Shown piece after piece: positions 1 through 64,000 of a DNA stretch of 64,000 nt. The position numbers were made by a program, and so were the translations under genes. The DNA is from Halobacterium sp. CBA1132 (GTDB lineage Archaea > Halobacteriota > Halobacteria > Halobacteriales > Halobacteriaceae), in contig NZ_BCMZ01000001.1 in assembly GCF_001485535.1 (NCBI RefSeq), positions 2,108,001-2,172,000 of the forward strand. The letters run 5' to 3'. Each line of letters begins with the position of its first letter. The stretch's first letter is position 1. Under the pieces are notes generated by a model, which ran no database searches, was not told where the DNA came from, and saw only the letters and a list, made by a program, of their open reading frames with translations.

Positions 1-502
1 GAACGCGGGTCGCGTAGCTGTAGAGGCGTTGGGCTTCCGTGCGGAGGTTGTGGCGGACGAGCCGAGAGAGCACGTCGAGTTTCTCGCGCTCCCGGGCGAG
101 TTCGCGGGTGCGGATGCGGCGCGCGTCGTTGACGCCGATGAGGACGTGGGCGACGGCGCTGACCGCGACGACGACGCTGCCGGAGAAGACGGGTGCGGCG
201 GGCAGCGCGGAGACGGCGGACTGGTAGGCGTACAGCAGGCCGAGCGCGGCGCCGATGACGACGATGCCGAGCGCGTTCCAGCCGGCGATGCGGAGCGTCT
301 GCCCGGCGGTGAACTCCGCGCGGTAGACGAGGAAGCCGGCGGCGACGAGCGCGGCGCCGACGAGGCCGCCGAAGCCCGCGAGCAGCCAGCCCGAGGTCGG
401 CGGCGTCGAGGTGAGCACGTGGCGCACCATCACGGCGACGACGACGAGCCCGGTGAGACTGATGGTGGCGCTGGCGGCTGCCCGCCGCGTATCTACGGTC
501 AT
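1..502 (-). CDS. Membrane sensor histidine kinase, N-terminal part (runs off window)
   Basis: The reading frame starts with ATG at 502 and is open to the window edge, giving 167 codons. Hydrophobic stretches near residues 11-30, 38-59, 76-95 and 104-123 suggest about four membrane segments. They are followed by a charged linker and the motif RLVRHNLRTE with His151, which resembles the phospho-acceptor H-box of haloarchaeal two-component kinases. Autophosphorylation at the inner membrane face is therefore expected. The ATPase domain would lie outside the window, so the signal and partner cannot be inferred. secD lies upstream in the same direction with a gap of about 70 nt. Confidence 0.72.
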   Translation of the reverse strand, partial: MTVDTRRAAASATISLTGLVVVAVMVRHVLTSTPPTSGWLLAGFGGLVGAALVAAGFLVYRAEFTAGQTLRIAGWNALGIVVIGAALGLLYAYQSAVSALPAAPVFSGSVVVAVSAVAHVLIGVNDARRIRTRELAREREKLDVLSRLVRHNLRTEAQRLYSYATRV

Positions 503-573
503 ACTCTGTATGGGTCCGTAGGCGGGTTAAGCGTGGTGCTCGCACGCGGCGGCGAGCGAAGAAGCAGCCGGAG

Positions 574-2112
574 TCAGTGGTCGCCGGTGAGGAGGCGACG
601 GAGGATGTCGCCGTACGCCGGCCGCGTGACGAGCACGCCGATGAGCACACCGAGGATGGTGATGATGGCGAACCCGCGGAGGTCACCGAGGCTGAGGAAC
701 GCCAGCGGACTCATCGCGATGATGGTCGTCACCGCGGCGGCGCCGATGACCCACAGCGCCTTCCGGAACCGACTCTTGAACACGCGCTGGGAGCCGACCT
801 CCTCGGTCATCACCTCGTCGGCGATGATGACGAGGTCGTCGACCCCGGTCCCGATGACGGCGATGAATCCGGCGATGTGCGAGAGGTCAAGCGCCAGTCC
901 GCTCACGGCGGCGAACCCGAGCAGGATGACGACTTCCGCCAGCGCCGTGAACACCATCGGCACCGCGACCCGGGGGTCGCCGTACCGCGCGAACACGACC
1001 AGCGCCATCGCGATGGCGGCCGCGAGACCGGTCACCAGCGACAGCGGCTTGTACCGCTCGGCGAAGCTCGGGGCGACGTAGTAGGAGTCCTGGAACTTCA
1101 GTTCCGTGGGGAGCGCGCCCGCTTGGAGGTTCACGCGGAGCTCTCGGGCTTCGGACATGGAGTTGGCGGTGATGACGAACCGGGGGTCCTGCACGAAGTC
1201 CCCGTTCTGGAAGCTCTCCGCGAGGTTCGCGCGGACGCCGGCGTCGTAGACGACTTCGCCGTCGAGGACAGTGAGCAGACAGTAGCCGCCGTTGGGGAAC
1301 TGACAGCCGGCACTCGGTGCGTTCGCCGCGAACCCGTACTGGCGCATGTCAGCGGCGAACTCCTCGGCGATGTCCTGCGTGAGCGAGACCGGAACCGACG
1401 GCCGGTCGTCGATGACGCGCGCGGTGCTGACGTCGCTGCGCTGGAGCTGGGAGTGCGTGAGCACCGTCGCGTTCGTCTGGTTGCCGTTCTCCGGGTAGTA
1501 CGCCAACATCTCGACCTCACCGCGGCCCTGAATCAGCGACCGCACTTCCGAGGCGTTCTGCCCGGGCACTTCGACGACGACGTAGTGGTCCCCGGACTGG
1601 GTCTCCGTCGTGTACACCGACGCGCCGGAGAACCCGGTGGCGTCGATTTTCGTGGAGATTGTGTCGACGATTTCGGTGCGCGTCGCGGACGTGAGACCGC
1701 GGTTGACCGAGTCGTAGGCGTACCCGAGGTCGTCGAGCGCGGTGCGGACCTCGGCGGTCGTGTTGTTCGAGTACACCTCCACGACGTCGGGGCTGTCGGT
1801 GGCGGTGCGGTCGCGGGCGGTCACGCTCCCGGCTTCGATGGAGAGCGCGCTCGCCACGTCGGCTTCAAGCGCGTTCCGCGTGGTCTCGTTGGTCGGGACG
1901 TCGACGCCGCTCGCGGTGACGCCGACAGCGGTCGCGCGCAGTCGGACGCCGCCGGAGAGTTCGAGGCCGTACTGGAGGTTCGTCGGTCGGGACGCGGCGG
2001 CTTCGTCGTCGCTGGCGGACGCGCCGATGCCCGGCGCGAACAGCGCGACCGACGACCCGAGCAGCAGTACGACGAGGAAGGTGACCCGCCAGTTCTCGCG
2101 GAGCCAGCTCAT
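574..2112 (-). CDS. secD: Protein-export membrane protein SecD
   Basis: This is the SecD subunit of the archaeal Sec accessory complex, which uses the proton gradient to help late steps of protein export. The 512-residue product has an N-terminal membrane helix (about residues 8-27), a large extracytoplasmic P1-type domain, and a C-terminal block of about five helices (residues 355-505). The last block carries the RND-like GTGVDDLVIIADE stretch. Its start overlaps the secF stop by 4 nt (ATGA type), so the two are translationally coupled. Length and order (secF then secD) are usual for haloarchaea. Confidence 0.95.
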   Translation of the reverse strand: MSWLRENWRVTFLVVLLLGSSVALFAPGIGASASDDEAAASRPTNLQYGLELSGGVRLRATAVGVTASGVDVPTNETTRNALEADVASALSIEAGSVTARDRTATDSPDVVEVYSNNTTAEVRTALDDLGYAYDSVNRGLTSATRTEIVDTISTKIDATGFSGASVYTTETQSGDHYVVVEVPGQNASEVRSLIQGRGEVEMLAYYPENGNQTNATVLTHSQLQRSDVSTARVIDDRPSVPVSLTQDIAEEFAADMRQYGFAANAPSAGCQFPNGGYCLLTVLDGEVVYDAGVRANLAESFQNGDFVQDPRFVITANSMSEARELRVNLQAGALPTELKFQDSYYVAPSFAERYKPLSLVTGLAAAIAMALVVFARYGDPRVAVPMVFTALAEVVILLGFAAVSGLALDLSHIAGFIAVIGTGVDDLVIIADEVMTEEVGSQRVFKSRFRKALWVIGAAAVTTIIAMSPLAFLSLGDLRGFAIITILGVLIGVLVTRPAYGDILRRLLTGDH

Positions 2113-2969
2113 CGGGACACCCCCTCGAACTTGTACCAGCGAAGCAGTGTGACGTTCAGCATGTACGTGTTCATGAGGTCAGTCGTGAGGCCGAACACCA
2201 ACACCAGCCCGATGGCGGTGAGCAACTGGATGCCGAAGATGTAGGAGACGACGGTCATCACGATCATCGTCGCGATGGAAGTGACGGTCATCGTGACACC
2301 GGTGCGCATCGCGCGGTGGACGCTCTCCCAGAAGTCCCCGGAGCGGCGCAGCACGTGGTTGTTCAGGAGGATGTCGGAGTCGACGCTGTAACCGATGAGC
2401 ATCAACAGCGCGGCGACAGTCCCCAGCGAGAGCTTGATGTCGAGGACGTTCATCAACGCGATGGGGACGACGATGTCGCTGAACGCCGACAGCACAACGG
2501 CGATGGAGGGGACGAACGTTCGGAACAGCAGGAAGACGACGACGCTCATGCCGGCGAAGGCGATGCCGACGCCGAGGAGCGCGAGCCGCTGGGTGGAGCC
2601 CCCGAACGTCGCGGACGTGCTCTGGGACTGCACCACTTCGAAGCCGGCGTCGGTGGCCTGCTGGACGAGCGCCTGCTGGCTCTCGGACTGGAAGGTGACG
2701 AGATACCGAGAGCCGTCGGTCCCGATGGACCGGATGGACTCGTGTTGTTGTTCGAACGCGGCCGTAACCTGGGACTGGGGCACGTCGGCGTCGACGACGA
2801 GCTCCGTCCCGCCGGTGAACTCGATGCCGGGAGTGACCGGTGACCCCGTGAGGACGAACCACGCGCCGATGACCGCCAGCGCGACGACCAGTACCGCGAG
2901 CGGCGGCGCGACGAGCTGCCGCATGGAGTACTGGCTGAGGTCGACCTCGGGGACCTCGAAACTGGGCAT
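2109..2969 (-). CDS. secF: Protein-export membrane protein SecF
   Basis: SecF partners SecD in the membrane to promote Sec-dependent export. The 286-residue protein has one N-terminal helix (about 20-42), a short extracytoplasmic domain beginning TPGIEFTGGTEL, and five C-terminal helices including LMLIGYSVDSDILLNNHVLR, a recognisable SecF signature. It is the first gene of the secF-secD operon and overlaps secD by 4 nt. The size matches archaeal SecF proteins. Confidence 0.95.
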   Translation of the reverse strand: MPSFEVPEVDLSQYSMRQLVAPPLAVLVVALAVIGAWFVLTGSPVTPGIEFTGGTELVVDADVPQSQVTAAFEQQHESIRSIGTDGSRYLVTFQSESQQALVQQATDAGFEVVQSQSTSATFGGSTQRLALLGVGIAFAGMSVVVFLLFRTFVPSIAVVLSAFSDIVVPIALMNVLDIKLSLGTVAALLMLIGYSVDSDILLNNHVLRRSGDFWESVHRAMRTGVTMTVTSIATMIVMTVVSYIFGIQLLTAIGLVLVFGLTTDLMNTYMLNVTLLRWYKFEGVSR

Positions 2970-3023
2970 GACTGCCGGTCGGGAGCGAGCGAGGTTAAGG
3001 CTTCTTATACCTCCGTCGGGAGG

Positions 3024-3626
3024 CTACGGCGCGAACCGCTCGGGAACGTGCCGGCGGACGCCGTCGGGAACCTGCGAAAACAGCCACGTCGCGACGGTCG
3101 GGAGGCGTTTGCGGACGACGACGTAGCCGGCGGAGACCGCGAGCGCGGCGGCGACGACCTGCTGGACGTCGGGCCCGAACGCCAGCGCCGCGGGGACGCC
3201 GAAGACGGCGGCGACGGCGAGGTCCTCGGGGGCGCCGTCGTAGCGGACGAGTCGCCGCGGCGGGAGCCAGCGGCCGTGGAAGTGGCTGTAGACGGCGCGC
3301 TCGCTCGTGCCCTTCCACGGTTCGAGTTCGAGGCCGCCGCCGAGCGCGTCGCTGGCGGCGTGGAGCGCGGCGGCGACGAGGAAGACGGTCGCGGCGACAG
3401 TCCACGTCGTCGGTGACGTGAGCGTGACGGCACCAGCGACGGCCGCCGCGATGCTGTAGTAGACCGGGAAGTGGAGCGTGCGGCGGTGGCCGGCGTAGAG
3501 GTCGAGGTCGGGAAACACGCCGCCGGCGAGCCCGGCGACGGCTATCATAACCCCGAATTCGGGCGCGACGAGTGAGGCGAGCGCAGCGACTGCCAGCCCT
3601 ACCAGCGCGTGTGTCGTCGCCATCAT
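3024..3626 (-). CDS. Membrane-bound metal-dependent hydrolase (DUF457/YdjM-like)
   Basis: The 200-aa product has several hydrophobic helices and the family motifs MATTHALVG at the N-terminus, GGVFPDLD near residue 35-42, and GHRRTLHFP just after. His and Asp residues in these motifs are the presumed metal ligands of the LexA-binding, membrane-bound hydrolase family. The substrate is unknown. It starts with ATG at 3626 (a second ATG is one codon downstream). It reads away from the 3726 gene and follows secFD only by position, so a shared function is not implied. Confidence 0.75.
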   Translation of the reverse strand: MMATTHALVGLAVAALASLVAPEFGVMIAVAGLAGGVFPDLDLYAGHRRTLHFPVYYSIAAAVAGAVTLTSPTTWTVAATVFLVAAALHAASDALGGGLELEPWKGTSERAVYSHFHGRWLPPRRLVRYDGAPEDLAVAAVFGVPAALAFGPDVQQVVAAALAVSAGYVVVRKRLPTVATWLFSQVPDGVRRHVPERFAP

Positions 3627-3725
3627 AGACGACTACACTACGCTATCGGGTGGCTTTAAGGTGTCGCCTGTCGAAGAACAGAATTCGGCGACGCGCGTAA
3701 GTCCGTCGTGCGCGTACGTCAGGGT

Positions 3726-4010
3726 ATGACGAGTAGGGTCACCGTCTCGTACCCGGCGGACATCGGCGACTGGGAGCGCGACCAGTTGCGGACCGACCAC
3801 GTGCGGGCGTACCTCAAGCGGTCGAACGACCACGCCCGCGAGGGCGACACGTGGCCAGTTTCCGTCAACGTCGGCTGCAGCGGCACCAGTCCGGAAATCC
3901 CGCTCCGCGTCGAGTCAGTCGACGGGAGCGACGCGCTCGAAGAAAGTACCGAGTTGGCGTTCGTCGAGCGAGAAATCGATGCCGAACGCGAAGCGGCTAC
4001 GCAGAACTAG
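3726..4010 (+). CDS. Conserved haloarchaeal small protein, function unknown
   Basis: I do not recognise a named family. From the ATG at 3726 the product is 94 aa, acidic and apparently soluble, with no signal peptide, membrane helix or Cys motif. An in-frame ATG six codons upstream (3708) exists, but the MTSRVTVSYP start fits better. Codon bias is host-like, which supports a real gene. The stop codon overlaps that of the convergent gene at 4007 through the tetranucleotide CTAG. Confidence 0.6.
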   Translation: MTSRVTVSYPADIGDWERDQLRTDHVRAYLKRSNDHAREGDTWPVSVNVGCSGTSPEIPLRVESVDGSDALEESTELAFVEREIDAEREAATQN

Positions 4011-4474
4011 GGGAGGTAGCGGACGCTCACGAAGTCCTCGCCGGAGCGGACCTCGACGCGTTCGATGCCGATGCGCGCGGCGCGCGCGATAGTCTGCTCG
4101 TCGGCGAGCACGTCCTCGACGGTCTCCTCGATGCCGTCCTCGGGGACGCCGAGGACGTGAACTTCGCCGATGCCCGCGCGCTCGGTGGTTTCGAGCGTGC
4201 CCGCGTCCAGCCCCTCGGCAATCTCCTTGGACTGCGGCGTCGGCGTCTCGTCGCTGGCTTCGACGGGAATCTGCTTGCGCTCGTCGACGTCGACGACGCT
4301 GTACGTGACGTTCATCGGTGGGTCCGGCGCGACCGTCGCGTCCAGCACGTCGCCTTCCGCCAGCCCCGGGTTCTCGGAGAGCGTGTGGACCTGCGCGTCC
4401 GTCACGTCGGAGAGCACCGCGGAGTCGTCGTCCGCGCTGGTGACGAGGAACGTCGCGGTCTTCTCGTCTGTCAT
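4007..4474 (-). CDS. DUF5812-like haloarchaeal protein
   Basis: This 155-aa acidic soluble protein has an N-terminal part resembling a small beta-rich domain (residues 1-70, TATFLVTSADDDSAVLSDV) and a C-terminal alpha/beta part ending RSGEDFVSVRYLP. It resembles the haloarchaeal DUF5812 family from memory; no biochemical role is known. It follows the membrane-protein gene at 4483-5049 by 8 nt in the same direction, so the two are probably cotranscribed. Its stop is shared in CTAG with the convergent gene at 3726-4010. Confidence 0.65.
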   Translation of the reverse strand: MTDEKTATFLVTSADDDSAVLSDVTDAQVHTLSENPGLAEGDVLDATVAPDPPMNVTYSVVDVDERKQIPVEASDETPTPQSKEIAEGLDAGTLETTERAGIGEVHVLGVPEDGIEETVEDVLADEQTIARAARIGIERVEVRSGEDFVSVRYLP

Positions 4475-4482
4475 CGGCGGGT

Positions 4483-5049
4483 CTAGGCTGTCTCGCCGTT
4501 TCCGTGTTTCGACGCGAAGTGCCGGTGGACGCCGTAGACGACGAGCGCGCCCGCCAGCACGAACAGCGGCGACGCCACCGACGGGACCGCGTACAGCAGT
4601 TCCACGACGGGCGCGAACACGCCCGATGGCTCCGGGCGCGTGACGACGTTCGCGCCCGACCCGAACTCGGGGGGCATCGACGCCACGAGCGCGACGTACA
4701 CCGAGAGCACGAAGCCGTAGCCGGCGGCGCCGAGCGCGGCGTCGTAGCTGTCCGCGACCTGTCGCTGGCGGCGGTGTCGGTTCGCGACGAACAACACGGG
4801 ACCGACGATAGGTACGAACACGAACAGGCCGACGACGACGTAGAACGTCCGCGAGAGCGTCAGCGACCCGCCGCCGGCGCCCGTCGTGTTCGAGATGAGC
4901 ACGAGCAACCCGCCGACCGCGAGCGCGACCACCGCCGCCGCGACGACGGCGCTGACGACCACGTAGCTCCGGAACAGCAGCGACGACGACTGTCCGAACG
5001 CGTACGGGTACGCCGTCAGCAGCCCGGAGTAACTGTCGAACCGTCCCAT
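4483..5049 (-). CDS. Multi-spanning membrane protein, function unknown
   Basis: The 188-aa product has about four strongly hydrophobic segments (near residues 27-52, 67-90, 104-125 and 140-172) linked by short charged loops, and a hydrophilic His-rich C-terminus (VHRHFASKHGNGE). No catalytic motif or signal peptide is visible. The layout loosely recalls Yip1-type or DUF membrane proteins of haloarchaea, but I cannot assign a family. It probably heads a two-gene transcript with the 4007 gene. Confidence 0.6.
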   Translation of the reverse strand: MGRFDSYSGLLTAYPYAFGQSSSLLFRSYVVVSAVVAAAVVALAVGGLLVLISNTTGAGGGSLTLSRTFYVVVGLFVFVPIVGPVLFVANRHRRQRQVADSYDAALGAAGYGFVLSVYVALVASMPPEFGSGANVVTRPEPSGVFAPVVELLYAVPSVASPLFVLAGALVVYGVHRHFASKHGNGETA

Positions 5050-5135
5050 TACTCGGTAGTCGGCGCTACCACAGCAAAAGCGCGGCGACTCCGCGCGGAC
5101 TCACAGCCGCGGCGACGTGGATAGTCGTCAGGGGG

Positions 5136-5249
5136 TTGCTGGGCGTGTTCGTGAGCGGCGAGTCCGTCGAGAGTGCCCTGCTCGCGGGTGTTCCCGGCGC
5201 AGTCGCGTTCGGCGTCGTGTACTCCCTACTCAGTGGGATTCGGGACTGA
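5136..5249 (+). CDS. Possible small two-helix membrane protein or gene remnant
   Basis: The frame ending at the TGA at 5247 encodes two plausible membrane helices separated by SGESVE, with host-like codon usage. The frame stays open and protein-like upstream to about 5073 (AATPRGLTAAATWIVV) but contains no ATG. TTG at 5136 is the first weak start. It lies between a leftward membrane-protein gene and pgi. It may be a real gene with an unusual start or a gene that has lost its 5' end. Confidence 0.3.
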   Translation: MLGVFVSGESVESALLAGVPGAVAFGVVYSLLSGIRD

Positions 5250-5294
5250 CCGTCGGTAGCTACGCTGAAGTACCCGGCTCTCGGCGGTGTAGGT

Positions 5295-6572
5295 ATGCGA
5301 GTAGACATCGGGAACGCGCTCGCCCGGACCGCACAGCCGGGCGTCCCCGAGGACGCACTCCAGCGACTGGACGACCGAGTCAGAGACGCGCACGAACGAA
5401 TCGTCGCCGGGATGACCGACCGGGAGTTCGGCTACGAGGCGCTGAACCTTCCCCGAACCGTCGACCCGGATGCCATCGAGGCAGCGGTCGAGCCGTTCGC
5501 GGACAGCGACGTCCTCCTGAACGTCGGCATCGGCGGGAGCGCGCTCGGCGCGGCGACGCTCGTCGACACGCTCGACGGCGACCTCGACGCCTCCTTCCTC
5601 GACAACGTCGACCCGGAGCACGTCACCGCGCTGCTCGACGACATCGACCTCTCCCGCACGGCCGTCCACGTCGTCTCGCGGTCGGGGACGACCGCGGAGA
5701 CGATCGCGAACTTCCTCGTCGTGCGCGACGCGATGGACGCGGCGGGCGTCGACTGGACCGAGCGCACGTTCGTCACGACCGGCCCCGAGGGGAACCTCCG
5801 CGACCTCGCCGACCAACACGACCTGCCCGCGCTCGACGCGCCCGAGGGCGTGCCCGGACGGTTCTCCGCGCTCTCGACGGTCGGGCTGCCGGCCGCCGCG
5901 CTCGCCGGCCACGACATCGAGGCGATTCTCGCCGGCGCGCGCGAGGGCCGCGACGCGCTCACGGGGTCGCTGTTCGACTGTCCGGCGTACGCGTACGGCG
6001 CGACGGCGTACGCGCTCGACGTTCGCGGCGCGGGCGTCAACGCGATGATGCCGTACGGCGAGAGCCTGGAGACGTTCGCGGAGTGGTTCGCGCAGCTGTG
6101 GGCGGAGAGTCTCGGGAAGGACGGCCTCGGGCAGACGCCCGCGCGAGCGCTCGGCGCGACCGACCAGCACAGCCAACTGCAACTGTATCGCGCCGGCCCC
6201 CGAGACAAACTCGTGACGCTCGTTCGGGCGCGCGAGCGCGACGACCGCGGGATTCCGGAGACCGAACTGGAGGGACTGGACTACCTCGCCGGCGCCAGCC
6301 TCGGCGACCTGCTGGACGCGGAGTTCGAAGCCACGGAAGCCAGTCTCGCTGAGTCCGGCGTCCCGAACGTCCGCGTCGAGGTGCCCCGAACCGACGAGCG
6401 CGCGCTGGGTCGCCTGCTGTACGACATGGAGGCCGCCTGCATCCTCGCGGGCGAACTGTACGGTGTCGAGACGTTCACTCAGCCAGCCGTCGAGTGGGGG
6501 AAGGAAGCCGCGCGCGGCCTCTTGAGCGGTGAGCGCGGCCTCCCCGGGAAGTCCGAACTGGTCGTCGAGTAG
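5295..6572 (+). CDS. pgi: Glucose-6-phosphate isomerase
   Basis: It interconverts glucose 6-phosphate and fructose 6-phosphate in gluconeogenesis and semi-phosphorylative sugar metabolism. The 425-aa product shows SIS-fold PGI motifs: NVGIGGSALGAATLVD (about residues 76-91), SRSGTTAET in the phosphosugar loop (about 126-134), and PYGESLETFAEWFAQLWAES around residues 253-272. It is shorter than bacterial PGI but normal for archaeal PGI of this superfamily. The ATG at 5295 fits the N-terminus MRVDIGNAL. The CPBP gene follows closely and may be cotranscribed. Confidence 0.95.
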   Translation: MRVDIGNALARTAQPGVPEDALQRLDDRVRDAHERIVAGMTDREFGYEALNLPRTVDPDAIEAAVEPFADSDVLLNVGIGGSALGAATLVDTLDGDLDASFLDNVDPEHVTALLDDIDLSRTAVHVVSRSGTTAETIANFLVVRDAMDAAGVDWTERTFVTTGPEGNLRDLADQHDLPALDAPEGVPGRFSALSTVGLPAAALAGHDIEAILAGAREGRDALTGSLFDCPAYAYGATAYALDVRGAGVNAMMPYGESLETFAEWFAQLWAESLGKDGLGQTPARALGATDQHSQLQLYRAGPRDKLVTLVRARERDDRGIPETELEGLDYLAGASLGDLLDAEFEATEASLAESGVPNVRVEVPRTDERALGRLLYDMEAACILAGELYGVETFTQPAVEWGKEAARGLLSGERGLPGKSELVVE

Positions 6573-6617
6573 GCCGGGAGCGGCACGCCTTTGTCCGAGC
6601 AGGTCGGACTCGGCGAC

Positions 6618-7640
6618 GTGAACGACCGGTACGCACAGACCGTCGGCTTCGTCGTCGCGGGCGTCGGACTCGCCGCGACGTTCCTCGACTGGCCGGCCGA
6701 CGCCACGCTCGCGATGCGGGCCGCCACCGGGTTCGCGGTGTTCGCTGCTATCGCGTTCGCCGCGCGCCGCCACGGCGTCGACGCGCCCAGACTCGACGCG
6801 CTCGCGGGCGGCGGACTCGCGGTCGCCGCGGCGTTCGGTGTCGCCGCTGCGTCCACCGGGCTGCCCCGCGGGCCGGCGCTGGCGCTTCTCGCGGGAATGG
6901 GCACGGTCGGCGCCGCCGTCGCGGCGCACGCCGGACTGGACGCCGACGCGGTCCGCGCCCGCGAGCGCCGCCTCGTCACGGGCACCGTGGTGTCGCTGGC
7001 CGCGCTCGTGTTCGGGTCGCTGCTCGCCAGCGTCGCCATCGGAGCCGTCCCCGACGACCCACTGGTCACTACGTCCGTCAACACCGTCGTCGCGAGCGTC
7101 GGCTACGGGCTGGCTGGCGTCGCGTTCGTGTCGTGGTACGACGGCGCCATCGACGTCAGCCGGCCGTCGCGGCGCGACCTGACGGTGGCGGGGGTCGGCG
7201 TCGCCGCCATCTTCGCGGTCCACTACGCGCTGGTCGGACTCGTCGTCCTCTTCGACCTCCCGCAGACCAGCCACACGCTCGTCGAGACTGCGCGCGAGAA
7301 CCCCGGCATTCTGCCGCCGCTGGTCGTCCTCTCGTATCTCGCGGTCGGCCCCAGCGAGGAACTGCTCGCGCGCAACGGCGTCCAGAAGTACCTCTACGGC
7401 GCGTTCTCCCGGCGCAGCGCAATCGTCGTCGGCTGTCTCGTGTTCACCGCCGCGCACGTCCTCGCGTACGCCGGCACGGGCCCGGGCGCAGTGCTCGTGA
7501 CGCTCGGTCGGCTGTTCGTCGTCTCACTGGTGCTCGGTGTGGCCTACGAGCGGACCGACGACCTGTTCGCGCCCGTCTTCATCCACGGCACGTACGACGC
7601 CGTCCAGTTCGCGATGGCGTACGTCGCGTTCACCGCCTGA
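6618..7640 (+). CDS. CPBP-family intramembrane metalloprotease
   Basis: This polytopic membrane protein (about 340 aa) carries the CPBP/Abi protease motifs: EELLARNGVQKYLYG (the EExxxR type), FTAAHV (FxxxH type) and FIHGTYDAVQF (HxxxN/D type), in its C-terminal half. Rce1-like members cleave substrates in the membrane, but the target here is unknown. The N-terminal half is a string of Ala/Val/Leu-rich helices. I prefer the GTG at 6618; an in-frame TTG at 6591 is the alternative. It lies 46 nt after pgi. Confidence 0.85.
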   Translation: MNDRYAQTVGFVVAGVGLAATFLDWPADATLAMRAATGFAVFAAIAFAARRHGVDAPRLDALAGGGLAVAAAFGVAAASTGLPRGPALALLAGMGTVGAAVAAHAGLDADAVRARERRLVTGTVVSLAALVFGSLLASVAIGAVPDDPLVTTSVNTVVASVGYGLAGVAFVSWYDGAIDVSRPSRRDLTVAGVGVAAIFAVHYALVGLVVLFDLPQTSHTLVETARENPGILPPLVVLSYLAVGPSEELLARNGVQKYLYGAFSRRSAIVVGCLVFTAAHVLAYAGTGPGAVLVTLGRLFVVSLVLGVAYERTDDLFAPVFIHGTYDAVQFAMAYVAFTA

Positions 7641-7701
7641 GAAGCGTCGTCTGACGGAGGGCTGACTAAGTATTACGGTCCGTGCTACCAAACCGAGCGG
7701 T

Positions 7702-7863
7702 ATGCCCCGGAAGTACTCCGTCGTCTGCGGTGACGGTCTCGCTGCGGACGTCGAGGCGTTGGCGCGGGAGTACGGGCTCTCCGAACAGGAGGTGCTGCGG
7801 CAACTCATCGAGAACGGACTCGAAGTTGTCGAAGAACGAGAGACGCCGGAGCAGGTAGACTAG
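7702..7863 (+). CDS. Small ribbon-helix-helix-like protein (53 aa)
   Basis: A 53-aa ORF, MPRKYSVVCGDGLAADVEAL and onward, has a short beta-like start followed by two amphipathic helices (EALAREYGLSEQEVLRQLI). This is the outline of a CopG/MetJ-type RHH DNA-binding protein. Similar short proteins are common in haloarchaea. Host-like codon usage and a clean ATG support it. Its stop overlaps the convergent nob1 stop in the tetranucleotide CTAG (7860-7863). No target can be proposed. Confidence 0.7.
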   Translation: MPRKYSVVCGDGLAADVEALAREYGLSEQEVLRQLIENGLEVVEERETPEQVD

Positions 7864-8318
7864 CGCGGGTTCTTGCGCGAGAGGTCGCTGCCACAGACTG
7901 GGCACCGCTCGCGGGACTCGTCGAACTCGCGACCACAGCCCTGACACTGGAAGTTCCAGTTCCGGCGCTCGCTGATGCCGTCCTGTTCGATGACATCGAC
8001 GCCGACGCCGAGTTCGTCGGCCGCGTTCTGGACCGCGTAATCGTCGGTGACGACCGTGCCGTCTAGCTCGTAGGCGGCCGCCAGCAGGCGGAGGTCCGTC
8101 TCGGAGAGCACGTCGAGGTCGCCGGTCGCGCGCGCCGCCTCGCGGGCCGCCGAGAGCGCGGCGTCGCCCGGCACCTGCACCTGCATGCCGCCGCCCGCCA
8201 TCGCGTCGTAGCGGTACGCCGCAGCGTCCTCCAACTCCTCCCGGACGGCGGGAATCGACGCCGTCTCGCCGTCGGGGTCGTAGTCGTGGATGAACGCGGA
8301 GGCGTCTAAGACCTTCAC
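7860..8318 (-). CDS. nob1: rRNA maturation endonuclease Nob1
   Basis: Nob1 makes the final cut at the 3' end of 16S rRNA during small-subunit maturation. The 152-aa product has a PIN domain (residues 1-115) with acidic metal-binding candidates Asp5, Glu28, Asp75 and Asp92/93. A C-terminal zinc ribbon has Cys125/Cys128 and Cys139/Cys142 in CxxC pairs. The start is GTG at 8318, overlapping the TAG of the upstream PRC-barrel gene by one base (TAGTG), which implies coupled translation. Confidence 0.93.
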   Translation of the reverse strand: MKVLDASAFIHDYDPDGETASIPAVREELEDAAAYRYDAMAGGGMQVQVPGDAALSAAREAARATGDLDVLSETDLRLLAAAYELDGTVVTDDYAVQNAADELGVGVDVIEQDGISERRNWNFQCQGCGREFDESRERCPVCGSDLSRKNPR

Positions 8319-8560
8319 TATCGCTGGACGACGATGTAGTCTTTGACCGCCTGCACGCGCCCGACGGGGACCCGGTAGTGGCCCTCGCCGTCGGTCGGGA
8401 AGTTGATGGTGACGTTCGAGTCTTCGAGCGGCTCCACGAGCAGGTCTTCGAGCTTCCCGCTCTTGAGGTCCATCGTGATGTTGTACAGCATGCCCAGTTC
8501 CGTTCCGTCCGACCCCATCACGGCTTTCCCGGAGAGGTTCTCTGCGAGGATGTCGGCCAT
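8318..8560 (-). CDS. PRC-barrel domain protein
   Basis: The 80-aa protein is essentially one PRC-barrel domain ([20 protein letters not shown], with the later [17 protein letters not shown]). This fold occurs in the RimM ribosome-maturation factor and in photosynthetic reaction-centre H subunits. Archaeal single-domain versions are uncharacterised. The position directly upstream of nob1 and divergent from aIF5B suggests a link to RNA or ribosome metabolism, which is inference only. Confidence 0.88.
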
Positions 8561-8685
8561 ACCCGAGAATCTCGGCTGGGATTCACATAAAGCCCGCGGG
8601 GTCGTCGGACGCGCGGCAGCCGGCGGCCCGTTACGATGGAATTATACGCCGCCGCCCGCTCTGTTCGGCCAACAACCGTTCTCTC

Positions 8686-8691
8686 GGAGGA
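8686..8691 (+). promoter_or_regulatory. Shine-Dalgarno site of infB
   Basis: GGAGGA lies seven bases before the ATG at 8699. A good SD is unusual in this window, where many starts look leaderless. It decides for 8699 over the in-frame ATG at 8636. Confidence 0.7.
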
Positions 8692-8698
8692 TTCTACT

Positions 8699-10501
8699 AT
8701 GTCCGACGCAGACACCACCGAAGACCCCGGGGAGCTGCGGACGCCTATCGTCGCGGTCCTCGGCCACGTCGACCACGGGAAGACCAGCTTGCTCGACAAG
8801 ATTCGCGGCTCCGCTGTCATCGAGGGGGAGGCCGGTGCCATCACCCAGCACATCGGCGCGACCGCCGTGCCGCTGGACGTCGTCAGCGAGGTCGCGGGGA
8901 GCCTCGTCGACCCCACGGAGTTCGACCTCCCCGGCCTGCTGTTCATCGACACGCCCGGCCACCACTCGTTCTCGACGCTGCGCTCGCGGGGCGGCGCGCT
9001 CGCGGACATCGCCATCCTCGTCGTGGACGTCAACGACGGCTTCCAGCCCCAGACCGAGGAAGCCATCCGCATCCTCAAAGACACCGGAACGCCGTTCGTC
9101 GTCGCCGCGAACAAGATAGACACCATCCCGGGTTGGAACCCCACCGAGGACGCGCCCATCCAGCAGACGTACGACGAACAGTCCGACCGCGTTCGCAGCC
9201 AACTCGACGAAGCGCTCTACGAGCTCATCGGCGAACTCTCCGGCGCGGGCTTCTCCTCGGACCTCTACTGGCGCGTCCAGAACTTCCAGTCGAACATCGG
9301 CGTCGTCCCGGTGTCCGCCGAGACGGGCGAGGGCGTCCCGGACCTCCTCACCGTGCTGATGGGGCTCGCCCAGCGGTACATGAAAGCCGAGATGGAGGTG
9401 AACATCGACGGTCCGGGCGCGGGGACCGTCCTCGAGGTCAAAGACGAGCGCGGGTTCGGGACGACGCTGGACGTAATCTTGTACGACGGCACCGTCCGGC
9501 AGGGCGACAAAATCGTCGTCGGCGGCACCAACGACACCATCGTCACGGAGGTGCGCGCGCTGTTGAAGCCCCAAGAGCTCGCCGAGATTCGCACGGAGAA
9601 GCGCTTCCAGGACGTCGAGTCGATGCAGGCGGCCGCGGGCCTGAAGATCGCGGCTCCGGACCTCGACGACGCGATGGCGGGCGCGCCGGTCCGCGTGGTC
9701 GGCGACCGCGATGTCGACGACGTCGTCGAGGAAGTCGAAGCGGAACTCGCGGAGGTCGCCGTCGAGACCGACGAGGAGGGCGTCGTCGTGAAAGCCGACA
9801 CGCTCGGCAGCCTCGAAGCGCTCGCGAACGCCATGGCGGAAGCCGAGATTCCCGTGATGTCCGCGGAAGTCGGGGACATCGCGCCCCGGGACGTGGCGAT
9901 GGCGACGACCGCGGACGACGACAAACACCGCACTATCCTCGGGTTCAACGTGGAGGTGCTCGCCGACGCCGAGCAGAAGGCCGAGGAGGAAGATGTCCGC
10001 ATCTTCGACAGCGACGTCATCTACCAGCTCGTCGAGGACTACGAGGAGTTCGTCGAGGAGCGCGAGCGCGCCCAGCAGGAAGCCATCTTCGACAACATCG
10101 TCCGGCCCGCGCGCTTCCGCATCCTCCAAGACCACGTGTTCCGGCAGAACGACCCCGCGGTCGTCGGCGTCGAAGTCGTCTCGGGGACGCTGAAGCGCAA
10201 CACTCCGGTCGGCCTCGTCGAGGGCAACGAACTGGAGCGCGTCGGCGTCGTGAAAGGCATCCAAGAGCAGGGCGAGGACGTCGACGAGGCGCGCGCCGGC
10301 AACCGCGTCAGCGTCTCCATCGACGGCCCGACCGTCGGCCGCGACATCCACGAAGGCGACGAACTCTGGGTGGACCTCCCGGAGAAGCACGCGAAAGTGC
10401 TCGAACAGGAACTCAGCGAGGAGATTCCCGCCGACGAGCGCGAAGCGCTGAAAGCGTACCTCGAAATCCAGCGCAAGCGCGACCCGTTTTGGGGGAAGTG
10501 A
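8699..10501 (+). CDS. infB: Translation initiation factor aIF5B (IF-2 family)
   Basis: aIF5B is the GTPase that promotes ribosomal subunit joining and initiator tRNA placement. The 600-aa protein has the G1 motif [12 protein letters not shown] (about residues 22-33), G3 DTPGHHSF, G4 NKID, and a switch region. Beta-barrel domains and the C-terminal tRNA-binding domain follow, ending [16 protein letters not shown]. The length matches archaeal aIF5B and lacks the long bacterial N-terminal extension. The SD supports the start at 8699. The downstream 240 nt is AT-rich and non-coding. Confidence 0.96.
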
Positions 10502-10664
10502 CTACAATTCACATCCCTACCCGACACCCCTCTCTAAAGCATAGAACTTGGGTTATGTCTCGAATACAGGCTTTATAGACAATATAGCACTATCATACGG
10601 TAAACCTCGGTTACTCTGTTTCTTGTATTTGACTTAAAGAGATGCTTGCTAACACCCCATTCAT

Positions 10665-10680
10665 AAGGTAAATTTACCTT
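10665..10680. promoter_or_regulatory. Perfect 16-bp palindrome, candidate operator
   Basis: AAGGTAAATTTACCTT is its own reverse complement. It sits just upstream of TATA-like sequences (TTTATAAG at 10682 and AATTAATA at 10711) that precede the small gene at 10741. A dimeric helix-turn-helix regulator could bind here. No regulator gene is adjacent. Confidence 0.4.
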
Positions 10681-10740
10681 CTTTATAAGGAAAACGGAGG
10701 TCAGAGCCAGAATTAATACTCAACCAGAGAACCTCCACAT

Positions 10741-10920
10741 ATGATCTCACTACCAGAGATCGTCCTCGGAATCGCTGGATTAACCGCAGTACTATCCGCA
10801 GTCTTCCTGCGCCAAATCATTCGAGAAGTTGCCCGAGACACGTACAATTTTGCCAAGGGAAAAATCACAGATGATGAAGAAGACGAGGTCAGAGGAGGAA
10901 TGATGGAAATCGAGTGGTAG
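10741..10920 (+). CDS. Small single-helix membrane protein (59 aa)
   Basis: The product begins MISLPEIVLGIAGLTAVLSA, a hydrophobic helix at residues 3-24. It continues into a basic stretch (RQIIREVARDTYNFAKGK) and a strongly acidic tail (DDEEDEVRGG). Codon usage and GC are clearly lower than in the flanking core genes, suggesting acquired DNA. A TATA-like AATTAATA 27 nt before the ATG fits a leaderless transcript. Its stop directly abuts that of the convergent 10921 gene. The function is unknown. Confidence 0.6.
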   Translation: MISLPEIVLGIAGLTAVLSAVFLRQIIREVARDTYNFAKGKITDDEEDEVRGGMMEIEW

Positions 10921-11232
10921 TCACAGCTCCTCGGTCGCTTTGAGGTTCCGAATGCGGAGATAACGGCGAGTGTACCAGAACGGAACTGCGCCCAGAACAC
11001 CAAATCCGAAAAGAGCGCCAACAAATTCTGTAGCAGTCAATCCGCCGATTATAACGCCGATAAATCCACCTACGATAAACAACCCAAATATAACTGAGAA
11101 CGGGAGTGCGCAGAACCAGAAGAATAGCGTTCCTAATATCGAAGCTGAAGGCTCATATCCACACTCAGGACAGCGTTCTATCTCTGTCGAAATCTCAGTC
11201 CCACATTTCGTACACGGTGCAGTATCGGACAT
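10921..11232 (-). CDS. Zinc-ribbon membrane protein, function unknown
   Basis: The 103-aa product starts with a zinc ribbon (CTKCGTEISTEIERCPECGY, two CxxC pairs at residues 7-24). Two or three hydrophobic helices (about 30-55 and 62-85) and a basic/acidic tail follow. Such zinc-ribbon plus membrane-helix proteins are frequent in haloarchaeal genomes and uncharacterised. The gene is low in GC like its convergent neighbour, and the pair forms a small foreign-looking islet. Confidence 0.65.
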   Translation of the reverse strand: MSDTAPCTKCGTEISTEIERCPECGYEPSASILGTLFFWFCALPFSVIFGLFIVGGFIGVIIGGLTATEFVGALFGFGVLGAVPFWYTRRYLRIRNLKATEEL

Positions 11233-11254
11233 ACGCTGTCCTGTTGCTCACTCC

Positions 11255-11263
11255 ACATATATA
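11255..11263 (-). promoter_or_regulatory. TATA-like box of the 11232 gene
   Basis: On the minus strand CTCTATATATG is centred about 28 nt before the ATG at 11232, the spacing expected for a leaderless haloarchaeal transcript. Confidence 0.5.
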
Positions 11264-11471
11264 GAGATTGTAGGTATCCCTTGGACTTCGAGGACTACTT
11301 CCTAAGAGCGTTATAGTCCATTTGGGACGGAATAATCAATTCTAACTTCTAATGTGTATACACCACATTCCACCACCTTCCCAAGTAAAATATACGTAAT
11401 CTAAGCCACCCTTCTGGAGGAAGTAGCGGCCTCGTGGCTATTCTCGAGCGAGAACGGAAGAATTCGAACGG
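11264..11471. other. AT-rich intergenic region, no gene seen
   Basis: About 200 nt of lower-GC DNA without a convincing frame or RNA fold. It forms the right edge of the low-GC islet and the 3' flank of the DUF5811-like gene. Confidence 0.5.
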
Positions 11472-11843
11472 TTACCGTCCAGTCTGGGGGACGTCGTCGC
11501 CGAGCGCGTGCTTCACTTGCAGGGCGGCGCTGGCGGCGAGGCCGCGAGCGACCTCTTCGCGGTCGTCGTCCGGAATCAGGTCGTCGTCGGCGACGCCGTC
11601 GAACTCCGGGGTGAACCCGGCGCTGACGGGGTTGCCGGCGGGCGGCCGGACGGCGACGGTGACCTGGACGCCGTTCGAGCCCGAGCTAATCTCGGAGCCG
11701 ACGACGTACTCGTCGGGCAGGAAGTCCCGGGTGCGGGCGGTAATCTGGGAGATGCTGTCTTGGAGCGCGCGCCGCTGGGTTCCCGTGAGGTCGGGTTCGG
11801 GCTCCGACGGCTCGGCACCACTGTACGGCGTGTTCCCGTGCAT
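11472..11843 (-). CDS. DUF5811-like haloarchaeal protein
   Basis: A 123-aa acidic soluble protein, with MHGNTPYSGAEPSEPEPDLT at its start and GLAASAALQVKHALGDDVPQ at its end. It resembles the haloarchaeal DUF5811 family from memory; no function is known. No membrane helix or metal motif is seen. It lies downstream of the arginine decarboxylase gene in the same direction with a gap of about 70 nt. Host-like codon usage supports it as a core gene. Confidence 0.7.
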   Translation of the reverse strand: MHGNTPYSGAEPSEPEPDLTGTQRRALQDSISQITARTRDFLPDEYVVGSEISSGSNGVQVTVAVRPPAGNPVSAGFTPEFDGVADDDLIPDDDREEVARGLAASAALQVKHALGDDVPQTGR

Positions 11844-11911
11844 TCGCGGTTAGTAGGGCGCCCCCACGTAAAGGCCTTTTAGTTTGGGTGGTATTCACAC
11901 GATTCGGCCGC

Positions 11912-12385
11912 TCAGAGAATCGGCTCGCTGTCGCCGTACGCCGCGACCACCACCGCCGCCGCGTACTCGCCCGCCTCCGCTTCCGTGCTGGTCGCGCGCA
12001 CCGCCGCGTCGTCGAACGACCAGTCGCGCAGCGCCATCCCCGCGTCGATGCCGGCGCGCACGCGCTCCTCAACGTCCGCCGCGTCGGTGGTGTCGGCGAC
12101 CTCGTAGAACAGCCCGGGACCGGCGTCGCTCTCCGCCCACGCGAGCGCGGCGCTGACGTGGCGCGGGCCGGCGGCGTTGGCGTGCGCTTCCACCACGGTC
12201 AAACGGTTCCCGGCGGGCCCGAGGTCCGGCGCCGTCCCCACCGCTTCGACGTCGGCGTCCGCGGGAATCACCGACGACACCGTGACGAGGTTGTAGTTGT
12301 GGACGCCCGCGTCCGCGAGCGCGGCGTCGTAGGCCGCCATCTCGGTGGGCGCGGTGCCCGTGCCCCAGACGACTCTGATGGTCAT
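11912..12385 (-). CDS. pdaD: Pyruvoyl-dependent arginine decarboxylase
   Basis: It decarboxylates arginine to agmatine, needed in archaea for agmatidine in tRNA-Ile and for polyamine synthesis. The 157-aa proenzyme contains NLVTVSSVIP (residues 32-41). Self-cleavage between Ser37 and Ser38 should generate the pyruvoyl group from Ser38. The N-terminal IRVVWGTGTAPTEMAAYD also matches the family. Length is normal. The PAN gene lies upstream in the same orientation with about 45 nt between. Confidence 0.92.
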   Translation of the reverse strand: MTIRVVWGTGTAPTEMAAYDAALADAGVHNYNLVTVSSVIPADADVEAVGTAPDLGPAGNRLTVVEAHANAAGPRHVSAALAWAESDAGPGLFYEVADTTDAADVEERVRAGIDAGMALRDWSFDDAAVRATSTEAEAGEYAAAVVVAAYGDSEPIL

Positions 12386-12430
12386 ACTCGAACTGGGAGT
12401 CCGCGATACAAGAGAACCGCGAAAGCCGGC

Positions 12431-13663
<1,233 letters not shown>

Positions 13664-13773
13664 TCGTTGTCGGTTGTAGGGGCCGCGCGTAGAAGTTCCT
13701 TTGGGTAGGCGGAACGCCTACCGGCGTTCGGGCGTCTGACGTGAACGGCGAGAAATGAACGTCCGTTTCGTTC

Positions 13774-14016
13774 TCACACGAGTTCCTCGGCTTGTTCGAG
13801 TCGCTCGTCGTAGACGTCGAGCGCGCGCTCGATGGGCTCGCTCGTGGACATGTCCACGCCCGCGGCGCGCAGCAACTCCAGGGGGTACTCGCTGGAGCCG
13901 CGCTGCAGGAAGTCGAGGTAGCGGTCGGCGGCCGGCTGGCCCTCCTCGAGGATGTCCTGGACGAGCGCGACGGCCGCCGAGATGCCCGTCGAGTACTGGA
14001 AGACGTAAAAATTGTA
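13774..14016 (-). pseudogene. pepF: Displaced C-terminal end of the original pepF
   Basis: This stretch encodes 80 residues, YNFYVFQYSTGISAAVAL through ERLEQAEELV and a stop. It is homologous to the last 82 residues of the complete PepF at 15553-17349, about 55-60% identical by eye. Its codon usage is high-GC like the N-terminal 516 codons of that gene, so it is most likely the original 3' end. It begins exactly at the end of the inserted element, at the codon matching residue Tyr517. It has no start of its own, although a frame reads through from the element end. Confidence 0.85.
14003..14016 (-). repeat. Direct-repeat-like junction sequence (remnant side)
   Basis: Minus strand TACAATTTTTACGT. 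It matches 12 of 14 bases with 15788-15801. It encodes the conserved YNFYV of PepF, so part of the match is protein homology. Confidence 0.55.
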
Positions 14017-14150
14017 GTGAACCGCCTCGGAGGTCAAGTCCCGAGGCTTCCCGTGGTTAGTCGGACACTCCCGCGACACCATCGGCAAGGTGGCCTGTAG
14101 CGGTGTCGCGGGTCACAGTCGGGGCGTCCACGGCCCCCGATGCCTGCCGT
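14017..14150 (-). ncRNA. Predicted omega RNA (sotRNA) at the tnpB 3' end
   Basis: IS1341-type elements encode a guide RNA overlapping the end of tnpB and ending at the transposon right end. Such sense-overlapping RNAs were reported for Halobacterium salinarum tnpB genes. Here a 7-bp hairpin GCCTCGG/CCGAGGC (14024-14030 with 14041-14047) precedes the end GGTTCAC at 14017. The guide would continue into the flank, reading TACAATTTTTACGTCTTCCA, which is displaced pepF sequence. The 5' limit is a guess. Confidence 0.6.
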
Positions 14151-15334
14151 CGCACCTTCCGCACAACGGGAAGGCTGTTGAGAGCAGGCACATTCCAGTT
14201 CTGATGCTTCTCGATGCCTTTTACGGCGATGTTGATACTTGCACCACGGTCGCTGTGGTCTTGATGCCCACAGTCCTTGCACTTGAACCGCTTCTTGTTG
14301 CGGTTCGCACGCTCCGTATGTCTGCACATCGGGCACCGTTGGCTCGTGTACTCGGGATTAATCCACGCAGTCGGAATCCCCTCGAAGGCCGCCTTGTATG
14401 ACGTGTAGTGTTGGAGGGCGCGGAACGGGAGGTGGTGCAAGCGTCGGTTCATCCGCGTGCCGTAGTCGATACTGTCGCGCATCTCTTTGAGGTCTTCAAA
14501 GACGATACACGGCCTCTCGAACTGACGGCTCCACTTCACGATGTGTCGAGACACCTTGTGGAGTCTATCACGGACAAACCGTTGTTCACGCCCGTCCAGC
14601 GTATCGTGCATACTCGGCTTCTCCGCATTCTGCACGCGCTTTCGCATCGTGAAGTAGCGGTGGCGCTCGAACTTGATTTCGGGGAAGTCGATAACCAACG
14701 TATCCTCAACTCCATCCTCAGAGAGTGCGGTCAGAGCCACGTTGTCCTCGTTCACGTCCACACCAACGACCGTTCGTGAATCCTGCTTGTTCCGAACAAT
14801 CTGCTCGGGGTTGGTGACGTTGACGTGCAACTCGGCGGTGTTGTCGTGGAACAAGGCTTCCGCCGTCCCAATCGTCCACTCGTCACTTTCGAGGGCGGTC
14901 TTGAGAATGTCGATATGGGCGTCACTCCCTTTGAGAACGCCCGTAACGTGTTTGTAGGGTTTCGCGCTGATGCGGAACGCCACGTCACCGTCGTCGGTGA
15001 GGGATAGATTGTAGCCTTCTTCGTAGTTGGCTCGAAGCGGGTACACGCCGTCCTTGGTGTGGCTCGGCTGGCCGAAGTCGTCGTATTCGTAGTATTTCTC
15101 CATCGCCCCGAGTGCTTTCGCAACGACGCGTTGTGTCGTGTTCTTTACGAGGTTCGCGTCAGCGGCCACACGGTCGGAAATCGTGTCCCAGTCCACGCCT
15201 TGCTTGGCGAGGCGAATGGTTTCGTTGTACACCGAGCGCGCTTCAAGCGTGGCGTCACGGAGCAGGCTCTCGTTGTCACTCTGGATATCGAGTTGGAAGT
15301 CCAGCGTCTTAACGAGGGCCTGTGAGTCGGTCAT
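14057..15334 (-). CDS. tnpB: RNA-guided endonuclease TnpB (IS1341/IS605 type)
   Basis: TnpB is the Cas12 ancestor that cuts DNA using a transposon-encoded guide RNA. The 425-aa product appears intact. Its RuvC acidic residues are Asp193 (VGVDVNED), Glu280 (CIVFEDL) and Asp362 (HSDRGASINIA). A zinc ribbon has Cys334, Cys337, Cys352 and Cys355. The ATG at 15334 overlaps the stop of the RHH gene by 4 nt, favouring it over the longer frame starting at 15409. GC is lower than in host genes. The TGA-free frame ends at 14057, about 40 nt before the element end. Confidence 0.93.
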   Translation of the reverse strand: MTDSQALVKTLDFQLDIQSDNESLLRDATLEARSVYNETIRLAKQGVDWDTISDRVAADANLVKNTTQRVVAKALGAMEKYYEYDDFGQPSHTKDGVYPLRANYEEGYNLSLTDDGDVAFRISAKPYKHVTGVLKGSDAHIDILKTALESDEWTIGTAEALFHDNTAELHVNVTNPEQIVRNKQDSRTVVGVDVNEDNVALTALSEDGVEDTLVIDFPEIKFERHRYFTMRKRVQNAEKPSMHDTLDGREQRFVRDRLHKVSRHIVKWSRQFERPCIVFEDLKEMRDSIDYGTRMNRRLHHLPFRALQHYTSYKAAFEGIPTAWINPEYTSQRCPMCRHTERANRNKKRFKCKDCGHQDHSDRGASINIAVKGIEKHQNWNVPALNSLPVVRKVRRQASGAVDAPTVTRDTATGHLADGVAGVSD

Positions 15335-15468
15335 TCTTCGGGTTCGTTCAGCCAATCGGTGACGAGTCCGCGCACTACGTCGGACTTGGTTTTCTCGGCG
15401 TCGATGCACTGCTTTGAGAACTCCTTGTACACGTCATCCTCGAAGTCCACTGTCAATCGCTTCGTCAT
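15331..15468 (-). CDS. Ribbon-helix-helix-like protein encoded with tnpB (45 aa)
   Basis: A 45-aa ORF, MTKRLTVDFEDDVYKEFSKQ continuing to RGLVTDWLNEPEE, has the beta-strand then helix-helix outline of an RHH DNA-binding protein. Its TGA overlaps the tnpB ATG (ATGA), so the two are coupled. Such small partners often precede tnpB in haloarchaeal elements and may regulate it or bind element ends, which is inference. A TATA-like box at 15500-15507 precedes it. Confidence 0.75.
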   Translation of the reverse strand: MTKRLTVDFEDDVYKEFSKQCIDAEKTKSDVVRGLVTDWLNEPEE

Positions 15469-15499
15469 CTCACACAATTTGCTTAGATACTGAAGTACT

Positions 15500-15507
15500 T
15501 AATATTT
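15500..15507 (-). promoter_or_regulatory. TATA-like box of the RHH-tnpB operon
   Basis: Minus strand AAATATTA is centred about 35 nt before the ATG at 15468 in an AT-rich spacer that follows the pepF stop. Confidence 0.45.
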
Positions 15508-15552
15508 GTTTGGCAGAGAGATAGATGATAAGCGGTCAAACCACAGGTATCG

Positions 15553-17349
15553 CTATTCTAGCAGTTCAGCCGCCTCATCAAGGTGTTCTTCGTAAACATC
15601 GAGAGCGGTCTCGATGAACTTGGAGTTAGTTACGTCGACCCCGGCGTGGTCGAGGATATCGATGGGGTACTCACTGCCGCCCAGTTGCAGAGCCTCACGG
15701 TACTGGGTCGCAGCTTCATTACCACCTTCATTTAGGATGCGGTCAGCAATTGCAACTGCAGAGCTTATTCCAGTCGCATATTGGTAAACATAAAAATTAT
15801 AGTAGAAGTGCGGGATGCGCATCCACTCGCGGCGGATGTCGTCGTCGACGACGGCGTTGGCGTAGTAGGCCTCCTTGCGCTCGCCGTACACTTCGTCGAT
15901 GCGGTCGGGCGTCAGCGCTTCGCCGTCCTCGGCCAGCGAGTGCAGGCGCTGTTCGACGTCCGCGAACAGCGTCTGTCGGTACAGCGTCGACCGGAACCGT
16001 TCGAGGTACTCGTTGAGGATGTGCTTGCGGAAGTGGTCGTCCTCGACAGTATCGAGGAGGTGGTTGACGAGCAGCGCCTCGTTGACCGTCGACGCGACCT
16101 CTGCCACGAAGATTTCGTAGTCCGAGTAGACGTAGGGCTGCTTCTCGCTCGTGTACTGGCTGTGGAGGCTGTGGCCGAGTTCGTGCGCGAGCGTGAACAT
16201 CGAGGAGATGTCGTCCTGGTAGTTCATCAGGATGAACGGCTGGGTGTCGTAGGTTCCCCCGGAGTACGCGCCCGAGCGCTTCCCGCGGTTCTCGTAGACA
16301 TCCACCCAGCGGGATTCGAGGCCCTCCGCGACGCGGTTCTGGTAGTCCTCGCCGAGCGGCGCGACGGCCTCGACGACGTGCTCTTTGGCCTCCTCGTAGG
16401 GGACTTCGGGGCTCTCGGAGTCGACGATGGGCATGTAGAGGTCCCACATCTGGACCTCGTCGACATCGAGCGCTTCGCGCTTGAGGTCGACGTGGCGGTG
16501 GAGTTTGTCGAGGTTGTCGTCGACGGTCTCCACGAGGTTGTCGTAGACTTCCGTCGGGATGTTCGCGCCGTCGAGGGCGGCCTCGCGGGCGGTGTCGTAG
16601 TTGCGCGCCTCCGCGAGCTTGACGTCCTTTTTCACCTGATTTTTCATCGTCGCGCCGATGGTGTTCCGGACGTCGCCTATCGTCTCGAAGAACGACTCGT
16701 GGACGGTCTGTCGGAACTCCCGGTCGGGGTCTTTCAGGAGCTTCGTGAAGTTCGCCTGCGAGATTTCGACGGCCTCGCCCTCGGGGTCCTCGACGGTCGG
16801 GAACTCGAGGTCGGCGTCGGTGAGCATGTTGTACGCGTCACTCGGCGCGCCGAGCACGTCACCGAGGTCGCTGAGCAGTTCCTCGACTTCCGCCGAGCGC
16901 GTGTGCGGTTTCATCCGCAGCACGTCGTCGAAGTAGTGCTCGTAGGTCGCCAGTTCCGGTTCGTCTTCGACGAGACCCTGCAGTTCCTCGCGCGTGCAGT
17001 CCTGTAGTTCCGGGTCGAAGAACGATGTCGCACTGGAGACGTCGGCCATCAGGCTGGACGCTCGCGCGCGCAGCGCCTGATACTGCTGGTCGCGGGTGTC
17101 CTCGTCCGAGCGCATACGGGCGTACGCCGACACCTTCGCGGCCTCCCGGTGAATCTCGTCGCGGAGTTCGAGGGCTTCCAGCAGCGTCTCGCCGGACGCC
17201 GTGAGTTGCCCCTCGTAGGCTTCGAGGTTCTCCAGCCGCGACGCGACATCCTCGTAGGCGGCCTCCCAGTCGTCGTCGGTGGCGTAGATGCTCTCTAAGT
17301 CCCACGTGTGTTTCTCGGCTCGCTCGCTGCGTTCGGGAACGCTGCTCAT
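15553..17349 (-). CDS. pepF: Oligoendopeptidase F with element-supplied C-terminus
   Basis: PepF is a cytosolic M3B zinc peptidase that degrades oligopeptides. The 598-aa product has full family length with HELGH at residues 389-393 (zinc ligands His389 and His393) and the nearby conserved EVAST stretch. Residues 1-516 use host-like GC-rich codons. From Tyr517 onward (about 257 nt) codons are AT-rich (for example TAT AAT TTT TAT, CAA, GGA ATA). The displaced original tail lies beyond the element at 13774-14016. The hybrid reading frame is intact, so activity is probably retained. Confidence 0.93.
   Translation of the reverse strand: MSSVPERSERAEKHTWDLESIYATDDDWEAAYEDVASRLENLEAYEGQLTASGETLLEALELRDEIHREAAKVSAYARMRSDEDTRDQQYQALRARASSLMADVSSATSFFDPELQDCTREELQGLVEDEPELATYEHYFDDVLRMKPHTRSAEVEELLSDLGDVLGAPSDAYNMLTDADLEFPTVEDPEGEAVEISQANFTKLLKDPDREFRQTVHESFFETIGDVRNTIGATMKNQVKKDVKLAEARNYDTAREAALDGANIPTEVYDNLVETVDDNLDKLHRHVDLKREALDVDEVQMWDLYMPIVDSESPEVPYEEAKEHVVEAVAPLGEDYQNRVAEGLESRWVDVYENRGKRSGAYSGGTYDTQPFILMNYQDDISSMFTLAHELGHSLHSQYTSEKQPYVYSDYEIFVAEVASTVNEALLVNHLLDTVEDDHFRKHILNEYLERFRSTLYRQTLFADVEQRLHSLAEDGEALTPDRIDEVYGERKEAYYANAVVDDDIRREWMRIPHFYYNFYVYQYATGISSAVAIADRILNEGGNEAATQYREALQLGGSEYPIDILDHAGVDVTNSKFIETALDVYEEHLDEAAELLE
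15788..15801 (-). repeat. Direct-repeat-like junction sequence (pepF side)
   Basis: Minus strand TATAATTTTTATGT, the first low-GC codons of the replaced pepF end and the partner of 14003-14016. The codon style changes sharply here from GC-ending to AT-ending codons. Confidence 0.55.
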
Positions 17350-17427
17350 GCCGCATTCGTTCGGCGCAGGCGGGTTAAACGTTGATGGACGGCGGGGCGA
17401 TTGCCGGCGCCCGGCCGCGAAAGAAAC

Positions 17428-18222
17428 CTACAGCGAGTCCGCGACGTGGCCGGCGGCGCGCGCTCTCGCGCGGCGCTCCTCGCGCAGCGATTCGAACATC
17501 TCTCGGGTGGCGTCCGCGGCGTTCGCCTCGGGGTCGAACTCGATGTCGTAGTCGACGTCGTGGAGCACGAGCGGCCCCGGTGGCGCGGGCGCGACGCCCT
17601 CCGGCCCTTCGATTGGTTCGGCGGCGAGCAGTCGGTCGATGCGCTCGAAGCTCGCGCCGTCGGCGACTACCTGCACGAGCGCGACGACGCGGCGCACGAG
17701 TTCGCGGGCGAACCCGTTCGCGCGCAGAGTCACTACCAGAAAGTCCCCTCGCCGTTCGACGCCGCCCGAGAGGTCGCGGACCGTGTCGGTGTCGTCGGGC
17801 GTGAGGTTGTGGAAGTCGTGTTCGCCGAGCAGCCGGTCGAGCGCGCGGCGAGCGCACTGGTCGTCGGCGTCTCCAGCGAGCCAAAAATATCGGTATTCGC
17901 GCCAGTTCGCGTCGTGAGTCGCGTGGAAGTCCGGGGGCGCGTCGGCGGTCGCCCACGCGCGCAGCGGCCCGGAGAGTTCGCTGTTCAGCCCGGACGGCGT
18001 CAGCCACTCGGGCGCGTCGAAGGCGATGGTCTGGGCGCGCGCCGACACGCCGGCGTCCGTGCGCCCGGCGGCCGCGTAGCCCACGGGTTTCTCGCCCTCG
18101 AAGACATCCAGCCGCCGGAGCGCGCCGAACAGCTCGCCCTCGACGGTCGTGACGTCGGGCTGGCGCTGGAAGCCGTAGTAGGGGCGGCCGTCGTAGGCGA
18201 CGCGGAACGCGCGGCGGGGCAC
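17428..18222 (-). CDS. truA: tRNA pseudouridine synthase A
   Basis: TruA converts uridines 38-40 of the tRNA anticodon stem to pseudouridine. The 264-aa protein has AGRTDAGVSA with catalytic Asp56, an N-terminal YDGRPYYGFQRQP and a later NGFARELVRRVVAL. These are all family signatures. The divergence from bacterial TruA and the acidic composition fit haloarchaea. It lies 3 nt downstream of hisS in the same direction and is probably cotranscribed. Confidence 0.95.
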   Translation of the reverse strand: MPRRAFRVAYDGRPYYGFQRQPDVTTVEGELFGALRRLDVFEGEKPVGYAAAGRTDAGVSARAQTIAFDAPEWLTPSGLNSELSGPLRAWATADAPPDFHATHDANWREYRYFWLAGDADDQCARRALDRLLGEHDFHNLTPDDTDTVRDLSGGVERRGDFLVVTLRANGFARELVRRVVALVQVVADGASFERIDRLLAAEPIEGPEGVAPAPPGPLVLHDVDYDIEFDPEANAADATREMFESLREERRARARAAGHVADSL

Positions 18223-18225
18223 CCC

Positions 18226-19524
18226 TCAGGCGAAGTCCTCGTAGCGGGGTTCGTCCCGGTCGCCGGGGAAGTCCTCGAAGTTCGCGGTCGTCTGGTCGCC
18301 GCTGACCATGTCCTTGACGGTGACTTCGCCGTTCGCGAGGTCCTGCTCGCCGACGATGACGACTGTCTCTGCGCCGACGCCGTCGGCGTAGTTCATCTGC
18401 GCGCCGAAGCTCCGGTCGGCGACGTCGGTCTCGACGACGTGGCCGCGGGCGCGGAGGTCGCTGGCGACGCGCGCGGCCTCCGCCTCGGTGTCCCCGACTT
18501 GGAGGACGTAGTAGTCCGTCGAGAGGTTGCCGTCGGACCGGACGCCGGCGCGTTCGAGCAGGAGGTTCAGGGGCGCGTGGCCGGGCGCGACGCCGACCGC
18601 GGGCGTGGGCTGGCCGCCGAACTCCTCGATGAGGTCGTCGTAGCGCCCGCCGCCGAACACGGAGCGCCCGATGTCGCCGGTGGCGTCGAAGCACTCGAAG
18701 ACGACGCCAGTGTAGTAGTCGAGGCCGCGAGCGGTCGTCAGCGAGATGTCGCAGTACTCGCGCACGCCGAGGTTCTCGGCGGCGTCGAGGACCGCGCGGA
18801 GGTTCTGGACGGCGTCCTCGACGCGCTCCGTGCCGGCGAACTCGACGAGTGCGTCGAGGTCGTCGCCCGCGAGCAGTTCGTCGAAGCGTTCGGCCTGGTC
18901 GTAGGAGAGGCCGGCGTCCGCGAGGCCGTCGAGGTACTCCGCGCGCTCGATTTTCTCGCGCTTGTCGACGACGCGGATGGCGTCCTCGGTGTCGACGTCG
19001 GCGTCGAAGGCGTTCAGGAGGCCGCCGAGAATGTCGCGGTGGGAGACGCGGAACTCGAAGTCCTCGCCCGTCAAGCCGAGTTCCGTCAGGCCGTCGGCGG
19101 CGACCGCAAGCACTTCGGCGTCCGCGCGCGGGTCGCGGGAGCCGAAGATGTCGACGTTCGTCTGGTAGAACTCCCGGAAGCGGCCCTGCTGGGGCTCCTC
19201 GTAGCGCCAGAACGCGCGCGTCGAGTACCACTTGATGGGCTTCGAGAGTTCCTGCTGTTTGGCGACGACCATGCGCGCGACCGTCGGCGTCAGCTCGGGC
19301 GTGAGCGCGACGTCGCGGCCGCCCTGGTCGGTGAAGGAGTAGAGTTCGTCGACGATGCCCTCGCCGGACTTGTCGACGTACATCTGCGTCGATTCCAGCG
19401 CGGGCGTCCCGATTTCGCGGAAGCCGTACCGGCGCGCGGCGTCCTCGACGGCGTCCATCGCCTCGCGGCGCGGCCCCATCTCCTCGGGGTAGAAGTCCCG
19501 GAATCCCTTGAGTCGGTCGTACAT
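18226..19524 (-). CDS. hisS: Histidyl-tRNA synthetase
   Basis: This class II aminoacyl-tRNA synthetase charges tRNA-His. The 432-aa protein shows motif 1 near FRDFYPEEM, motif 2 RYEEPQQGRFREFYQTNVD, the histidine-specific GLDYYTGVVFECF, and motif 3 near GGGRYDDLI. A C-terminal anticodon-binding domain starts about residue 335. The length is normal. The start ATG at 19524 follows a gap to the substrate-binding protein gene, and truA follows closely downstream. Confidence 0.96.
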   Translation of the reverse strand: MYDRLKGFRDFYPEEMGPRREAMDAVEDAARRYGFREIGTPALESTQMYVDKSGEGIVDELYSFTDQGGRDVALTPELTPTVARMVVAKQQELSKPIKWYSTRAFWRYEEPQQGRFREFYQTNVDIFGSRDPRADAEVLAVAADGLTELGLTGEDFEFRVSHRDILGGLLNAFDADVDTEDAIRVVDKREKIERAEYLDGLADAGLSYDQAERFDELLAGDDLDALVEFAGTERVEDAVQNLRAVLDAAENLGVREYCDISLTTARGLDYYTGVVFECFDATGDIGRSVFGGGRYDDLIEEFGGQPTPAVGVAPGHAPLNLLLERAGVRSDGNLSTDYYVLQVGDTEAEAARVASDLRARGHVVETDVADRSFGAQMNYADGVGAETVVIVGEQDLANGEVTVKDMVSGDQTTANFEDFPGDRDEPRYEDFA

Positions 19525-19563
19525 ACACCGTAGTTCGCCCGACGCGCGCTTGAAAGCTTCCGT

Positions 19564-20445
19564 TCAGTCACCGCTCGGGGTCGCGGTCGACTCGCGCTCT
19601 GTGACGGGGTACGCGTCGGGAACGCGGAAGCCGTGGTCGCGCAGCCGGTCGGCGTCCTCGGTGAACTCCTGCACCCACGAACGGCCGCGCTCGGTGAGCG
19701 TGACCGCGCCGTACCGAATCGGCGCGCCGGTGACGACGCGGCCCCCGAGATCGAGGGAGACAGAGGCGTACGTGTCGGCTCGGGCCGGGTCCGAGAAGTC
19801 GATAGCTGGCGGGAGGTCGACGGTTGGCATGTCGTACTCGACGGCCATGCTGCGGTAGACGAACGCGGCGTCGACGTTCCCACTGTCCAACACCCGCGCG
19901 AGTTGGGTCTCGGGGAACACGCGCGTGTTCGCCACCACTGGGTCGGCGTCGTCCAGCAGGCCGCGCCGTGCTGCGAGTCGGAGCGCGAGCAGCGTCCGGT
20001 AGCCGAGCGGGTCGACAGCGGGGTCGGTCCGGCCGACGCGAACGCCGTCCGCGCGGAGCGCGGTCGGCCAGTCGTCCCGAATCGCATCGGCGTGGGCCGA
20101 CTCGGGGTCGTAGGCCAGCGTCAGGGCGTTCGTCGCGAACAGCGTCGGCGACTCGGCGACGCCAGCGAACAGCGCGGGGTCGGCGAGCGCGAGTGCGTCG
20201 GGGGAGCGCGCGCCGCTGGTGACCAATCGCCGCGCGGCGAGGCTCCCGTGGGCTTCGACGCTCGCGTCGGGAACGTCGCTGGCAACTGACAGCAGGCTCC
20301 CGGCGACGAGCGCGGACGCGGTGGACTCGCCGCCGGCGCCGAGGCCGGTCGCAACGCTGCCCGCCACGGCGGCGGTCGCGGCGGCCCCGGCGACGAACTG
20401 TCGGCGCGTCTGCGGCACTGACGTAACCTTATCCGAGAACGCCAA
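19564..20445 (-). CDS. Tungstate/molybdate-type solute-binding protein (WtpA-like)
   Basis: The 293-aa product has a twin-arginine signal, QTRRQFVAGAAATAAVAGS (residues 12-30), so it should be exported folded. The mature part resembles ModA/WtpA periplasmic binding proteins, with features such as ADPALFAG, NALTLAYDP, and FVYRSMAVEYDMPTVDLP. No lipobox Cys is visible. Permease and ATPase partners are not adjacent. Oxyanion specificity is inferred from the family and not certain. Confidence 0.75.
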   Translation of the reverse strand: MAFSDKVTSVPQTRRQFVAGAAATAAVAGSVATGLGAGGESTASALVAGSLLSVASDVPDASVEAHGSLAARRLVTSGARSPDALALADPALFAGVAESPTLFATNALTLAYDPESAHADAIRDDWPTALRADGVRVGRTDPAVDPLGYRTLLALRLAARRGLLDDADPVVANTRVFPETQLARVLDSGNVDAAFVYRSMAVEYDMPTVDLPPAIDFSDPARADTYASVSLDLGGRVVTGAPIRYGAVTLTERGRSWVQEFTEDADRLRDHGFRVPDAYPVTERESTATPSGD

Positions 20446-20493
20446 AGAGTTTTCGTAACCATTAACAGTTTCGTCGGGCGGCCGGCTGCCGAC

Positions 20494-21369
20494 CTACACC
20501 GCAATCAGGCCGACGCCGACGACAGCCAGACACGCCGCGCCGAAGCGGCGGCGCAGGCCGGGTTCGCCGAGGAGGAGACAGCCGAGCAGGACGGCGACGA
20601 TGGCCTGCCCGTTGACGAGCGTCGACGCGATGCTCGCGGGCGCGCTAGCGAACGCGAGCGCGGTCACGTGCTCTGCCACCGCGACCCCGGCTCCCGTCAC
20701 CGCGAACTTCCCGAGGAACGGCCGAATTCCCGTCGTCGGCCAGCGACGGAGCGCCAGCGGGAGCACGACGACAGCGACGGTGCCGAGGTACACCGGCACC
20801 CAGAGCCGCGTCGGGAACGTGAACCCGTCGAGGACGACGCGGCGCCCGACGTCGCTGACCGCGAACAGCGCCGCGGAGACGAGCGCGAGTTGCGCGGCCC
20901 GAGAGTGGATGGCGCGCCGGAACGGCGCGAGCACGTCACCGCCCTCGTAGTTCGCGAGGTAGACCGCCGTGGTGGCGACGACGATGCCGACGACGGCCGT
21001 CGGTTCGAGGTACGCGCCGAGCACGAACACCTCGATTGGCACGACGAACACGGGGACGATTTTCGCGATGGGCGCGACGTAGGAGACGTCCCCGACGGCC
21101 AGCGCCTGCACGGAGACGACGAACGCGAGCCCACCGAACACGGCGGTGCCGGCGAACACCGCAATCGACCACACGTCCATCGGTGGGAACGCCGGTAGGC
21201 CGCTCCCGCCAGTCGCGACGGCGAACGGGAGGTACCACGCGATTGCGGCGGCGTTGACGAACACCGTGAGGACGGCGCCGTGCACGCCCACGAAGTAGCG
21301 CTTCAGCGCGAAGAGGTACGTCCCCCAGAGGCCAGCGGCGGCGAGCGCGTAGAGTAACCCGGACTCCAT
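20494..21369 (-). CDS. EamA/DMT-family transporter
   Basis: A 291-aa polytopic membrane protein with about ten hydrophobic helices in two similar halves, typical of drug/metabolite transporters. The start MESGLLYALAAAGLWGTYLF and the C-terminal LVNGQAIVAVLLGCLLLGEP with the conserved Gly-Glu near helix 9 support this. The substrate cannot be predicted. It is separated from its neighbours by about 50 nt on both sides, and there are no operon partners with a related role. Confidence 0.85.
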   Translation of the reverse strand: MESGLLYALAAAGLWGTYLFALKRYFVGVHGAVLTVFVNAAAIAWYLPFAVATGGSGLPAFPPMDVWSIAVFAGTAVFGGLAFVVSVQALAVGDVSYVAPIAKIVPVFVVPIEVFVLGAYLEPTAVVGIVVATTAVYLANYEGGDVLAPFRRAIHSRAAQLALVSAALFAVSDVGRRVVLDGFTFPTRLWVPVYLGTVAVVVLPLALRRWPTTGIRPFLGKFAVTGAGVAVAEHVTALAFASAPASIASTLVNGQAIVAVLLGCLLLGEPGLRRRFGAACLAVVGVGLIAV

Positions 21370-21426
21370 TCACGCGAACGGAATCCGCGCCGAGAGAAGA
21401 GTGGTTCGGTTGCGGAGCGCCGACCG

Positions 21427-22020
21427 CTACTCGCGGAGGCCGTGAACGTACGTCTGGTCGTGGTCGGGGAACACGTCGCGGATTGCGTCCTCGCCGTGCT
21501 CGTCGGCGAGCATCGCGCGCAACTCGGCCTCGTAGTCGGCGCGCGGAATCTCCTCGCTGGGGCCGACTTCCACGTCGAGTTCGGCGTCCACGAGGCGGTC
21601 GACAGCGCCGCGGCCGAACCCCGCCAGCGGCGAGAGGTAGTCGACGTCGTGGCGGTCTTCGAGGCTCTGGGCTTGCGCCCGCGACACCGTCGGCACGCGG
21701 TCGTCGCGGCGGGTGCCGTCGGCCACCGCGTCGAAGTCGAGGGCGGCGGCGGCTTCCAGCGCCTGCTCGTGGACGTGCTGGATGCCGTTCCGCGGGTAGC
21801 CGTCCTCGCGCATCCGCTCGACGGCTTCTTCGGCGACTTCGCGGTCGAGTTCCAGCGCGCGGAACTCGAAGCCCGCGGCGTCGGCCGCCCGCTCGGCGTG
21901 CTCGTGCTCGTCGGTCACGCCGAAGTGCGCGGTGACGAGCGTGACGTCGTAGAAGCGGTCGACGAGCAGCGCCGCCAGCGTGGAGTCTTTCCCGCCACTG
22001 TAGAGCAGGCCCAGTCGCAT
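21427..22020 (-). CDS. PP-loop ATPase-like protein (adenine nucleotide alpha-hydrolase family)
   Basis: The 197-aa protein begins MRLGLLYSGGKDSTLAALL, a PP-loop (SGGKDS at residues 8-13) that binds ATP to adenylate a substrate, as in tRNA thiolases and NH3-dependent ligases. Later RADYEAELR and a predicted alpha/beta fold agree. It is shorter than TilS/TtcA proteins and lacks visible Cys motifs; DUF7411-type haloarchaeal proteins look similar. It lies 3 nt downstream of the PDCD5 gene in a translation-related group, so tRNA modification is plausible but unproven. Confidence 0.78.
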   Translation of the reverse strand: MRLGLLYSGGKDSTLAALLVDRFYDVTLVTAHFGVTDEHEHAERAADAAGFEFRALELDREVAEEAVERMREDGYPRNGIQHVHEQALEAAAALDFDAVADGTRRDDRVPTVSRAQAQSLEDRHDVDYLSPLAGFGRGAVDRLVDAELDVEVGPSEEIPRADYEAELRAMLADEHGEDAIRDVFPDHDQTYVHGLRE

Positions 22021-22023
22021 CGC

Positions 22024-22383
22024 CTAGCGGCGACTGATGTTGTAGCTCTGGTCGTCGGGCTTGAGTTCGCGGAGGATGTCTTTCATCTGCTCCTCGTCGA
22101 TCTGGTCCTGCAGGCGGCCGGACTGGGCGAGCGCGAGAATCTGCTGTTCGGCCTTCTCGGCGAACTCCGGCTTGCTCATCTTGATGGTGTTCAGGCGCTT
22201 GCGCGCGCCGTCGGTGAGGTGCTGTTTGAGCAGCGCCTGCTTCTGCTGTTCGGCCTGCTCGCGCTGGGCCTGCTGGGCCGCGCCGGCGTCACCGCCGCCC
22301 TGCTGTTGTTGCTGCTGCTTGAGCTGTTCTTTCTTCTGCTGGCGCAGTTCTTCGAGCCGGTCGTCGTCCGGGCTCCCACTCAT
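22024..22383 (-). CDS. PDCD5-family DNA-binding protein
   Basis: A 119-aa protein with a long charged helix rich in Gln ([14 protein letters not shown]) and a C-terminal helical bundle ([20 protein letters not shown]) that matches archaeal PDCD5/TFAR19 homologues. The cellular role in archaea is unresolved. The position after rps19e is the conserved archaeal arrangement. It runs into the PP-loop gene with a 3-nt gap. Confidence 0.93.
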
Positions 22384-22479
22384 ACTCGCCAGTAGTCGAC
22401 GAATCCAGATAATTCTGACGCAACGGGGTGGTAGTACCGCGGCTACCGGGACGGAGACTGCGGAAAAGCGGCGGCGGCG

Positions 22480-22935
22480 TTACGCGTAGCGTTCGAGTTC
22501 CGGGCGGTCGAGCGATTCGATGACGTCGCCGGCCGTCTCGTCGAGGAGACTACGGCCGTCCGCGGTGACGACGCGACCACGGTTGTGCTGCTGCTCGACG
22601 AGCCCCTCGTCTTCGAGCTGCTGGAGCGCGCTGCGGACGATGTTCCGGGAGCTGGACGCGCTGTCCGGCGGGGAGACGCCGTAGCGGTTGGAGCCGTCGG
22701 TGGTGTCGCCGTAGGCCGTCGCGAGGCGCTTGACGCCGATGGGGCCGTCGACGGCGACCTTTCGGAGGATGCTGGCCGCGCGGCGCGCCCAGAAGTCTTC
22801 CTGTTCCGGCGGGAGTTCGCGGCCCACGCCGGTCTTCGCGAACTGCGCCCAGTCCGGTTCGTCGAGTCGGTCTTCGAGCTCGCTCGCGAGCTCGTCGACG
22901 AGCTCGTCAGCGGGAGCGTCGTAGAGGGTTGCCAT
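22480..22935 (-). CDS. rps19e: 30S ribosomal protein S19e
   Basis: Small-subunit protein found in archaea and eukaryotes, required for 16S rRNA 3' maturation. The 151-aa sequence contains the WARRAASILRKVAVDGPIGV and NIVRSALQQLEDEGLVE signatures of S19e with a winged-helix-like fold. It heads the S19e-PDCD5-PP-loop set, about 95 nt upstream of the PDCD5 gene. Size and start are standard. Confidence 0.96.
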   Translation of the reverse strand: MATLYDAPADELVDELASELEDRLDEPDWAQFAKTGVGRELPPEQEDFWARRAASILRKVAVDGPIGVKRLATAYGDTTDGSNRYGVSPPDSASSSRNIVRSALQQLEDEGLVEQQHNRGRVVTADGRSLLDETAGDVIESLDRPELERYA

Positions 22936-23075
22936 TACGCGGAATTCACGGCGGATTCGTTTAAAGCCATCGTTAGGGAGTCGTGCGGCGTCGTGGTGGC
23001 CGTCCAGCCCGCGGCGGCGGACGCGAGCGCGGACGCATCCGGGGCGTTTTAGGCGGGGACTGCGAATTCGGTGAC

Positions 23076-23942
23076 ATGAACGAACGGGCGGCCCTCGACG
23101 TGGTCGGCGGGCTGGTCGCGGGCGCCGGCGACGACGCCGCAGTCGTCGACGACACGGTGTTCACCATCGACATGCTCCACGAGACGACCGACTTCCCCGA
23201 GGGGACGACGCGGTACACCGCGGGATGGCGGTCCGTAGGCGCGTCCCTGTCGGACGTCGCAGCGATGGGCGCAGACGCGACGGCGGCCGTCGGCGTCTAC
23301 GGCGCGCCGGACTTCGACGAAGACGGCCTCCGGGCGTACGTGACCGGCGCGCTCGACGTCTGCGAGGCCGTCGACGCGGAGTACGTCGGCGGCGACCTCG
23401 ACGGCCACGACGAGTTCACGGTGGCGACGGCCGCGGTCGGCCACACCGACGACCCGGTGCGCCGGAGCGGCGCGACGCCCGGTGACGCGCTCGTCGTGAC
23501 GGGGACGCTCGGCAGGACTGCGGCGGCGATGCAGCGGTTCGACTCCGGGGCCATCGAGGAGGCGAACGAGCTGTTCCGGTTCGAACCGCGCGTGGCCGCG
23601 GGGCGCGCGCTCGCTGGGCACGCCACCGCGATGATGGACTCCAGCGACGGCCTCGCGCGCTCGCTGCACCAGCTAAGCGAGGCCAGCGACTGCGGGTTCA
23701 CCGTGGACGGCGACAGCGTTCCCGTCGCCGAAGAACTCCGCGGCGCCGTCGAGGACCCGCTCGACGCGGCGGTGACGTACGGCGAGGACTTCGAACTCGT
23801 TGCAACCGTGCCGACTGACGCGGTGGGCGCAGTGCGTGCGGCGACAGCCGTCCCCGTTTCGGTGGTCGGTGAGGTGACGGACTCGACAGGAGAGATAACG
23901 CTCGACGGCGAGGCGCTGGCGGACCGGGGCTGGACGCACTAG
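23076..23942 (+). CDS. thiL: Thiamine-monophosphate kinase
   Basis: ThiL phosphorylates thiamine monophosphate to thiamine diphosphate using ATP. From the ATG at 23076 the product is 288 aa, with the AIR-synthase-like motifs GDDAAVV, DMLHETTDF, GWRSVGASLSDVAAMGADA, and ALVVTGTLG. The frame is open 31 codons upstream, but MNERAALDVV matches the family start. Its stop overlaps the convergent M50 protease stop in CTAG. The active site appears complete. Confidence 0.92.
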   Translation: MNERAALDVVGGLVAGAGDDAAVVDDTVFTIDMLHETTDFPEGTTRYTAGWRSVGASLSDVAAMGADATAAVGVYGAPDFDEDGLRAYVTGALDVCEAVDAEYVGGDLDGHDEFTVATAAVGHTDDPVRRSGATPGDALVVTGTLGRTAAAMQRFDSGAIEEANELFRFEPRVAAGRALAGHATAMMDSSDGLARSLHQLSEASDCGFTVDGDSVPVAEELRGAVEDPLDAAVTYGEDFELVATVPTDAVGAVRAATAVPVSVVGEVTDSTGEITLDGEALADRGWTH

Positions 23943-25054
23943 CCGACGATTTGGATGGGGACGCGCATGAAGCAGAGCGCGCCGAGCACGAACGCGAGCA
24001 CGCCGACCGCGATTCGGCGCCGGTCGAGCGGCGAGTCGTCGACGGGGTCGACGCTGCCCGCGAACGAGATGACCGTGGCGATGATGCCCCACAGCACCCA
24101 GATGCCGGCGGCGTTGCCGGCGTCCGCGACGAACCACTGGTAGCCGGCGAGCGCGAACAGCGCCGTCGGCACCAGCGGCGCGATGCGCTCGGCGTGCTCG
24201 CCGGCGAGCGACCGGAGGACGTGGCCGCCGTCGAGTTGGCCGACCGGGATGAGGTTGAGGAACGTGATGAACATCCCAATCCACCCGCCCATCACGACGG
24301 GGTTGATGGACAGCGACGGGTCGCTGTACGACAGCGGTTCGCCGAGGGTGACGGCGATGGCGCGCAGTAGCGGCGGGTACGCGAACTGGACTTCGACGGC
24401 GTCCGCAGAGTTGACGATTTCCGGCGGGACAGTCACCGGCGGGAGGACGAGACCGACGGCCGAGACGCCGATGGCAGCGACGAGCCCCGCGAGCGGCCCG
24501 GCGACGCCGATGTCGAAGAGGGCTCTGCGGTCGGGAATCCGGCCGCGCATCCGGATGACCGCGCCCATGGTGCCGAACAGCGACGGGAACGGGATGAAGT
24601 ACGGGAGCGACGCGTCGACGTCGTGGTAGCGGCTCATCGCGTAGTGGCCGAGTTCGTGGACGCCGAGCACGCCGACGACGGCGAGCGTGAACGGGAGCGC
24701 GCGCAGGATTTCCGGCGAGAACGGGTCGACGTAGTACCAGTTCGCGCCGACGAACAGCGTCGACGCTATCGTGGCGACGAACAGCGCGAGGTTCGTCCAC
24801 GGGAAGCCGCCGTCGTCGGTGGTGGCGTCGTGGGGTTCCGCGACGAGAACAATCTCGCCGGTGCGGCGGGTGAGACTGACCTCGTAGCCGCGCTCGCGGA
24901 ACGCCGGCCAGACGGTCTCCATGAGGGTCTCGCGGTCGGTCTCGGGGTCGCCGAAGTAGAGCACGCGACCGTCGTCGCGGCGCACTTCGTAGACGTCGAA
25001 CACCGACGCGAACGAATCAGGATTGGGGGCACCGTCGGGCGGCTGAGCCGACAT
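23939..25054 (-). CDS. Site-2-type intramembrane metalloprotease (M50)
   Basis: The 371-aa product has a cytosolic N-terminal domain (about residues 1-85) and then membrane helices carrying HELGH (about residue 133) and the third zinc-ligand motif NLIPVGQLDGGH (about residues 269-280). Members cleave membrane-bound substrates, often anti-regulators; the target here is unknown. ATG at 25054 is chosen although a GTG lies one codon upstream. A TATA-like ACTTAA lies about 30 nt before the start. Confidence 0.9.
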   Translation of the reverse strand: MSAQPPDGAPNPDSFASVFDVYEVRRDDGRVLYFGDPETDRETLMETVWPAFRERGYEVSLTRRTGEIVLVAEPHDATTDDGGFPWTNLALFVATIASTLFVGANWYYVDPFSPEILRALPFTLAVVGVLGVHELGHYAMSRYHDVDASLPYFIPFPSLFGTMGAVIRMRGRIPDRRALFDIGVAGPLAGLVAAIGVSAVGLVLPPVTVPPEIVNSADAVEVQFAYPPLLRAIAVTLGEPLSYSDPSLSINPVVMGGWIGMFITFLNLIPVGQLDGGHVLRSLAGEHAERIAPLVPTALFALAGYQWFVADAGNAAGIWVLWGIIATVISFAGSVDPVDDSPLDRRRIAVGVLAFVLGALCFMRVPIQIVG

Positions 25055-25181
25055 CACCGACGTGTACCCGTTCCAGCGGGTTAAGTACTTAGTCGGCGGT
25101 ACCCGCGGCTGCCGGGCGAGAAACGGGGGACGGAGCGGAGGCGGCGGTTGGTCAGGGCGGGCGATGCGAGCGCGAGCGGGG

Positions 25182-25436
25182 TTACGCGGACTGGACGCGC
25201 CAGGTGGTGGCGCTCGTGTACGACCACTTCTCGACTTCGAGGTCGGTCGCGGACTTCGAGAGCTTCACCATGAGCGCGCCGATTTCCTTGGGGGAGAGGT
25301 CGACGTCGTCGGCGATGAACTTGCTCTTGAAGTACACCTCGCCGTCGGCGGCCTTCTCGCGGAGGTACGCCTCGAGCCGCGTTTCCTTGTCCTGCGGTTC
25401 GTCGGCGTCGGTGGAGGGGGATTGGGTTGCGCTCAT
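25182..25436 (-). CDS. DUF7123-like small winged-helix protein
   Basis: An 84-aa haloarchaeal protein with an acidic disordered start and the core LEAYLREKAADGEVYFKSKF then SPKEIGALMVKLSKSA, which looks like a winged helix-turn-helix. It resembles the DUF7123 family from memory. The role is unknown; a transcription-related function is inference. A clear TATA box 32 nt before the ATG suggests a strong leaderless promoter. Confidence 0.75.
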   Translation of the reverse strand: MSATQSPSTDADEPQDKETRLEAYLREKAADGEVYFKSKFIADDVDLSPKEIGALMVKLSKSATDLEVEKWSYTSATTWRVQSA

Positions 25437-25463
25437 CTTCGATTCACCCTACCGGCTACGGGA

Positions 25464-25473
25464 GGTTATAAAG
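25464..25473 (-). promoter_or_regulatory. TATA box of the DUF7123-like gene
   Basis: Minus strand CCTTTATAACC is centred about 32 nt before the ATG at 25436, fitting leaderless transcription. Confidence 0.55.
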
Positions 25474-25479
25474 GGGTGA

Positions 25480-25702
25480 ACGTTCGGGCTGATTCGAGCG
25501 ATTTCACCCGTAAATCGAGCTCGGTTGACGTTTTACGAACGTTCGAGAAATCTTTAGACATTTTATAGACGGCTTAGAGAACTTCTTTCTACATCCCCGA
25601 CCAGAGGAGAGCGTCGGACGAGCGGCAGTCGAAATCGGGGGTCGAGCGGTGGTTCGCTACCGGTACTGGCGGCGAGCGCGCGGCGCGCGACAGCCGGAGT
25701 GG
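25480..25702. other. Intergenic region with a plus-strand TATA-like box and possible RNA
   Basis: ATTTTATAGAC at 25559-25569 on the plus strand is followed by GC-rich DNA with CCCCGA (about 25596) able to pair with TCGGGG downstream. No ORF with host-like codons follows it. A short non-coding RNA is possible, or the box may be chance. Confidence 0.25.
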
Positions 25703-26464
25703 CTACTGTTCGTGCTTCCAGAACTCGTCCTCGACGGTGACCTCCTTCTTGAAAATCGGGACTTCGTCCTTGAGGCGGTCGATGCCGTCCTCGACGGCTT
25801 CGAAGGCCTCGCCACGGTGGCCGGCCAGCACCGCGACGAAGACGATGTCCTCGCCGGCCTCGATGCGGCCGACGCGGTGGTGCAGGCGCACGTCGAGGAC
25901 CCCGTCGCGGGCTTCCAGTTCCTCGCGGATGGTCGCGGTGCGTTCGGCGGCGACGGCGTCGTACTTCTCGAAGGTCAGCGACTCCGTCCACTCGTCGTCG
26001 TCGGCTTCGAGGGCGCGAACGCGGCCCGTGAACGTTGCGATGGCACCGGAGTAGTCTGCGCGCGGCGACCGCTTCAGGTCCGCGACCAGCGAAGACAGCG
26101 TCTCGAAGAGGTCGGCAGCTTCGACTGCCTCGACAGCGGCGTCGAGGTCGGGGTTCTCGGCGTCCACACGAAGCGCGGGGTCGTCGATGTCGGCGTCACC
26201 GACGGCAATCTGGGGGACGCGGGCGTCGGGAAAGCCGACCAAGAGGGCGTAATCGTGGTCGCGCGCGAGGTCGTCGAGGACTTCGTCCGGAGAGCGGTCC
26301 TCGCCCGCGCCCGTCCAACCGTCGCCGACGGTGTACGTGGTTCGCGCTGGCGTGTCGGGGTTGCCGGCGCGGACGACGCCGACGCGGCCGCGCTCGGCGA
26401 GGCGGTCGGCGAGGCGGTCCGCGACGCCGTCGGCGCCGTCGCCGACGATGCCGTGTAATTGCAT
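25703..26464 (-). CDS. moaE: MobB-MoaE fusion (molybdopterin synthase large subunit)
   Basis: The 253-aa protein has an N-terminal MobB-like half (MQLHGIVGDGADGVADRLAD, residues 1-115) without a clear Walker A. The C-terminal MoaE domain is at about 130-250 (SGAIATFTGRVR, RLHHRVGRIEAGEDIVFVAV, VPIFKKEVTVEDEFW). MoaE converts precursor Z to molybdopterin with thiocarboxylated MoaD-like (SAMP) proteins. The MobB-like part may bind guanine nucleotide or be structural. This fusion is known in haloarchaea. Start ATG at 26464. Confidence 0.9.
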   Translation of the reverse strand: MQLHGIVGDGADGVADRLADRLAERGRVGVVRAGNPDTPARTTYTVGDGWTGAGEDRSPDEVLDDLARDHDYALLVGFPDARVPQIAVGDADIDDPALRVDAENPDLDAAVEAVEAADLFETLSSLVADLKRSPRADYSGAIATFTGRVRALEADDDEWTESLTFEKYDAVAAERTATIREELEARDGVLDVRLHHRVGRIEAGEDIVFVAVLAGHRGEAFEAVEDGIDRLKDEVPIFKKEVTVEDEFWKHEQ

Positions 26465-26505
26465 ACTCGCACGTGGGGCTGCTCGCGGCTTGTAGGTGTC
26501 GCCAG

Positions 26506-26772
26506 CTACCGCGCCCGCCACCACCGCCAGCCCACCGACAGGCCGGCGAGGAAGAGGAGGAGGGCGACCACGTTGACCACGTCGTCGTAGGGCGGCGAGA
26601 GCAGGTCGCCGAGCTGGAGCAGCGAGTACGCCAGCCAGAGGAGCCCGGCGGCCATGAGCGCGAGCGTCCGCAGCGGCGGCAGCGAGCCGAACTGGTAGCG
26701 CCACGCCGTCCCGAACAGCACCAGCAGCCACGCCAGCGACAGGAGGACCGCGGGGTCGGTAACCGAGACCAT
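26506..26772 (-). CDS. Small membrane protein with three helices (88 aa)
   Basis: MVSVTDPAVLLSLAWLLVLF begins a protein with three predicted membrane helices (about residues 6-24, 32-54, 64-82) and a basic end (GWRWWRAR). The family is not recognised. Host-like codons support it. The ATG at 26772 is preferred over upstream in-frame ATGs that read through the pyrH promoter region. It is divergent from pyrH. Confidence 0.65.
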   Translation of the reverse strand: MVSVTDPAVLLSLAWLLVLFGTAWRYQFGSLPPLRTLALMAAGLLWLAYSLLQLGDLLSPPYDDVVNVVALLLFLAGLSVGWRWWRAR

Positions 26773-26840
26773 ACCGGGAATACGCGTGCCGCCCGGATAA
26801 CAGTTCGTCGCGCTCGCAGGCGCTGCTGTGCAGTTGACAA

Positions 26841-26850
26841 CCCTTAAGGA
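26841..26850 (+). promoter_or_regulatory. TATA-like box of pyrH
   Basis: CCCTTAAGGA is centred about 30 nt before the ATG at 26876, which supports a leaderless pyrH-lysS transcript. Confidence 0.45.
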
Positions 26851-26875
26851 CGCCACAGGGGTATTCCGGTGTAGT

Positions 26876-27598
26876 ATGCGTGTCGTGGTTTCTATCGGCG
26901 GTAGCGTCCTCGCGCCCGGCCTCGCCCACGAGCGGGTCGAGGAGCACGCCGCCGCCATCGAAGAACTCGCCGACGCCGGCTGCGAGATCGGAGCCGTCGT
27001 CGGCGGCGGGGGTGTCGCGCGGGACTACATCACGACGGCGCGAGCGCTCGGCGCCAACGAGATCGAACTCGACGACATCGGCGTCGACGTCACGCGCCTG
27101 AACGCCCGCCTGCTCATCGCGGCGCTGGACGGGATGGCGGCGCCCAGTCCCGCCGAGGACTACGAGAAGGCGGGCGAGGCGATTCGCCGCGGTGACGTCG
27201 CGGTGATGGGCGGCGTCGTCGCGGGACAGACGACGGACGCCGTCAGCGCGGCGCTGGCGGAGTACACGAACGCCGACCTGCTGGTGTACGCGACCAGTGT
27301 GCCGGGCGTGTTCAGCGCGGACCCGAACGAGGACGACGACGCGGAGCACTTCGAGCAGATGACCGCGGGCGAACTCGTGGACATCATCGCCGACATCGAG
27401 ATGAACGCGGGGTCCTCGGCGCCCGTCGACCTGCTCGCCGCGAAACTCATCGAGCGCTCGGGCGTGCGCACCATCGTCCTCGACGGCACCGACCCCTCCC
27501 GCATCGTCGACGCCGTGCTGCACGGCGAACACGACGGGACGGACATCATCCCCGAGGGCACCGCCGACCAGATGACCTACTGGGCGGACAACGCGTAG
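26876..27598 (+). CDS. pyrH: UMP kinase
   Basis: It phosphorylates UMP to UDP in pyrimidine nucleotide synthesis. The 240-aa amino-acid-kinase-fold protein starts MRVVVSIGGSVLAP (phosphate-binding Gly loop) and contains VVGGGGVARDYI, VMGGVVAGQTTDAVSA and VYATSVPGVFSADP. The length is that of archaeal UMPK. lysS follows after 2 nt, indicating an operon. The start at 26876 is supported by the upstream promoter. Confidence 0.94.
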   Translation: MRVVVSIGGSVLAPGLAHERVEEHAAAIEELADAGCEIGAVVGGGGVARDYITTARALGANEIELDDIGVDVTRLNARLLIAALDGMAAPSPAEDYEKAGEAIRRGDVAVMGGVVAGQTTDAVSAALAEYTNADLLVYATSVPGVFSADPNEDDDAEHFEQMTAGELVDIIADIEMNAGSSAPVDLLAAKLIERSGVRTIVLDGTDPSRIVDAVLHGEHDGTDIIPEGTADQMTYWADNA

Positions 27599-27600
27599 CG

Positions 27601-29247
27601 ATGCACGCCGACGACGACCCCTACATTCTCGGCGACAAACGCGGCTTCTGGGCGGACACCGCCGCCGACCGAATCCTCGACCGCGACCCCGAGGAGCCGA
27701 TCGTCATCAAGGGCGGCATCTCGCCCTCGGGCGTTCCCCACCTCGGGAACATGAACGAAATCGTCCGCGGCTACTTCGTCGCGGAGGCGCTCCGGGAGCG
27801 CGGCTACGAGGTGCGCCAGATTTTCACGAGCGACGACCGCGACCCGCTCCGCAAACTCCCCCGGAAGCTCGCGGACTTAAACGGCAACCTCGTGGACCTC
27901 GGGGACGTGAACGCGGGCGCGCTCGGGCAGAACCTCGGCGCACCGTACACCGCGATTCCGGACCCGTTCGGGTGCTGCGAGTCCTACGGCGCGCACTTCT
28001 CGAACCTCATCGAGGAGTCCGCGGAACTGCTGGGCATCGACGTTGAGATGGTGTCGAACACGGAACTGTACGAGGACGGCAACCTCGAAGATGTCACGGA
28101 GTTCCTCCTCGAGAACGCGGACACCGCCCGCGAGGTGCTCGGCGAGTACCAAGAGAAAGTCGACGAGGACTACGTGCCGTTCCGGCCCATCTGTGAGAAC
28201 TGCGGGCACGTCACCGAGACCGACGCCATCACCGACATCGACCTCGACGCGGGCGTCGTCGAGTACGAGTGCAGCGACGTGGAGGCCGGCGACCGAACCA
28301 TCGAGGGCTGCGGCCACGAGGGCACCGCGAGCTTCCGCGACGGGAAGCTCCCGTGGCGCTTCGAGTGGCCCGCGCAGTGGCAGACCCTCGGGGTGGACTT
28401 CGAGCCGTTCGGGAAGGACCACGCGGAGGGCTCGTGGCCCTCCGGCACGGACGTCGCCCGGAACGTCCTCGGCAACGAGCCCCCGGTCCCGATGGTCTAC
28501 GAGTGGTTCACGCTGGACGGCGAACCCTTCAGTTCCTCGGAGGGCCACGTGGTCCTCGTGCAGGACGTGCTCCGGCTGCTGGGGCCCGAAGTGGTGCGGT
28601 TCTTCTTCAGCAAGGACCCCCAGCGCGCCCGGGACTTCTCCATCGAGCGCCTCGACCAGCTCGTCGACGAGTTCGACCGCATGGAAGCCGTCTACTTCGG
28701 GGAAATCGACGCCGACGAGGACGAGCAAGAGCGCGCCGAGCGCGTCTACCCGCTCGTCGTCGACGACCCCCGCGAAGAGCGCATCCGCATCCCGTACACG
28801 TTCGCGGCCGTGCTCGGGATGACCGACGACCCCGAACTCCGCGAGGAAATCGCGCGCCGCGAAGGCCACATTCCCGACGACGCCCCCGAGTGGGCGGTCG
28901 ATGCCGCGCTCGAACGCGTCGAACGCGCCCGCGAGTGGGCGCGACGCACGGACAACGAGTTCAACTACGACCTCAAGCGCACCGAGATGCCCGACCACGA
29001 CTTCGACGACGCCACCGCCGACGCGCTGAGCGAACTCGCGGACTTCCTCGAAGCCGAGGACCCCGACGGCGACGAACTGCAGGGCGAAATCTACGAGGCC
29101 GCCAAGCGCCACGACGTCGAAATCGGCGCGTTCTTCTCGGCGGGCTACCGGCTGTTCTTCGACGAGGACCAAGGGCCGAAGCTCGGGCCGTTCCTCGCGA
29201 AACTCGACCGCGAATTCGTACTCGGACGGCTCCGTCGGCGGCGCTGA
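27601..29247 (+). CDS. lysS: Lysyl-tRNA synthetase, class I
   Basis: Class I LysRS charges tRNA-Lys and is typical of many archaea. The 548-aa product has PHLGN (HIGH-like) near residue 46, a zinc-type insert with CENCGH and later Cys residues (about 197-240), and FSSSEGH in the KMSKS position. A helical C-terminal anticodon-binding region follows. It follows pyrH by 2 nt. Length is normal for the class. Confidence 0.95.
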   Translation: MHADDDPYILGDKRGFWADTAADRILDRDPEEPIVIKGGISPSGVPHLGNMNEIVRGYFVAEALRERGYEVRQIFTSDDRDPLRKLPRKLADLNGNLVDLGDVNAGALGQNLGAPYTAIPDPFGCCESYGAHFSNLIEESAELLGIDVEMVSNTELYEDGNLEDVTEFLLENADTAREVLGEYQEKVDEDYVPFRPICENCGHVTETDAITDIDLDAGVVEYECSDVEAGDRTIEGCGHEGTASFRDGKLPWRFEWPAQWQTLGVDFEPFGKDHAEGSWPSGTDVARNVLGNEPPVPMVYEWFTLDGEPFSSSEGHVVLVQDVLRLLGPEVVRFFFSKDPQRARDFSIERLDQLVDEFDRMEAVYFGEIDADEDEQERAERVYPLVVDDPREERIRIPYTFAAVLGMTDDPELREEIARREGHIPDDAPEWAVDAALERVERAREWARRTDNEFNYDLKRTEMPDHDFDDATADALSELADFLEAEDPDGDELQGEIYEAAKRHDVEIGAFFSAGYRLFFDEDQGPKLGPFLAKLDREFVLGRLRRRR

Positions 29248-29298
29248 CCCCTTCGGATACCCAACGGCTTTTGCCGCGCGACCCCTGAGTTCCCCGTA

Positions 29299-31089
29299 AT
29301 GGATATCTGGACGGTTCTCGGCGTCGCCCTGCTCGCGTACTGGGCCGGCGTGTCGTGGGCGAAGGCCCGCAACCTGCTGCCGTCGTTCGTCTCCGCGACC
29401 GGTCCCGTTCTCACCCTCCACACGAAACGCGGGAAGCGGCTGCTGGCGTGGGCCGCGACCCCGAAGCGGTTCTGGCGCGCGTGGGGGAACTTCGGGCTCG
29501 GCGTCGCGCTGGTCGTCGCCGCGGGCACGCTGTTCATGCTCGTGACGTCCGCTTTGTCGACGCTCGCGAACCCGCCCGCGCCGACCGCAGTGAACCAACC
29601 GCGGAACGCGCTGGTCATTCCGGGCGTCAGCGACTTCATGCCGCTGTCGGTCGCCCCGGAAATCGTCGCCGGCCTGTTCATCGGCATGGTCGTCCACGAG
29701 TTCGGCCACGGCCTGATGTGTTACGTCGAGGACATCGACGTGGACTCGATGGGCGCCGTACTGCTGGCCGTGCTCCCCATCGGCGCGTTCGTCCAACCGG
29801 ACGAGGAGAGCCAGCGCCGCGCCGACCGCGGGTCGCAGGCGCGAATGTTCGCGGCGGGCGTGACGAACAACTTCCTCGTCGTCATCGTGGCGTTCGCGCT
29901 CCTGTTCGGGCCGGTCGCGGGCGCGGTCGGCGTCGCCAGCGGTGGTCTCGTCGGCGACGTCCACGACGACTCCGCGGCCGCCGCGGCGGGCATCGGCGCG
30001 GGCGACCGCATCACCGAGGTCGGCGGCGTCCCGGTCGCGAACAACACGGAGTTCCAGCAGGCGCTCGCCGACGCCGAGAGCCGAGCGGTGACAGTGACGC
30101 TGGCGGGCGGTGACACTGTCCCCGTCGACCGCCACCTCCTCGTTACCGGCGTCGCGACGGACTCGCCGCTGGCCGCCCTCGGCACCGGAAGCGTCCTCGC
30201 GGAAGTGAACGGAACCCCGGTGTACACGGAAGCGGGTCTCGAAGCAGCCGTCGAGAACCGCACTATCGCGACGTTCGAGACGGCCAACGGCACGAGCGTC
30301 ACCGCGCCCGCCGGCGCGTTCGTCACCGTCGTCCCGGACACCCCGGCCGACGAGGCCGGTCTACCCGCGGAAGGTAACGTCATCGTGACGCGAATCGACG
30401 ACGAGCGCGTCACCGGCGGCGCCGACATGGGCGACGCGCTCGACGCGCACGCCCCCGGCGAGACGGTGACCGTCGAAGCGTACGTGAACGGGAGCGTGCA
30501 GCCCTACGAGGTCACGCTCGGCGAGCAAAGCGACGGCTCCAGTTACTTCGGCGGCGTCATCGCCACCGGCGTCAGCGGCCTCTCCGCGTCCGGGTTCGGC
30601 GCGCAACTGTACCCCGCCGACGCGTTCCTGTCGCTGGCCTCCGGGAACGTCGGCGGCACCGGACTGGGGGTGCTGCTCGGCGGCGCCGCCGGCGGCCTCG
30701 TCGGGTTCCTGCAGGGAATCGCGGCCGCACTGTTCCTCCCGCTGTTGAGCATCATCGACCCGACGCTCGCGTTCAACTTCCCCGGGTTCGCCGGCGTGAA
30801 CACGAACTTCTACGTCGTCGACGGCCCCCTGCCGGCGGCCGCCGTGTTCGTGGTCGCGAACGTCCTGCTGTGGACCGGGTGGATAAACCTCAACCTCGCC
30901 TTCTTCAACTGCATCCCCGCGTTCCCGCTGGACGGCGGCCACCTGCTTCGGACGGTCGCACAGGCCGTCACGTCGCGGCTCCCTGTCAGCGACCGGCAGA
31001 CGCTCACCCGCGCTATCACCACGAGCATCGGGCTGACGATGCTCGCGAGCCTCGTGATAATGTTCTTCGGACCGCAGCTACTGGGTTAG
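29299..31089 (+). CDS. Site-2 protease family protein with PDZ domains
   Basis: The 596-aa membrane protein has HEFGHGLM (His133, His137) and a C-terminal PLDGGHLLR, the M50 zinc-site motifs. Between these lie two PDZ-like domains (about residues 215-280, DSAAAAAGIGAGDRITEVGG, and 330-400, VPDTPADEAGLPAEGNVI). Such proteases perform regulated intramembrane cleavage after a first cut. It is the second M50 protease in this window and differs from the one at 23939 in having PDZ domains. Its stop overlaps the padR stop (TTAG). Confidence 0.9.
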   Translation: MDIWTVLGVALLAYWAGVSWAKARNLLPSFVSATGPVLTLHTKRGKRLLAWAATPKRFWRAWGNFGLGVALVVAAGTLFMLVTSALSTLANPPAPTAVNQPRNALVIPGVSDFMPLSVAPEIVAGLFIGMVVHEFGHGLMCYVEDIDVDSMGAVLLAVLPIGAFVQPDEESQRRADRGSQARMFAAGVTNNFLVVIVAFALLFGPVAGAVGVASGGLVGDVHDDSAAAAAGIGAGDRITEVGGVPVANNTEFQQALADAESRAVTVTLAGGDTVPVDRHLLVTGVATDSPLAALGTGSVLAEVNGTPVYTEAGLEAAVENRTIATFETANGTSVTAPAGAFVTVVPDTPADEAGLPAEGNVIVTRIDDERVTGGADMGDALDAHAPGETVTVEAYVNGSVQPYEVTLGEQSDGSSYFGGVIATGVSGLSASGFGAQLYPADAFLSLASGNVGGTGLGVLLGGAAGGLVGFLQGIAAALFLPLLSIIDPTLAFNFPGFAGVNTNFYVVDGPLPAAAVFVVANVLLWTGWINLNLAFFNCIPAFPLDGGHLLRTVAQAVTSRLPVSDRQTLTRAITTSIGLTMLASLVIMFFGPQLLG

Positions 31090-31607
31090 TCGTCGAAACC
31101 CATCCGCTCGGCGAACTCCTCGGGCGTGTCCGGCACGCGCTCGAACTCCTCGAAGTAGTACTCGTGGTGGCGGATGAGCTGTTCGGCAATCCACGCCGAG
31201 AACGCCTCGTCGAAGCGCCACCCGTCGCCCGCCTCGGGGTTGTCGACGTCGAAGCGCTCGTCGGTCGCCAGCACCGCGAACACGTGGTAGAACCCCAGAA
31301 TGACGTCCGTGACGTCCTCGGCAGTGGTGCCGACCTCGTCGCGTTTCTCCGCGAGTTCCTCGCGGCCCGCGTCGGTGATTTCGAAGTACTTGCGGTCGGG
31401 TTCGTCCTCGACCTCGATTCGCTGGGCGTACCCCTCGTCCTCGAACTTGTAGAGAATGGGGTAGACCGAGCCGTAGGACGGCTCCCAGTGACCGCCGCTG
31501 AGGTCCTCGATTTCCTTGAGAATCTCGTACCCGTACCGGGGTTGTTCGTCGAGGAGTTCCAGCACCAGATACGAGACGAGTCCCTTCGGCGGACCGCTCT
31601 TGCGCAT
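31086..31607 (-). CDS. PadR-family transcriptional regulator
   Basis: The 173-aa product contains an N-terminal winged helix (PKGLVSYLVLELLDEQPRYG, then GGHWEPSYGSVYPILYKFED, residues 8-60) characteristic of PadR. A C-terminal helical dimerisation region ends in FAERMGFDD. The ATG at 31607 is chosen because MRKSGPPKG matches haloarchaeal PadR proteins; longer frames run into the pitA promoter region. It is divergent from pitA by about 100 nt and could regulate it, which is inference. Confidence 0.88.
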   Translation of the reverse strand: MRKSGPPKGLVSYLVLELLDEQPRYGYEILKEIEDLSGGHWEPSYGSVYPILYKFEDEGYAQRIEVEDEPDRKYFEITDAGREELAEKRDEVGTTAEDVTDVILGFYHVFAVLATDERFDVDNPEAGDGWRFDEAFSAWIAEQLIRHHEYYFEEFERVPDTPEEFAERMGFDD

Positions 31608-31708
31608 TCGGACCGACGTTTCGCCGTTCGCACGGAAAGCGTTTCGGTCGCGGCACCCGCCGGCCCGGGTTAGGAAAACCCTTCTACGGCGAATCCCAAC
31701 ACCGGGGC

Positions 31709-33232
31709 ATGGCAGACGCTCCACCGACCGACGAGGGCTGGTTCGTGCTCCACGACTTCTACACCGTGGACTGGGACGCGTGGCGCGACGCCCCCGAGCG
31801 GGACCGCGAAGCGGCGCTGGAGGAGGCCGAGTCGTTCCTCGCGAACAGGGAGGCGCTCGTGGACGCCGACGAGGGCGACTCCGCGGCGTTCTCCATCACC
31901 GGCCACAAGGCCGACCTCATGTTCGTCCACTTCCGGGAGACGATGGACGAACTCGACCGCATCGAGCGGTCGTTCGAGCAGACCGCGTTCGCGGAGTACG
32001 TCGAGCAAGCCCACTCGTACGTCTCCGTCGTGGAAATCTCGGGGTACACCGCGCCGGACTACTTCGAGGACCCCGAGTCCGTCGACGCGGGTCTCCGGCA
32101 GTACTTCGACAGCAAGCTCACGCCGGAGATTCCCGAGGACACGTACGTCTCCTTCTACCCGATGAGCAAGCGCCGCCAGCCGGAGCAGAACTGGTACGAC
32201 CTGCCGCTGGAGGAGCGCGCGGAGATGATGGAGGTCCACGGCGAACTCGGCAAGCAGTACGCCGGCCGGGTCAGCCAAGTCATCGCGTCCTCGGTGGGCC
32301 TCGACGACTGGGAGTGGGGTGTGACGCTGTTCGCGGACGACCTCACGGACATCAAGGACATCGTCTACGAGATGCGCTTCGACGAGGTGTCCGCGAAGTA
32401 CGGCGAGTTCGGCGACTTCTTCGTCGGCCGCCGGTTCCCGCCGAGCGACCTCGCGGCGTACATGGACGGCGCGGAAGTCCCGACGCCCGAAGACGGCGGT
32501 CACGCGCACGCGCACGGCGAAGACGGCCATGGACACGGTGACAGTCACGACCACGGCAGCGACGGCCACCACGACCACGGCGACGACGAGGAGAGTGACA
32601 GCGACGGCATCCGCGGCGAACTCGAAGACCTCGACATCTACGCGGGCCAGCCCCACGGCGAGGACGTCTACGCCACCGTCCTCTACTCCGAAGCGGACAC
32701 CGACGAGCTGTTCGAGGAGGTCGAGGGCCTCCGGAGCAACTTCGACCACTACGACACCCACGTCAAGACCGCCGTCTACGACGGCCGCACGACCGACCGC
32801 GCCGCCGTCGTCTCCATCTGGGACACCGCCAGCGCCGCCGACACCGCCGCCGGCTTCCTCTCGGAACTCCCCGACATCGTCTCCCGCGATGGTCTACGAC
32901 CCTCGGAACGAGCGAGCGGCGACGCCGCGAGCCGCGCCGGCGAGGAGTCCGGCTTCGGCACCATGGGGATGTTCTACGAGACCAAGCCCGAGCACACCGA
33001 CGACTTCGTCGAGAAGTTCGACACCGTCGCCGACGTCCTCGCGGACATGGAGGGCCACTTCGAGACCGACCTCATGGTCAACGTCGAAGACGAGAACGAC
33101 ATGTTCATCGCCAGCCAGTGGGCCTCCAAGGAGGACGCCATGGCGTTCTTCCGCAGCGACGACTTCGCCGACACCGTCGACTGGGGCCGCGACGTGCTCG
33201 CCGACCGCCCGCGGCACGTGTTCTTAGCCTAA
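31709..33232 (+). CDS. pitA: PitA: chlorite dismutase-like/ABM fusion, heme-binding
   Basis: The 507-aa protein fuses a chlorite-dismutase-like domain (residues 1-250; coproheme decarboxylase HemQ relatives), a His/Asp-rich linker (about 267-297, HAHAHGEDGHGHGDSHDHG) and a C-terminal antibiotic-biosynthesis-monooxygenase-like part (310-507). This architecture was described as PitA in Haloferax volcanii. It likely acts in peroxide-dependent heme b synthesis. The His-rich linker may bind metal. A hairpin 8 nt after the stop probably ends transcription. Confidence 0.9.
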   Translation: MADAPPTDEGWFVLHDFYTVDWDAWRDAPERDREAALEEAESFLANREALVDADEGDSAAFSITGHKADLMFVHFRETMDELDRIERSFEQTAFAEYVEQAHSYVSVVEISGYTAPDYFEDPESVDAGLRQYFDSKLTPEIPEDTYVSFYPMSKRRQPEQNWYDLPLEERAEMMEVHGELGKQYAGRVSQVIASSVGLDDWEWGVTLFADDLTDIKDIVYEMRFDEVSAKYGEFGDFFVGRRFPPSDLAAYMDGAEVPTPEDGGHAHAHGEDGHGHGDSHDHGSDGHHDHGDDEESDSDGIRGELEDLDIYAGQPHGEDVYATVLYSEADTDELFEEVEGLRSNFDHYDTHVKTAVYDGRTTDRAAVVSIWDTASAADTAAGFLSELPDIVSRDGLRPSERASGDAASRAGEESGFGTMGMFYETKPEHTDDFVEKFDTVADVLADMEGHFETDLMVNVEDENDMFIASQWASKEDAMAFFRSDDFADTVDWGRDVLADRPRHVFLA

Positions 33233-33239
33233 ATTTTTC

Positions 33240-33387
33240 GAAGAGGGTGCGCGGAGCGCACCCTCTTCCAAAAAGTCAGATAAAAAGGCCGCGCTCACTC
33301 CGTTCGCGCGGTGGTCACGCGAGCGTCAGCGAGCGTGACGTCGTCAACGCTTCGCGTTGACGGGAAAACGCCTCGCTTCGCTCGGCG
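33240..33387. repeat. Array of five consecutive hairpins after pitA
   Basis: Perfect or near-perfect inverted repeats follow each other: 33240-33268 (13-bp stem, loop GGA), 33289-33311, 33314-33339, 33343-33361 (GTCAACGC-TTC-GCGTTGAC) and 33369-33387. The first, followed by an A-rich run, may act as a terminator. The rest are unexplained. Confidence 0.6.
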
Positions 33388-33513
33388 TATGCTTGATGAA
33401 TGTTGTGTTCCCACTTAACACCGATTATTCTCAGCGGAAGGGGCAAAAGCCGCTAGATACAGTACCGAGAAGCAGCCAATTAAAGAGGAGGTGATAGGCG
33501 AACAGTTCTTTCC

Positions 33514-34290
33514 CTAGCAAGTTCCCTCAAATTCGTCGGACGGGAATACTTTCCAACGTTTGGTTTCATCGCTGTACACGATCGAGACTCCGCCACTACC
33601 GATGCTGATGGATTGAACGGATATATCCCCCCACGTGTGCTCATACGTTCCGTAGATTTGGCGCGTGTGACAATCTCCTTGAGATTGAAGATACGCCGTG
33701 ACATTTCCTTCTGCTGAGTCAGTCTCACCTACTCCATTCTCGTCATCCCATTGCCATACCGCACCTGCAGCATCGCGTGTTCGAAGTGAAATGTCCCCAT
33801 CGCTTGCGTGATTTGCCTCACCATCGTACAGATACTGGTTATCAGACCATGCGAGAGTGATATTATCGACGGGAGGAGCACCATCTTCCCAAAACCCTGT
33901 ATCGACGGTCCAATCAAGGTCTGCATAGCTGCCTGCCCCTCCAACGAACAGAGAGACATTCGTCGTCAAATCACCTTCCGGGAAACTTTCCGGTGATATC
34001 TCGTCTTCGTTTTTCTCTTTGACCGTTTCACCGTTGTCCGAGATCGCATACTCGTAGGAACTTGAGTAGACCTCGAAACCGGCTTCTTTGAGTTCCGTAT
34101 GGAACTCCTCGGTACTCAGATTGCGGCGCTTCTTCGAAATCTTCTCGAATTTTTCTCGTTCGTCTTGTCGCTGGTCTTCATCTGTTGCTGCAGCGGCTGT
34201 CACTGGAACAGCCAAACCAGCGGCGACTCCGGATACTGTCTTGAGGAATGTGCGTCGACTACCACTTCGTTGATTTCGTTTTCGTGTCAT
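33514..34290 (-). CDS. Exported Tat-dependent protein, unknown function
   Basis: The 258-aa product from ATG at 34290 has a Tat signal, GSRRTFLKTVSGVAAGLAVP (residues about 9-28), then a charged helical segment (EKFEKISKKRRNLSTEEF). A beta-rich region ends in FPSDEFEGTC with two cysteines in the last third. No family recognised. GC is clearly below the window average, and its neighbour at 34407 is also an exported low-GC product. It could be an extracellular toxin-like or surface protein, but nothing proves this. Confidence 0.7.
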   Translation of the reverse strand: MTRKRNQRSGSRRTFLKTVSGVAAGLAVPVTAAAATDEDQRQDEREKFEKISKKRRNLSTEEFHTELKEAGFEVYSSSYEYAISDNGETVKEKNEDEISPESFPEGDLTTNVSLFVGGAGSYADLDWTVDTGFWEDGAPPVDNITLAWSDNQYLYDGEANHASDGDISLRTRDAAGAVWQWDDENGVGETDSAEGNVTAYLQSQGDCHTRQIYGTYEHTWGDISVQSISIGSGGVSIVYSDETKRWKVFPSDEFEGTC

Positions 34291-34311
34291 ATTTTGACAC
34301 GGTAGTATGAG

Positions 34312-34342
34312 CACACCACACAACTATGATAATTGTGGTGTG
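34312..34342. promoter_or_regulatory. Inverted repeat in divergent promoter region
   Basis: CACACCACA (34312-34320) and TGTGGTGTG (34334-34342) are perfect 9-bp arms with a 13-bp spacer, between the divergent exported-protein genes. The spacer holds a minus-strand TATA-like ATTATCATAG, so a bound dimer would block that promoter. Confidence 0.45.
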
Positions 34343-34375
34343 ATTAGAGATTATAATTAGTATCTTATACCCAAA

Positions 34376-34383
34376 CTTTATTT
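34376..34383 (+). promoter_or_regulatory. TATA-like box of the 34407 lipoprotein gene
   Basis: CTTTATTT is centred about 27 nt before the ATG at 34407, consistent with a leaderless transcript. Confidence 0.45.
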
Positions 34384-34406
34384 GGTTTTAGACTATCTGT
34401 CAATCC

Positions 34407-34862
34407 ATGTTTGAGGAAGGTCCTATATCACGGCGGCAAGTTCTGGCTGCTGGAGCAGTATCGATGGCGGGCCTCGCAGGGTGCTCATCCCTTACGGGAG
34501 ACAACGACAACGACACAGCACTCGACAGAATCGTCGTGCGGAGTGACACCGGGCAAACGGAGCGAGTAGAACTCACACTCGTCTACGCACCGCGCGACTT
34601 AGCCACTGAACGACCGATTCGTGGCGTCTACGAAGCCCCTGCTTCAGGTGACAAACTCGTTGTCGACGGTTTCGAAGGCAACCCCGGCTTCTACAGTCTC
34701 ACAGTCTCTCCCGAAGGCGGTAGTGCATCCGAGGTCGTCGCCTTCAACTCGTACGGTCCCAGCGTTGAATCCGATACCGTACAGTTCGAAGCGGTCATCA
34801 AACAGGATGGCGGAATTTGGCTCAACGTAAACGAAGCCGGTTCAACAATCTCCGTTCCGTAG
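34407..34862 (+). CDS. Tat lipoprotein, unknown function
   Basis: The 151-aa product has a twin-arginine signal ending in a lipobox, SRRQVLAAGAVSMAGLAGC (lipid-modified Cys at residue about 26). A short beta-rich mature domain of about 125 residues with VELTLVYAPRD and YSLTVSPEGG follows. It should be anchored on the outer face of the membrane. The fold suggests an Ig-like or carboxypeptidase-regulatory-like sandwich, which is a guess. It is lower in GC than core genes and divergent from the exported 33514 protein. Confidence 0.75.
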   Translation: MFEEGPISRRQVLAAGAVSMAGLAGCSSLTGDNDNDTALDRIVVRSDTGQTERVELTLVYAPRDLATERPIRGVYEAPASGDKLVVDGFEGNPGFYSLTVSPEGGSASEVVAFNSYGPSVESDTVQFEAVIKQDGGIWLNVNEAGSTISVP

Positions 34863-35066
34863 CTGCAACTAGCTTACGAGCTACGTCAAACCGATTGAGT
34901 GCTCCTGGGCCAAAATTCGAACTTCGGGGATAGATCACCGCCGAATTAGGAGGTTCCGCTATCAAATTTGGCTACACATTCGCCCGGGGAAGCACCTCGT
35001 TTGGCTCACGCAAATGCGTTAGAGAACGAGTAGAATAATGAGAGCTGATAGGTCAGCCCCGAGGCG
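34863..35066. other. Intergenic region, nothing recognised
   Basis: About 200 nt of intermediate GC between the lipoprotein gene and the convergent aldo/keto reductase. I see no ORF, tRNA or strong hairpin. Confidence 0.5.
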
Positions 35067-36125
35067 TCAGTCCGCGGAGCCGATGAGGCCGGCTTCCTGC
35101 AGGTCTTCGCCGTCGACGCTCGTGCGGTAGTCCTCGTGGCTCATGCCGTCGAAGCGGTCGACGCCGAAGTTGTCCGCGTAGAGGTCCGCGACCTGCTGTT
35201 GCTCCTCGTCGCTGACGGCGGGCGTCTCCGGGGCGGCCGCCCACTCGTCGATGTCAGCCTTCGAGCGGAACGTCGGCGTGACGGTCGCGACCTCGTCGAA
35301 GGAGAGGAGCCACTGGATTGCGGCTTGCCCCATCGTGCGCTCGCCATCCCGCTCTAAGAAGCGCAGCGCGTCGACCTTCTCCCAGCCCGTCTCGTACCAC
35401 TCCTCCGGGCGGAAGCCGCGGTGGTCGCCCTCGCCGAGTTCCGTCTCCGGCGTGACCTGCTCGTTCAGGAGACCCGAGGAGTGCGGGACGCGCGGAATCA
35501 GGGAGGTCGCGGCGTCGTGCTCGCGGACGTACTCGACGAAGTGGTTGTGGACGTCCTGTTCGAGGATGTTCCCGACGTACTGCACGGAGTCGAACGCCTC
35601 CTCGATTGCCTTCTCGCCCTCCGCGAGCCAGCCGATGGAGGGGCCGAGCGCGACGCCGATGGCGTCTGCGCGGCCGTCCTCACGGAGTTCGTCGAGGAGT
35701 TCGATGACATCCGGCGTGAGTTCGGCGACGTCGGGGTTGTGGAGTTGGAGGACGTCGACGTGGTCGACACCGAGGCGGTCGAGGCTCTGCTCGACGGCGT
35801 CCCGGAGGTAGTCGACGGACATCTCCTTCGGAAGTTCACCGTGGCCCGCCTGCGGGTTGTTGTAGAAGTCGTAGCCGACCTTCGTCGCGACGGTCATCTC
35901 GTCGCCGCGCTCGGCGAGCACCTCCCCGAGCAGTTCCTCGCTGCGGCCGTGGCCGTAGACGTCGCCCGTGTCGAAGTACGTGATTCCCTGTTCGATGGCG
36001 TACTCGACCATCTCGAGGGCGTCGTCCTCGTCGCGGTCGCCCCACCAGTCGGTGCCGACGACCCACGCGCCGAACCCGACTTCGCTGACCTCGACCCCGG
36101 AGTTCCCGAGTTCGCGATGTTGCAT
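35067..36125 (-). CDS. Aldo/keto reductase
   Basis: The 352-aa product is a (beta/alpha)8 barrel oxidoreductase using NADP(H). Visible features are YFDTGDVYGHGRSEELLGEV (catalytic Asp and Tyr, about residues 54-73), ATKVGYDFYNN with the Lys, and a C-terminal nucleotide-binding stretch. The start at 36125 (MQHRELGNSGVEVSEVGFGA) is typical. The substrate is unknown. A second, shorter AKR is at 41920-42759. Confidence 0.9.
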   Translation of the reverse strand: MQHRELGNSGVEVSEVGFGAWVVGTDWWGDRDEDDALEMVEYAIEQGITYFDTGDVYGHGRSEELLGEVLAERGDEMTVATKVGYDFYNNPQAGHGELPKEMSVDYLRDAVEQSLDRLGVDHVDVLQLHNPDVAELTPDVIELLDELREDGRADAIGVALGPSIGWLAEGEKAIEEAFDSVQYVGNILEQDVHNHFVEYVREHDAATSLIPRVPHSSGLLNEQVTPETELGEGDHRGFRPEEWYETGWEKVDALRFLERDGERTMGQAAIQWLLSFDEVATVTPTFRSKADIDEWAAAPETPAVSDEEQQQVADLYADNFGVDRFDGMSHEDYRTSVDGEDLQEAGLIGSAD

Positions 36126-36288
36126 ACGCCAGTGTTGGGGAGACGCCCACTTAGCGGGTGCGGTTCCGGTGGGGATTCACGAGCGGCGAGGCCAACCTCT
36201 GTACCGTCTCACGGCCCGGTTCCGTCGCGATTCCGGGGGTTGCCGTCGGGACGGAAACCAATATCCGTGCCCGCAGCCGAGTAGGGGT

Positions 36289-37200
36289 ATGACCAAGCGC
36301 CACGTCTCCCTCCCGGACGACGCGGAGGCGACTCTCCGCGGGTTCCTCTCGGAGGTGGACGACCGACTCGCGGCCGCGAGCGGCCCCGACGAACTCGCGG
36401 ACGCCGTCACGGAGACGCTCGTGGACCTCCACGGCGCCCGCGACGCCTACGAGAGCTGGCAGAACGACGAACACGTCTCGCCGACCGAGGCCGCTCGACT
36501 GGCGAACTTCGACCCGCGGAACGCCACCCTCGAAGCCGAATATTACGCCGAGAAGGACGAAGACGCGTTCGCGCGCTCGAAGCCGCTGCAGTGGCTGTGG
36601 CGGCAGTTCGACAACACGCCGCTGGCGGACAACGTGGAGTTCGCGCTGCGGTTCCGCCGGATGCTCGCCGAACACCTCTTCGAGAGCGTCGGCGAGGGCG
36701 TCCGGCTGTTCAAGGGCATCTCGATGACGTACGGCCACAACATCGAAATGGGCGACAACGTCGTCGTCCACGACGACGTTCACCTCGACGACCGCGGTGA
36801 GCTCACTATCGGCGACCGCGCGAGCATCAGCGACGCCGTCCACGTCTACACGCACGACCACGACGTCGTCGACCAGACTGTCGTCGAGAACTACCACACC
36901 ATCGTCGACGACGACGCGCGCGTCACGCAGGGCGCGCTCGTCCGCGCCGGCGTCCACGTCGGCGAGAACGCCATCGTCGGGTCGCGGGCGGTCGTCCAGA
37001 ACGACGTCCCCGACCACCACATCGCGGTGGGGATGCCCGCGAAGAGCATCAAAATCAAGCCCGGCTGGGAGTCCGAAGCCGAACCCGTCGAGGACGCGGG
37101 CGTGAACCGGCAGGCCGAGCGTCGCCTCGACGACGAACCCCCCGACGACCTCGACGCTTTCGACGAGTTCCAGCGGGATTTGACCCCGCCCGACGCCTGA
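36289..37200 (+). CDS. Hexapeptide-repeat acyltransferase
   Basis: The 303-aa product has an N-terminal helical extension (residues 1-130) and a left-handed beta-helix (about 145-255, for example GHNIEMGDNVVVHDDVHLDD and GENAIVGSRAVVQNDVPDHH). It ends in an acidic tail. The catalytic-His-like HDHDVVD is present. Members O-acetylate sugars or other small molecules with acetyl-CoA; the acceptor here is unknown. The ATG at 36289 is chosen because upstream sequence lacks coding character. Confidence 0.85.
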   Translation: MTKRHVSLPDDAEATLRGFLSEVDDRLAAASGPDELADAVTETLVDLHGARDAYESWQNDEHVSPTEAARLANFDPRNATLEAEYYAEKDEDAFARSKPLQWLWRQFDNTPLADNVEFALRFRRMLAEHLFESVGEGVRLFKGISMTYGHNIEMGDNVVVHDDVHLDDRGELTIGDRASISDAVHVYTHDHDVVDQTVVENYHTIVDDDARVTQGALVRAGVHVGENAIVGSRAVVQNDVPDHHIAVGMPAKSIKIKPGWESEAEPVEDAGVNRQAERRLDDEPPDDLDAFDEFQRDLTPPDA

Positions 37201-37258
37201 TGACAGCGGCGTTCGGACGGGCGAAGGGCTGAATAGGCTCGCCGTGTTACGCTAACAC

Positions 37259-37507
37259 ATGGAATGGGGGTTGTTCGTGTTCGCGGTGCTGCTCGTGGCG
37301 GCGCTGCAGTTCGCCGTGTGGCGACGCCTCCAGAGCGAGGACGCCGGCGCGTCCGACTCCCCGGGCCTCGGGGACGGCACGTCGCCGGTGGACGGCTCGT
37401 CGTCGACGAGTGACGACACAGCGAGCCTGCTGTGCCCGTCGTGTGGCGCCGAGAACGACGCCGGCTACCGATTCTGCTGTGAGTGCGTCTCCCAACTGCA
37501 GCCGTGA
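37259..37507 (+). CDS. Small membrane-anchored zinc-ribbon protein
   Basis: An 82-aa product with an N-terminal membrane helix (WGLFVFAVLLVAALQFAVW), a Ser/Asp-rich linker and a C-terminal zinc ribbon, LLCPSCGAENDAGYRFCCEC. The family is common in haloarchaea with unknown function. Its TGA overlaps the GTG of the following gene by 3 nt (GTGA), implying translational coupling. Confidence 0.78.
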   Translation: MEWGLFVFAVLLVAALQFAVWRRLQSEDAGASDSPGLGDGTSPVDGSSSTSDDTASLLCPSCGAENDAGYRFCCECVSQLQP

Positions 37508-38214
37508 CCCGCGCGGTGGCAATCAACGTCGCGGCGAACACGAACCAGCCGGGGTTCCGCGGGCCGCTGCGCGCCGACGGCTCGTTCGTCTACGTCCCGA
37601 TTCCCGAGAGCGAACCGACTGTCGAACCGCCGCCGACGTACGCGGACCTCGACCTCCCCATCGAGGTTCCCGAGGAGATTCGGGAGACGCCGGTCCACCT
37701 CGACCCGTCGTTCGCGGAGTACCCCTGCTGTGACGGCTACACGTACGGCGACCCGCACGGTCTGAAAGCCCGGCCGCTGCTGGACCTCGACGCCGGCGAC
37801 CGCGTCTACTTCTACGCGACGCTCGACGCGCCCGCCGACCCCGCGCCGTGGATGGCCGACGACTGGGGCGCGTACCTCGTCGGTGAGTTCACGCTCGCCC
37901 GCGACCCCGTGACCGGCGAGGCGTTCGAGAATCTGCCCGAGTCCGAGCAGGCGGCGTTCGCGGGGAACGCCCACCTGAAACGCGACCCCTTCGACGCCGC
38001 CGTGCTGCTCGCGGGCACCGACGACTCCCGGCTCTACGAGCGCGCGGTCCCGCTGAGCGGCGCGCACGGCGTCGACGCCAACCGCGCGGTCACGGAGTGG
38101 TCCGACGACTCCGGGAAGGGGCCGTGGTGGCGGCGCGCGCTGCGCTACGACGGCACCGGCCACGAGCGCCTCCGCGAGTGGGTGCAGCGGGAGTCGTACC
38201 CGCCGGTTCGCTGA
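37504..38214 (+). CDS. Nmad3-like putative nucleotide-modification protein
   Basis: From the GTG at 37504 the product is 236 aa and begins with VTRAVAINVAANTNQPGFRG, followed by GSFVYVPIPESEPT. This resembles the Nmad3 family (nucleotide-modification-associated domain 3). Several Cys (YPCCDGYTYGDPHGL) could be functional. Predicted members are linked to DNA or nucleotide hypermodification, but the reaction is unknown. It is coupled to the zinc-ribbon gene. The assignment rests on recall of the family N-terminus. Confidence 0.7.
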   Translation: MTRAVAINVAANTNQPGFRGPLRADGSFVYVPIPESEPTVEPPPTYADLDLPIEVPEEIRETPVHLDPSFAEYPCCDGYTYGDPHGLKARPLLDLDAGDRVYFYATLDAPADPAPWMADDWGAYLVGEFTLARDPVTGEAFENLPESEQAAFAGNAHLKRDPFDAAVLLAGTDDSRLYERAVPLSGAHGVDANRAVTEWSDDSGKGPWWRRALRYDGTGHERLREWVQRESYPPVR

Positions 38215-38246
38215 CGTTTACGTGGGCGGCGCACGAACGAGGTGAT

Positions 38247-38507
38247 ATGCTGGAACTGTACCAGTCCGAAGGCTGTCCGCACTGCGCGAAAGTCCGCGAG
38301 AAGCTCTCGGAGCTCGGCGTCTCCTACGTCACCCACAACCCCCGGCTCCCGGGCGGCGCGGGCGGCGACGTCACGAACGAACAGACCTACGAGGAACTCC
38401 AGAACGGCGGCGCCGACCAGATTCCGTACCTCGTCGACACCGCCCGCGAGGAAGCGCTCTACGAGAGCGACGACATCGTGGAGTACCTCGACGAACACTA
38501 CGCGTAG
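38247..38507 (+). CDS. Glutaredoxin/GST N-terminal domain protein
   Basis: The 86-aa thioredoxin-fold protein starts MLELYQSEGCPHCAKVREKL with a CPHC redox motif. It has the conserved cis-Pro region DQIPYLVDTAREEALYESDD and ends VEYLDEHYA. It probably reduces disulfides or mixed disulfides; haloarchaea use gamma-glutamylcysteine rather than glutathione. Its last codons are the first copy of a 92-bp tandem repeat extending downstream. Confidence 0.88.
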   Translation: MLELYQSEGCPHCAKVREKLSELGVSYVTHNPRLPGGAGGDVTNEQTYEELQNGGADQIPYLVDTAREEALYESDDIVEYLDEHYA

Positions 38508-38688
38508 CGGTTTTGGTCCAGATTTTCCCGCGAGCGGAGCGAGCGGGAAAAGGTGGGCGACCTGACATCGTGGAGTACCTCGACGAACACTACGCGTAGC
38601 GGTTTTGGTCCAGATTTTCCCGCGAGCGGAGCGAGCGGGAAAAGGTGGGCGACCTGACATCGTGGAGTACCTCGACGAACACTACGCC
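38472..38688. repeat. 92-bp tandem repeat duplicating the glutaredoxin-like 3' end
   Basis: Copies start at about 38472, 38564 and 38656 (the last is partial, about 32 bp). Each full unit holds the final gene codons (IVEYLDEHYA and stop), a short AT stretch, and a 9-bp hairpin TTTTCCCGC/GCGGGAAAA (38523-38551 and 38615-38643). The copies are identical by eye, so the duplication is recent or kept homogeneous. Confidence 0.9.
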
Positions 38689-38738
38689 TGATAGAGCGGT
38701 CGTTCCGCGCGGTCGTCCGGCGCTGCGAATCGAGGGCG

Positions 38739-39002
38739 TCAGGCGTACCCCATGCCGCCCGCCTTCCCGTCCAGCTCGCCCTCCTTCCGGTCCTTCCCGC
38801 CGCCGTTCCCGCCGGGCGGGTCGCGGTGCTGGCCCCAGAGGTACAGCAAGTAGACGACCGTCAGGCCCGCGACGACGGCGAGCAGGTCCGTGAGCAGCGC
38901 CGGACCGTCGAACCACCACGAGCCCGCGGCGCCGACGACGCTGGTCAAGAGGGTCCAGCGGGTCCACGTCGGCGGGTCGAACTCCTCGTCTGACTCGGTC
39001 AC
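38739..39002 (-). CDS. Small membrane protein, unknown function
   Basis: An 87-aa product from GTG at 39002: an acidic start (TESDEEFDPPTWTRWTLLTS), two hydrophobic helices (about residues 16-33 and 38-58) and a Gly/Lys-rich tail (GGNGGGKDRKEGELDGK). No in-frame ATG precedes it. Host-like codon bias supports it. The family is not recognised. Confidence 0.6.
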   Translation of the reverse strand: MTESDEEFDPPTWTRWTLLTSVVGAAGSWWFDGPALLTDLLAVVAGLTVVYLLYLWGQHRDPPGGNGGGKDRKEGELDGKAGGMGYA

Positions 39003-39076
39003 GTCGCCGGCTTCGACGCGCTGCGGAATAGCACTTTGGGCTGTTCGAGCGCTGCGAGAAGGCCGCCGACAGAGTG

Positions 39077-39376
39077 CAATTCCCTCGCGCATCCACGAGA
39101 TATCGAACGGACAGCGACACAGCCGTCGCTGGCCGGTTCGAGTGTCAGAGGAGTGCGCCGACCGGGAGTGAGCAGTCCGCAGGACTGCGAACATCGGAAG
39201 ACGCTGCGCGTCTTCCGGGAATTGAACCGAAATCAGACGGTCCTGCTCGCCTCGCGGCGCTCGGCTGCGCGGGCTGCGGCTGATAGGCTTCAATTCCCTC
39301 GCGCATCCACTGCAGTATCGAACGGACAGCGACACAGCAGTCGCTGTCCGGTTCGAGTGTACGAGAAGTGCGCTGG
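39077..39376. repeat. Duplicated tRNA-Gly 3' flank with inserted hairpin pair
   Basis: About 80 bp directly 3' of tRNA-Gly (39291-39370) is repeated at 39077-39156 with a 214-215 bp offset and some mismatches. The distal copy reaches CCGGGA and is then interrupted by two hairpins (39172-39188 and 39196-39216). These are followed by CCGGGAATTGAACC (39215-39228), matching the tRNA T-arm at 39377-39390. This looks like a decayed tRNA 3' end that received a hairpin insert. Confidence 0.6.
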
Positions 39377-39439
39377 CCGGGAATTGAACCCGGGCTATGA
39401 GCTTGGGAAGCTCATGTCCTACCACTAGACCACCAGCGC
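39369..39439 (-). tRNA. tRNA-Gly (CCC)
   Basis: The minus strand folds as a cloverleaf. Acceptor GCGCTGG/CCAGCGC, a short D arm and anticodon stem TGAGC/GCTCA with loop TTCCCAA (anticodon CCC) are present. The T arm is CCGGG-TTCAATT-CCCGG. The discriminator is A and no CCA is encoded. No intron. Confidence 0.95.
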
Positions 39440-39560
39440 GCTCGGCGTCTGCGAGTAACTGACCGCCCCACTTGAACGTAGCGTTTCCCGGAGTGGGCAC
39501 ACGTCCACGAATCTCGGGGGTGGAGTGGGTTTTAGTCGGACGCCGCCGAACACGCACACG

Positions 39561-40367
39561 ATGACTGCGCCAGACACGATACAGCCGCTGGACTTGCGGT
39601 TCTCGGAGTCGGAGTTGGCCGCGCGCCGCGACCGCATCCAGTCGTTCCTGCGGGAGACGATGGAGGACGCGGGCGCGGACCGCTGCGTGCTCGGGCTGTC
39701 GGGCGGTATCGACTCGACGACGGTCGCACACCTCGCGGTCGATGAACTGGGGACCGACGCCGTCCACGGCCTCGTGATGCCGGGCGAGGTGTCCAGCGAG
39801 CAGAACATGAGCGACGCCGAGCGGGTCGCAGAGGACCTCGACATCGAGTACGACGTCGTCGAAATCGACCCGTTCGTCGACCTCCTGACGGACCTGTACC
39901 CGGCAGCGGAGGGCGACGAACTCGCCGTCGGGAACGCGCGAGCGCGGACTCGCGCGGTGCTGAACTACCTCGTCGCGAACCACGAGAACGCCGTGGTGCT
40001 GGGCACCGGCAACCGTACGGAGGCGCTGGTGGGCTACTTCACGAAGTACGGGGACGGCGCCGTCGACTGCCACCCCATCGGGAACCTCTACAAGATGCAG
40101 GTGCGCCAGCTCGCCCGCGACCTCGGTGTCGACGAAGACCTCGTAACGAAGACGCCGACAGCGGAGCTGTGGGCCGACCAGACCGACGAGGAGGAACTCG
40201 GCATCGACTACGACACCATCGACGCGGTGCTCGCGCTCCACGTCGACGGGAGCCTCCCGGCGAGCGCGACGGCCGACCACCTCGGGATTCCGGACGGCGT
40301 CGTCGAGACGGTGCGCGGGCTCTACGAGCGCAGCGAGCACAAGCGCGCGGTGCCGCCGACGCCCTAA
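39561..40367 (+). CDS. nadE: NH3-dependent NAD+ synthetase
   Basis: It amidates deamido-NAD+ with ammonia and ATP, the last NAD+ synthesis step. The 268-aa product has the PP-loop GLSGGIDST (residues 45-53), GTGNRTEALVGYFTKYGDG and PTAELWADQTDEEELG, all NadE signatures. There is no glutaminase domain. The ATG at 39561 gives the expected N-terminus. It shares its stop region (CTAA) with the convergent hydratase gene. Confidence 0.95.
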   Translation: MTAPDTIQPLDLRFSESELAARRDRIQSFLRETMEDAGADRCVLGLSGGIDSTTVAHLAVDELGTDAVHGLVMPGEVSSEQNMSDAERVAEDLDIEYDVVEIDPFVDLLTDLYPAAEGDELAVGNARARTRAVLNYLVANHENAVVLGTGNRTEALVGYFTKYGDGAVDCHPIGNLYKMQVRQLARDLGVDEDLVTKTPTAELWADQTDEEELGIDYDTIDAVLALHVDGSLPASATADHLGIPDGVVETVRGLYERSEHKRAVPPTP

Positions 40368-41047
40368 TTCTCGAACGGCTTGCGGGCGAGTAGTCGCGCG
40401 AACGCGTCGGCTTCCGCGCGGTCCGAGGCCTCGCGGTCGTCGCCCGCAGCGAGCAGGCCCCCGAGTTCTCGGAGCGCCGCAGGGTCGTTGGCCGCGATTT
40501 CGTCCGCGACACGCCGCGGTTCCGCGACGATTCTCGAGACCAGTCCAATTTCGCGCGCCGTCTCGGCATCGACGGTGCGACCAGACAATGAGAGGTCCGC
40601 GGCGTGCGTCGCGCCGACCGCCGCAGGGAGTCGACGCGTGCCGCCCCACGCGCCGAACACGCCGAGCGAGACGCCGGGTTCGGCGAACGTCGCGTCGGGC
40701 GTGCAGACGCGGCCGTCGCAGGCGAGCGCGAGTTCGACGCCGCCGCCGCGGGCCGCGCCGTCGACGCCCGCGACGACGACGCTGTCGCTGTCCTCGATCG
40801 CGTTCATCGTGCGCTGGCCGCGGCGCGCGAACGCCTCCCCGCGGGGCCCGTCGAGGTCCCCGACAACGTCGAGGTCGGCGCCCGCACAGAACGCGTCGCC
40901 GGCGCCGTGAACGTACACGACCGGCTGGTCGGCGTCCGTCACGGCCTCCCGGAGGTCGTCGAGCGCCTGCGGCGTGAGCGCGTTCCGAGCGGCGGGGCGA
41001 TCGAGGGTGACGACGCGGACGCCGTCGTCGGCTTCGACGCGGAGCAT
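40364..41047 (-). CDS. Enoyl-CoA hydratase/isomerase family protein
   Basis: The 227-aa crotonase-fold protein has LDRPAARNALTPQALDDL, the oxyanion-hole AGADLDVVGD, GAARGGGVELALACD and EPGVSLGVFGAWGGTRRL. It is shorter than typical hydratases (about 255-260 aa) but carries the core. The acidic residue in the EPGVSLG region could serve catalysis. The CoA substrate is unknown. The ATG at 41047 is chosen; an upstream ATG at 41089 reads into the divergent gene's promoter. Confidence 0.88.
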   Translation of the reverse strand: MLRVEADDGVRVVTLDRPAARNALTPQALDDLREAVTDADQPVVYVHGAGDAFCAGADLDVVGDLDGPRGEAFARRGQRTMNAIEDSDSVVVAGVDGAARGGGVELALACDGRVCTPDATFAEPGVSLGVFGAWGGTRRLPAAVGATHAADLSLSGRTVDAETAREIGLVSRIVAEPRRVADEIAANDPAALRELGGLLAAGDDREASDRAEADAFARLLARKPFEN

Positions 41048-41106
41048 ACCGGACCGTGGCGGTGGTTTCCAAAGGTCTTTGCCGTTCAAGCCGCTACCTT
41101 CGGTCG

Positions 41107-41769
41107 ATGGAGGAGGCCGAGCAGGCGCGGGCTGCCGCCCGGGACGCCGTCGCGGACATCGAACCGGACGGCCTCCGGGCGGTCATCGACGACTACGTCG
41201 CGTCGTCCTCGATGCTCCCCGGAGTGCTCACGGTGCTGAGCGCCCGCGTCGTCGACGGTTCAGTCGACGACGACGCGGTGACCCGGCGGGCCGCGGGCGT
41301 CCAGCTAATCTACGAGGGTTTGCGAACCACCAGAGACCTCGTCGCCGAGGAGCCGTGGGCAGACACCGACGAACAGGACCCCGCCGACGACCTCGACGTG
41401 CTCGCTGCGGACGTGCTCGTCGCGCGGGGGTTCCGATTGCTCGCGCGCACCGAGGCCGCCGGACACGCCGTCCAGACGGTCCGAGAGTTCGGCCGCCAGC
41501 AGACCGACGAACAGGAGGGCCGGGCGTCGGCGTCGCGCTCGCTGGAGTCGAACGTCTTCGAACTCGCGGCCATCGCGGGCGGCACCGCGGCGGGCGGCGA
41601 GACGCCGGTCGCGCTGCGCCAGTACGTCGTCGGTCTCGCGGACAACGCGGCCGTCCCGCTGCCGGGCGCGGGCGACGCGCTCCCCGACGAAATCGAGGAC
41701 GTGATGGCGCGCGTCGGCGAGCAGCAGAGCGACGAACGGGTCAGTCCCACGTCGGCTGCGGACCGCTGA
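41107..41769 (+). CDS. Haloarchaeal DUF7114-like helical protein
   Basis: A 220-aa, mostly helical acidic protein, with MEEAEQARAAARDAVADIEP at its start and GVQLIYEGLRTTRDLVAEEP and RGFRLLARTEAAGHAVQTVR in the middle. It faintly recalls polyprenyl-synthase-like helical bundles but lacks DDxxD motifs. It resembles haloarchaeal DUF7114 proteins from memory; no function known. tRNA-Thr follows 44 nt downstream. Confidence 0.6.
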   Translation: MEEAEQARAAARDAVADIEPDGLRAVIDDYVASSSMLPGVLTVLSARVVDGSVDDDAVTRRAAGVQLIYEGLRTTRDLVAEEPWADTDEQDPADDLDVLAADVLVARGFRLLARTEAAGHAVQTVREFGRQQTDEQEGRASASRSLESNVFELAAIAGGTAAGGETPVALRQYVVGLADNAAVPLPGAGDALPDEIEDVMARVGEQQSDERVSPTSAADR

Positions 41770-41775
41770 ATCGAA

Positions 41776-41785
41776 ACTCATAAAG
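41776..41785 (+). promoter_or_regulatory. TATA-like box of tRNA-Thr
   Basis: ACTCATAAAG lies about 30 nt before the mature tRNA start at 41814. Confidence 0.45.
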
Positions 41786-41813
41786 AAGTCCTCGTGCCTT
41801 CATACGAATGCGT

Positions 41814-41885
41814 GCCTGGGTAGCTTAGCGGTAAAGCGCGTCCTTGGTAAGGACGAGACCCCGGATTCAAATTCCGGCCTAGGCT
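41814..41885 (+). tRNA. tRNA-Thr (GGT)
   Basis: Cloverleaf with acceptor GCCTGGG/CCTAGGC (one G-U pair), a D arm in TAGCTTAGCGGTAAAGC, anticodon stem CGTCC/GGACG with loop TTGGTAA (anticodon GGT), and T arm CCGGATTCAAATTCCGG. The discriminator is T. No intron or encoded CCA. Confidence 0.95.
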
Positions 41886-41919
41886 CTTTCCTCTCGACCC
41901 TAATCGAGTAGCGCTGTGG

Positions 41920-42759
41920 CTACTCGGAGATGCCGTACGTGTCGCCGGTCCAGTCTCGCGCGGGGAAGTCGTAGACGGGCTGGTGGTGGTCGATGTCGTC
42001 GATGCGGGCGCGGTCCTCGTCGTCGAGTTCCCAGTCGAGGACGTCGAGGTTCGCGCGGACGTGGTCGGGCGTCGAGGACTTCGGGAGCGGGACGACGTCG
42101 TTCTCGACGGCCCACCGGAGCACGACCTCCGCGGGCGAGCGCTCGTACTTCTCGGCGACCGCCTGAATCGTGTCGTCGGCGAACACTTCGGTGCGCGCGA
42201 GCGGCGCGGCGGCTTCGACGACGGTGTCGGTCTCCCGGCAGTAGTCGACGACGTCGTCTTGGGTGTTCCACGGGTGGTACTCGATCTGGTTGACGGCGAT
42301 GGGGACGTCGCTGACGTGGCGGGCGCAGCTGAGCTGGTAGGCGCTGAAGTTCGAGACGCCGACGTTCCGAATCTTGCCCCGTTCGTGGAGCGTCGCCATC
42401 GCGTCCATCGTCTCCCGCAGCGAGATTGCGGGGTTCGGCCAGTGGACGAGATAGAGGTCGAGATAGTCGGTGCCGAGGCGGTCGAGGGTCGCCTCGCAGG
42501 ACTCGATGACGGACTCGTAGTCGAGGTGTTTCGGGAGGACTTTCGACGTGAGGAAGACGTCGTCGCGGTCGTACTCCGCGAGCGCGTCCCCGATTTCGGC
42601 TTCGTTGCCGTAGCCTTCGGCGGTGTCGACGTGGGCGTAGCCGGCGTCGAGGCCGGCGCGCACGGCGTCGCGGACGGTGTCGCCGCCGATGTCCCACGTG
42701 CCGACGCCGATTGCGGGGAGTTCGTCGCCACTCGGGAGCGTCTTCGTCGGTGGTGTCAT
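41920..42759 (-). CDS. Aldo/keto reductase (short form)
   Basis: The 279-aa NADP-dependent reductase has GVGTWDIGGD, HVDTAEGYGNE (catalytic Asp and Tyr), SKVLPKHLDY (Lys), VHWPNP (His), and the C-terminal LPKSSTPDHVRANL cofactor-binding motif. These are typical of 2,5-diketo-gluconate reductase-type AKRs. The ATG at 42759 is the only in-frame ATG near the family start. The substrate is unknown. It belongs to a different AKR subgroup from the one at 35067. Confidence 0.92.
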   Translation of the reverse strand: MTPPTKTLPSGDELPAIGVGTWDIGGDTVRDAVRAGLDAGYAHVDTAEGYGNEAEIGDALAEYDRDDVFLTSKVLPKHLDYESVIESCEATLDRLGTDYLDLYLVHWPNPAISLRETMDAMATLHERGKIRNVGVSNFSAYQLSCARHVSDVPIAVNQIEYHPWNTQDDVVDYCRETDTVVEAAAPLARTEVFADDTIQAVAEKYERSPAEVVLRWAVENDVVPLPKSSTPDHVRANLDVLDWELDDEDRARIDDIDHHQPVYDFPARDWTGDTYGISE

Positions 42760-42881
42760 CGTCGCATCGTTGCGCGGAAACCCCCAAAGGCGTTTGGCTC
42801 GTCGACAGTTTCGCGGCGCGACGAGAGACCTTATTGGCATATAACCACGTTTTATCAAAATAATCTGTATACGGAACAGCG

Positions 42882-42887
42882 TTATAT
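42882..42887 (+). promoter_or_regulatory. TATA-like box of the 42911 gene
   Basis: TTATAT is centred about 26 nt before the ATG at 42911, suggesting a leaderless transcript. Confidence 0.5.
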
Positions 42888-42910
42888 TTCCTCGCGGTGG
42901 ACGTGTTCGC

Positions 42911-43117
42911 ATGGCAACGAAGAACCCGAGCGCGGACGCACGCGAACCGACCAAACACGAATCGGACCCCCACGAGTGCCCGTTCTGCGGGGAGTACGTC
43001 GCCTCGCCGGGGAAGGGGTTCATGCTGCACATCGAGGAGAGCCCCGACTGCGACGCGGACTTCGAGACGTGGCGCGACCGCGTCGCCGACGACGTTCCCG
43101 GCGGGTGGGCGGGATAG
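42911..43117 (+). CDS. Small zinc-finger protein, unknown function
   Basis: A 68-aa acidic protein with CPFCGEYVASPGKGFMLHIE followed by ESPDC, a C2-H-C/C2H2-like zinc finger (Cys24, Cys27, His40 region and Cys47). A family of such single-finger proteins (DUF7501-like) exists in haloarchaea. A role in nucleic-acid binding or protein interaction is plausible only. Promoter spacing supports the start. Confidence 0.75.
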   Translation: MATKNPSADAREPTKHESDPHECPFCGEYVASPGKGFMLHIEESPDCDADFETWRDRVADDVPGGWAG

Positions 43118-43412
43118 ACGGCGTCGAGAGACTCGACTGGTGGGTCGGCCGTACAAACGTCTCTGCGCCCGTCAGCGTCGACGGACGCCTCGCTGTGGGT
43201 CACGCGACGAGGCGAAAACGGGAGTGGGGGAGTGCCGGACGCGCGGGGGAGTGGGGGAGAGTCGAACGCGCGTCCACTCGGTTGGTGTTTCCTCGGGTGT
43301 TATAAAGATTCGTCAGACGCGCCGTGTTCGTCGGGCAGGGCTCCCGCAGTTCACGTCAACGACGTTACGCGCGTCGGAAGACCCATTAGCGCGCAGCGCC
43401 CGAAACTGTCCC
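43118..43412. other. Intergenic region with hairpin and imperfect direct repeat
   Basis: CGCCTCG/CGAGGCG near 43190-43215 may end transcription of the 42911 gene. An imperfect direct repeat (GAGTGGGGGAG followed by CGxACGCGCG) spans about 43222-43275. A TATA-like GTTATAAAG near 43299 sits more than 100 nt before the next ATG. No convincing ORF or RNA gene is seen. Confidence 0.35.
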
Positions 43413-44180
43413 ATGAACCGACGCAGATTCCTCGGCACCGCCGGCGTGGTGGGGCTGGGTGCGCTCGCGGGCTGTTCGGGCGCGGTCGGCTCCGTCGCGC
43501 CGCCGAGCGTCCCCGCAGACCAACTCTCGGAGGGCGGGTGGACGCAGACAGACCAGAGCGAGGAGACCGTCTTCGAGCAGAGCTACGGCCCCGTCACCGT
43601 CACCGGGAAGTCCACGACGGTGACCTACGAGGACGAGGCGCTCGCGGCCGACGTCCGCGAGAAGACGCTCGGGCAAATCGACGGCACGCTGGCCATCTAC
43701 TCGGCGTCGCACATCAACTTCTCGCCGGACCTCAACAACCTCCCGGGCGGCGCCGGCCTCTCGGAGTTGCTCTCGGAGGTCGAGTCCGCAGCCGAGGCCC
43801 AGTTCGAGCAGCGGATGCGGGACACCGGCTTGGAGAACGTCACGAAGACCGGCGAGGCGGAGTTCCAGACGGACTCGGGCGCCAGCCCCGGCATCACGAC
43901 GTTCACCGCGGACTACCCGGTCGGGACGCTGGCGTACGACGCCGGCGGCGAGACGTTCACCATCGAGGCGGGCGCCATCGAGGTGGCGGGCGACCTCGCG
44001 GTGTGGAACGAGGGCGACTACGTAGTCGTCGCCGGCGGCGCGTACCCCGGGCAGAACTTCGCGACGACCACCCAGAAAGAACTCTCGGAAGCCATCTCGG
44101 TGACCGTCGACGTCGACCTCGGTCTCACGCCCGAGGAGTACCGGACGGAAATCCGCGGGCTGATGGCCGCCACAGAATGA
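43413..44180 (+). CDS. Haloarchaeal lipoprotein (DUF6517-like)
   Basis: The 255-aa product begins with a twin-arginine-like signal and lipobox, MNRRRFLGTAGVVGLGALAG before Cys21, so the mature protein is lipid-anchored outside the cell. The mature region is beta-rich, with repeated threonines and PVTVTGKSTTVTYEDEAL. It resembles the DUF6517 family from memory. Function unknown. The following 34-aa gene starts inside its stop (ATGA). Confidence 0.78.
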   Translation: MNRRRFLGTAGVVGLGALAGCSGAVGSVAPPSVPADQLSEGGWTQTDQSEETVFEQSYGPVTVTGKSTTVTYEDEALAADVREKTLGQIDGTLAIYSASHINFSPDLNNLPGGAGLSELLSEVESAAEAQFEQRMRDTGLENVTKTGEAEFQTDSGASPGITTFTADYPVGTLAYDAGGETFTIEAGAIEVAGDLAVWNEGDYVVVAGGAYPGQNFATTTQKELSEAISVTVDVDLGLTPEEYRTEIRGLMAATE

Positions 44181-44281
44181 CGACGTGGCGGGAGTTGTTC
44201 GACCGTAGCGCTGACTACGAAGGCAGCGTCGAAGACGTGCGCGCGGCGCTTACCGACCACCGAGAGCGCGACGATGAGTGA
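44177..44281 (+). CDS. 34-aa microprotein coupled to its neighbours
   Basis: The ORF from 44177 encodes 34 aa, MTTWRELFDRSADYEGSVED continuing to ALTDHRERDDE. It overlaps the preceding stop by 4 nt and the following start (44274) by 8 nt. The tight overlaps on both sides and host-like codons argue for a real translated microprotein. It is acidic and helical with no known family. Confidence 0.6.
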   Translation: MTTWRELFDRSADYEGSVEDVRAALTDHRERDDE

Positions 44282-44744
44282 CGTGAGCCCCGCGCGAGTC
44301 GCCGCGGACGCCGACGTGCTCGCTGCTGACCTCTTCGTGGACGGCGACGCGCGCGCTGCGCTCGACCACGTGCGCTCGCACTCGTGGGTCGACCTCGTCG
44401 CCAGCGACCCGCTGTTGGACGACGCCGAAGCCGTGGTTGCGGCGCTCGGCGACCCCGCCCTCGCCGCTGACTGGCGCGAGCGCATCGAGGCGGAGGCGAC
44501 GCTCGTGAGCCACCCCGAGGGCGACCAGCCCACGCTCGGTGCCGCACACGCCGGCGACGCGGCGCACGTCCTCACGTACGACGAGACGCTGCGCTCGGCG
44601 CGCACCGGCATGGAACTGAAGGGGCGCGTGGACGTCAGCGTGAAGGCCCCGGACGCGTTCGCGCGGCTGTTCGACCCGGAGAAACTGTATCCGACGGTCG
44701 TCGGCGGCGACTACCCCGGTCCGGACCGCGACCCGCGCGAATAG
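44274..44744 (+). CDS. PIN-like protein (DUF7384-type), unknown function
   Basis: The 156-aa product has acidic residues spaced as in PIN-like nucleases (AADADVLAADLFVDGDARAA, ADWRERIEAEATLVSHPEGD, VSVKAPDAFARLFDPEKLYP). It resembles haloarchaeal DUF7384 proteins. Nuclease activity is not established. It is translationally linked to the 34-aa ORF and the lipoprotein gene upstream, and lies 1 nt from the convergent ITPase gene. Confidence 0.65.
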   Translation: MSDVSPARVAADADVLAADLFVDGDARAALDHVRSHSWVDLVASDPLLDDAEAVVAALGDPALAADWRERIEAEATLVSHPEGDQPTLGAAHAGDAAHVLTYDETLRSARTGMELKGRVDVSVKAPDAFARLFDPEKLYPTVVGGDYPGPDRDPRE

Positions 44745-44745
44745 C

Positions 44746-45300
44746 TCAGTCCTGGCGTTCCGCGAGCCAGTCGGCAAGCTTCGCGAGCGCGCGACCGCGG
44801 TGGCTGAGCGCGTTCTTCCGTTCGGTGTCCATCTCAGCGAACGTCTCGCCGTCGTGCTCGAAAATCGGGTCGTAGCCGAACCCGCCGTCGCCGCGCGGCG
44901 CGACGATGGTGCCCTGCACGGCCCCGGAGAACGTTTCGGTCACGTCGCCGTCCGTGTACGCGACCGTACAGCGGAACGCGCCGCGGCGGTCCTCTAGGTC
45001 TTCGGCGAGGTCCCAGACGCGCTCGATACCGAGCGTGTCCTCGACGTAGGAGGAGTACGGGCCCGGGAATCCGTCGAGCGCGCGAACGAAGAGCCCAGCG
45101 TCGTCGACGATGATGGGGACGTCGGCGTCTTGGGCCTCGTAGGCGTCCTCCGCGCCGCGGGCCGCGATGTCGGCGAGCTCGTCGCTCTGAATCTCGGTGT
45201 AGTCGTAGTCGTACTGGACGACGTCGTAGACATCGGCGAGGTACTGTTCGGCCTCCCGGACCTTCCCGGGGTTGGTCGTCACGAACCGGAGCGTGCGCAT
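44746..45300 (-). CDS. rdgB: XTP/dITP diphosphatase (HAM1/RdgB)
   Basis: House-cleaning enzyme that hydrolyses ITP, dITP and XTP to monophosphates. The 184-aa product shows FVTTNPGKVREAEQYL, VDDAGLFVRALDGFPGPYSS (metal-binding Asp) and PRGDGGFGYDPIF. These are diagnostic family motifs. Length is typical for archaeal HAM1. The start ATG at 45300 lies about 35 nt past the end of the DUF5808 gene, and both read leftward. Confidence 0.94.
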   Translation of the reverse strand: MRTLRFVTTNPGKVREAEQYLADVYDVVQYDYDYTEIQSDELADIAARGAEDAYEAQDADVPIIVDDAGLFVRALDGFPGPYSSYVEDTLGIERVWDLAEDLEDRRGAFRCTVAYTDGDVTETFSGAVQGTIVAPRGDGGFGYDPIFEHDGETFAEMDTERKNALSHRGRALAKLADWLAERQD

Positions 45301-45337
45301 ACCGACGCGTCGGCGCGCACCGAGTTGGATGCGTCGA

Positions 45338-45613
45338 TTACTCGTCGACGACGACTTCGACTGCTTCCTCGACGGCGCCGTCGTCGTCTTCGTCCCCGCT
45401 CTGCTGTTGCTGCCAGAGCAGCACGCCAGCCACCGCCAGCACCACCCACGACCGCCAGTTCGCGAGGTTCAGCGTGTAGCCGATGCCGAACGGCTTCTCC
45501 ACGAGCATCCCCTCGCCGGGCTGCCAGTAGGACTCCAGCATCCCGCTGAGTTTCGGGCGCTCGAAGTTGTACGGCACGCCGAACAGTTCGCCACTAGACG
45601 GTTTCTCGACCAT
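45338..45613 (-). CDS. DUF5808-like membrane protein
   Basis: The 91-aa product, MVEKPSSGELFGVPYNFERP with a later GEGMLVEKPFGIGYTLNLAN, has one membrane helix (WVVLAVAGVLLW) and an acidic tail. It matches the haloarchaeal DUF5808 family from memory. The ATG at 45613 is chosen. The IS6 element starts 50 nt upstream, so its promoter may have been altered by the insertion. Confidence 0.78.
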   Translation of the reverse strand: MVEKPSSGELFGVPYNFERPKLSGMLESYWQPGEGMLVEKPFGIGYTLNLANWRSWVVLAVAGVLLWQQQQSGDEDDDGAVEEAVEVVVDE

Positions 45614-45652
45614 ACACGTTCGTTCGGCGCCAGCCCCCAAATCAGTTTGGGG

Positions 45653-45662
45653 CTACTGATAG
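45653..45662. repeat. Target-site duplication, left copy
   Basis: CTACTGATAG is identical to 46358-46367 and flanks the IS on both sides. IS6-family elements make 8-bp duplications, so two of the ten matching bases may be chance. Confidence 0.75.
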
Positions 45663-46357
45663 GCGGTGTTCAGATAAGGATTGAAAGGTGAGGCGGTGCG
45701 GTTTTCAGGTGTCCATGCCAGAAAACGCCCGCCTCAGCGGTTGTTTAGACCAGATCGACTTAGAGTTTGTTGAACGAGAAGCGACACCGCAGCTGCTGAT
45801 GAAGCTCAGTATTCAGCTCCACCTTGCTGGACTCTCACTTTCAAATACTGTCTCTATACTTGAGATATTCGGTGTCGAACGAGCACGCTCCACCGTCCAT
45901 AACTGGGTTCACAAAGCCGACCTACAGCCCGAGTCAGGACGGAGTCCGGATCACGTTGCCGTTGATGAAACCGTGATCCGACTCAATAACGAGCAGTACT
46001 GGCTGTACGCTGCTGTCGATCCAGAAACAAACGAATTGCTCCATACAAAGCTTGAGCCGACGCGTACGAACGTGATTGCTCGCTCGTTTTTCGCCGACCT
46101 CCGCGAGAAACATGATGTCGATAATGCCGTGTTTCTCGTTGATGGTGCACCCACGCTGAAAGACGCCTGTCAACGACACGGCCTCCGATTCCAATATGAA
46201 AAACACGGGAATCGGAATGCTGTCGAACGTGTCTTTCGAGAGATAAAACGACGAACCTCATCGTTCTCGAACTGTTTCAGCAACGCCGCAGCAGATACCG
46301 CCGACGATTGGCTCAGATCGTTCAGCTTCGCATGGAATCAGCTTATCTGAACACTAC
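45663..46357 (+). mobile_element. IS6-family insertion sequence (ISH type)
   Basis: A 695-bp element with 16-bp terminal inverted repeats. The left end is GCGGTGTTCAGATAAG and the right end, reverse complemented, is GTAGTGTTCAGATAAG (two mismatches). The transposase ORF fills most of it, and the direct repeats around it look intact. It is complete and probably mobile or recently so. It sits between the kae1-bud32 stop codon and the DUF5808 gene. Confidence 0.9.
45715..46350 (+). CDS. IS6-family transposase
   Basis: The 211-aa DDE transposase moves the surrounding IS by a copy-in, cointegrate-type reaction. Catalytic candidates are Asp in VAVDETVIRL, Asp in VFLVDGAPTL and Glu in NAVERVFREIKRR. 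An N-terminal helical DNA-binding region includes HLAGLSLSNTVSILEIFGVE. The frame is open from 45688, but MPENARLSG at 45715 is the likely start. GC is lower than in host genes, consistent with transfer. No frameshift. Confidence 0.93.
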   Translation: MPENARLSGCLDQIDLEFVEREATPQLLMKLSIQLHLAGLSLSNTVSILEIFGVERARSTVHNWVHKADLQPESGRSPDHVAVDETVIRLNNEQYWLYAAVDPETNELLHTKLEPTRTNVIARSFFADLREKHDVDNAVFLVDGAPTLKDACQRHGLRFQYEKHGNRNAVERVFREIKRRTSSFSNCFSNAAADTADDWLRSFSFAWNQLI

Positions 46358-46367
46358 CTACTGATAG
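46358..46367. repeat. Target-site duplication, right copy (contains kae1-bud32 stop)
   Basis: CTACTGATAG repeats 45653-45662. Its first three bases are the TAG stop of kae1-bud32 on the minus strand. Confidence 0.75.
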
Positions 46368-47935
46368 CGCCCGCGCCCCTCGATGGCGCGCAACTGCGCG
46401 AACACCGACTCGTCGCCCGCCTCGCGGTACGCGGCCTCGAAGGCCGCCGTCAGCGGCTCGGGGTCGTCGGCGGTGCCCGCGAGACTCTGCTCGAAGACGT
46501 GGCAGTCCATCGCGTGGTCCTCCACGTCGTCCGTGTTGTAGCCGAGCCCGAAGTCAATGAGGAACGTACGGTCGTCGTCTCCGCTCGCGGTCACGCGTAC
46601 GTTCCGGGTCGTCGGGTCTCCGTGGACGAAGCCGGCGTCGTGAATCGTCGCAAGGTGGCGGCCCACGTCCCGCACGCGGGACTCGGTGAGCGCGTCACGG
46701 ACGTCGGTGTCGCCGACGCGCTGCAGCGTCAGCGTCGACTCCGGCACGTCCACGTCCCAGACGAGCGGCGTGGGAACGCCGTGTCGGCGCGCCTCGCTGG
46801 TCAAGCGCGCTTCGAGCACGGTGCGGTCGCGCCGCAGGCGCGCGTCCAGCGAGGGGTGGCGGTACTCCTTCGGGAGCCGCGCCTTCGTCACGTGGTCATC
46901 CGCGAACGTGACCGTCGCCTCCGCGCCCTGCAGCACGTCGCTGTCGGGGCGCGCGGGCGGCTCGGGCTCACGCCACGTCACCGGCACCTCGTCCGGCCGG
47001 AAGTTCGAGTCGATGGCGGAGTCCTCGATTTCGAGCGTGTCGCCGGCGCGCGCCATCTTCTCGCCGAGCACCGCAATCATCCCCGCGTTGTCCCGCAGGA
47101 AGCGGGGTTCGGGCGCGAAGAAGTCCGCGCCGCGCTGCTCGCACATCGCGTCGAGCATCCCACGCAGCCGGTCGTTCTGCGCGACGCCACCCCCCAAGAC
47201 GAGTTCGTCGCGACCGGTCAGCGAGAGCGCGCGCTCGGCGACCTCACCGAGCATCGCGAAGACGGTCTCTTCGAGCCCCCGGCAGACGTCCTCGACCGGC
47301 GTCCCCTGGTCGTACTCCTGCTTGGCGGCGCTCATGATGCCCGAGAACGAAAAGTCCATCCCCTTCACGACGTACGGAAGTTCAGTGTACGCGCCCTCGT
47401 TCGCGTGAGATTCGACTTTCGGGCCGCCCGGGTGGCTCCAGCCGACGTGGCGCGTGAACTTGTCGAGGGCGTTCCCGACGCCCGTGTCCATCGTCTCGCC
47501 GAGCACGCGATAGCGGCCGTTCCGGTACGCGAGCACGTGGGCGTTCGCGCCGCTGGCGTTCAGGCAGACGGGCGCCGAAAAACCCGAGCGGTGGCGCCCG
47601 ATTTCGAGGTGCGCGACCATGTGGTTGACGCCCACGAGAGGGACGTCTAAGGTCTGGGCGAGCGCGCGCGCCGCGGAGCCGACGATGCGCAGGCACGGGC
47701 CGAGGCCGGGGCCACGGGAGAACGAGACTGCGTCTATCTGGCCGTCACTCTCGTCGAGGATGGTCTCCACGACCGCGGGAATCGCCGACCGCATGTGCTC
47801 GGCGGCCTCGCGCGGGTGGATGCCGCCGCTGTCGGGCGCGTACGCGTCGGACTCGATGACGACAGAATCAGTCTCGGAATCGTACAGCGCCGCGCTCGCA
47901 CACCACGCAGTGCCCTCGATTCCGAGAACCCGCAT
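46358..47935 (-). CDS. kae1-bud32: KEOPS Kae1-Bud32 fusion (t6A synthase / kinase)
   Basis: The 525-aa fusion joins Kae1 (residues 1-325), which transfers threonylcarbamoyl to A37 of ANN-decoding tRNAs, to the Bud32 kinase/ATPase (about 335-525). Kae1 shows the metal motif HMVAH and GLGPCLRIVGSAARAL; Bud32 shows FVHGDPTTRNVRV and LIDFGLG. It is the last gene of the aIF2-gamma/ribosomal-protein cluster. An IS6 element lies directly at its stop codon, leaving the coding sequence intact. Confidence 0.96.
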   Translation of the reverse strand: MRVLGIEGTAWCASAALYDSETDSVVIESDAYAPDSGGIHPREAAEHMRSAIPAVVETILDESDGQIDAVSFSRGPGLGPCLRIVGSAARALAQTLDVPLVGVNHMVAHLEIGRHRSGFSAPVCLNASGANAHVLAYRNGRYRVLGETMDTGVGNALDKFTRHVGWSHPGGPKVESHANEGAYTELPYVVKGMDFSFSGIMSAAKQEYDQGTPVEDVCRGLEETVFAMLGEVAERALSLTGRDELVLGGGVAQNDRLRGMLDAMCEQRGADFFAPEPRFLRDNAGMIAVLGEKMARAGDTLEIEDSAIDSNFRPDEVPVTWREPEPPARPDSDVLQGAEATVTFADDHVTKARLPKEYRHPSLDARLRRDRTVLEARLTSEARRHGVPTPLVWDVDVPESTLTLQRVGDTDVRDALTESRVRDVGRHLATIHDAGFVHGDPTTRNVRVTASGDDDRTFLIDFGLGYNTDDVEDHAMDCHVFEQSLAGTADDPEPLTAAFEAAYREAGDESVFAQLRAIEGRGRYQ

Positions 47936-47943
47936 CTACCGGG

Positions 47944-48078
47944 TCAGTCCCACTCGGTGTAGCCGCACTTCCCGCAGTACTGCCGGTCGCCGTGGTCCGC
48001 GAGGAACGTGTCCCCGCAGCGCGGGCACATTTCCTTGTCCGTCGTGCCGTCGTCGTTGTAGTAGTCGTTCCGAGCCAT
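47944..48078 (-). CDS. rps27ae: 30S ribosomal protein S27ae
   Basis: A 44-aa zinc-ribbon ribosomal protein, [20 protein letters not shown] onward, with CPRCGD and CGKCGY Cys pairs binding Zn. It overlaps the rps24e stop by one base (TGATG), so it is coupled to it. kae1-bud32 begins 8 nt after its stop. Standard archaeal size and order. Confidence 0.95.
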
Positions 48079-48389
48079 CATTCAGCCTCCTCCGCTTCGG
48101 CGTCTTCCTCGGCGCCGATCTTGTTGCGGTCGAGCATGTGCTCGTGTTCGACTTCCGCGGCGTCCTCCGGGGAGTCGTAGGTCTTCGCGCGGCCGACCGT
48201 CTTTCGCATCCCGAACTTCGTGTCGAGTTCGTGAACGACGACTTCCTCGGAGTCCTTGTCGAGTTTCGCCGCGAGGCTGTCGCGAACGGAGAGCCGCGAC
48301 GGCGTGGCGTCCTCGTGTTCGATCTCGAATTTGACCTCAGTCCGGTGAAGCAGGGGGTTGTCTTCCTGCTCCAGAATCTCGATTTCCAT
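48078..48389 (-). CDS. rps24e: 30S ribosomal protein S24e
   Basis: The 103-aa product, [20 protein letters not shown] with a later [19 protein letters not shown], is archaeal/eukaryotic S24e of the small subunit. The very acidic C-terminal extension ([10 protein letters not shown]) is a halophile adaptation. The ATG at 48389 is chosen over longer frames. It overlaps rps27ae by one base. Confidence 0.95.
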
Positions 48390-48469
48390 GGTCAGTTGTT
48401 CGTATATGAACGCGAAATCAGTAAAAGCATTTCGAAGGGCTGATTGCGCCCGCGAGCCGCGTGGCCCCC

Positions 48470-49003
48470 TCACTCCAGCAGCGCCCAGAACGCTTCCGTT
48501 GTCTCCAAGAGGTCACAGAGGTCGTGGGCTCGCTCCTTGAGCGCGCTCGTCACGTTCGCCAACACCATTCCTTCGCCGGGCTGGCCGTAGACGACGCTCG
48601 CGCCGATAGGGGTGGCGACGACGGCGGGCAGCGTCGCGAGGTCCTCCTCGCCGTCGACGGACAGCAGCGTCGACCCCTCGGCGTCGATTGCGTCGACGAG
48701 CGCTTCGAGTAACTCCTCCGAGATAGTGCCCGGGTCGCTGGCGACCTCGACGGTGCGGTCGGCATCGGGGCGCCCGCCCGCGACTTCCTCGGTGACGGCC
48801 TCGCGCTCGGTCTTCCCGTCCACGACGGCGACCTTCGGCGGCGCGCCTGCCGCAACGAGGTGGTAGGTCACTACGTCCCCGACCGCCACGACCGGGTCGC
48901 CCGCGTCCGCCAGCAGTCGATGGGCGTCCTCGTAGACGTCGCCGAGTGGCTCCTTGAACGCCCCGCGGGCGTCCGGTGGGAGCGTCGCGGCCGCACGAGT
49001 CAC
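48470..49003 (-). CDS. GTP-dependent dephospho-CoA kinase (DUF359)
   Basis: The family, characterised in Thermococcus, phosphorylates dephospho-CoA to CoA using GTP, the last CoA step in archaea. The 177-aa product has AVGDVVTYHLVAAGAPPKVA, VVDGKTERE and VDGEEDLATLPAVVATPIGA, matching family blocks. It lies between spt4 and rps24e with the same orientation, the usual archaeal context. Confidence 0.9.
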   Translation of the reverse strand: MTRAAATLPPDARGAFKEPLGDVYEDAHRLLADAGDPVVAVGDVVTYHLVAAGAPPKVAVVDGKTEREAVTEEVAGGRPDADRTVEVASDPGTISEELLEALVDAIDAEGSTLLSVDGEEDLATLPAVVATPIGASVVYGQPGEGMVLANVTSALKERAHDLCDLLETTEAFWALLE

Positions 49004-49004
49004 G

Positions 49005-49202
49005 CTACCGGACCTTCAGCGCGTACTCGCCCGCCTCGGAGACCTCCATCTTCTCCGCGATTTCGGACTCCTCGGGGTGAGTGATGACCACGTACCCCGC
49101 CCAGTCCTCCGTGAGGCTCGTCGACGAGCAGTACGGACACATCTCCTCGTCGGGTTCGACGATGCGGTGGCAGTCGTGGCAGGCCAGGCGGTTCGACGCC
49201 AT
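49005..49202 (-). CDS. spt4: Transcription elongation factor Spt4 (RpoE'')
   Basis: The 65-aa zinc-ribbon protein has Cys8, Cys11, Cys22 and Cys25 (ACHDCHRIVEPDEEMCPYC) and pairs with Spt5 on RNA polymerase to increase processivity. It abuts rpo7 (its ATG lies directly after the rpo7 stop) and is followed by the dephospho-CoA kinase gene. Size and order are standard. Confidence 0.95.
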   Translation of the reverse strand: MASNRLACHDCHRIVEPDEEMCPYCSSTSLTEDWAGYVVITHPEESEIAEKMEVSEAGEYALKVR

Positions 49203-49766
49203 CTACTCGGCCTCCTCGCTCTGCTCGCGCTCCTCGCGGAGCCAGCCGTGCTTCCCGAGACCGGGCTGTTTCGCCGTGAGCCCGATCTTGGACTCCCGGG
49301 GGTTGCGCTCGTCGATGCTCTTCGTGACGATGCGGGCCCGCACCGAATCGCCAGTGCCGATGACGCTGTTGGACTCCCGGGAGGCGAGTTGCTGGTTCTC
49401 CTCGTCGAACGCGAGGTACTCGTCGGAGATCTGGGAGACGTGCAGGAGACCGTCGACGGGGCCGATGCCGACGAACGCGCCGAAGCTCACGACTTCGACG
49501 ATTTCGCCGTCGACGACTTCCTGCATCTCGGGGTCGAACGTGACGGCGTCGAACTCCGCTTCGAAGTAGACGCCGGGACGGTTCGGCAACACCGCGCCCT
49601 CGCCGAGGTCGTGGACCTCAGTGACGGTGACGATGCTCCCGATGTCTTCGTCCATTCGTCCTTCCAGTTTGTCCTGCAGCAGCCGCTTCACGAGGTCCGG
49701 ACTCACGTCCCCGAGGTGCTCGGGCGGAACCTCAATCGTGTCCTTCAGGCGTGCTCGCTTGTACAT
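49203..49766 (-). CDS. rpo7: RNA polymerase subunit Rpo7 (RpoE')
   Basis: Rpo7 forms the RNA polymerase stalk with Rpo4 and contacts nascent RNA. The 187-aa product has an N-terminal RNP-like domain (MYKRARLKDTIEVPPEHLGD) and an S1-type OB domain (about 80-165, DGEIVEVVSFGAFVGIGPVD). The C-terminus is acidic. The adjacent spt4 and upstream PIN gene and aIF2-gamma form the conserved archaeal cluster. Confidence 0.95.
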   Translation of the reverse strand: MYKRARLKDTIEVPPEHLGDVSPDLVKRLLQDKLEGRMDEDIGSIVTVTEVHDLGEGAVLPNRPGVYFEAEFDAVTFDPEMQEVVDGEIVEVVSFGAFVGIGPVDGLLHVSQISDEYLAFDEENQQLASRESNSVIGTGDSVRARIVTKSIDERNPRESKIGLTAKQPGLGKHGWLREEREQSEEAE

Positions 49767-50144
49767 TTATGGTTGAGTGATAGTCAATTGATTCCGGCCC
49801 CTTAAATGAATTACCGGCACGCCCGCGTCGAGCAGGCGCTGTCGGAGGGGGGCGTCGTTCGTAACGACTGCGTCCGCGTCGCCGTCGACGGCGAGCGCGT
49901 ACAGCGCGTCGTCTGCGTACGATTCCTCTGCTTCCACGGTCTCACAGCGGTCTGCCAAGTCCGCCGCCACGCTGGCTGCCGTCGCTTCCTCCCCGCCGCC
50001 CGCGCCGAGCTTCTCCAGTTCGGCGCGGACCGTCTCGGGGACGACGGCGTCGTACTCCTCGGACAGCCGGTCGAGTTCGTCGAAGACCCGCACGTCGTTC
50101 TCGACCGGCATCATCAGCGCGTTGGCGTCCATGGCGACCCGCAT
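49767..50144 (-). CDS. PIN-domain protein (Fcf1/Utp24-like)
   Basis: The 125-aa PIN-domain protein has MDANALMMPVENDV (Asp near the N-terminus) and later acidic [20 protein letters not shown], the metal-binding set of PIN nucleases. In archaea a PIN protein between aIF2-gamma and rpo7 is conserved and thought to act in rRNA processing rather than as a toxin. There is no antitoxin gene next to it. The ATG at 50144 overlaps the aIF2-gamma stop by one base. Confidence 0.88.
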   Translation of the reverse strand: MRVAMDANALMMPVENDVRVFDELDRLSEEYDAVVPETVRAELEKLGAGGGEEATAASVAADLADRCETVEAEESYADDALYALAVDGDADAVVTNDAPLRQRLLDAGVPVIHLRGRNQLTITQP

Positions 50145-51382
50145 CACTCCGTGAGCGTACCCACGCCGATGAGCCGCCAGCGCGCTCCCACGCGGCGGTT
50201 GATGGCGATTTTCGAACCCTCGGGCGCGCACACCGGCCGCTTGAGCTGGACGTCGCACTCGCCGTCGCGAGCGCTCGTCACGGAGCCGACGGTGGTCGCG
50301 GTGCCGACGGTCAACATCAGCGGTTCGCCGGTGCTGATTTCGTCGATGGTCTCGCCCTCCTCGGCGCCGACGAGGCGTTCGAGGAGGTCGACATCCATCG
50401 TGAAGGAGTCCCACGTCGGCGGGAGCGTCTCCGGCGGGCCGGCGACCTGCCCGGCGAGCGCGTCACCCTTCGTGAGGCTCGGGTCCAGGCCGGTGCCGAC
50501 GCCGAGCAGTCCGCCGGGTGACGCCGCGTCGACGTTCTCGCCGCCGGCTTGGAGGCTGCGGACGGTCGTGGTCACCGACCGCCACTCCGTCTGCCCGCCC
50601 TCCTCGACCTCGCGGCCGGGCCGGAGTTCGATGTCCTCGTCGACGTCGAGTTCGCCCTGCACGAGACTGCCGCCGAGCACGCCGCCCAGCAGGCCGTCCC
50701 ACTTCGTGCCGGGCTTGTTGATGTCGAACGAGCGCGCGACGTACATCCGGGGGTCGGCGTCCGGGTCGCGGTCCGGCGTCGGAATCTCGGATTCGAGCGC
50801 GTCGATGACGAGGTCGATGTTGATCTCCTGTTCGGCGGAGATGGGGACGATGGGTGCGCCCTCGGCGACCGTGCCCTCGACGAACTCCTGAATCTGCTCG
50901 TAGTTCTGCCGGGCCTGCTCGGCGTCCACGAGGTCGACTTTGTTCTGCGCGATGACGATGTTCTCGATGCCGATGATGTCCAGCGCCATCAGGTGTTCTT
51001 CCGTCTGGGGCTGGGGGACCGGCTCGTTGGCGCTGACGACCAGCACCGCGCCGTCCATGATTGCGGCGCCCGAGAGCATCGTCGCCATCAGGGTCTCGTG
51101 GCCGGGTGCGTCCACGAACGAGACCGTGCGCAGCACCTCCGTCTCGGTGCCGTGCTCGGGGCACTCCTCGGCGACGGTGTAACACTCGGGTTCGTCGCAG
51201 TCTGGACACCGCCGCAGCGTCGCGTCGGCGTACCCGAGGCGAATGGAGATGCCGCGTTTCATCTCCTCGGAGTGCTGGTCCGTCCACTCGCCGCTGAGCG
51301 CTCGGACGAGCGTGGTCTTTCCGTGGTCGACGTGACCGACCAGTCCGATGTTCACCTCCGGTTGTCGGTGATTGTCTGCCAT
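50144..51382 (-). CDS. eif2g: Translation initiation factor aIF2 subunit gamma
   Basis: aIF2-gamma is the GTPase core of the initiator Met-tRNA carrier. The 412-aa product shows [14 protein letters not shown] (G1), [13 protein letters not shown] (G3), and NKVDLVD (G4). A zinc knuckle ([20 protein letters not shown]) and EF-Tu-like barrel domains follow. ATG at 51382 is preferred to a GTG two codons upstream. It begins the cluster that runs to kae1-bud32. Confidence 0.96.
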
Positions 51383-51519
51383 GTTCACAGAGTAATCTTG
51401 CGTGAATTTCGCCCCGAACGACTGATAAACCTACTGTTACAGAGGCGCCGGGTCAACGAGCCCCGAAACGCCGTTCGCTGGCGCGATACAGCGCCGCCCG
51501 CGACGCGAGCGAACCGGGT

Positions 51520-51527
51520 GCTTAACC
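51520..51527 (+). promoter_or_regulatory. TATA-like box of the 51551 gene
   Basis: GCTTAACC lies about 27 nt before the GTG at 51551, supporting that unusual start on a leaderless transcript. Confidence 0.4.
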
Positions 51528-51550
51528 CCGTCAACGACGAACGGAGGAGC

Positions 51551-52537
51551 GTGCGAGAGTTCGGATTCGAACTCCGGCTGTGCGCCCATCTCGAAGCCGA
51601 CGGCGTGCCGAGCGTCGGCGACGCGGGTATCGTCTCCCGGCAACTCGGGACGAGCGTCCACGCCGCTGGCGGGCGCATCGTGGACACCGTCTGCGTGCTG
51701 TCGGGCCCGGAGTTCGACGCCCGAACCGAACTCACGAGCGAGACGATTCCGCCCGCCGTCCTCGACGCCGACGTGCCGGTCGGGGAGTACGAGCGCGTCA
51801 CGCGGGTCTTCGATGGCCCGCCGGAGCGCGCCCGCAGCCTCGCCGAGCGGGGTGCCAACACCGGCTTTCTGGACCTCGACCGCCGCGGCGGCCAGACGGT
51901 CGTCCGCCAGCACGCCCGCTACCCGGACTGGGTGGGGGGACTGGTCGGCGTCGAGAACAAGCCGGACCTCGGGCGGCCGGGCGACCTCGAAGCCCAGATG
52001 CGCCACGACGCCAGCCTCGGCGTCCTCGACTACGCCGTCGTCGCGACGGCCTCCCACGTCACGCGCGCCCACCTGAACCGGCTCCCCGACGAGGTGGGCG
52101 TCTGGAGAGTGGACTTCGAGGCGAGCGACTCAATCGAGGTGGTGCGAGAGCCGGAGCCACTGGATTCGGCGGGCCCCGAGCTGGAAGTGCTCGACTCGGA
52201 ACCCGGAAAGACGGACGTGCGACCAGTCGGGGCGGCCGAGAAGGCACGTCAGCGCCGCCGCGTCGCGGAGCGCGCGTACGGCAAGGGCTGGCGGATGTAC
52301 GAGTTCCCGGACTGCGCACGCGCCGCTCGCGGTGCGGAGGGCGACGCCGCCGCCCTGCCGTTCTGTGCGTACAAGGAGCGACTCGTCGACCCCGCCAGCG
52401 AGTGCGGCGCGGACTGCCCGGGCTACGAGCCGGCGGACGCACCCGAAGCGGACCTCGACGCCGAACGCGAGCGGAACACGCCGTGGAACGCGAACGCGGG
52501 CGGCCGCCGGCGGCAGTCCGGCCTCGACCAGTTCTGA
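51551..52537 (+). CDS. DUF5787-like haloarchaeal protein
   Basis: The 328-aa product starts at GTG 51551 (VREFGFELRLCAHLEADGVP) and resembles the haloarchaeal DUF5787 family. A central part with GLVGVENKPDLGRPGDLEAQ looks like a restriction-endonuclease-like or PD-(D/E)XK core (Glu and Lys in ENK). Cys-rich segments late in the protein (FPDCARAAR, LPFCAYKERL, ECGADCPGY) could bind a metal or Fe-S cluster as in RecB/Cas4-type nucleases. This nuclease reading is my inference. Confidence 0.72.
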   Translation: MREFGFELRLCAHLEADGVPSVGDAGIVSRQLGTSVHAAGGRIVDTVCVLSGPEFDARTELTSETIPPAVLDADVPVGEYERVTRVFDGPPERARSLAERGANTGFLDLDRRGGQTVVRQHARYPDWVGGLVGVENKPDLGRPGDLEAQMRHDASLGVLDYAVVATASHVTRAHLNRLPDEVGVWRVDFEASDSIEVVREPEPLDSAGPELEVLDSEPGKTDVRPVGAAEKARQRRRVAERAYGKGWRMYEFPDCARAARGAEGDAAALPFCAYKERLVDPASECGADCPGYEPADAPEADLDAERERNTPWNANAGGRRRQSGLDQF

Positions 52538-52596
52538 CCACAGCGCCGGCGAACGCGCCTCTCGTTTCAAGTGCCGGCGAGACGAGGCTTCGAGTG

Positions 52597-52941
52597 ATGC
52601 ATCAACGCGAACGGGCGGGCGCGGTGGTCGCCGCTCTCGCGGCGGTCGGCGTCGCCGTGCTATTCGACGCGCCGCCAGTGGTGCTGCCACAAATCGGCGT
52701 GCTGTACGCCGCTGCCGGCTACTACACCGCTCGGCACCCGGACGTGGTTCGCAGTAGCTCGGACCGCCCGAGTCCCGACTGGACCGCCGGCGCGCTCGGC
52801 GGCGGACTGGCGTTCGGACTGGTCGGACTGACGGCGGTAGACGCGCCGCTGTGGCTGTACGTCTACGGATTCGGACTCGCGACCTTCGGGTTCGCGGTGG
52901 GCGTCGCGTGGGCGCGAGCCGAAAGCGAAGACGGCGCTTAG
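52597..52941 (+). CDS. Small membrane protein, unknown function
   Basis: The 114-aa product, MHQRERAGAVVAALAAVGVA onward, has about four hydrophobic helices in an Ala/Gly/Leu-rich sequence and an acidic tail. No conserved motif is evident. Codon use is host-like. It follows the DUF5787-like gene by about 60 nt and shares its stop region (TTAG) with the convergent MBL hydrolase gene. Confidence 0.65.
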   Translation: MHQRERAGAVVAALAAVGVAVLFDAPPVVLPQIGVLYAAAGYYTARHPDVVRSSSDRPSPDWTAGALGGGLAFGLVGLTAVDAPLWLYVYGFGLATFGFAVGVAWARAESEDGA

Positions 52942-53756
52942 AGCGTGAACGTCTCGCCGTCGACGGCGAGCGCGTCGTCGAAGGCCTCGTCGGCGGGGTA
53001 GAAGTGCGAGACGTGGACGACGCGCGTCTCGGTGGCGTCGAGTTCGTCGCCGAGCGCGAGCGCGCCCTCCTTGGTCATGTGTTTCGTGCCGAACGTCCGC
53101 GGGACGCCGTCGTCGTCCTCGTGGCGGCCGCCGATGGGGTGGGCCTCCGCGCGGTGGGCGGGCACGATGCCGTCCGCGAGCAGGAGGTCCGGGTTCCGGA
53201 GCGCGTCGCGAGAGGCGTCGGGAACGTCGTAGCTGGTGTCCCCGGACAGCGAGAGCTTCGCGCCGTCGCGCTCGACGGCCACGCCGTAACAGAGCAAGGG
53301 GGGATGGTCGACGGGCACGAGCGTCACGTCGAACCCGGCGGCCTCGAACGACTCGTGGGGCGAGACCGCTCGCGGGTCGACGTTGTCGAGGTAGTCGTAC
53401 TTCCGGGCGACGGTCTCCGCGACGCTCTCGCCGGTCTTCGGGTCGGTCTCGTCGGCGGCGTACACGGGCAGTTCGTCGAACAGGCGATACGAGTTCCCGA
53501 GGCCGTCGAGGTGGTCGAAGTGGATGTGGGAGACGACGCCCGCGTCCGGCAGCGAGACCTCCTCGCGGAGGAACTGCGTCCGGAAGTCCGGGCTGAAATC
53601 GAGGAGGAGCGCGTCGCCCGTGGTTTCGTCCTCGACGTGGACGGCGAATCGCGTGCGTTCGACGCCGCGGTCTCGGGCCGCTCGGCAGGTCTCGCAGTCG
53701 CACCCGGGCGTCGGCGTGCCCGTGGTGTCACCCGTGCCGAGCAGCGTGACCCTCAT
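52938..53756 (-). CDS. MBL-fold metallo-hydrolase (PhnP-like)
   Basis: The 272-aa metallo-beta-lactamase-fold protein has GTGDTTGTPTPGCDCETCRA (Cys motif typical of PhnP-like cyclic phosphodiesterases), the metal motif HIHFDHLDG and SLSGDTSYD. Further His residues are near HVSHFYPADEA. It likely cleaves phosphodiester or ester bonds; the substrate is unknown. It overlaps the AAA ATPase gene by 4 nt and is probably cotranscribed with it. Confidence 0.9.
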   Translation of the reverse strand: MRVTLLGTGDTTGTPTPGCDCETCRAARDRGVERTRFAVHVEDETTGDALLLDFSPDFRTQFLREEVSLPDAGVVSHIHFDHLDGLGNSYRLFDELPVYAADETDPKTGESVAETVARKYDYLDNVDPRAVSPHESFEAAGFDVTLVPVDHPPLLCYGVAVERDGAKLSLSGDTSYDVPDASRDALRNPDLLLADGIVPAHRAEAHPIGGRHEDDDGVPRTFGTKHMTKEGALALGDELDATETRVVHVSHFYPADEAFDDALAVDGETFTL

Positions 53757-55078
53757 GCGTGGTCGTGGCCGGCGTGCGGGGTGTCCTCGTGGTCGGGTTC
53801 GTCGGGGTCGTCGATGGCTTCCTCGAGGGTGTCGAGGTTGCGGAGGTGGTCGCGGTCCTCGAAGTCCGAGACGGCGGCCACGAGGTCGTCCTGTGTGAGC
53901 GTCCGGCGGTCCTCCATGAGCGCGTCGAGGACCGCCTCACGGAGCACGAGGCGGAGGTCGCTGCCGGTCAGGCCCTCCGTCTCGGCGGCGAGCTCCTCGG
54001 CGTCGAAGTCGTCGACCGCGAGTTCGCGGGTGACGACCTCCAGAATCTCGGCGCGCATCCCCTCGTCGGGCCGCGGGAACGACAGAATCTCGTCGAAGCG
54101 CCGCCACGCCGCGGCGTCGAGCTCGTCGGGGTGGTTGGTCGCGCCGATGAGCAACACGTCGTCGTTGACGAGGCTCACCTCGTCGATGCTCTTCAGGAGC
54201 GTGTTCACCGCGCGCTTGATGGCGTTGTGCTCGTCGCCGGTCCGCGTCGTGGCGACGAAGTCGAACTCGTCCATGAAGAGGATGCACGGCGAGAGCCGCT
54301 TGGCCACCTCGAAGACCTTCTCGACGTTCTTCGCCGTCTCGCCGAGGTACTGGCTCGTAATCATCGAGAGCTTCACCTCAACGAACGGCAGGTCGAGTTG
54401 GTGGGCGAGCCCGCGAGCAGTGGACGTCTTCCCGGTGCCGGGCGGGCCGACGAACAGCAGCTTCCCGATTTCGCTGAGCCCGATGGTCGCGAGGTAGTCG
54501 CGGTGCTCGATGGCCTTCGCGACCTTCGTAATCTCGTTCTCCTGCTCCTCGGTGAGCACGATGTCGTCGAGGGTCACGTCGATTTCCGCGGGCGAGCGCA
54601 CCTCCACGAGGTCCAGCATCTCCTCGTCGTCCTCGTCGAAGTACTCCGAGAGCAGGCCGTCTATCCACTGCGGGTCGGCCTGCACGGGCCGGTTGTCCTC
54701 GCGGGCGGCCTCGTAGTCCACGCCGAACTCGTCGCCGACGGCGTACGCCAGCACGGGGTTGTCGCGGACGCGCTCGGCGTCGGCGTTCTCGACGAACCAG
54801 TCGATCGCCATCTCGTCGTCGACGAGGCTCATGCTCCCCGCGAACGTGTCGCGGTCCGTGAACATCAGCCCGGAGATGGCGTCCCACGGCTCGTCGACGC
54901 CGGACCCCTCGGTGACGGCTGTTTCGGTGGTCTGCGGTGGTCTCGGGACGCCGTCGTCTCCCCAGAGCGCGGTGCGGTACGCGGGCGGCAGGTCGTTCTC
55001 GTCGAGCTCCCGGTGCTTGTCGTAGACGCGAGCGGACAACAGGAATTCGACGACGTCGAGCGCCTCAGTCACTACCAC
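53753..55078 (-). CDS. AAA-family ATPase
   Basis: The 441-aa product has an N-terminal helical domain (residues 1-180) and one AAA module with Walker A VGPPGTGKTSTARGL (about 213-227), Walker B CILFMDEFD, and sensor GATNHPDELD. The tail is acidic and ends with His (AGHDHA). This resembles haloarchaeal CDC48/26S-like ATPases of unknown role. The start is a GTG. The short overlap with the MBL gene suggests a functional pair. Confidence 0.88.
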   Translation of the reverse strand: MVVTEALDVVEFLLSARVYDKHRELDENDLPPAYRTALWGDDGVPRPPQTTETAVTEGSGVDEPWDAISGLMFTDRDTFAGSMSLVDDEMAIDWFVENADAERVRDNPVLAYAVGDEFGVDYEAAREDNRPVQADPQWIDGLLSEYFDEDDEEMLDLVEVRSPAEIDVTLDDIVLTEEQENEITKVAKAIEHRDYLATIGLSEIGKLLFVGPPGTGKTSTARGLAHQLDLPFVEVKLSMITSQYLGETAKNVEKVFEVAKRLSPCILFMDEFDFVATTRTGDEHNAIKRAVNTLLKSIDEVSLVNDDVLLIGATNHPDELDAAAWRRFDEILSFPRPDEGMRAEILEVVTRELAVDDFDAEELAAETEGLTGSDLRLVLREAVLDALMEDRRTLTQDDLVAAVSDFEDRDHLRNLDTLEEAIDDPDEPDHEDTPHAGHDHA

Positions 55079-55198
55079 TGACCTACCACCTCGGGGCGCA
55101 TAAGCGCGTCGCAGTCGTCGTGGGGAGTCGTCTCTGCGAACGTTGCTGACTACGACAGCACGGAAGACGCCTCGAAAGCCCCGGCGTGCTCGCGGTCG

Positions 55199-55245
55199 CT
55201 CGGCGACATATCCGCTCCCTCCGGCCGCGGATAGGGGTCGCCGAG
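55199..55245. other. Strong two-part hairpin, possible structured RNA or terminator
   Basis: CTCGGCGAC pairs with GTCGCCGAG (55199-55207 and 55237-55245). Inside these TATCCGC pairs with GCGGATA (55209-55215 and 55227-55233), with an 11-nt apical loop. It lies in the 215-nt gap downstream of the Agl23-like gene. Too short for a gene; no poly-T follows on the minus strand. Confidence 0.45.
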
Positions 55246-55293
55246 ACGACTAAACGAAGCGCGAGCGTCCCGCCCCTTTCAGTCCACCCTCCG

Positions 55294-56973
55294 TCACGCT
55301 GTCGCGTTCGCGCGGACGTAGAACACGAGCGGGCGACCGTACTGGTAGCCTTGATAGACGGTTCGCGTGTAGCCGCGGTCGGGGAGGCTATCTTCGAGCG
55401 CCGCGTCCTCGTCGTCGAGCGCGATGACGACGGGTGGCTCGTATTCGGTCACGGTCTCGTTGTCGAGCGTGCTGGCGGTGTTCGTGCCGTACTGGTGGAA
55501 GTACCACGGCAGCGGCAGACGCTCGAACCAGCCGTCCGGGGCGCCCGTGGTGAGGTTCAATCGCGGTTTCTCGGTGAGGTCGTCGGGGTGATTGAACTCG
55601 TTGCCGTAGTACATCACGTCGATACCGTCGTTGCTCGCGGAGATACGCCGAATCTCCTGCAGCGTGGGCTGCATCTCGCCGGCGGGCTGGGCGTACTGGA
55701 CGAGCACGTTGTCCGGCCCCTGCGGGTTCGCGTACGTCGTCTGCGCGGCGACGGCGCCCGTGCCGGCGGCGGTGACCAGAAGCGCGAGCGCGACGGCGCG
55801 AGCGCCCGCAGAGTTCCCCGACGCGGCGGCCGCGCGGCCGTGGTCGTAGACGAGTGCGACGCCGACCGCCGCCGGGACTGCCAGCGGCACGATAGCGTTT
55901 ATCATCGTCCACGCGGCGGAGATGTCCGCGACTGCGGGGTAGCCGAACACCGAGAACAGCCCCCAGTAGAAACAGACCTCGACCACCGGCCGCGGCTCCT
56001 CGGTGGCGTAGCGCTGGTAGAGGAAGCCCAGCGCGGCGAACACGACGAGCGCGGTAGAGGCGACGCCGAGGACGGTGAGGTCGTGTTTCAGGAACGCGAC
56101 GTAGGAGTGCTCCTGCATCCCCGTCGACCCCCACAGGCTCATGAACTCGTTCCACGACCCGAGGGTGGCGTCTTCGAGGACGCCCGGCAGCAGCGTGGGG
56201 TCGCGGAGCGCCTCGTAGAGGTCGGGCTTGGGCGCGTAGAACGCCACGACGACGACGGCGGTCTCGACGAGCGCGGCGCCCAGGTGGAGTTTGTACTGCC
56301 ACGCAGCGCGTGCTGCGCGGCGAACGTGCGACCGCGCGACGGCGAACCGGCTCTCGCTGCCGGCTTTCGCGAGCACGAGGCGGCCGTCGAGGACGAGCGC
56401 GAGCGCGCCGAGCCAGCAGACCGGGTACAACAGCGCGTTCTCCTTCGTCGTGAACGCGAGCGCGAACGGGAGCGCCGCGGCGTAGAGGTACCGCGCCTTC
56501 CCGGTGTCGAGAGCGCGCACGAACAACCCGAAGGCGGTGAACATGAACGCCGCCAGCAGCAGGTCGTTGCGCATGAACCGCGAGTAGTACAACAATACGG
56601 GGTTGGCGGCGAAGAAGAGGCTCGCCGCGACGACTTCGGCGTTCGAGAGGCGTTCGCGCAGCAGCCACGGCGCCACCACGAGTAGCGCACCGGCGACGGC
56701 GACGACGAGTCGCATCGTGAAGTCCGAGGGGCCGAGCAGGTCGAAGACGACGCCGTTGACGTGCGGGAGGAACGGCCCGTGGATAATGGGGCGGTACTGC
56801 CACGCGCCGGCGTCCATGTAGTGGAGAATCCAGTCCGCGACCCGCGACTCGTCTTGATGGGCGACCCGCCAGCCGAGGTCCCAGAGGCGCGCGAGGAGGG
56901 CGACGACAGCAACGGCGACGAGCGCGGCGGCGACACGGCGTCGCGGGGCGCGCTCGTCACTGGAGGGGGGCAT
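55294..56973 (-). CDS. Agl23-like polytopic membrane protein (TIGR03663 family)
   Basis: The 559-aa protein resembles the GT-C/PMT-like TIGR03663 family, called flippase-activity-associated Agl23. Features are an N-terminal helix, DESRVADWILHYMDAGAWQY (acidic residues in the first extracellular loop), about ten more helices, and a soluble extracytoplasmic C-terminal part. It may act in glycosylation of surface proteins. The ATG at 56973 is used. The longer upstream frame is antisense to the FAD/Fe-S oxidoreductase gene. Confidence 0.85.
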   Translation of the reverse strand: MPPSSDERAPRRRVAAALVAVAVVALLARLWDLGWRVAHQDESRVADWILHYMDAGAWQYRPIIHGPFLPHVNGVVFDLLGPSDFTMRLVVAVAGALLVVAPWLLRERLSNAEVVAASLFFAANPVLLYYSRFMRNDLLLAAFMFTAFGLFVRALDTGKARYLYAAALPFALAFTTKENALLYPVCWLGALALVLDGRLVLAKAGSESRFAVARSHVRRAARAAWQYKLHLGAALVETAVVVVAFYAPKPDLYEALRDPTLLPGVLEDATLGSWNEFMSLWGSTGMQEHSYVAFLKHDLTVLGVASTALVVFAALGFLYQRYATEEPRPVVEVCFYWGLFSVFGYPAVADISAAWTMINAIVPLAVPAAVGVALVYDHGRAAAASGNSAGARAVALALLVTAAGTGAVAAQTTYANPQGPDNVLVQYAQPAGEMQPTLQEIRRISASNDGIDVMYYGNEFNHPDDLTEKPRLNLTTGAPDGWFERLPLPWYFHQYGTNTASTLDNETVTEYEPPVVIALDDEDAALEDSLPDRGYTRTVYQGYQYGRPLVFYVRANATA

Positions 56974-57016
56974 ACCACGCGGTTGCGACGGGGTGGATAA
57001 ACGCTTTCCGGATAGC

Positions 57017-57107
57017 GAGAGCCCGAACAGAGTGAGGGCTCTCGAGAAGTGAGCGGGGAACGAAGTGACCCGCGAACAGCGAGGGGCGGCGCTACGCGCC
57101 GGCCCTC
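57017..57107. repeat. Three-hairpin array with duplicated gene end
   Basis: Stems at 57017-57043 (GAGAGCCC/GGGCTCTC), 57053-57073 (GCGGG/CCCGC) and 57081-57107 (12 bp, one mismatch). GCTACGCGCCG within the last hairpin (57091-57101) repeats 57130-57140, which holds the stop of the adjacent oxidoreductase gene. Confidence 0.55.
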
Positions 57108-57130
57108 GAAACAGTGAACGACCGCCCGAG

Positions 57131-60100
57131 CTACGCGCCGTCGATTCGGTCGGCGATTGCTTCGATTGGGTGGGGTGGAGTGTCGTCCACGCCGTCGCGG
57201 TCGCCGAGTTGGCTGCGGCAGGAGCCGCCGGGGGCGACGACGCGGTCAGCGTCGCTTTCGTCGACTTGCTCGAAGAGGCGGCTGGCGATGGCCTGCGAGA
57301 GGTCGTAGTGTTCGTCGTGGTAGCCGAAGCTCCCGGCCATCCCGCAGCACGTCGAGTCGAGGGGGTCGACGTCGTAGCCGACGCGGCGGAGGACGCCGAC
57401 GGCGTGGTGGTCTTTGTTCGTGGCTTTCTGGTTGCAGTGGCCGTGGTAGCTGAGCGCGCCGGCGGCGCCGGGCGAGCGGTCGTCGACGCGGAGGGCTTCG
57501 TCGAGGCGGAAGGTGTCGAGGTACTCGCAGACGCCGTAGGCGCTGTCGGCGACGCGCTCGACAGGGGATGTGCCGCCGTCGGCGGCGGCGCTGGCATGGT
57601 CGGCGCTCGTGGCGTCGCCGAGCAGGTCGAGATACTCGTCTTGGAACAGCACGGCGTCGGAGGGTTCGACGAAGACGACGTCCCAGCCGTCGGCGACGCG
57701 CGGGGCGAACTGGTCGACGTTGGCGCGCGCTCGCTCGCTGGCGGTGTCGAGCATCCCGGTGGAGAACGCGGCGCGGCCGGAGGCGGCGGTGTCGTCGGGA
57801 ATTTCGACGTGGACGCCGGCGGCTTCGAGCGCGCGGACGGCGGCCTTCCCGGCGGCCGGGTACGAGTAGTTCGTGTACGTGTCCGGGAACAGGAGGGCGC
57901 GGCGGTCGGCGTCGGCGGCGGGGACCGTGGAGCCGCCGCGCGCGTCGAACCAGTCTCGGAGGGTTTCGCGGCGGAACGGCGGGAGGTCGCGCTCGGGCGC
58001 GATGCCGAACACGGACTGCATGACGGTCCGCGCGCCCGGCAGGTCGGTCGCCCAGTTCGAGATGGGGGCGAGCATCGAGCCCAGCCGGGAGGCGGCGTCG
58101 ATGTTCGCGAACAGGCGCTCGCGCAGCGTCGCGCCCTCCTGTTGGTGGTGTTGGTGTTTCGTCTCGGCTTTGAGTTTCGCCATGTCGACGCCCGTCGGGC
58201 AGTCGCTCTGGCAGCCCTTGCAGCCCACGCAGAGGTCCAACACTTCGGACTGGAAGCGCTCGGAGTGAATCTCGTCCTCGGGGAGGTCGCCGCTGATGGC
58301 GGCGCGGAGCATGTTCGCGCGGCCGCGGGTCGTCTGGATTTCCTCCTCGGAGGCGCGGTACGTCGGGCACATCACGTCGGAGTCCGTCTGCCGGCACGTC
58401 CCGCAGCCGTTGCAGAGTTCGACGAGGTCCGTGAAGCCGCCCTCCTCGGAGAAGTCGAGGCTGGTCTGGGGTTCGACGGACTCGTAGTCGGGGCCGTACC
58501 GGAGGTGGTCGCGGTTGTCCGCGCCGACGCCGCGGTCGCTGTCGGGGCCGACGTCGGCCGCGCTGTCGCGGTAGACGACGTTGCCGGGGTGGAGCGACCA
58601 CTCGGGGTCGAAGGCGGTCTTCACCTCCTTGAACGCCCGCCAGAGGTCGTCGCCGTACATCTTCGGGTTGAACTCGGTGCGCGCCATGCCGTCGCCGTGC
58701 TCGCCGGAGAACGAGCCGTGGTGGTCGAGCACGAGGTCGGTGACGTCCTCCGTGATGGAGTGCAGGGCCTCGACGCCGGCCTCGTCCTTGAGGTTGAGAA
58801 TCGGCCGGATGTGGAGGGTGCCGGAGCCGGCGTGCGCGAAGTACGCGGCGGACGTGTCGTGGTCGTCGAGGACGGCCTCGAACTTCTGGACGTACTCCGC
58901 GAGTTCCTCCGGGGGCACCGTGGCGTCCTCGATGAACGGGTACGGCTTCGGGTCGCCGGGCAGCGACATCAACAGGGGAATCGCGGCCTTCCGGAGCTTC
59001 CAGAGGTCGTCTTGCGCGGACTCGCTGTACGCCTCCACGGCGTCGAACGCCGGCCCTTCGTCGAGGAAGCGCTCGTTCGTCTCCGCGATGGCGTCCTCGA
59101 AGTCGTCGTGGAGTTCGGAGTCGAACTCCAGCATGAGCGCGGCCTCGGCGCCGTCCGGAATCGGTTCGACGTACTCGGCGTAGCCGTCCGAGTCGGCGGC
59201 CAGCCGGAACACCTCGTCGTCCATCAACTCGACCGCACTCGGGTCGTACTCCAGCGCGACGGGAACCATCCGCATCGCGTCCGCGAGATTCTCGAAGCAG
59301 TACAGCGCCAGCGCCGTCTCCTCGGGGACGGTCACGAGCGACAGTTCGGCTTCGACGACGACGCCGAGGGTGCCCTCCGCGCCGACGAACAGTTTCGCGA
59401 GGTTCAGCACGCGCTCGCCGTCGTCGTTCTCGTAGACGACGCGGTCGAGGTTGTACCCGGAGACGCGGCGTTTCAGGTCCGGGTAGCGCGCCTCGATTTC
59501 GTCGGCGTGTTCCTCGACGAGCGCGCGGACTGTCCGGTGGAGTTCCGCTTCGCGGTCGTCGCCCTCCACGATTTCCTCCCACTCCGGGGAGTCGATGACG
59601 ACTTCCCGGGCCTCGATGACGGAGCCGTCCGAGAGGACGGCTGTCACCGCCTCCGTGTACGCGTCGGTGATGCCGTAGCGCACGGAGTGTGCGCCCGTAG
59701 AGTTGTTCCCGATGCCGCCGCCGACGGTCGCTCGGTTCGACGAGGCGGGGTCGGGCGCGAACTTCAGGCCGTACTCCGCGAGGTGGTCGTCGAGGTCGTC
59801 CTGCACGACGCCGGGTTGGACGCGCGCCCGCTTCGAGTCCGGGTCGACGGAGAGCACGCCGTCCATGTGCCGGGAGACGTCGAGGACGACACAGCCCGGG
59901 CCGACGGTCTGCCCCGCCAGCGACGACCCGGTGCCGCGAGGGAGAATCGGGACGCCGTGGTCGGTCGCTACCTCGACGGCCGCGCGCACGTCCTCGGTGT
60001 CAGTGGGGAAGACGACGCCCGCAGGTTGCGCGCCGTAGATGCTGCCGTCCGTCGCGTACAGGACGCGAGCGTACTCGTCGAACGCGACGCGGCCGTCGAC

Positions 60101-60205
60101 GCGCGAGCGGAGGTCACTCGCCAGCGCCCGGTACTCGGCGGCCTCGGGCCGGTCGACGTCAAGCGCCTGCGACGACCACGTCGAGTGGGTTCCCTCGGAA
60201 GTCAC
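57131..60205 (-). CDS. FAD-binding and Fe-S oxidoreductase (D-lactate/glycolate dehydrogenase type)
   Basis: The 1024-aa protein fuses a VAO-type FAD domain (residues about 25-540, LPRGTGSSLAGQTVGPGCVV), a ferredoxin part and a CCG domain. The ferredoxin part has two 4Fe-4S motifs, CNGCGTCRQTDSDVMCP and CVGCKGCQSDCP. The CCG domain has HGHCNQ and STCCGMAGSFGY. It likely oxidises D-lactate or a similar 2-hydroxy acid and passes electrons to the respiratory chain. GTG at 60205 is chosen because a TATA box lies 26 nt upstream. Confidence 0.92.
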   Translation of the reverse strand: MTSEGTHSTWSSQALDVDRPEAAEYRALASDLRSRVDGRVAFDEYARVLYATDGSIYGAQPAGVVFPTDTEDVRAAVEVATDHGVPILPRGTGSSLAGQTVGPGCVVLDVSRHMDGVLSVDPDSKRARVQPGVVQDDLDDHLAEYGLKFAPDPASSNRATVGGGIGNNSTGAHSVRYGITDAYTEAVTAVLSDGSVIEAREVVIDSPEWEEIVEGDDREAELHRTVRALVEEHADEIEARYPDLKRRVSGYNLDRVVYENDDGERVLNLAKLFVGAEGTLGVVVEAELSLVTVPEETALALYCFENLADAMRMVPVALEYDPSAVELMDDEVFRLAADSDGYAEYVEPIPDGAEAALMLEFDSELHDDFEDAIAETNERFLDEGPAFDAVEAYSESAQDDLWKLRKAAIPLLMSLPGDPKPYPFIEDATVPPEELAEYVQKFEAVLDDHDTSAAYFAHAGSGTLHIRPILNLKDEAGVEALHSITEDVTDLVLDHHGSFSGEHGDGMARTEFNPKMYGDDLWRAFKEVKTAFDPEWSLHPGNVVYRDSAADVGPDSDRGVGADNRDHLRYGPDYESVEPQTSLDFSEEGGFTDLVELCNGCGTCRQTDSDVMCPTYRASEEEIQTTRGRANMLRAAISGDLPEDEIHSERFQSEVLDLCVGCKGCQSDCPTGVDMAKLKAETKHQHHQQEGATLRERLFANIDAASRLGSMLAPISNWATDLPGARTVMQSVFGIAPERDLPPFRRETLRDWFDARGGSTVPAADADRRALLFPDTYTNYSYPAAGKAAVRALEAAGVHVEIPDDTAASGRAAFSTGMLDTASERARANVDQFAPRVADGWDVVFVEPSDAVLFQDEYLDLLGDATSADHASAAADGGTSPVERVADSAYGVCEYLDTFRLDEALRVDDRSPGAAGALSYHGHCNQKATNKDHHAVGVLRRVGYDVDPLDSTCCGMAGSFGYHDEHYDLSQAIASRLFEQVDESDADRVVAPGGSCRSQLGDRDGVDDTPPHPIEAIADRIDGA

Positions 60206-60226
60206 ACCACGAATTCCACACGGTCG

Positions 60227-60235
60227 ATAATTAAA
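60227..60235 (-). promoter_or_regulatory. TATA box of the FAD/Fe-S oxidoreductase gene
   Basis: Minus strand CTTTAATTA is centred about 26 nt before the GTG at 60205, which supports that start. Confidence 0.5.
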
Positions 60236-60327
60236 GTTAGTCGTCGCGTCAAAACCAGCGCGGTAAACCGCGAGCGGCGGGCGACGCGTTGTCGGAGGTT
60301 TATGGTCCGTCGCCCGCCAGTGGACGT

Positions 60328-61473
60328 ATGGCAAGCGACACCACTCCGGTCATCGCAGCGGCCTACCGAACCCCGCAGGGCAAGGAAGGCGGCGTGTACG
60401 CGGACACGCGCAGCGAGGACCTCTCGGTTCCGCTCATCGACCACATCCTCGACGAACACGACCTGACCAGCGACGACATCGACGACCTCCAGTGGGGCGT
60501 CGCTCAGCAGCGCAGCGAGCAGGACAACAACGTCGCGCGCGTCATCGCGCTCCTCTCGGAACTCGGCGAGGACGTGCCCGCGGCGTCGGTGAATCGCTGG
60601 TGCGCGTCCTCGATGGAGGCCATCATGCGCGCGGCCGACTCCATCAGCGCGGGACAGCGCGACGCCATCATCGCGGGCGGCGTCGAGAACATGAGCCGGG
60701 TGCCGATGGACGGCGACTCCTACGAGCACCTCCACCCGGGCCTCGCCGAGCGCTACAACGTCCCCGAACTCCAGATGGGGATGACCGCCGAAGAGGTCGC
60801 CGAGCGCCACGACGTCACCCGCGAGGAACAGGACGAGTACGCGCTCCAGAGCCAGCAGCGCGCCGCCGAAGCCACCGACGCCGGGCGCTTCGACGACGAA
60901 ATCGTCCCCATCGAGACAGAGGACGGTCTCGTCGAGGAGGACGAGGGCATCCGCCACGACACCTCGCTGGAGGCGCTCGGCCAACTCCCCACCGTGTTCA
61001 AGGGCGACGGCACGGTGACGCCCGGGAACGCCAGCCAGATTTCGGACGGTGCGGCCGCGACGCTGGTCACCAGCGAGCAGTTCGCCGAGGACCACGACCT
61101 CGACGTGCTCGCGTACGTCGGCGACCACAACGTCGCGGGCGTCGACCCGCGCGTCATGGGCATCGGCCCAGTCCCCGCGACGCGCGGGCTGCTGGAGCGC
61201 ACCGGCGAGGACATCGAGGACTTCGACCTCGTGGAACTCAACGAGGCGTTCGCGTCCCAGACGCTGTACGCCCGCGACGAACTCGGCATCGACAACGAGA
61301 AGTTCAACGTCAACGGCGGCGCCATCGCCGTCGGCCACCCGCTGGGCGCGAGCGGCGCGCGACTCCCGGTCACGCTGATTCACGAGATGGAGAAGCGCGA
61401 CGCCGAGAAGGGGCTGGCGACGCTCTGCGTCGGCTTCGGCCAGGGTGCGGCCATCACGTTCGAGCGGAAATAG
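60328..61473 (+). CDS. Thiolase family acetyl-CoA acyltransferase
   Basis: The 381-aa product has thiolase motifs: the active-site Cys in VNRWCASSMEAIMRA (about residue 92), the His in VNGGAIAVGHPLGASGAR (about 337), and the second Cys in TLCVGFGQGAAITFE. It catalyses reversible condensation or cleavage of acyl-CoA, in fatty-acid oxidation or mevalonate entry. No adjacent DUF35 partner is seen. Its last codons are duplicated 244 bp downstream. Confidence 0.93.
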   Translation: MASDTTPVIAAAYRTPQGKEGGVYADTRSEDLSVPLIDHILDEHDLTSDDIDDLQWGVAQQRSEQDNNVARVIALLSELGEDVPAASVNRWCASSMEAIMRAADSISAGQRDAIIAGGVENMSRVPMDGDSYEHLHPGLAERYNVPELQMGMTAEEVAERHDVTREEQDEYALQSQQRAAEATDAGRFDDEIVPIETEDGLVEEDEGIRHDTSLEALGQLPTVFKGDGTVTPGNASQISDGAAATLVTSEQFAEDHDLDVLAYVGDHNVAGVDPRVMGIGPVPATRGLLERTGEDIEDFDLVELNEAFASQTLYARDELGIDNEKFNVNGGAIAVGHPLGASGARLPVTLIHEMEKRDAEKGLATLCVGFGQGAAITFERK

Positions 61474-61753
61474 CTGGAGTGGTTCACCGAGCGCGCAGCG
61501 CTCGGGCGCCGAGAACCCCCGTAGGGTTCTCGTGAGCGGAGCGAACGAGAGCACGTCAGAGCTTCGCTCTGACGGGGGTCCGACGGCGCTTTTGGCCGAG
61601 CTTTTGCCGAGTGAGCAACGCGGTACGGGCGACTCGCGGGTCGCCCGTACAACGAAGCGAACGCAGCGCAAAAGGTCGTCGCGTCAGGGTGCGGCCATCA
61701 CGTTCGAGCGGCGATAGCTGGAGTGGTTCACCGAGCGCGCAGCGCTCGGGCGC
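61441..61753. repeat. 69-bp direct repeat of the thiolase 3' end around a hairpin array
   Basis: 61441-61509, which contains the thiolase stop, recurs at 61685-61753 with two mismatches (ERK-stop becomes ERR-stop). Hairpins between the copies include 61510-61532 (CGAGAACCC stem), 61555-61573 (GTCAGAGC-TTC-GCTCTGAC), and 61623-61650 (11-bp stem). No other gene is seen in 61474-61820. Confidence 0.8.
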
Positions 61754-61820
61754 GGCGCGGGACGCGGCGCCCGCGCCGAAACCACGAAACTGATACCGGA
61801 GCCTCGTTTCTCTCGACGCA

Positions 61821-62585
61821 ATGCGTTCCGTCGGCATCGTCGTCCCCGCGTACGACCCGAACGTCGAGGTGCTGGTGTCGTACCTCCGCGCCCTCCAAGA
61901 CGTAGTCACCCCCGAGCGTCTGCACGTGGAGTTAGACGCCGGTTCGGCGGAGACGGCCGCCGCGATTCGGGAGGCGGGAGCGACCGTGAACCACGCGAGC
62001 GAGCGCCGTGGCAAGGGCGCCGCCATCACCGCGGGGTTCGAGGCGTTGGACACGGACGTCCTCGCGTTCGCGGACGACGACGGCGCCACGCCCGCCGCGT
62101 CGCTGGCGCAGGTCGTCGCGCCCGTGCGTGACGGCGACGCGGACCTCGCGGTCGGGTCGCGCAGGCATCCCGACGCGGCCGTGACCGGCCACCAGACGCT
62201 CGTGCGGCGCTTCCTCGGGGACGGGTTCGCGTGGCTCGCGCGCCGGTTCCTCGACGTCGACCTCTACGACTACCAGTGCGGCGCGAAAGCCATCACGGCC
62301 GAGGGGTGGGAGAACGTCCGCGACCACCTCTACGAGGGCGGGTTCGCGTGGGACGTCGAACTCGTGGCGATGGCGGGCGCCCTCGACCTCCGCGTGCGGG
62401 AAGTCCCAATCGAGTGGGAGGACCAGCCGGGGTCGACGGTGTCGCCGGTGGAGACGTCGATAGCATTGTTCCGCGCGCTGGTGGCGTCGCGCCACCGGTC
62501 GAAGCTCCTGCGGGACAGCCAGCTACACGAAGCCATCGCGGCGCGCCGCGACGAACAGGCCGCGCTCGTCGAACAGCACCGATGA
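61821..62585 (+). CDS. Glycosyltransferase family 2
   Basis: The 254-aa GT-A-fold enzyme starts MRSVGIVVPAYDPNVEVLVS and has GKGAAITAGFEALD and the metal-binding FADDDGATP (DXD type) near residue 88, then DYQCGAKAITAEGW. This is typical of polyprenyl-phosphate sugar transferases of the DPM1/GtrB group. Overlap of 4 nt with the GtrA gene (ATGA) suggests a GtrA-GtrB-like pair. Confidence 0.9.
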   Translation: MRSVGIVVPAYDPNVEVLVSYLRALQDVVTPERLHVELDAGSAETAAAIREAGATVNHASERRGKGAAITAGFEALDTDVLAFADDDGATPAASLAQVVAPVRDGDADLAVGSRRHPDAAVTGHQTLVRRFLGDGFAWLARRFLDVDLYDYQCGAKAITAEGWENVRDHLYEGGFAWDVELVAMAGALDLRVREVPIEWEDQPGSTVSPVETSIALFRALVASRHRSKLLRDSQLHEAIAARRDEQAALVEQHR

Positions 62586-63064
62586 GCCGCGCCGACCGCG
62601 TTCGCGAGGCGCTGCCCGACCGGCTCGCGGCGCTCGTCTCGACGGTGCGGTTCGGACAGTTCGTCTCCGTCGGCGCCGTCGGCGCCGTCTTCGACATCAC
62701 GACCCTGGTCGTGCTCACCGAACTGTTCGGCGTGGCGGCGGCTGTCGCGAACGTCGTCAGCATCGAAACCGCGATTCTCGTGATGTTCGCGGTCAACGAG
62801 CGCTGGACGTTCGCGGACCACGGCGATACCGACGCGCGCTCGGTCGGCCGGCGGCTGATTCGCTCCCACCTCGTCCGCGCGGGCGGGTCGACGCTGCAGT
62901 ACGTGCTGTTCGTCGCGGTGTTCTACAACGTCGCCGTCGACCTCTCTGTCGCGGGCGTGGACCTCTGGCTGGTCGTCGTGAAAGGCGGCGCAATCGGCGT
63001 CGCGATGCTCGTGAACTACGTCTTCGAGAGTCTGTTCACGTGGCGCGTCCACGCCGACGAGTAA
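62582..63064 (+). CDS. GtrA-family membrane protein
   Basis: The 160-aa product has four hydrophobic helices (about residues 22-44, 48-70, 98-118 and 126-148) with FVSVGAVGAVFDI, VNERWTF and NYVFESLFTWR, the GtrA/DPMS-like family pattern. GtrA proteins are linked to flipping lipid-linked sugars. It is translationally coupled to the GT2 gene. Confidence 0.9.
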   Translation: MSRADRVREALPDRLAALVSTVRFGQFVSVGAVGAVFDITTLVVLTELFGVAAAVANVVSIETAILVMFAVNERWTFADHGDTDARSVGRRLIRSHLVRAGGSTLQYVLFVAVFYNVAVDLSVAGVDLWLVVVKGGAIGVAMLVNYVFESLFTWRVHADE

Positions 63065-63078
63065 TCAGTAATCCGTCG

Positions 63079-64000
63079 TCAGTCGCGGGGGTGACACCAT
63101 TCGAGGGCCTCCCGGACCGATTCCTTCCGCCCGAGGAACGTGAGGTGGTCGCCGCGCTGGAGCGTGAACTCGCCCGCGGGCACCTGATTCTCGCCGTCGC
63201 GGCCGACGAGCGCGATGATGCAGCCGTTCGGGAGTTCCGTGTCTAGTTCTTCGATGGTCTTCCCGACGAGTTCCTCGGAGGTGACTTCGACCTCCTGCAC
63301 GTCGCCCGAGCGCCCGATTTCGGTCATCCAGTTGGCGAGCGCGGGCCGCTCGATGATGTTGTCGATGCCCCACGCGGTCGCCAGCGACGAGGAGACCGTG
63401 CGGACGCCGAGGTCCTCGAAGGCGTCGACGTTGTCCGGGTTGTTCGCCCGGGCGATGATGGTTTCGACGTCGAACTTCGAGTCCGCGAGCTGGGAGATCA
63501 GCAAGTTGGCGTCGTCGTCCCCAGTGGCGGCGACGACGATGCGGGCGTTCTCCGCGCCCGCGGACCGCAACTCGTCGGTGTCCGTGCCGTCGCCGTGGTG
63601 GACGGTGAACCCGTCGTTGCGCGTTCGTTCGACCATCTCTACGTCCTTCTCGACGAGGACGACGTTCTCACCGCGGTCTTCGAGGCGCTCACCGAGCGCC
63701 CGACCCACGGTGCCGCCGCCGACAATAATGACACGCATTGGAATTACATCAAGTGCTTGTGCGATGTGTCTTGCGAACCCACCCTCCAAGACGACGGTCA
63801 GCAGGATGGCGAGGAAGACGATGCCGACCAAGAGGCTGGCGGCTTCCTCCATCCCGCTGCTCTGGAGTTGGACCGCGAACAGCGTCGCGACCGACGCGGG
63901 GATGATGCCGCGCGGGCCGACGGCGCTCATGAACGTCCGCTCGGAGAGCGTGTAGCGGTCCCCTCGGGTGGAGAGGAAGACGCCCAGCGGCCGGATGACG
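63079..64000 (-). CDS. Cation:proton antiporter with TrkA domains, C-terminal part
   Basis: The frame runs off the right edge (first complete codon at 63999). The visible 5' part, RPLGVFLSTRGDRYTLSERT then AVGPRGIIPAS, belongs to a CPA1/NhaP-type Na+/H+ antiporter membrane domain. The rest is a TrkA-N Rossmann domain (VIIVGGGTVGRALGERLEDR, nucleotide-binding) and a TrkA-C regulatory domain. It likely expels sodium and is gated by nucleotide. The N-terminal helices lie outside the window. Confidence 0.9.
   Translation of the reverse strand, partial: VIRPLGVFLSTRGDRYTLSERTFMSAVGPRGIIPASVATLFAVQLQSSGMEEAASLLVGIVFLAILLTVVLEGGFARHIAQALDVIPMRVIIVGGGTVGRALGERLEDRGENVVLVEKDVEMVERTRNDGFTVHHGDGTDTDELRSAGAENARIVVAATGDDDANLLISQLADSKFDVETIIARANNPDNVDAFEDLGVRTVSSSLATAWGIDNIIERPALANWMTEIGRSGDVQEVEVTSEELVGKTIEELDTELPNGCIIALVGRDGENQVPAGEFTLQRGDHLTFLGRKESVREALEWCHPRD

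Follow-up and report, generated by a model that had tools for sequence, protein, structure and literature searches.

A palindromic element behind haloarchaeal genes, with copies of the gene 3′ end on either side

Introduction

Behind a thiolase gene of Halobacterium sp. CBA1132, the end of the gene occurs a second time, on the far side of a cluster of hairpins. This raises the question of what such an arrangement represents: an inserted unit that duplicated its target, an old tandem duplication, or a second gene end that can still serve as one. An original prediction, made from the letters of the DNA, had likened it to an inserted unit with a long target duplication around it, with the second copy as an alternative in-frame C-terminus if the spacer were lost. 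Here, we describe the locus, compare it with its relatives and with similar arrangements elsewhere in the haloarchaea, and discuss how duplicated gene ends of this kind may arise and persist.

Results

The thiolase 3′ end

The thiolase gene lies at 60328-61473 of the window (the whole stretch of 64,000 nucleotides that was analysed; the thiolase locus and the second array described here are on its plus strand), and its open reading frame matches Thiolase_N (1.1e-71) and Thiolase_C (4.1e-46). A repeat search confirms that a 69-bp segment containing the thiolase stop codon recurs downstream: 61441-61509 and 61685-61753 are identical at 67 of 69 positions (97%, two mismatches), with a start-to-start distance of 244 bp. 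The first copy comprises the last codons, the stop and 36 nt of hairpin-containing 3′ flank, and the second joins a downstream flank that is common to the relatives. Four stems can be read from the sequence at this gene end. The first (CCGAGCGC-GCA-GCGCTCGG, 61487-61505) lies within the duplicated stretch, and the other three lie between the copies, where at least three strong hairpins had been predicted: GAGAACCC / GGGTTCTC (61511-61531), CGTCAGAG / CTCTGACG (61554-61574) and GTACGGGCGAC / GTCGCCCGTAC (61623-61650, also found by folding). The last of these is the terminal hairpin of a longer one that forms the core of an element we designate as E (61590-61678). This core has a T-tract at 61590-61593 and GGT at 61674-61676, and its foot, CG at 61597-61598, pairs with CG at 61677-61678 by the foot rule described below. 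The element proper may begin at 61594, as the T-tract belongs to the target in the Halococcus pair (see below).

The region 61441-61800 has a folding energy of -191.9 kcal/mol, whereas its shuffled versions average -165.0 (z -5.0; none of 100 is as low), and 61590-61680 folds as a single long hairpin (z -4.1; 0 of 200 shuffles as low). The spacer consists of 175 bp of hairpins with no open reading frame beyond mechanical ones, and other sites are similar. Rfam gives no match at E<=1 in 61400-61850, and a scan for bacterial-style promoters and terminators gives none either.

Variation among thiolase loci

Inspection by eye of the stretch 3′ of the thiolase gene in 30 loci reveals a second tail in eight of them, including four of the 13 from the genus (G000, G001, G005 and G011, of which G011 has three tails and two spacers). 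The remaining carriers belong to other genera of the same family (G013, G017, G018) or to another family (G052). With this distribution, the unit is not an old duplication common to all relatives; the finding named beforehand as decisive against an insertion, an equally decayed unit in every relative, is not what the orthologous loci display. The second copy is absent from nine of the 13 genus genomes (by eye), in agreement with an inserted unit. One of them, G010, has an element-like remnant and no second tail copy, and in G013 the second copy is followed by a truncated second element.

In seven of the eight cases, spread over several genera, the second copy begins at the same CAG codon (CAGGG), and in G018 it begins 54 nt further upstream. 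A copy start common across genera favours old duplications that were homogenised or passed on. Within one genome, the copies differ at 0 of 27 nt (five genomes), 1 of 27 (two) or 7 of 27 (one), leaving out three spurious extra hits in G011 and G005, while copies from different genomes differ by 2-9 of 27 nt. Private variants are common to both copies of a genome. The thiolase duplications are either young or homogenised.

Occupied and empty sites, repeated events and arrays

The clearest occupied and empty sites come from Halococcus, where Halococcus morrhuae DSM 1307 has E and one extra tail copy and Halococcus thailandensis JCM 13552 has neither. Aligning the two places E directly after the TTTT of the 3′ flank, with a 52-nt duplication that runs from CAGGG through the stop to the T-tract. 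The copy in Halorussus aquaticus likewise ends at TTTTC, and on these grounds the T-tract with which the core pattern opens probably belongs to the target. In compact cases, mostly 43-66 nt separate the copy start from the end of the T-tract; longer cases have extra hairpin modules.

An SDR-like gene (named by eye) has a second copy of its tail in six of 16 loci (by eye). In G012, two different E's stand behind this gene, with feet GGTGCA and AGCGTA, and each is followed by its own tail copy, the two starting at different bases. Tandem duplication cannot yield this, so two independent insertions occurred at one gene. Together with the Halococcus pair, this supports the part of the original prediction that concerned an inserted unit with a long duplication.

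Arrays also differ in copy number. A repeat scan of the window finds the order tail-E-tail-E-tail at 38472-38687, at the end of a small glutaredoxin-like gene (38247-38507; named by eye). The tail copies lie at 38472-38503, 38564-38595 and 38656-38687, and the two E cores between them (38511-38556 and 38603-38648) are identical. Copies 1 and 2 end in GCG TAG, and copy 3 ends in GCC TGA, as do the element-free genomes G002, G012 and G008. This gene has a second copy in three of 18 genomes (by eye).

The pattern and spread of E

E is a dispersed palindromic element consisting of a T-tract, NNAG, a long hairpin and GGTN′N′. The spacers have a common core: a T-tract, five bases, AG, one base, a T-tract, a hairpin, an A-tract and RGT. 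A strict form of the pattern is found 34 times in the thiolase locus's own genome, and across the class it occurs in 103 of the 145 genomes sampled and in 47 of 58 genera; these counts are lower bounds, since the loop of the thiolase core itself is too long for the strict pattern. The reversed pattern has no matches in the same 145 genomes. Within the genus, G007 (H. salinarum DSM 3754) has no strict core and the other genomes have 8 to 34. On viral contigs, at least 120 stretches match a degenerate E pattern.

In 88 of 91 type-1 cores, the dinucleotide preceding AG is complementary to the one following GGT; the set includes some orthologues and array members and does not represent 91 independent events. 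None of 2000 shuffles does as well. The foot pairing ends at this dinucleotide. Five kinds of Watson-Crick foot pair occur (CC/GG 43, CG/CG 19, GT/AC 13, GC/GC 8 and GG/CC 5), and all five combinations recur across different genome families. NN is GT in 15 of the 91 cores. Beyond what the original prediction had claimed, the arrangement is thus general, the foot of the element is conserved, and in the clean Halococcus pair E sits behind a T-tract.

How often E accompanies a duplicated gene end

Thirty of 115 E cores (110 loci) are followed by a direct copy of their left flank, against 3 of 344 in a mismatched-pair control, and 27 of these 30 copies start at most 10 nt from the right end of the core. 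The matched stretches vary between 14 and 64 nt, and the duplication at the thiolase gene is 69 nt. The other 85 cores are without a detectable tail copy. Copies are found at 2 of 52 cores beside a convergent gene, defined as a gene called (mechanically) within 60 nt on the right, and at 28 of 63 elsewhere. Of the 35 copy-free cores in the latter group, several have a convergent gene or tRNA opposite them when inspected by eye. At convergent genes in G000 (e.g. L040, L042 and L043), E reaches to within a few bases of the stop codon of the gene on its right, and a longer series of hairpin modules usually precedes it on the left; E resembles a shared terminator there.

Irrespective of E, gene tails are repeated downstream within 600 nt at a score of at least 18 in 7 of 783 sampled genes, against 2 of 783 for starts repeated upstream, 1 of 783 for internal segments and 0 of 783 for mismatched tails and flanks. 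At a score of at least 16, the same four counts are 9, 3, 5 and 1 of 783; short genes escape this count. In sixty 20-kb stretches taken from three genomes there are further duplications, nearly all at gene 3′ ends, with some at tRNA ends and one at a gene start (L081). A few tail-hairpin-tail loci are without an E core (e.g. L099:8150-8440), and E may therefore be dispensable.

Second copies diverge like coding sequence

Comparison of 35 coding tail pairs from 18 gene families yields 57 synonymous and 10 nonsynonymous codon differences. The synonymous share expected by chance is 24-30% (P 1e-14), or 39-46% (0.456) if copy 1 changes only silently (P 2e-11). All 12 families with differences lean synonymous, and without the thiolase and SDR-like pairs the counts are 44 and 6. 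In arrays, copy 1 was compared with the next copy. Left out were RNA genes or loci with an unclear frame (L121, L177, L188, L189, L221, L228, L249, L254 and L255) and the second array units L111, L129 and L256; the SDR-like pair of G005 was also absent. Adding four left-out pairs, namely the G005 pair and three named loci, gives 59 synonymous and 13 nonsynonymous differences in 39 pairs, and using the other copies for four arrays gives 60 and 15 (39 pairs). Two of the added pairs contain tail copies with nonsynonymous changes, three in all.

The position of the stop is conserved in 34 of 35 second copies, in nine of them with a different stop codon, and eight of the 35 pairs are identical. The synonymous bias and the retained stops indicate that second copies either coded for protein until a short time ago or continue to exchange sequence with coding tails. 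This lends indirect support to the idea of an alternative in-frame C-terminus. An enrichment of the stop context TAGCG in copy 1 was also considered and rejected as too weak (5 of 35, by eye, against 58 of 865 genes).

Discussion

A probable inserted element with a spare gene end

The explanation that we favour, with some reservation, is that a palindromic element inserts with a long target duplication and can be removed precisely, and that its spare gene end and the working one exchange sequence with each other. On balance, the 244-bp thiolase unit would then be one case of a haloarchaea-wide class in which E stands behind a gene and the gene's 3′ end lies on both sides. E would insert behind a gene-terminal T-tract, and insertion would duplicate the preceding stretch, i.e. 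the last codons, the stop, a short 3′ flank and the T-tract. Further hairpin modules may be gained or lost later. Precise removal of E would follow from recombination between the direct repeats, and the two tails would stay alike through exchange, either inside one genome or with E-free alleles, whereby copy 2 would become a spare C-terminus with its own stop. Counting against this history, the sampled genomes are one per species and both insertion and excision are read from comparisons between them. The coding-fit spare end points to an element whose loss, and perhaps transfer, leaves the gene undamaged.

The duplication is not a classical transposon target duplication, since its length is not fixed and the 69 bp at the thiolase gene include part of a hairpin module. 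Across sites, too, the duplication varies in length and often includes hairpin modules, unlike in ordinary transposition.

E probably also works as a transcription terminator, given its T-tracts and hairpin behind the stop, since in Haloferax volcanii transcription is terminated by T stretches downstream of genes. By pattern, T-tracts are located behind the stop codons at E sites. A more far-reaching and tentative possibility is that E is a haloarchaeal element targeted to transcript ends. It would insert behind the T-tract at an mRNA end, duplicate the last few dozen transcribed bases and so gain the host 3′ end on both sides. Insertion would do no harm, removal would be exact, and homologous recombination alone could carry E into empty alleles, with the spare tail under indirect purifying selection as a recurrent working C-terminus.

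Alternative origins of the second copy

A serious rival, though on present evidence an unlikely one, is capture of a foreign allele. Here, copy 1 and E would come from a diverged strain, brought in by homologous recombination within the gene and an illegitimate junction downstream of E, and the two tails would be alleles of two species; the cassette would then spread, both of its ends being homologous to empty alleles. The mostly synonymous differences and the often different stop codons fit this, as do the common CAGGG start at the thiolase gene and the glutaredoxin-like array in G000, whose last copy ends like the E-free relatives. Similarly, copy 2 in G165 is closer to G087 (TTGCGA...TGA) than to its own copy 1 (by eye). 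Against capture, however, stand the identical pairs, the private thiolase variants found in both copies of a genome, and the SDR-like and thiolase genes themselves, in which no raised divergence at the 3′ end marks imported DNA.

Ordinary replication slippage that duplicated tail and hairpin in tandem, with the last hairpin lost afterwards, is improbable as an account of the whole. Near-identical tandem arrays do exist (window 38472-38687, L050, L086 and L256), and the truncated second element in G013 is what such a process could leave, but most copies end without a second E, the two E's of G012 differ along with their copy starts, and the Halococcus pair reveals the gain of one E and one copy. 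Slippage is disfavoured as the birth event and likely right for later changes in copy number. Finally, a second copy that functions where it stands, reached by read-through or by joining at the RNA level, and is under selection as coding sequence would account for coding constraint and retained stops, but it is very improbable, as the absence of a frame rule in copy spacing (mod 3: 10, 10, 15) argues against read-through of the unit, and both E and the first copy's stop codon intervene.

Relation to known systems

If the insertion of a removable element is the right reading, which known elements does E resemble? Like the REP sequences of REP/RAYT systems, it is a short imperfect palindrome with many dispersed copies behind genes, and its short conserved 5′ foot may be comparable. 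Bacterial REPs begin with GTAG or GTGG in the part of the literature covered (PMC2817692), and GTAG is one form of the NNAG foot of E. Unlike that of REPs, the foot of E is variable and base-paired to the 3′ side, and gene-tail repeats flank the element. A Y1 (HUH) transposase was considered as the current mover and rejected, as Y1 genes do not track E across the genus: Y1_Tnp is found in seven of 13 genus genomes, with none in G012 (28 E cores) and two in G007 (no strict cores), a distribution compatible with loss of Y1 after the spread.

IS200/IS605 elements and haloarchaeal PATEs share with E the hairpins near their ends and a T-rich site on the 5′ side. The passages covered describe them as making no target duplications (PMC3119063; PMC2817692), unlike E sites, where they are long, with left-flank copies at 30 of 115 cores and 52 nt in the Halococcus pair. 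The hairpin with its pairing foot resembles the ends of both REP and IS200/IS605, which, in those passages, make no such duplications. MITEs and DDE transposons make a short target duplication of fixed length, in contrast to the duplications of varying length at E. Their ends are inverted repeats related to a transposase; E is a single long hairpin. Integrase attachment at a gene 3′ end would predict an integrase-coding or integrase-derived element, whereas E spacers are hairpins.

In Haloquadratum and Halobacterium, precise loss of DNA between direct repeats has been described and proposed to remove inserted elements without a trace (PMC3119063). The repeats there are mostly shorter than 20 bp and have no link to gene ends, whereas those around E are coding-competent gene tails. 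Terminators of Haloferax volcanii consist of a T stretch behind the gene, with hairpins near some 3′ ends (PMC7237163), and are like E in both respects; the passages of that paper covered here mention no repeats or duplicated gene ends. In searches of the open-licence PMC literature, we found no description of gene-tail duplications around hairpins in haloarchaea.

If the favoured explanation is true, about 1% of genes in some haloarchaea (judging by the 783 sampled) bear a reversible 3′-end element with a spare coding end. This would demonstrate how a non-coding element can persist at gene ends without harm, enable a concrete test of short-repeat exchange in archaea, and explain duplicated gene ends that otherwise resemble assembly or annotation noise.

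Other duplicated ends

Duplications around hairpins also occur at other kinds of sites. The gene start in G011 (L081:11250-11560) is duplicated around a hairpin, with ATGAGTGACGAACCAGAAATCCTC... occurring twice, 140 nt apart, and the hairpin in the first copy. Tandem tRNA 3′ ends separated by hairpin units of ~90-150 bp, without an E core, are found at L097:12130-12450, L053:330-900 and L062:16953-17250. In the window, a 67-bp repeat (39101-39167 and 39316-39382; 90%, spacing 215) lies beside a tRNA-Gly gene (39368-39439), with partial copies of the tRNA-Gly 3′ sequence nearby; a search of the window for a suspected tRNA-Gly tail array returned only the tRNA itself at 19 or more of 28 matches. 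Lastly, a stretch containing GTACGCCCGGAACACTA is located directly 3′ of E in L121, L189, L228, L236 and L254, from several genera. It is duplicated on the left of E in four of these five loci and may be the end of an RNA gene.
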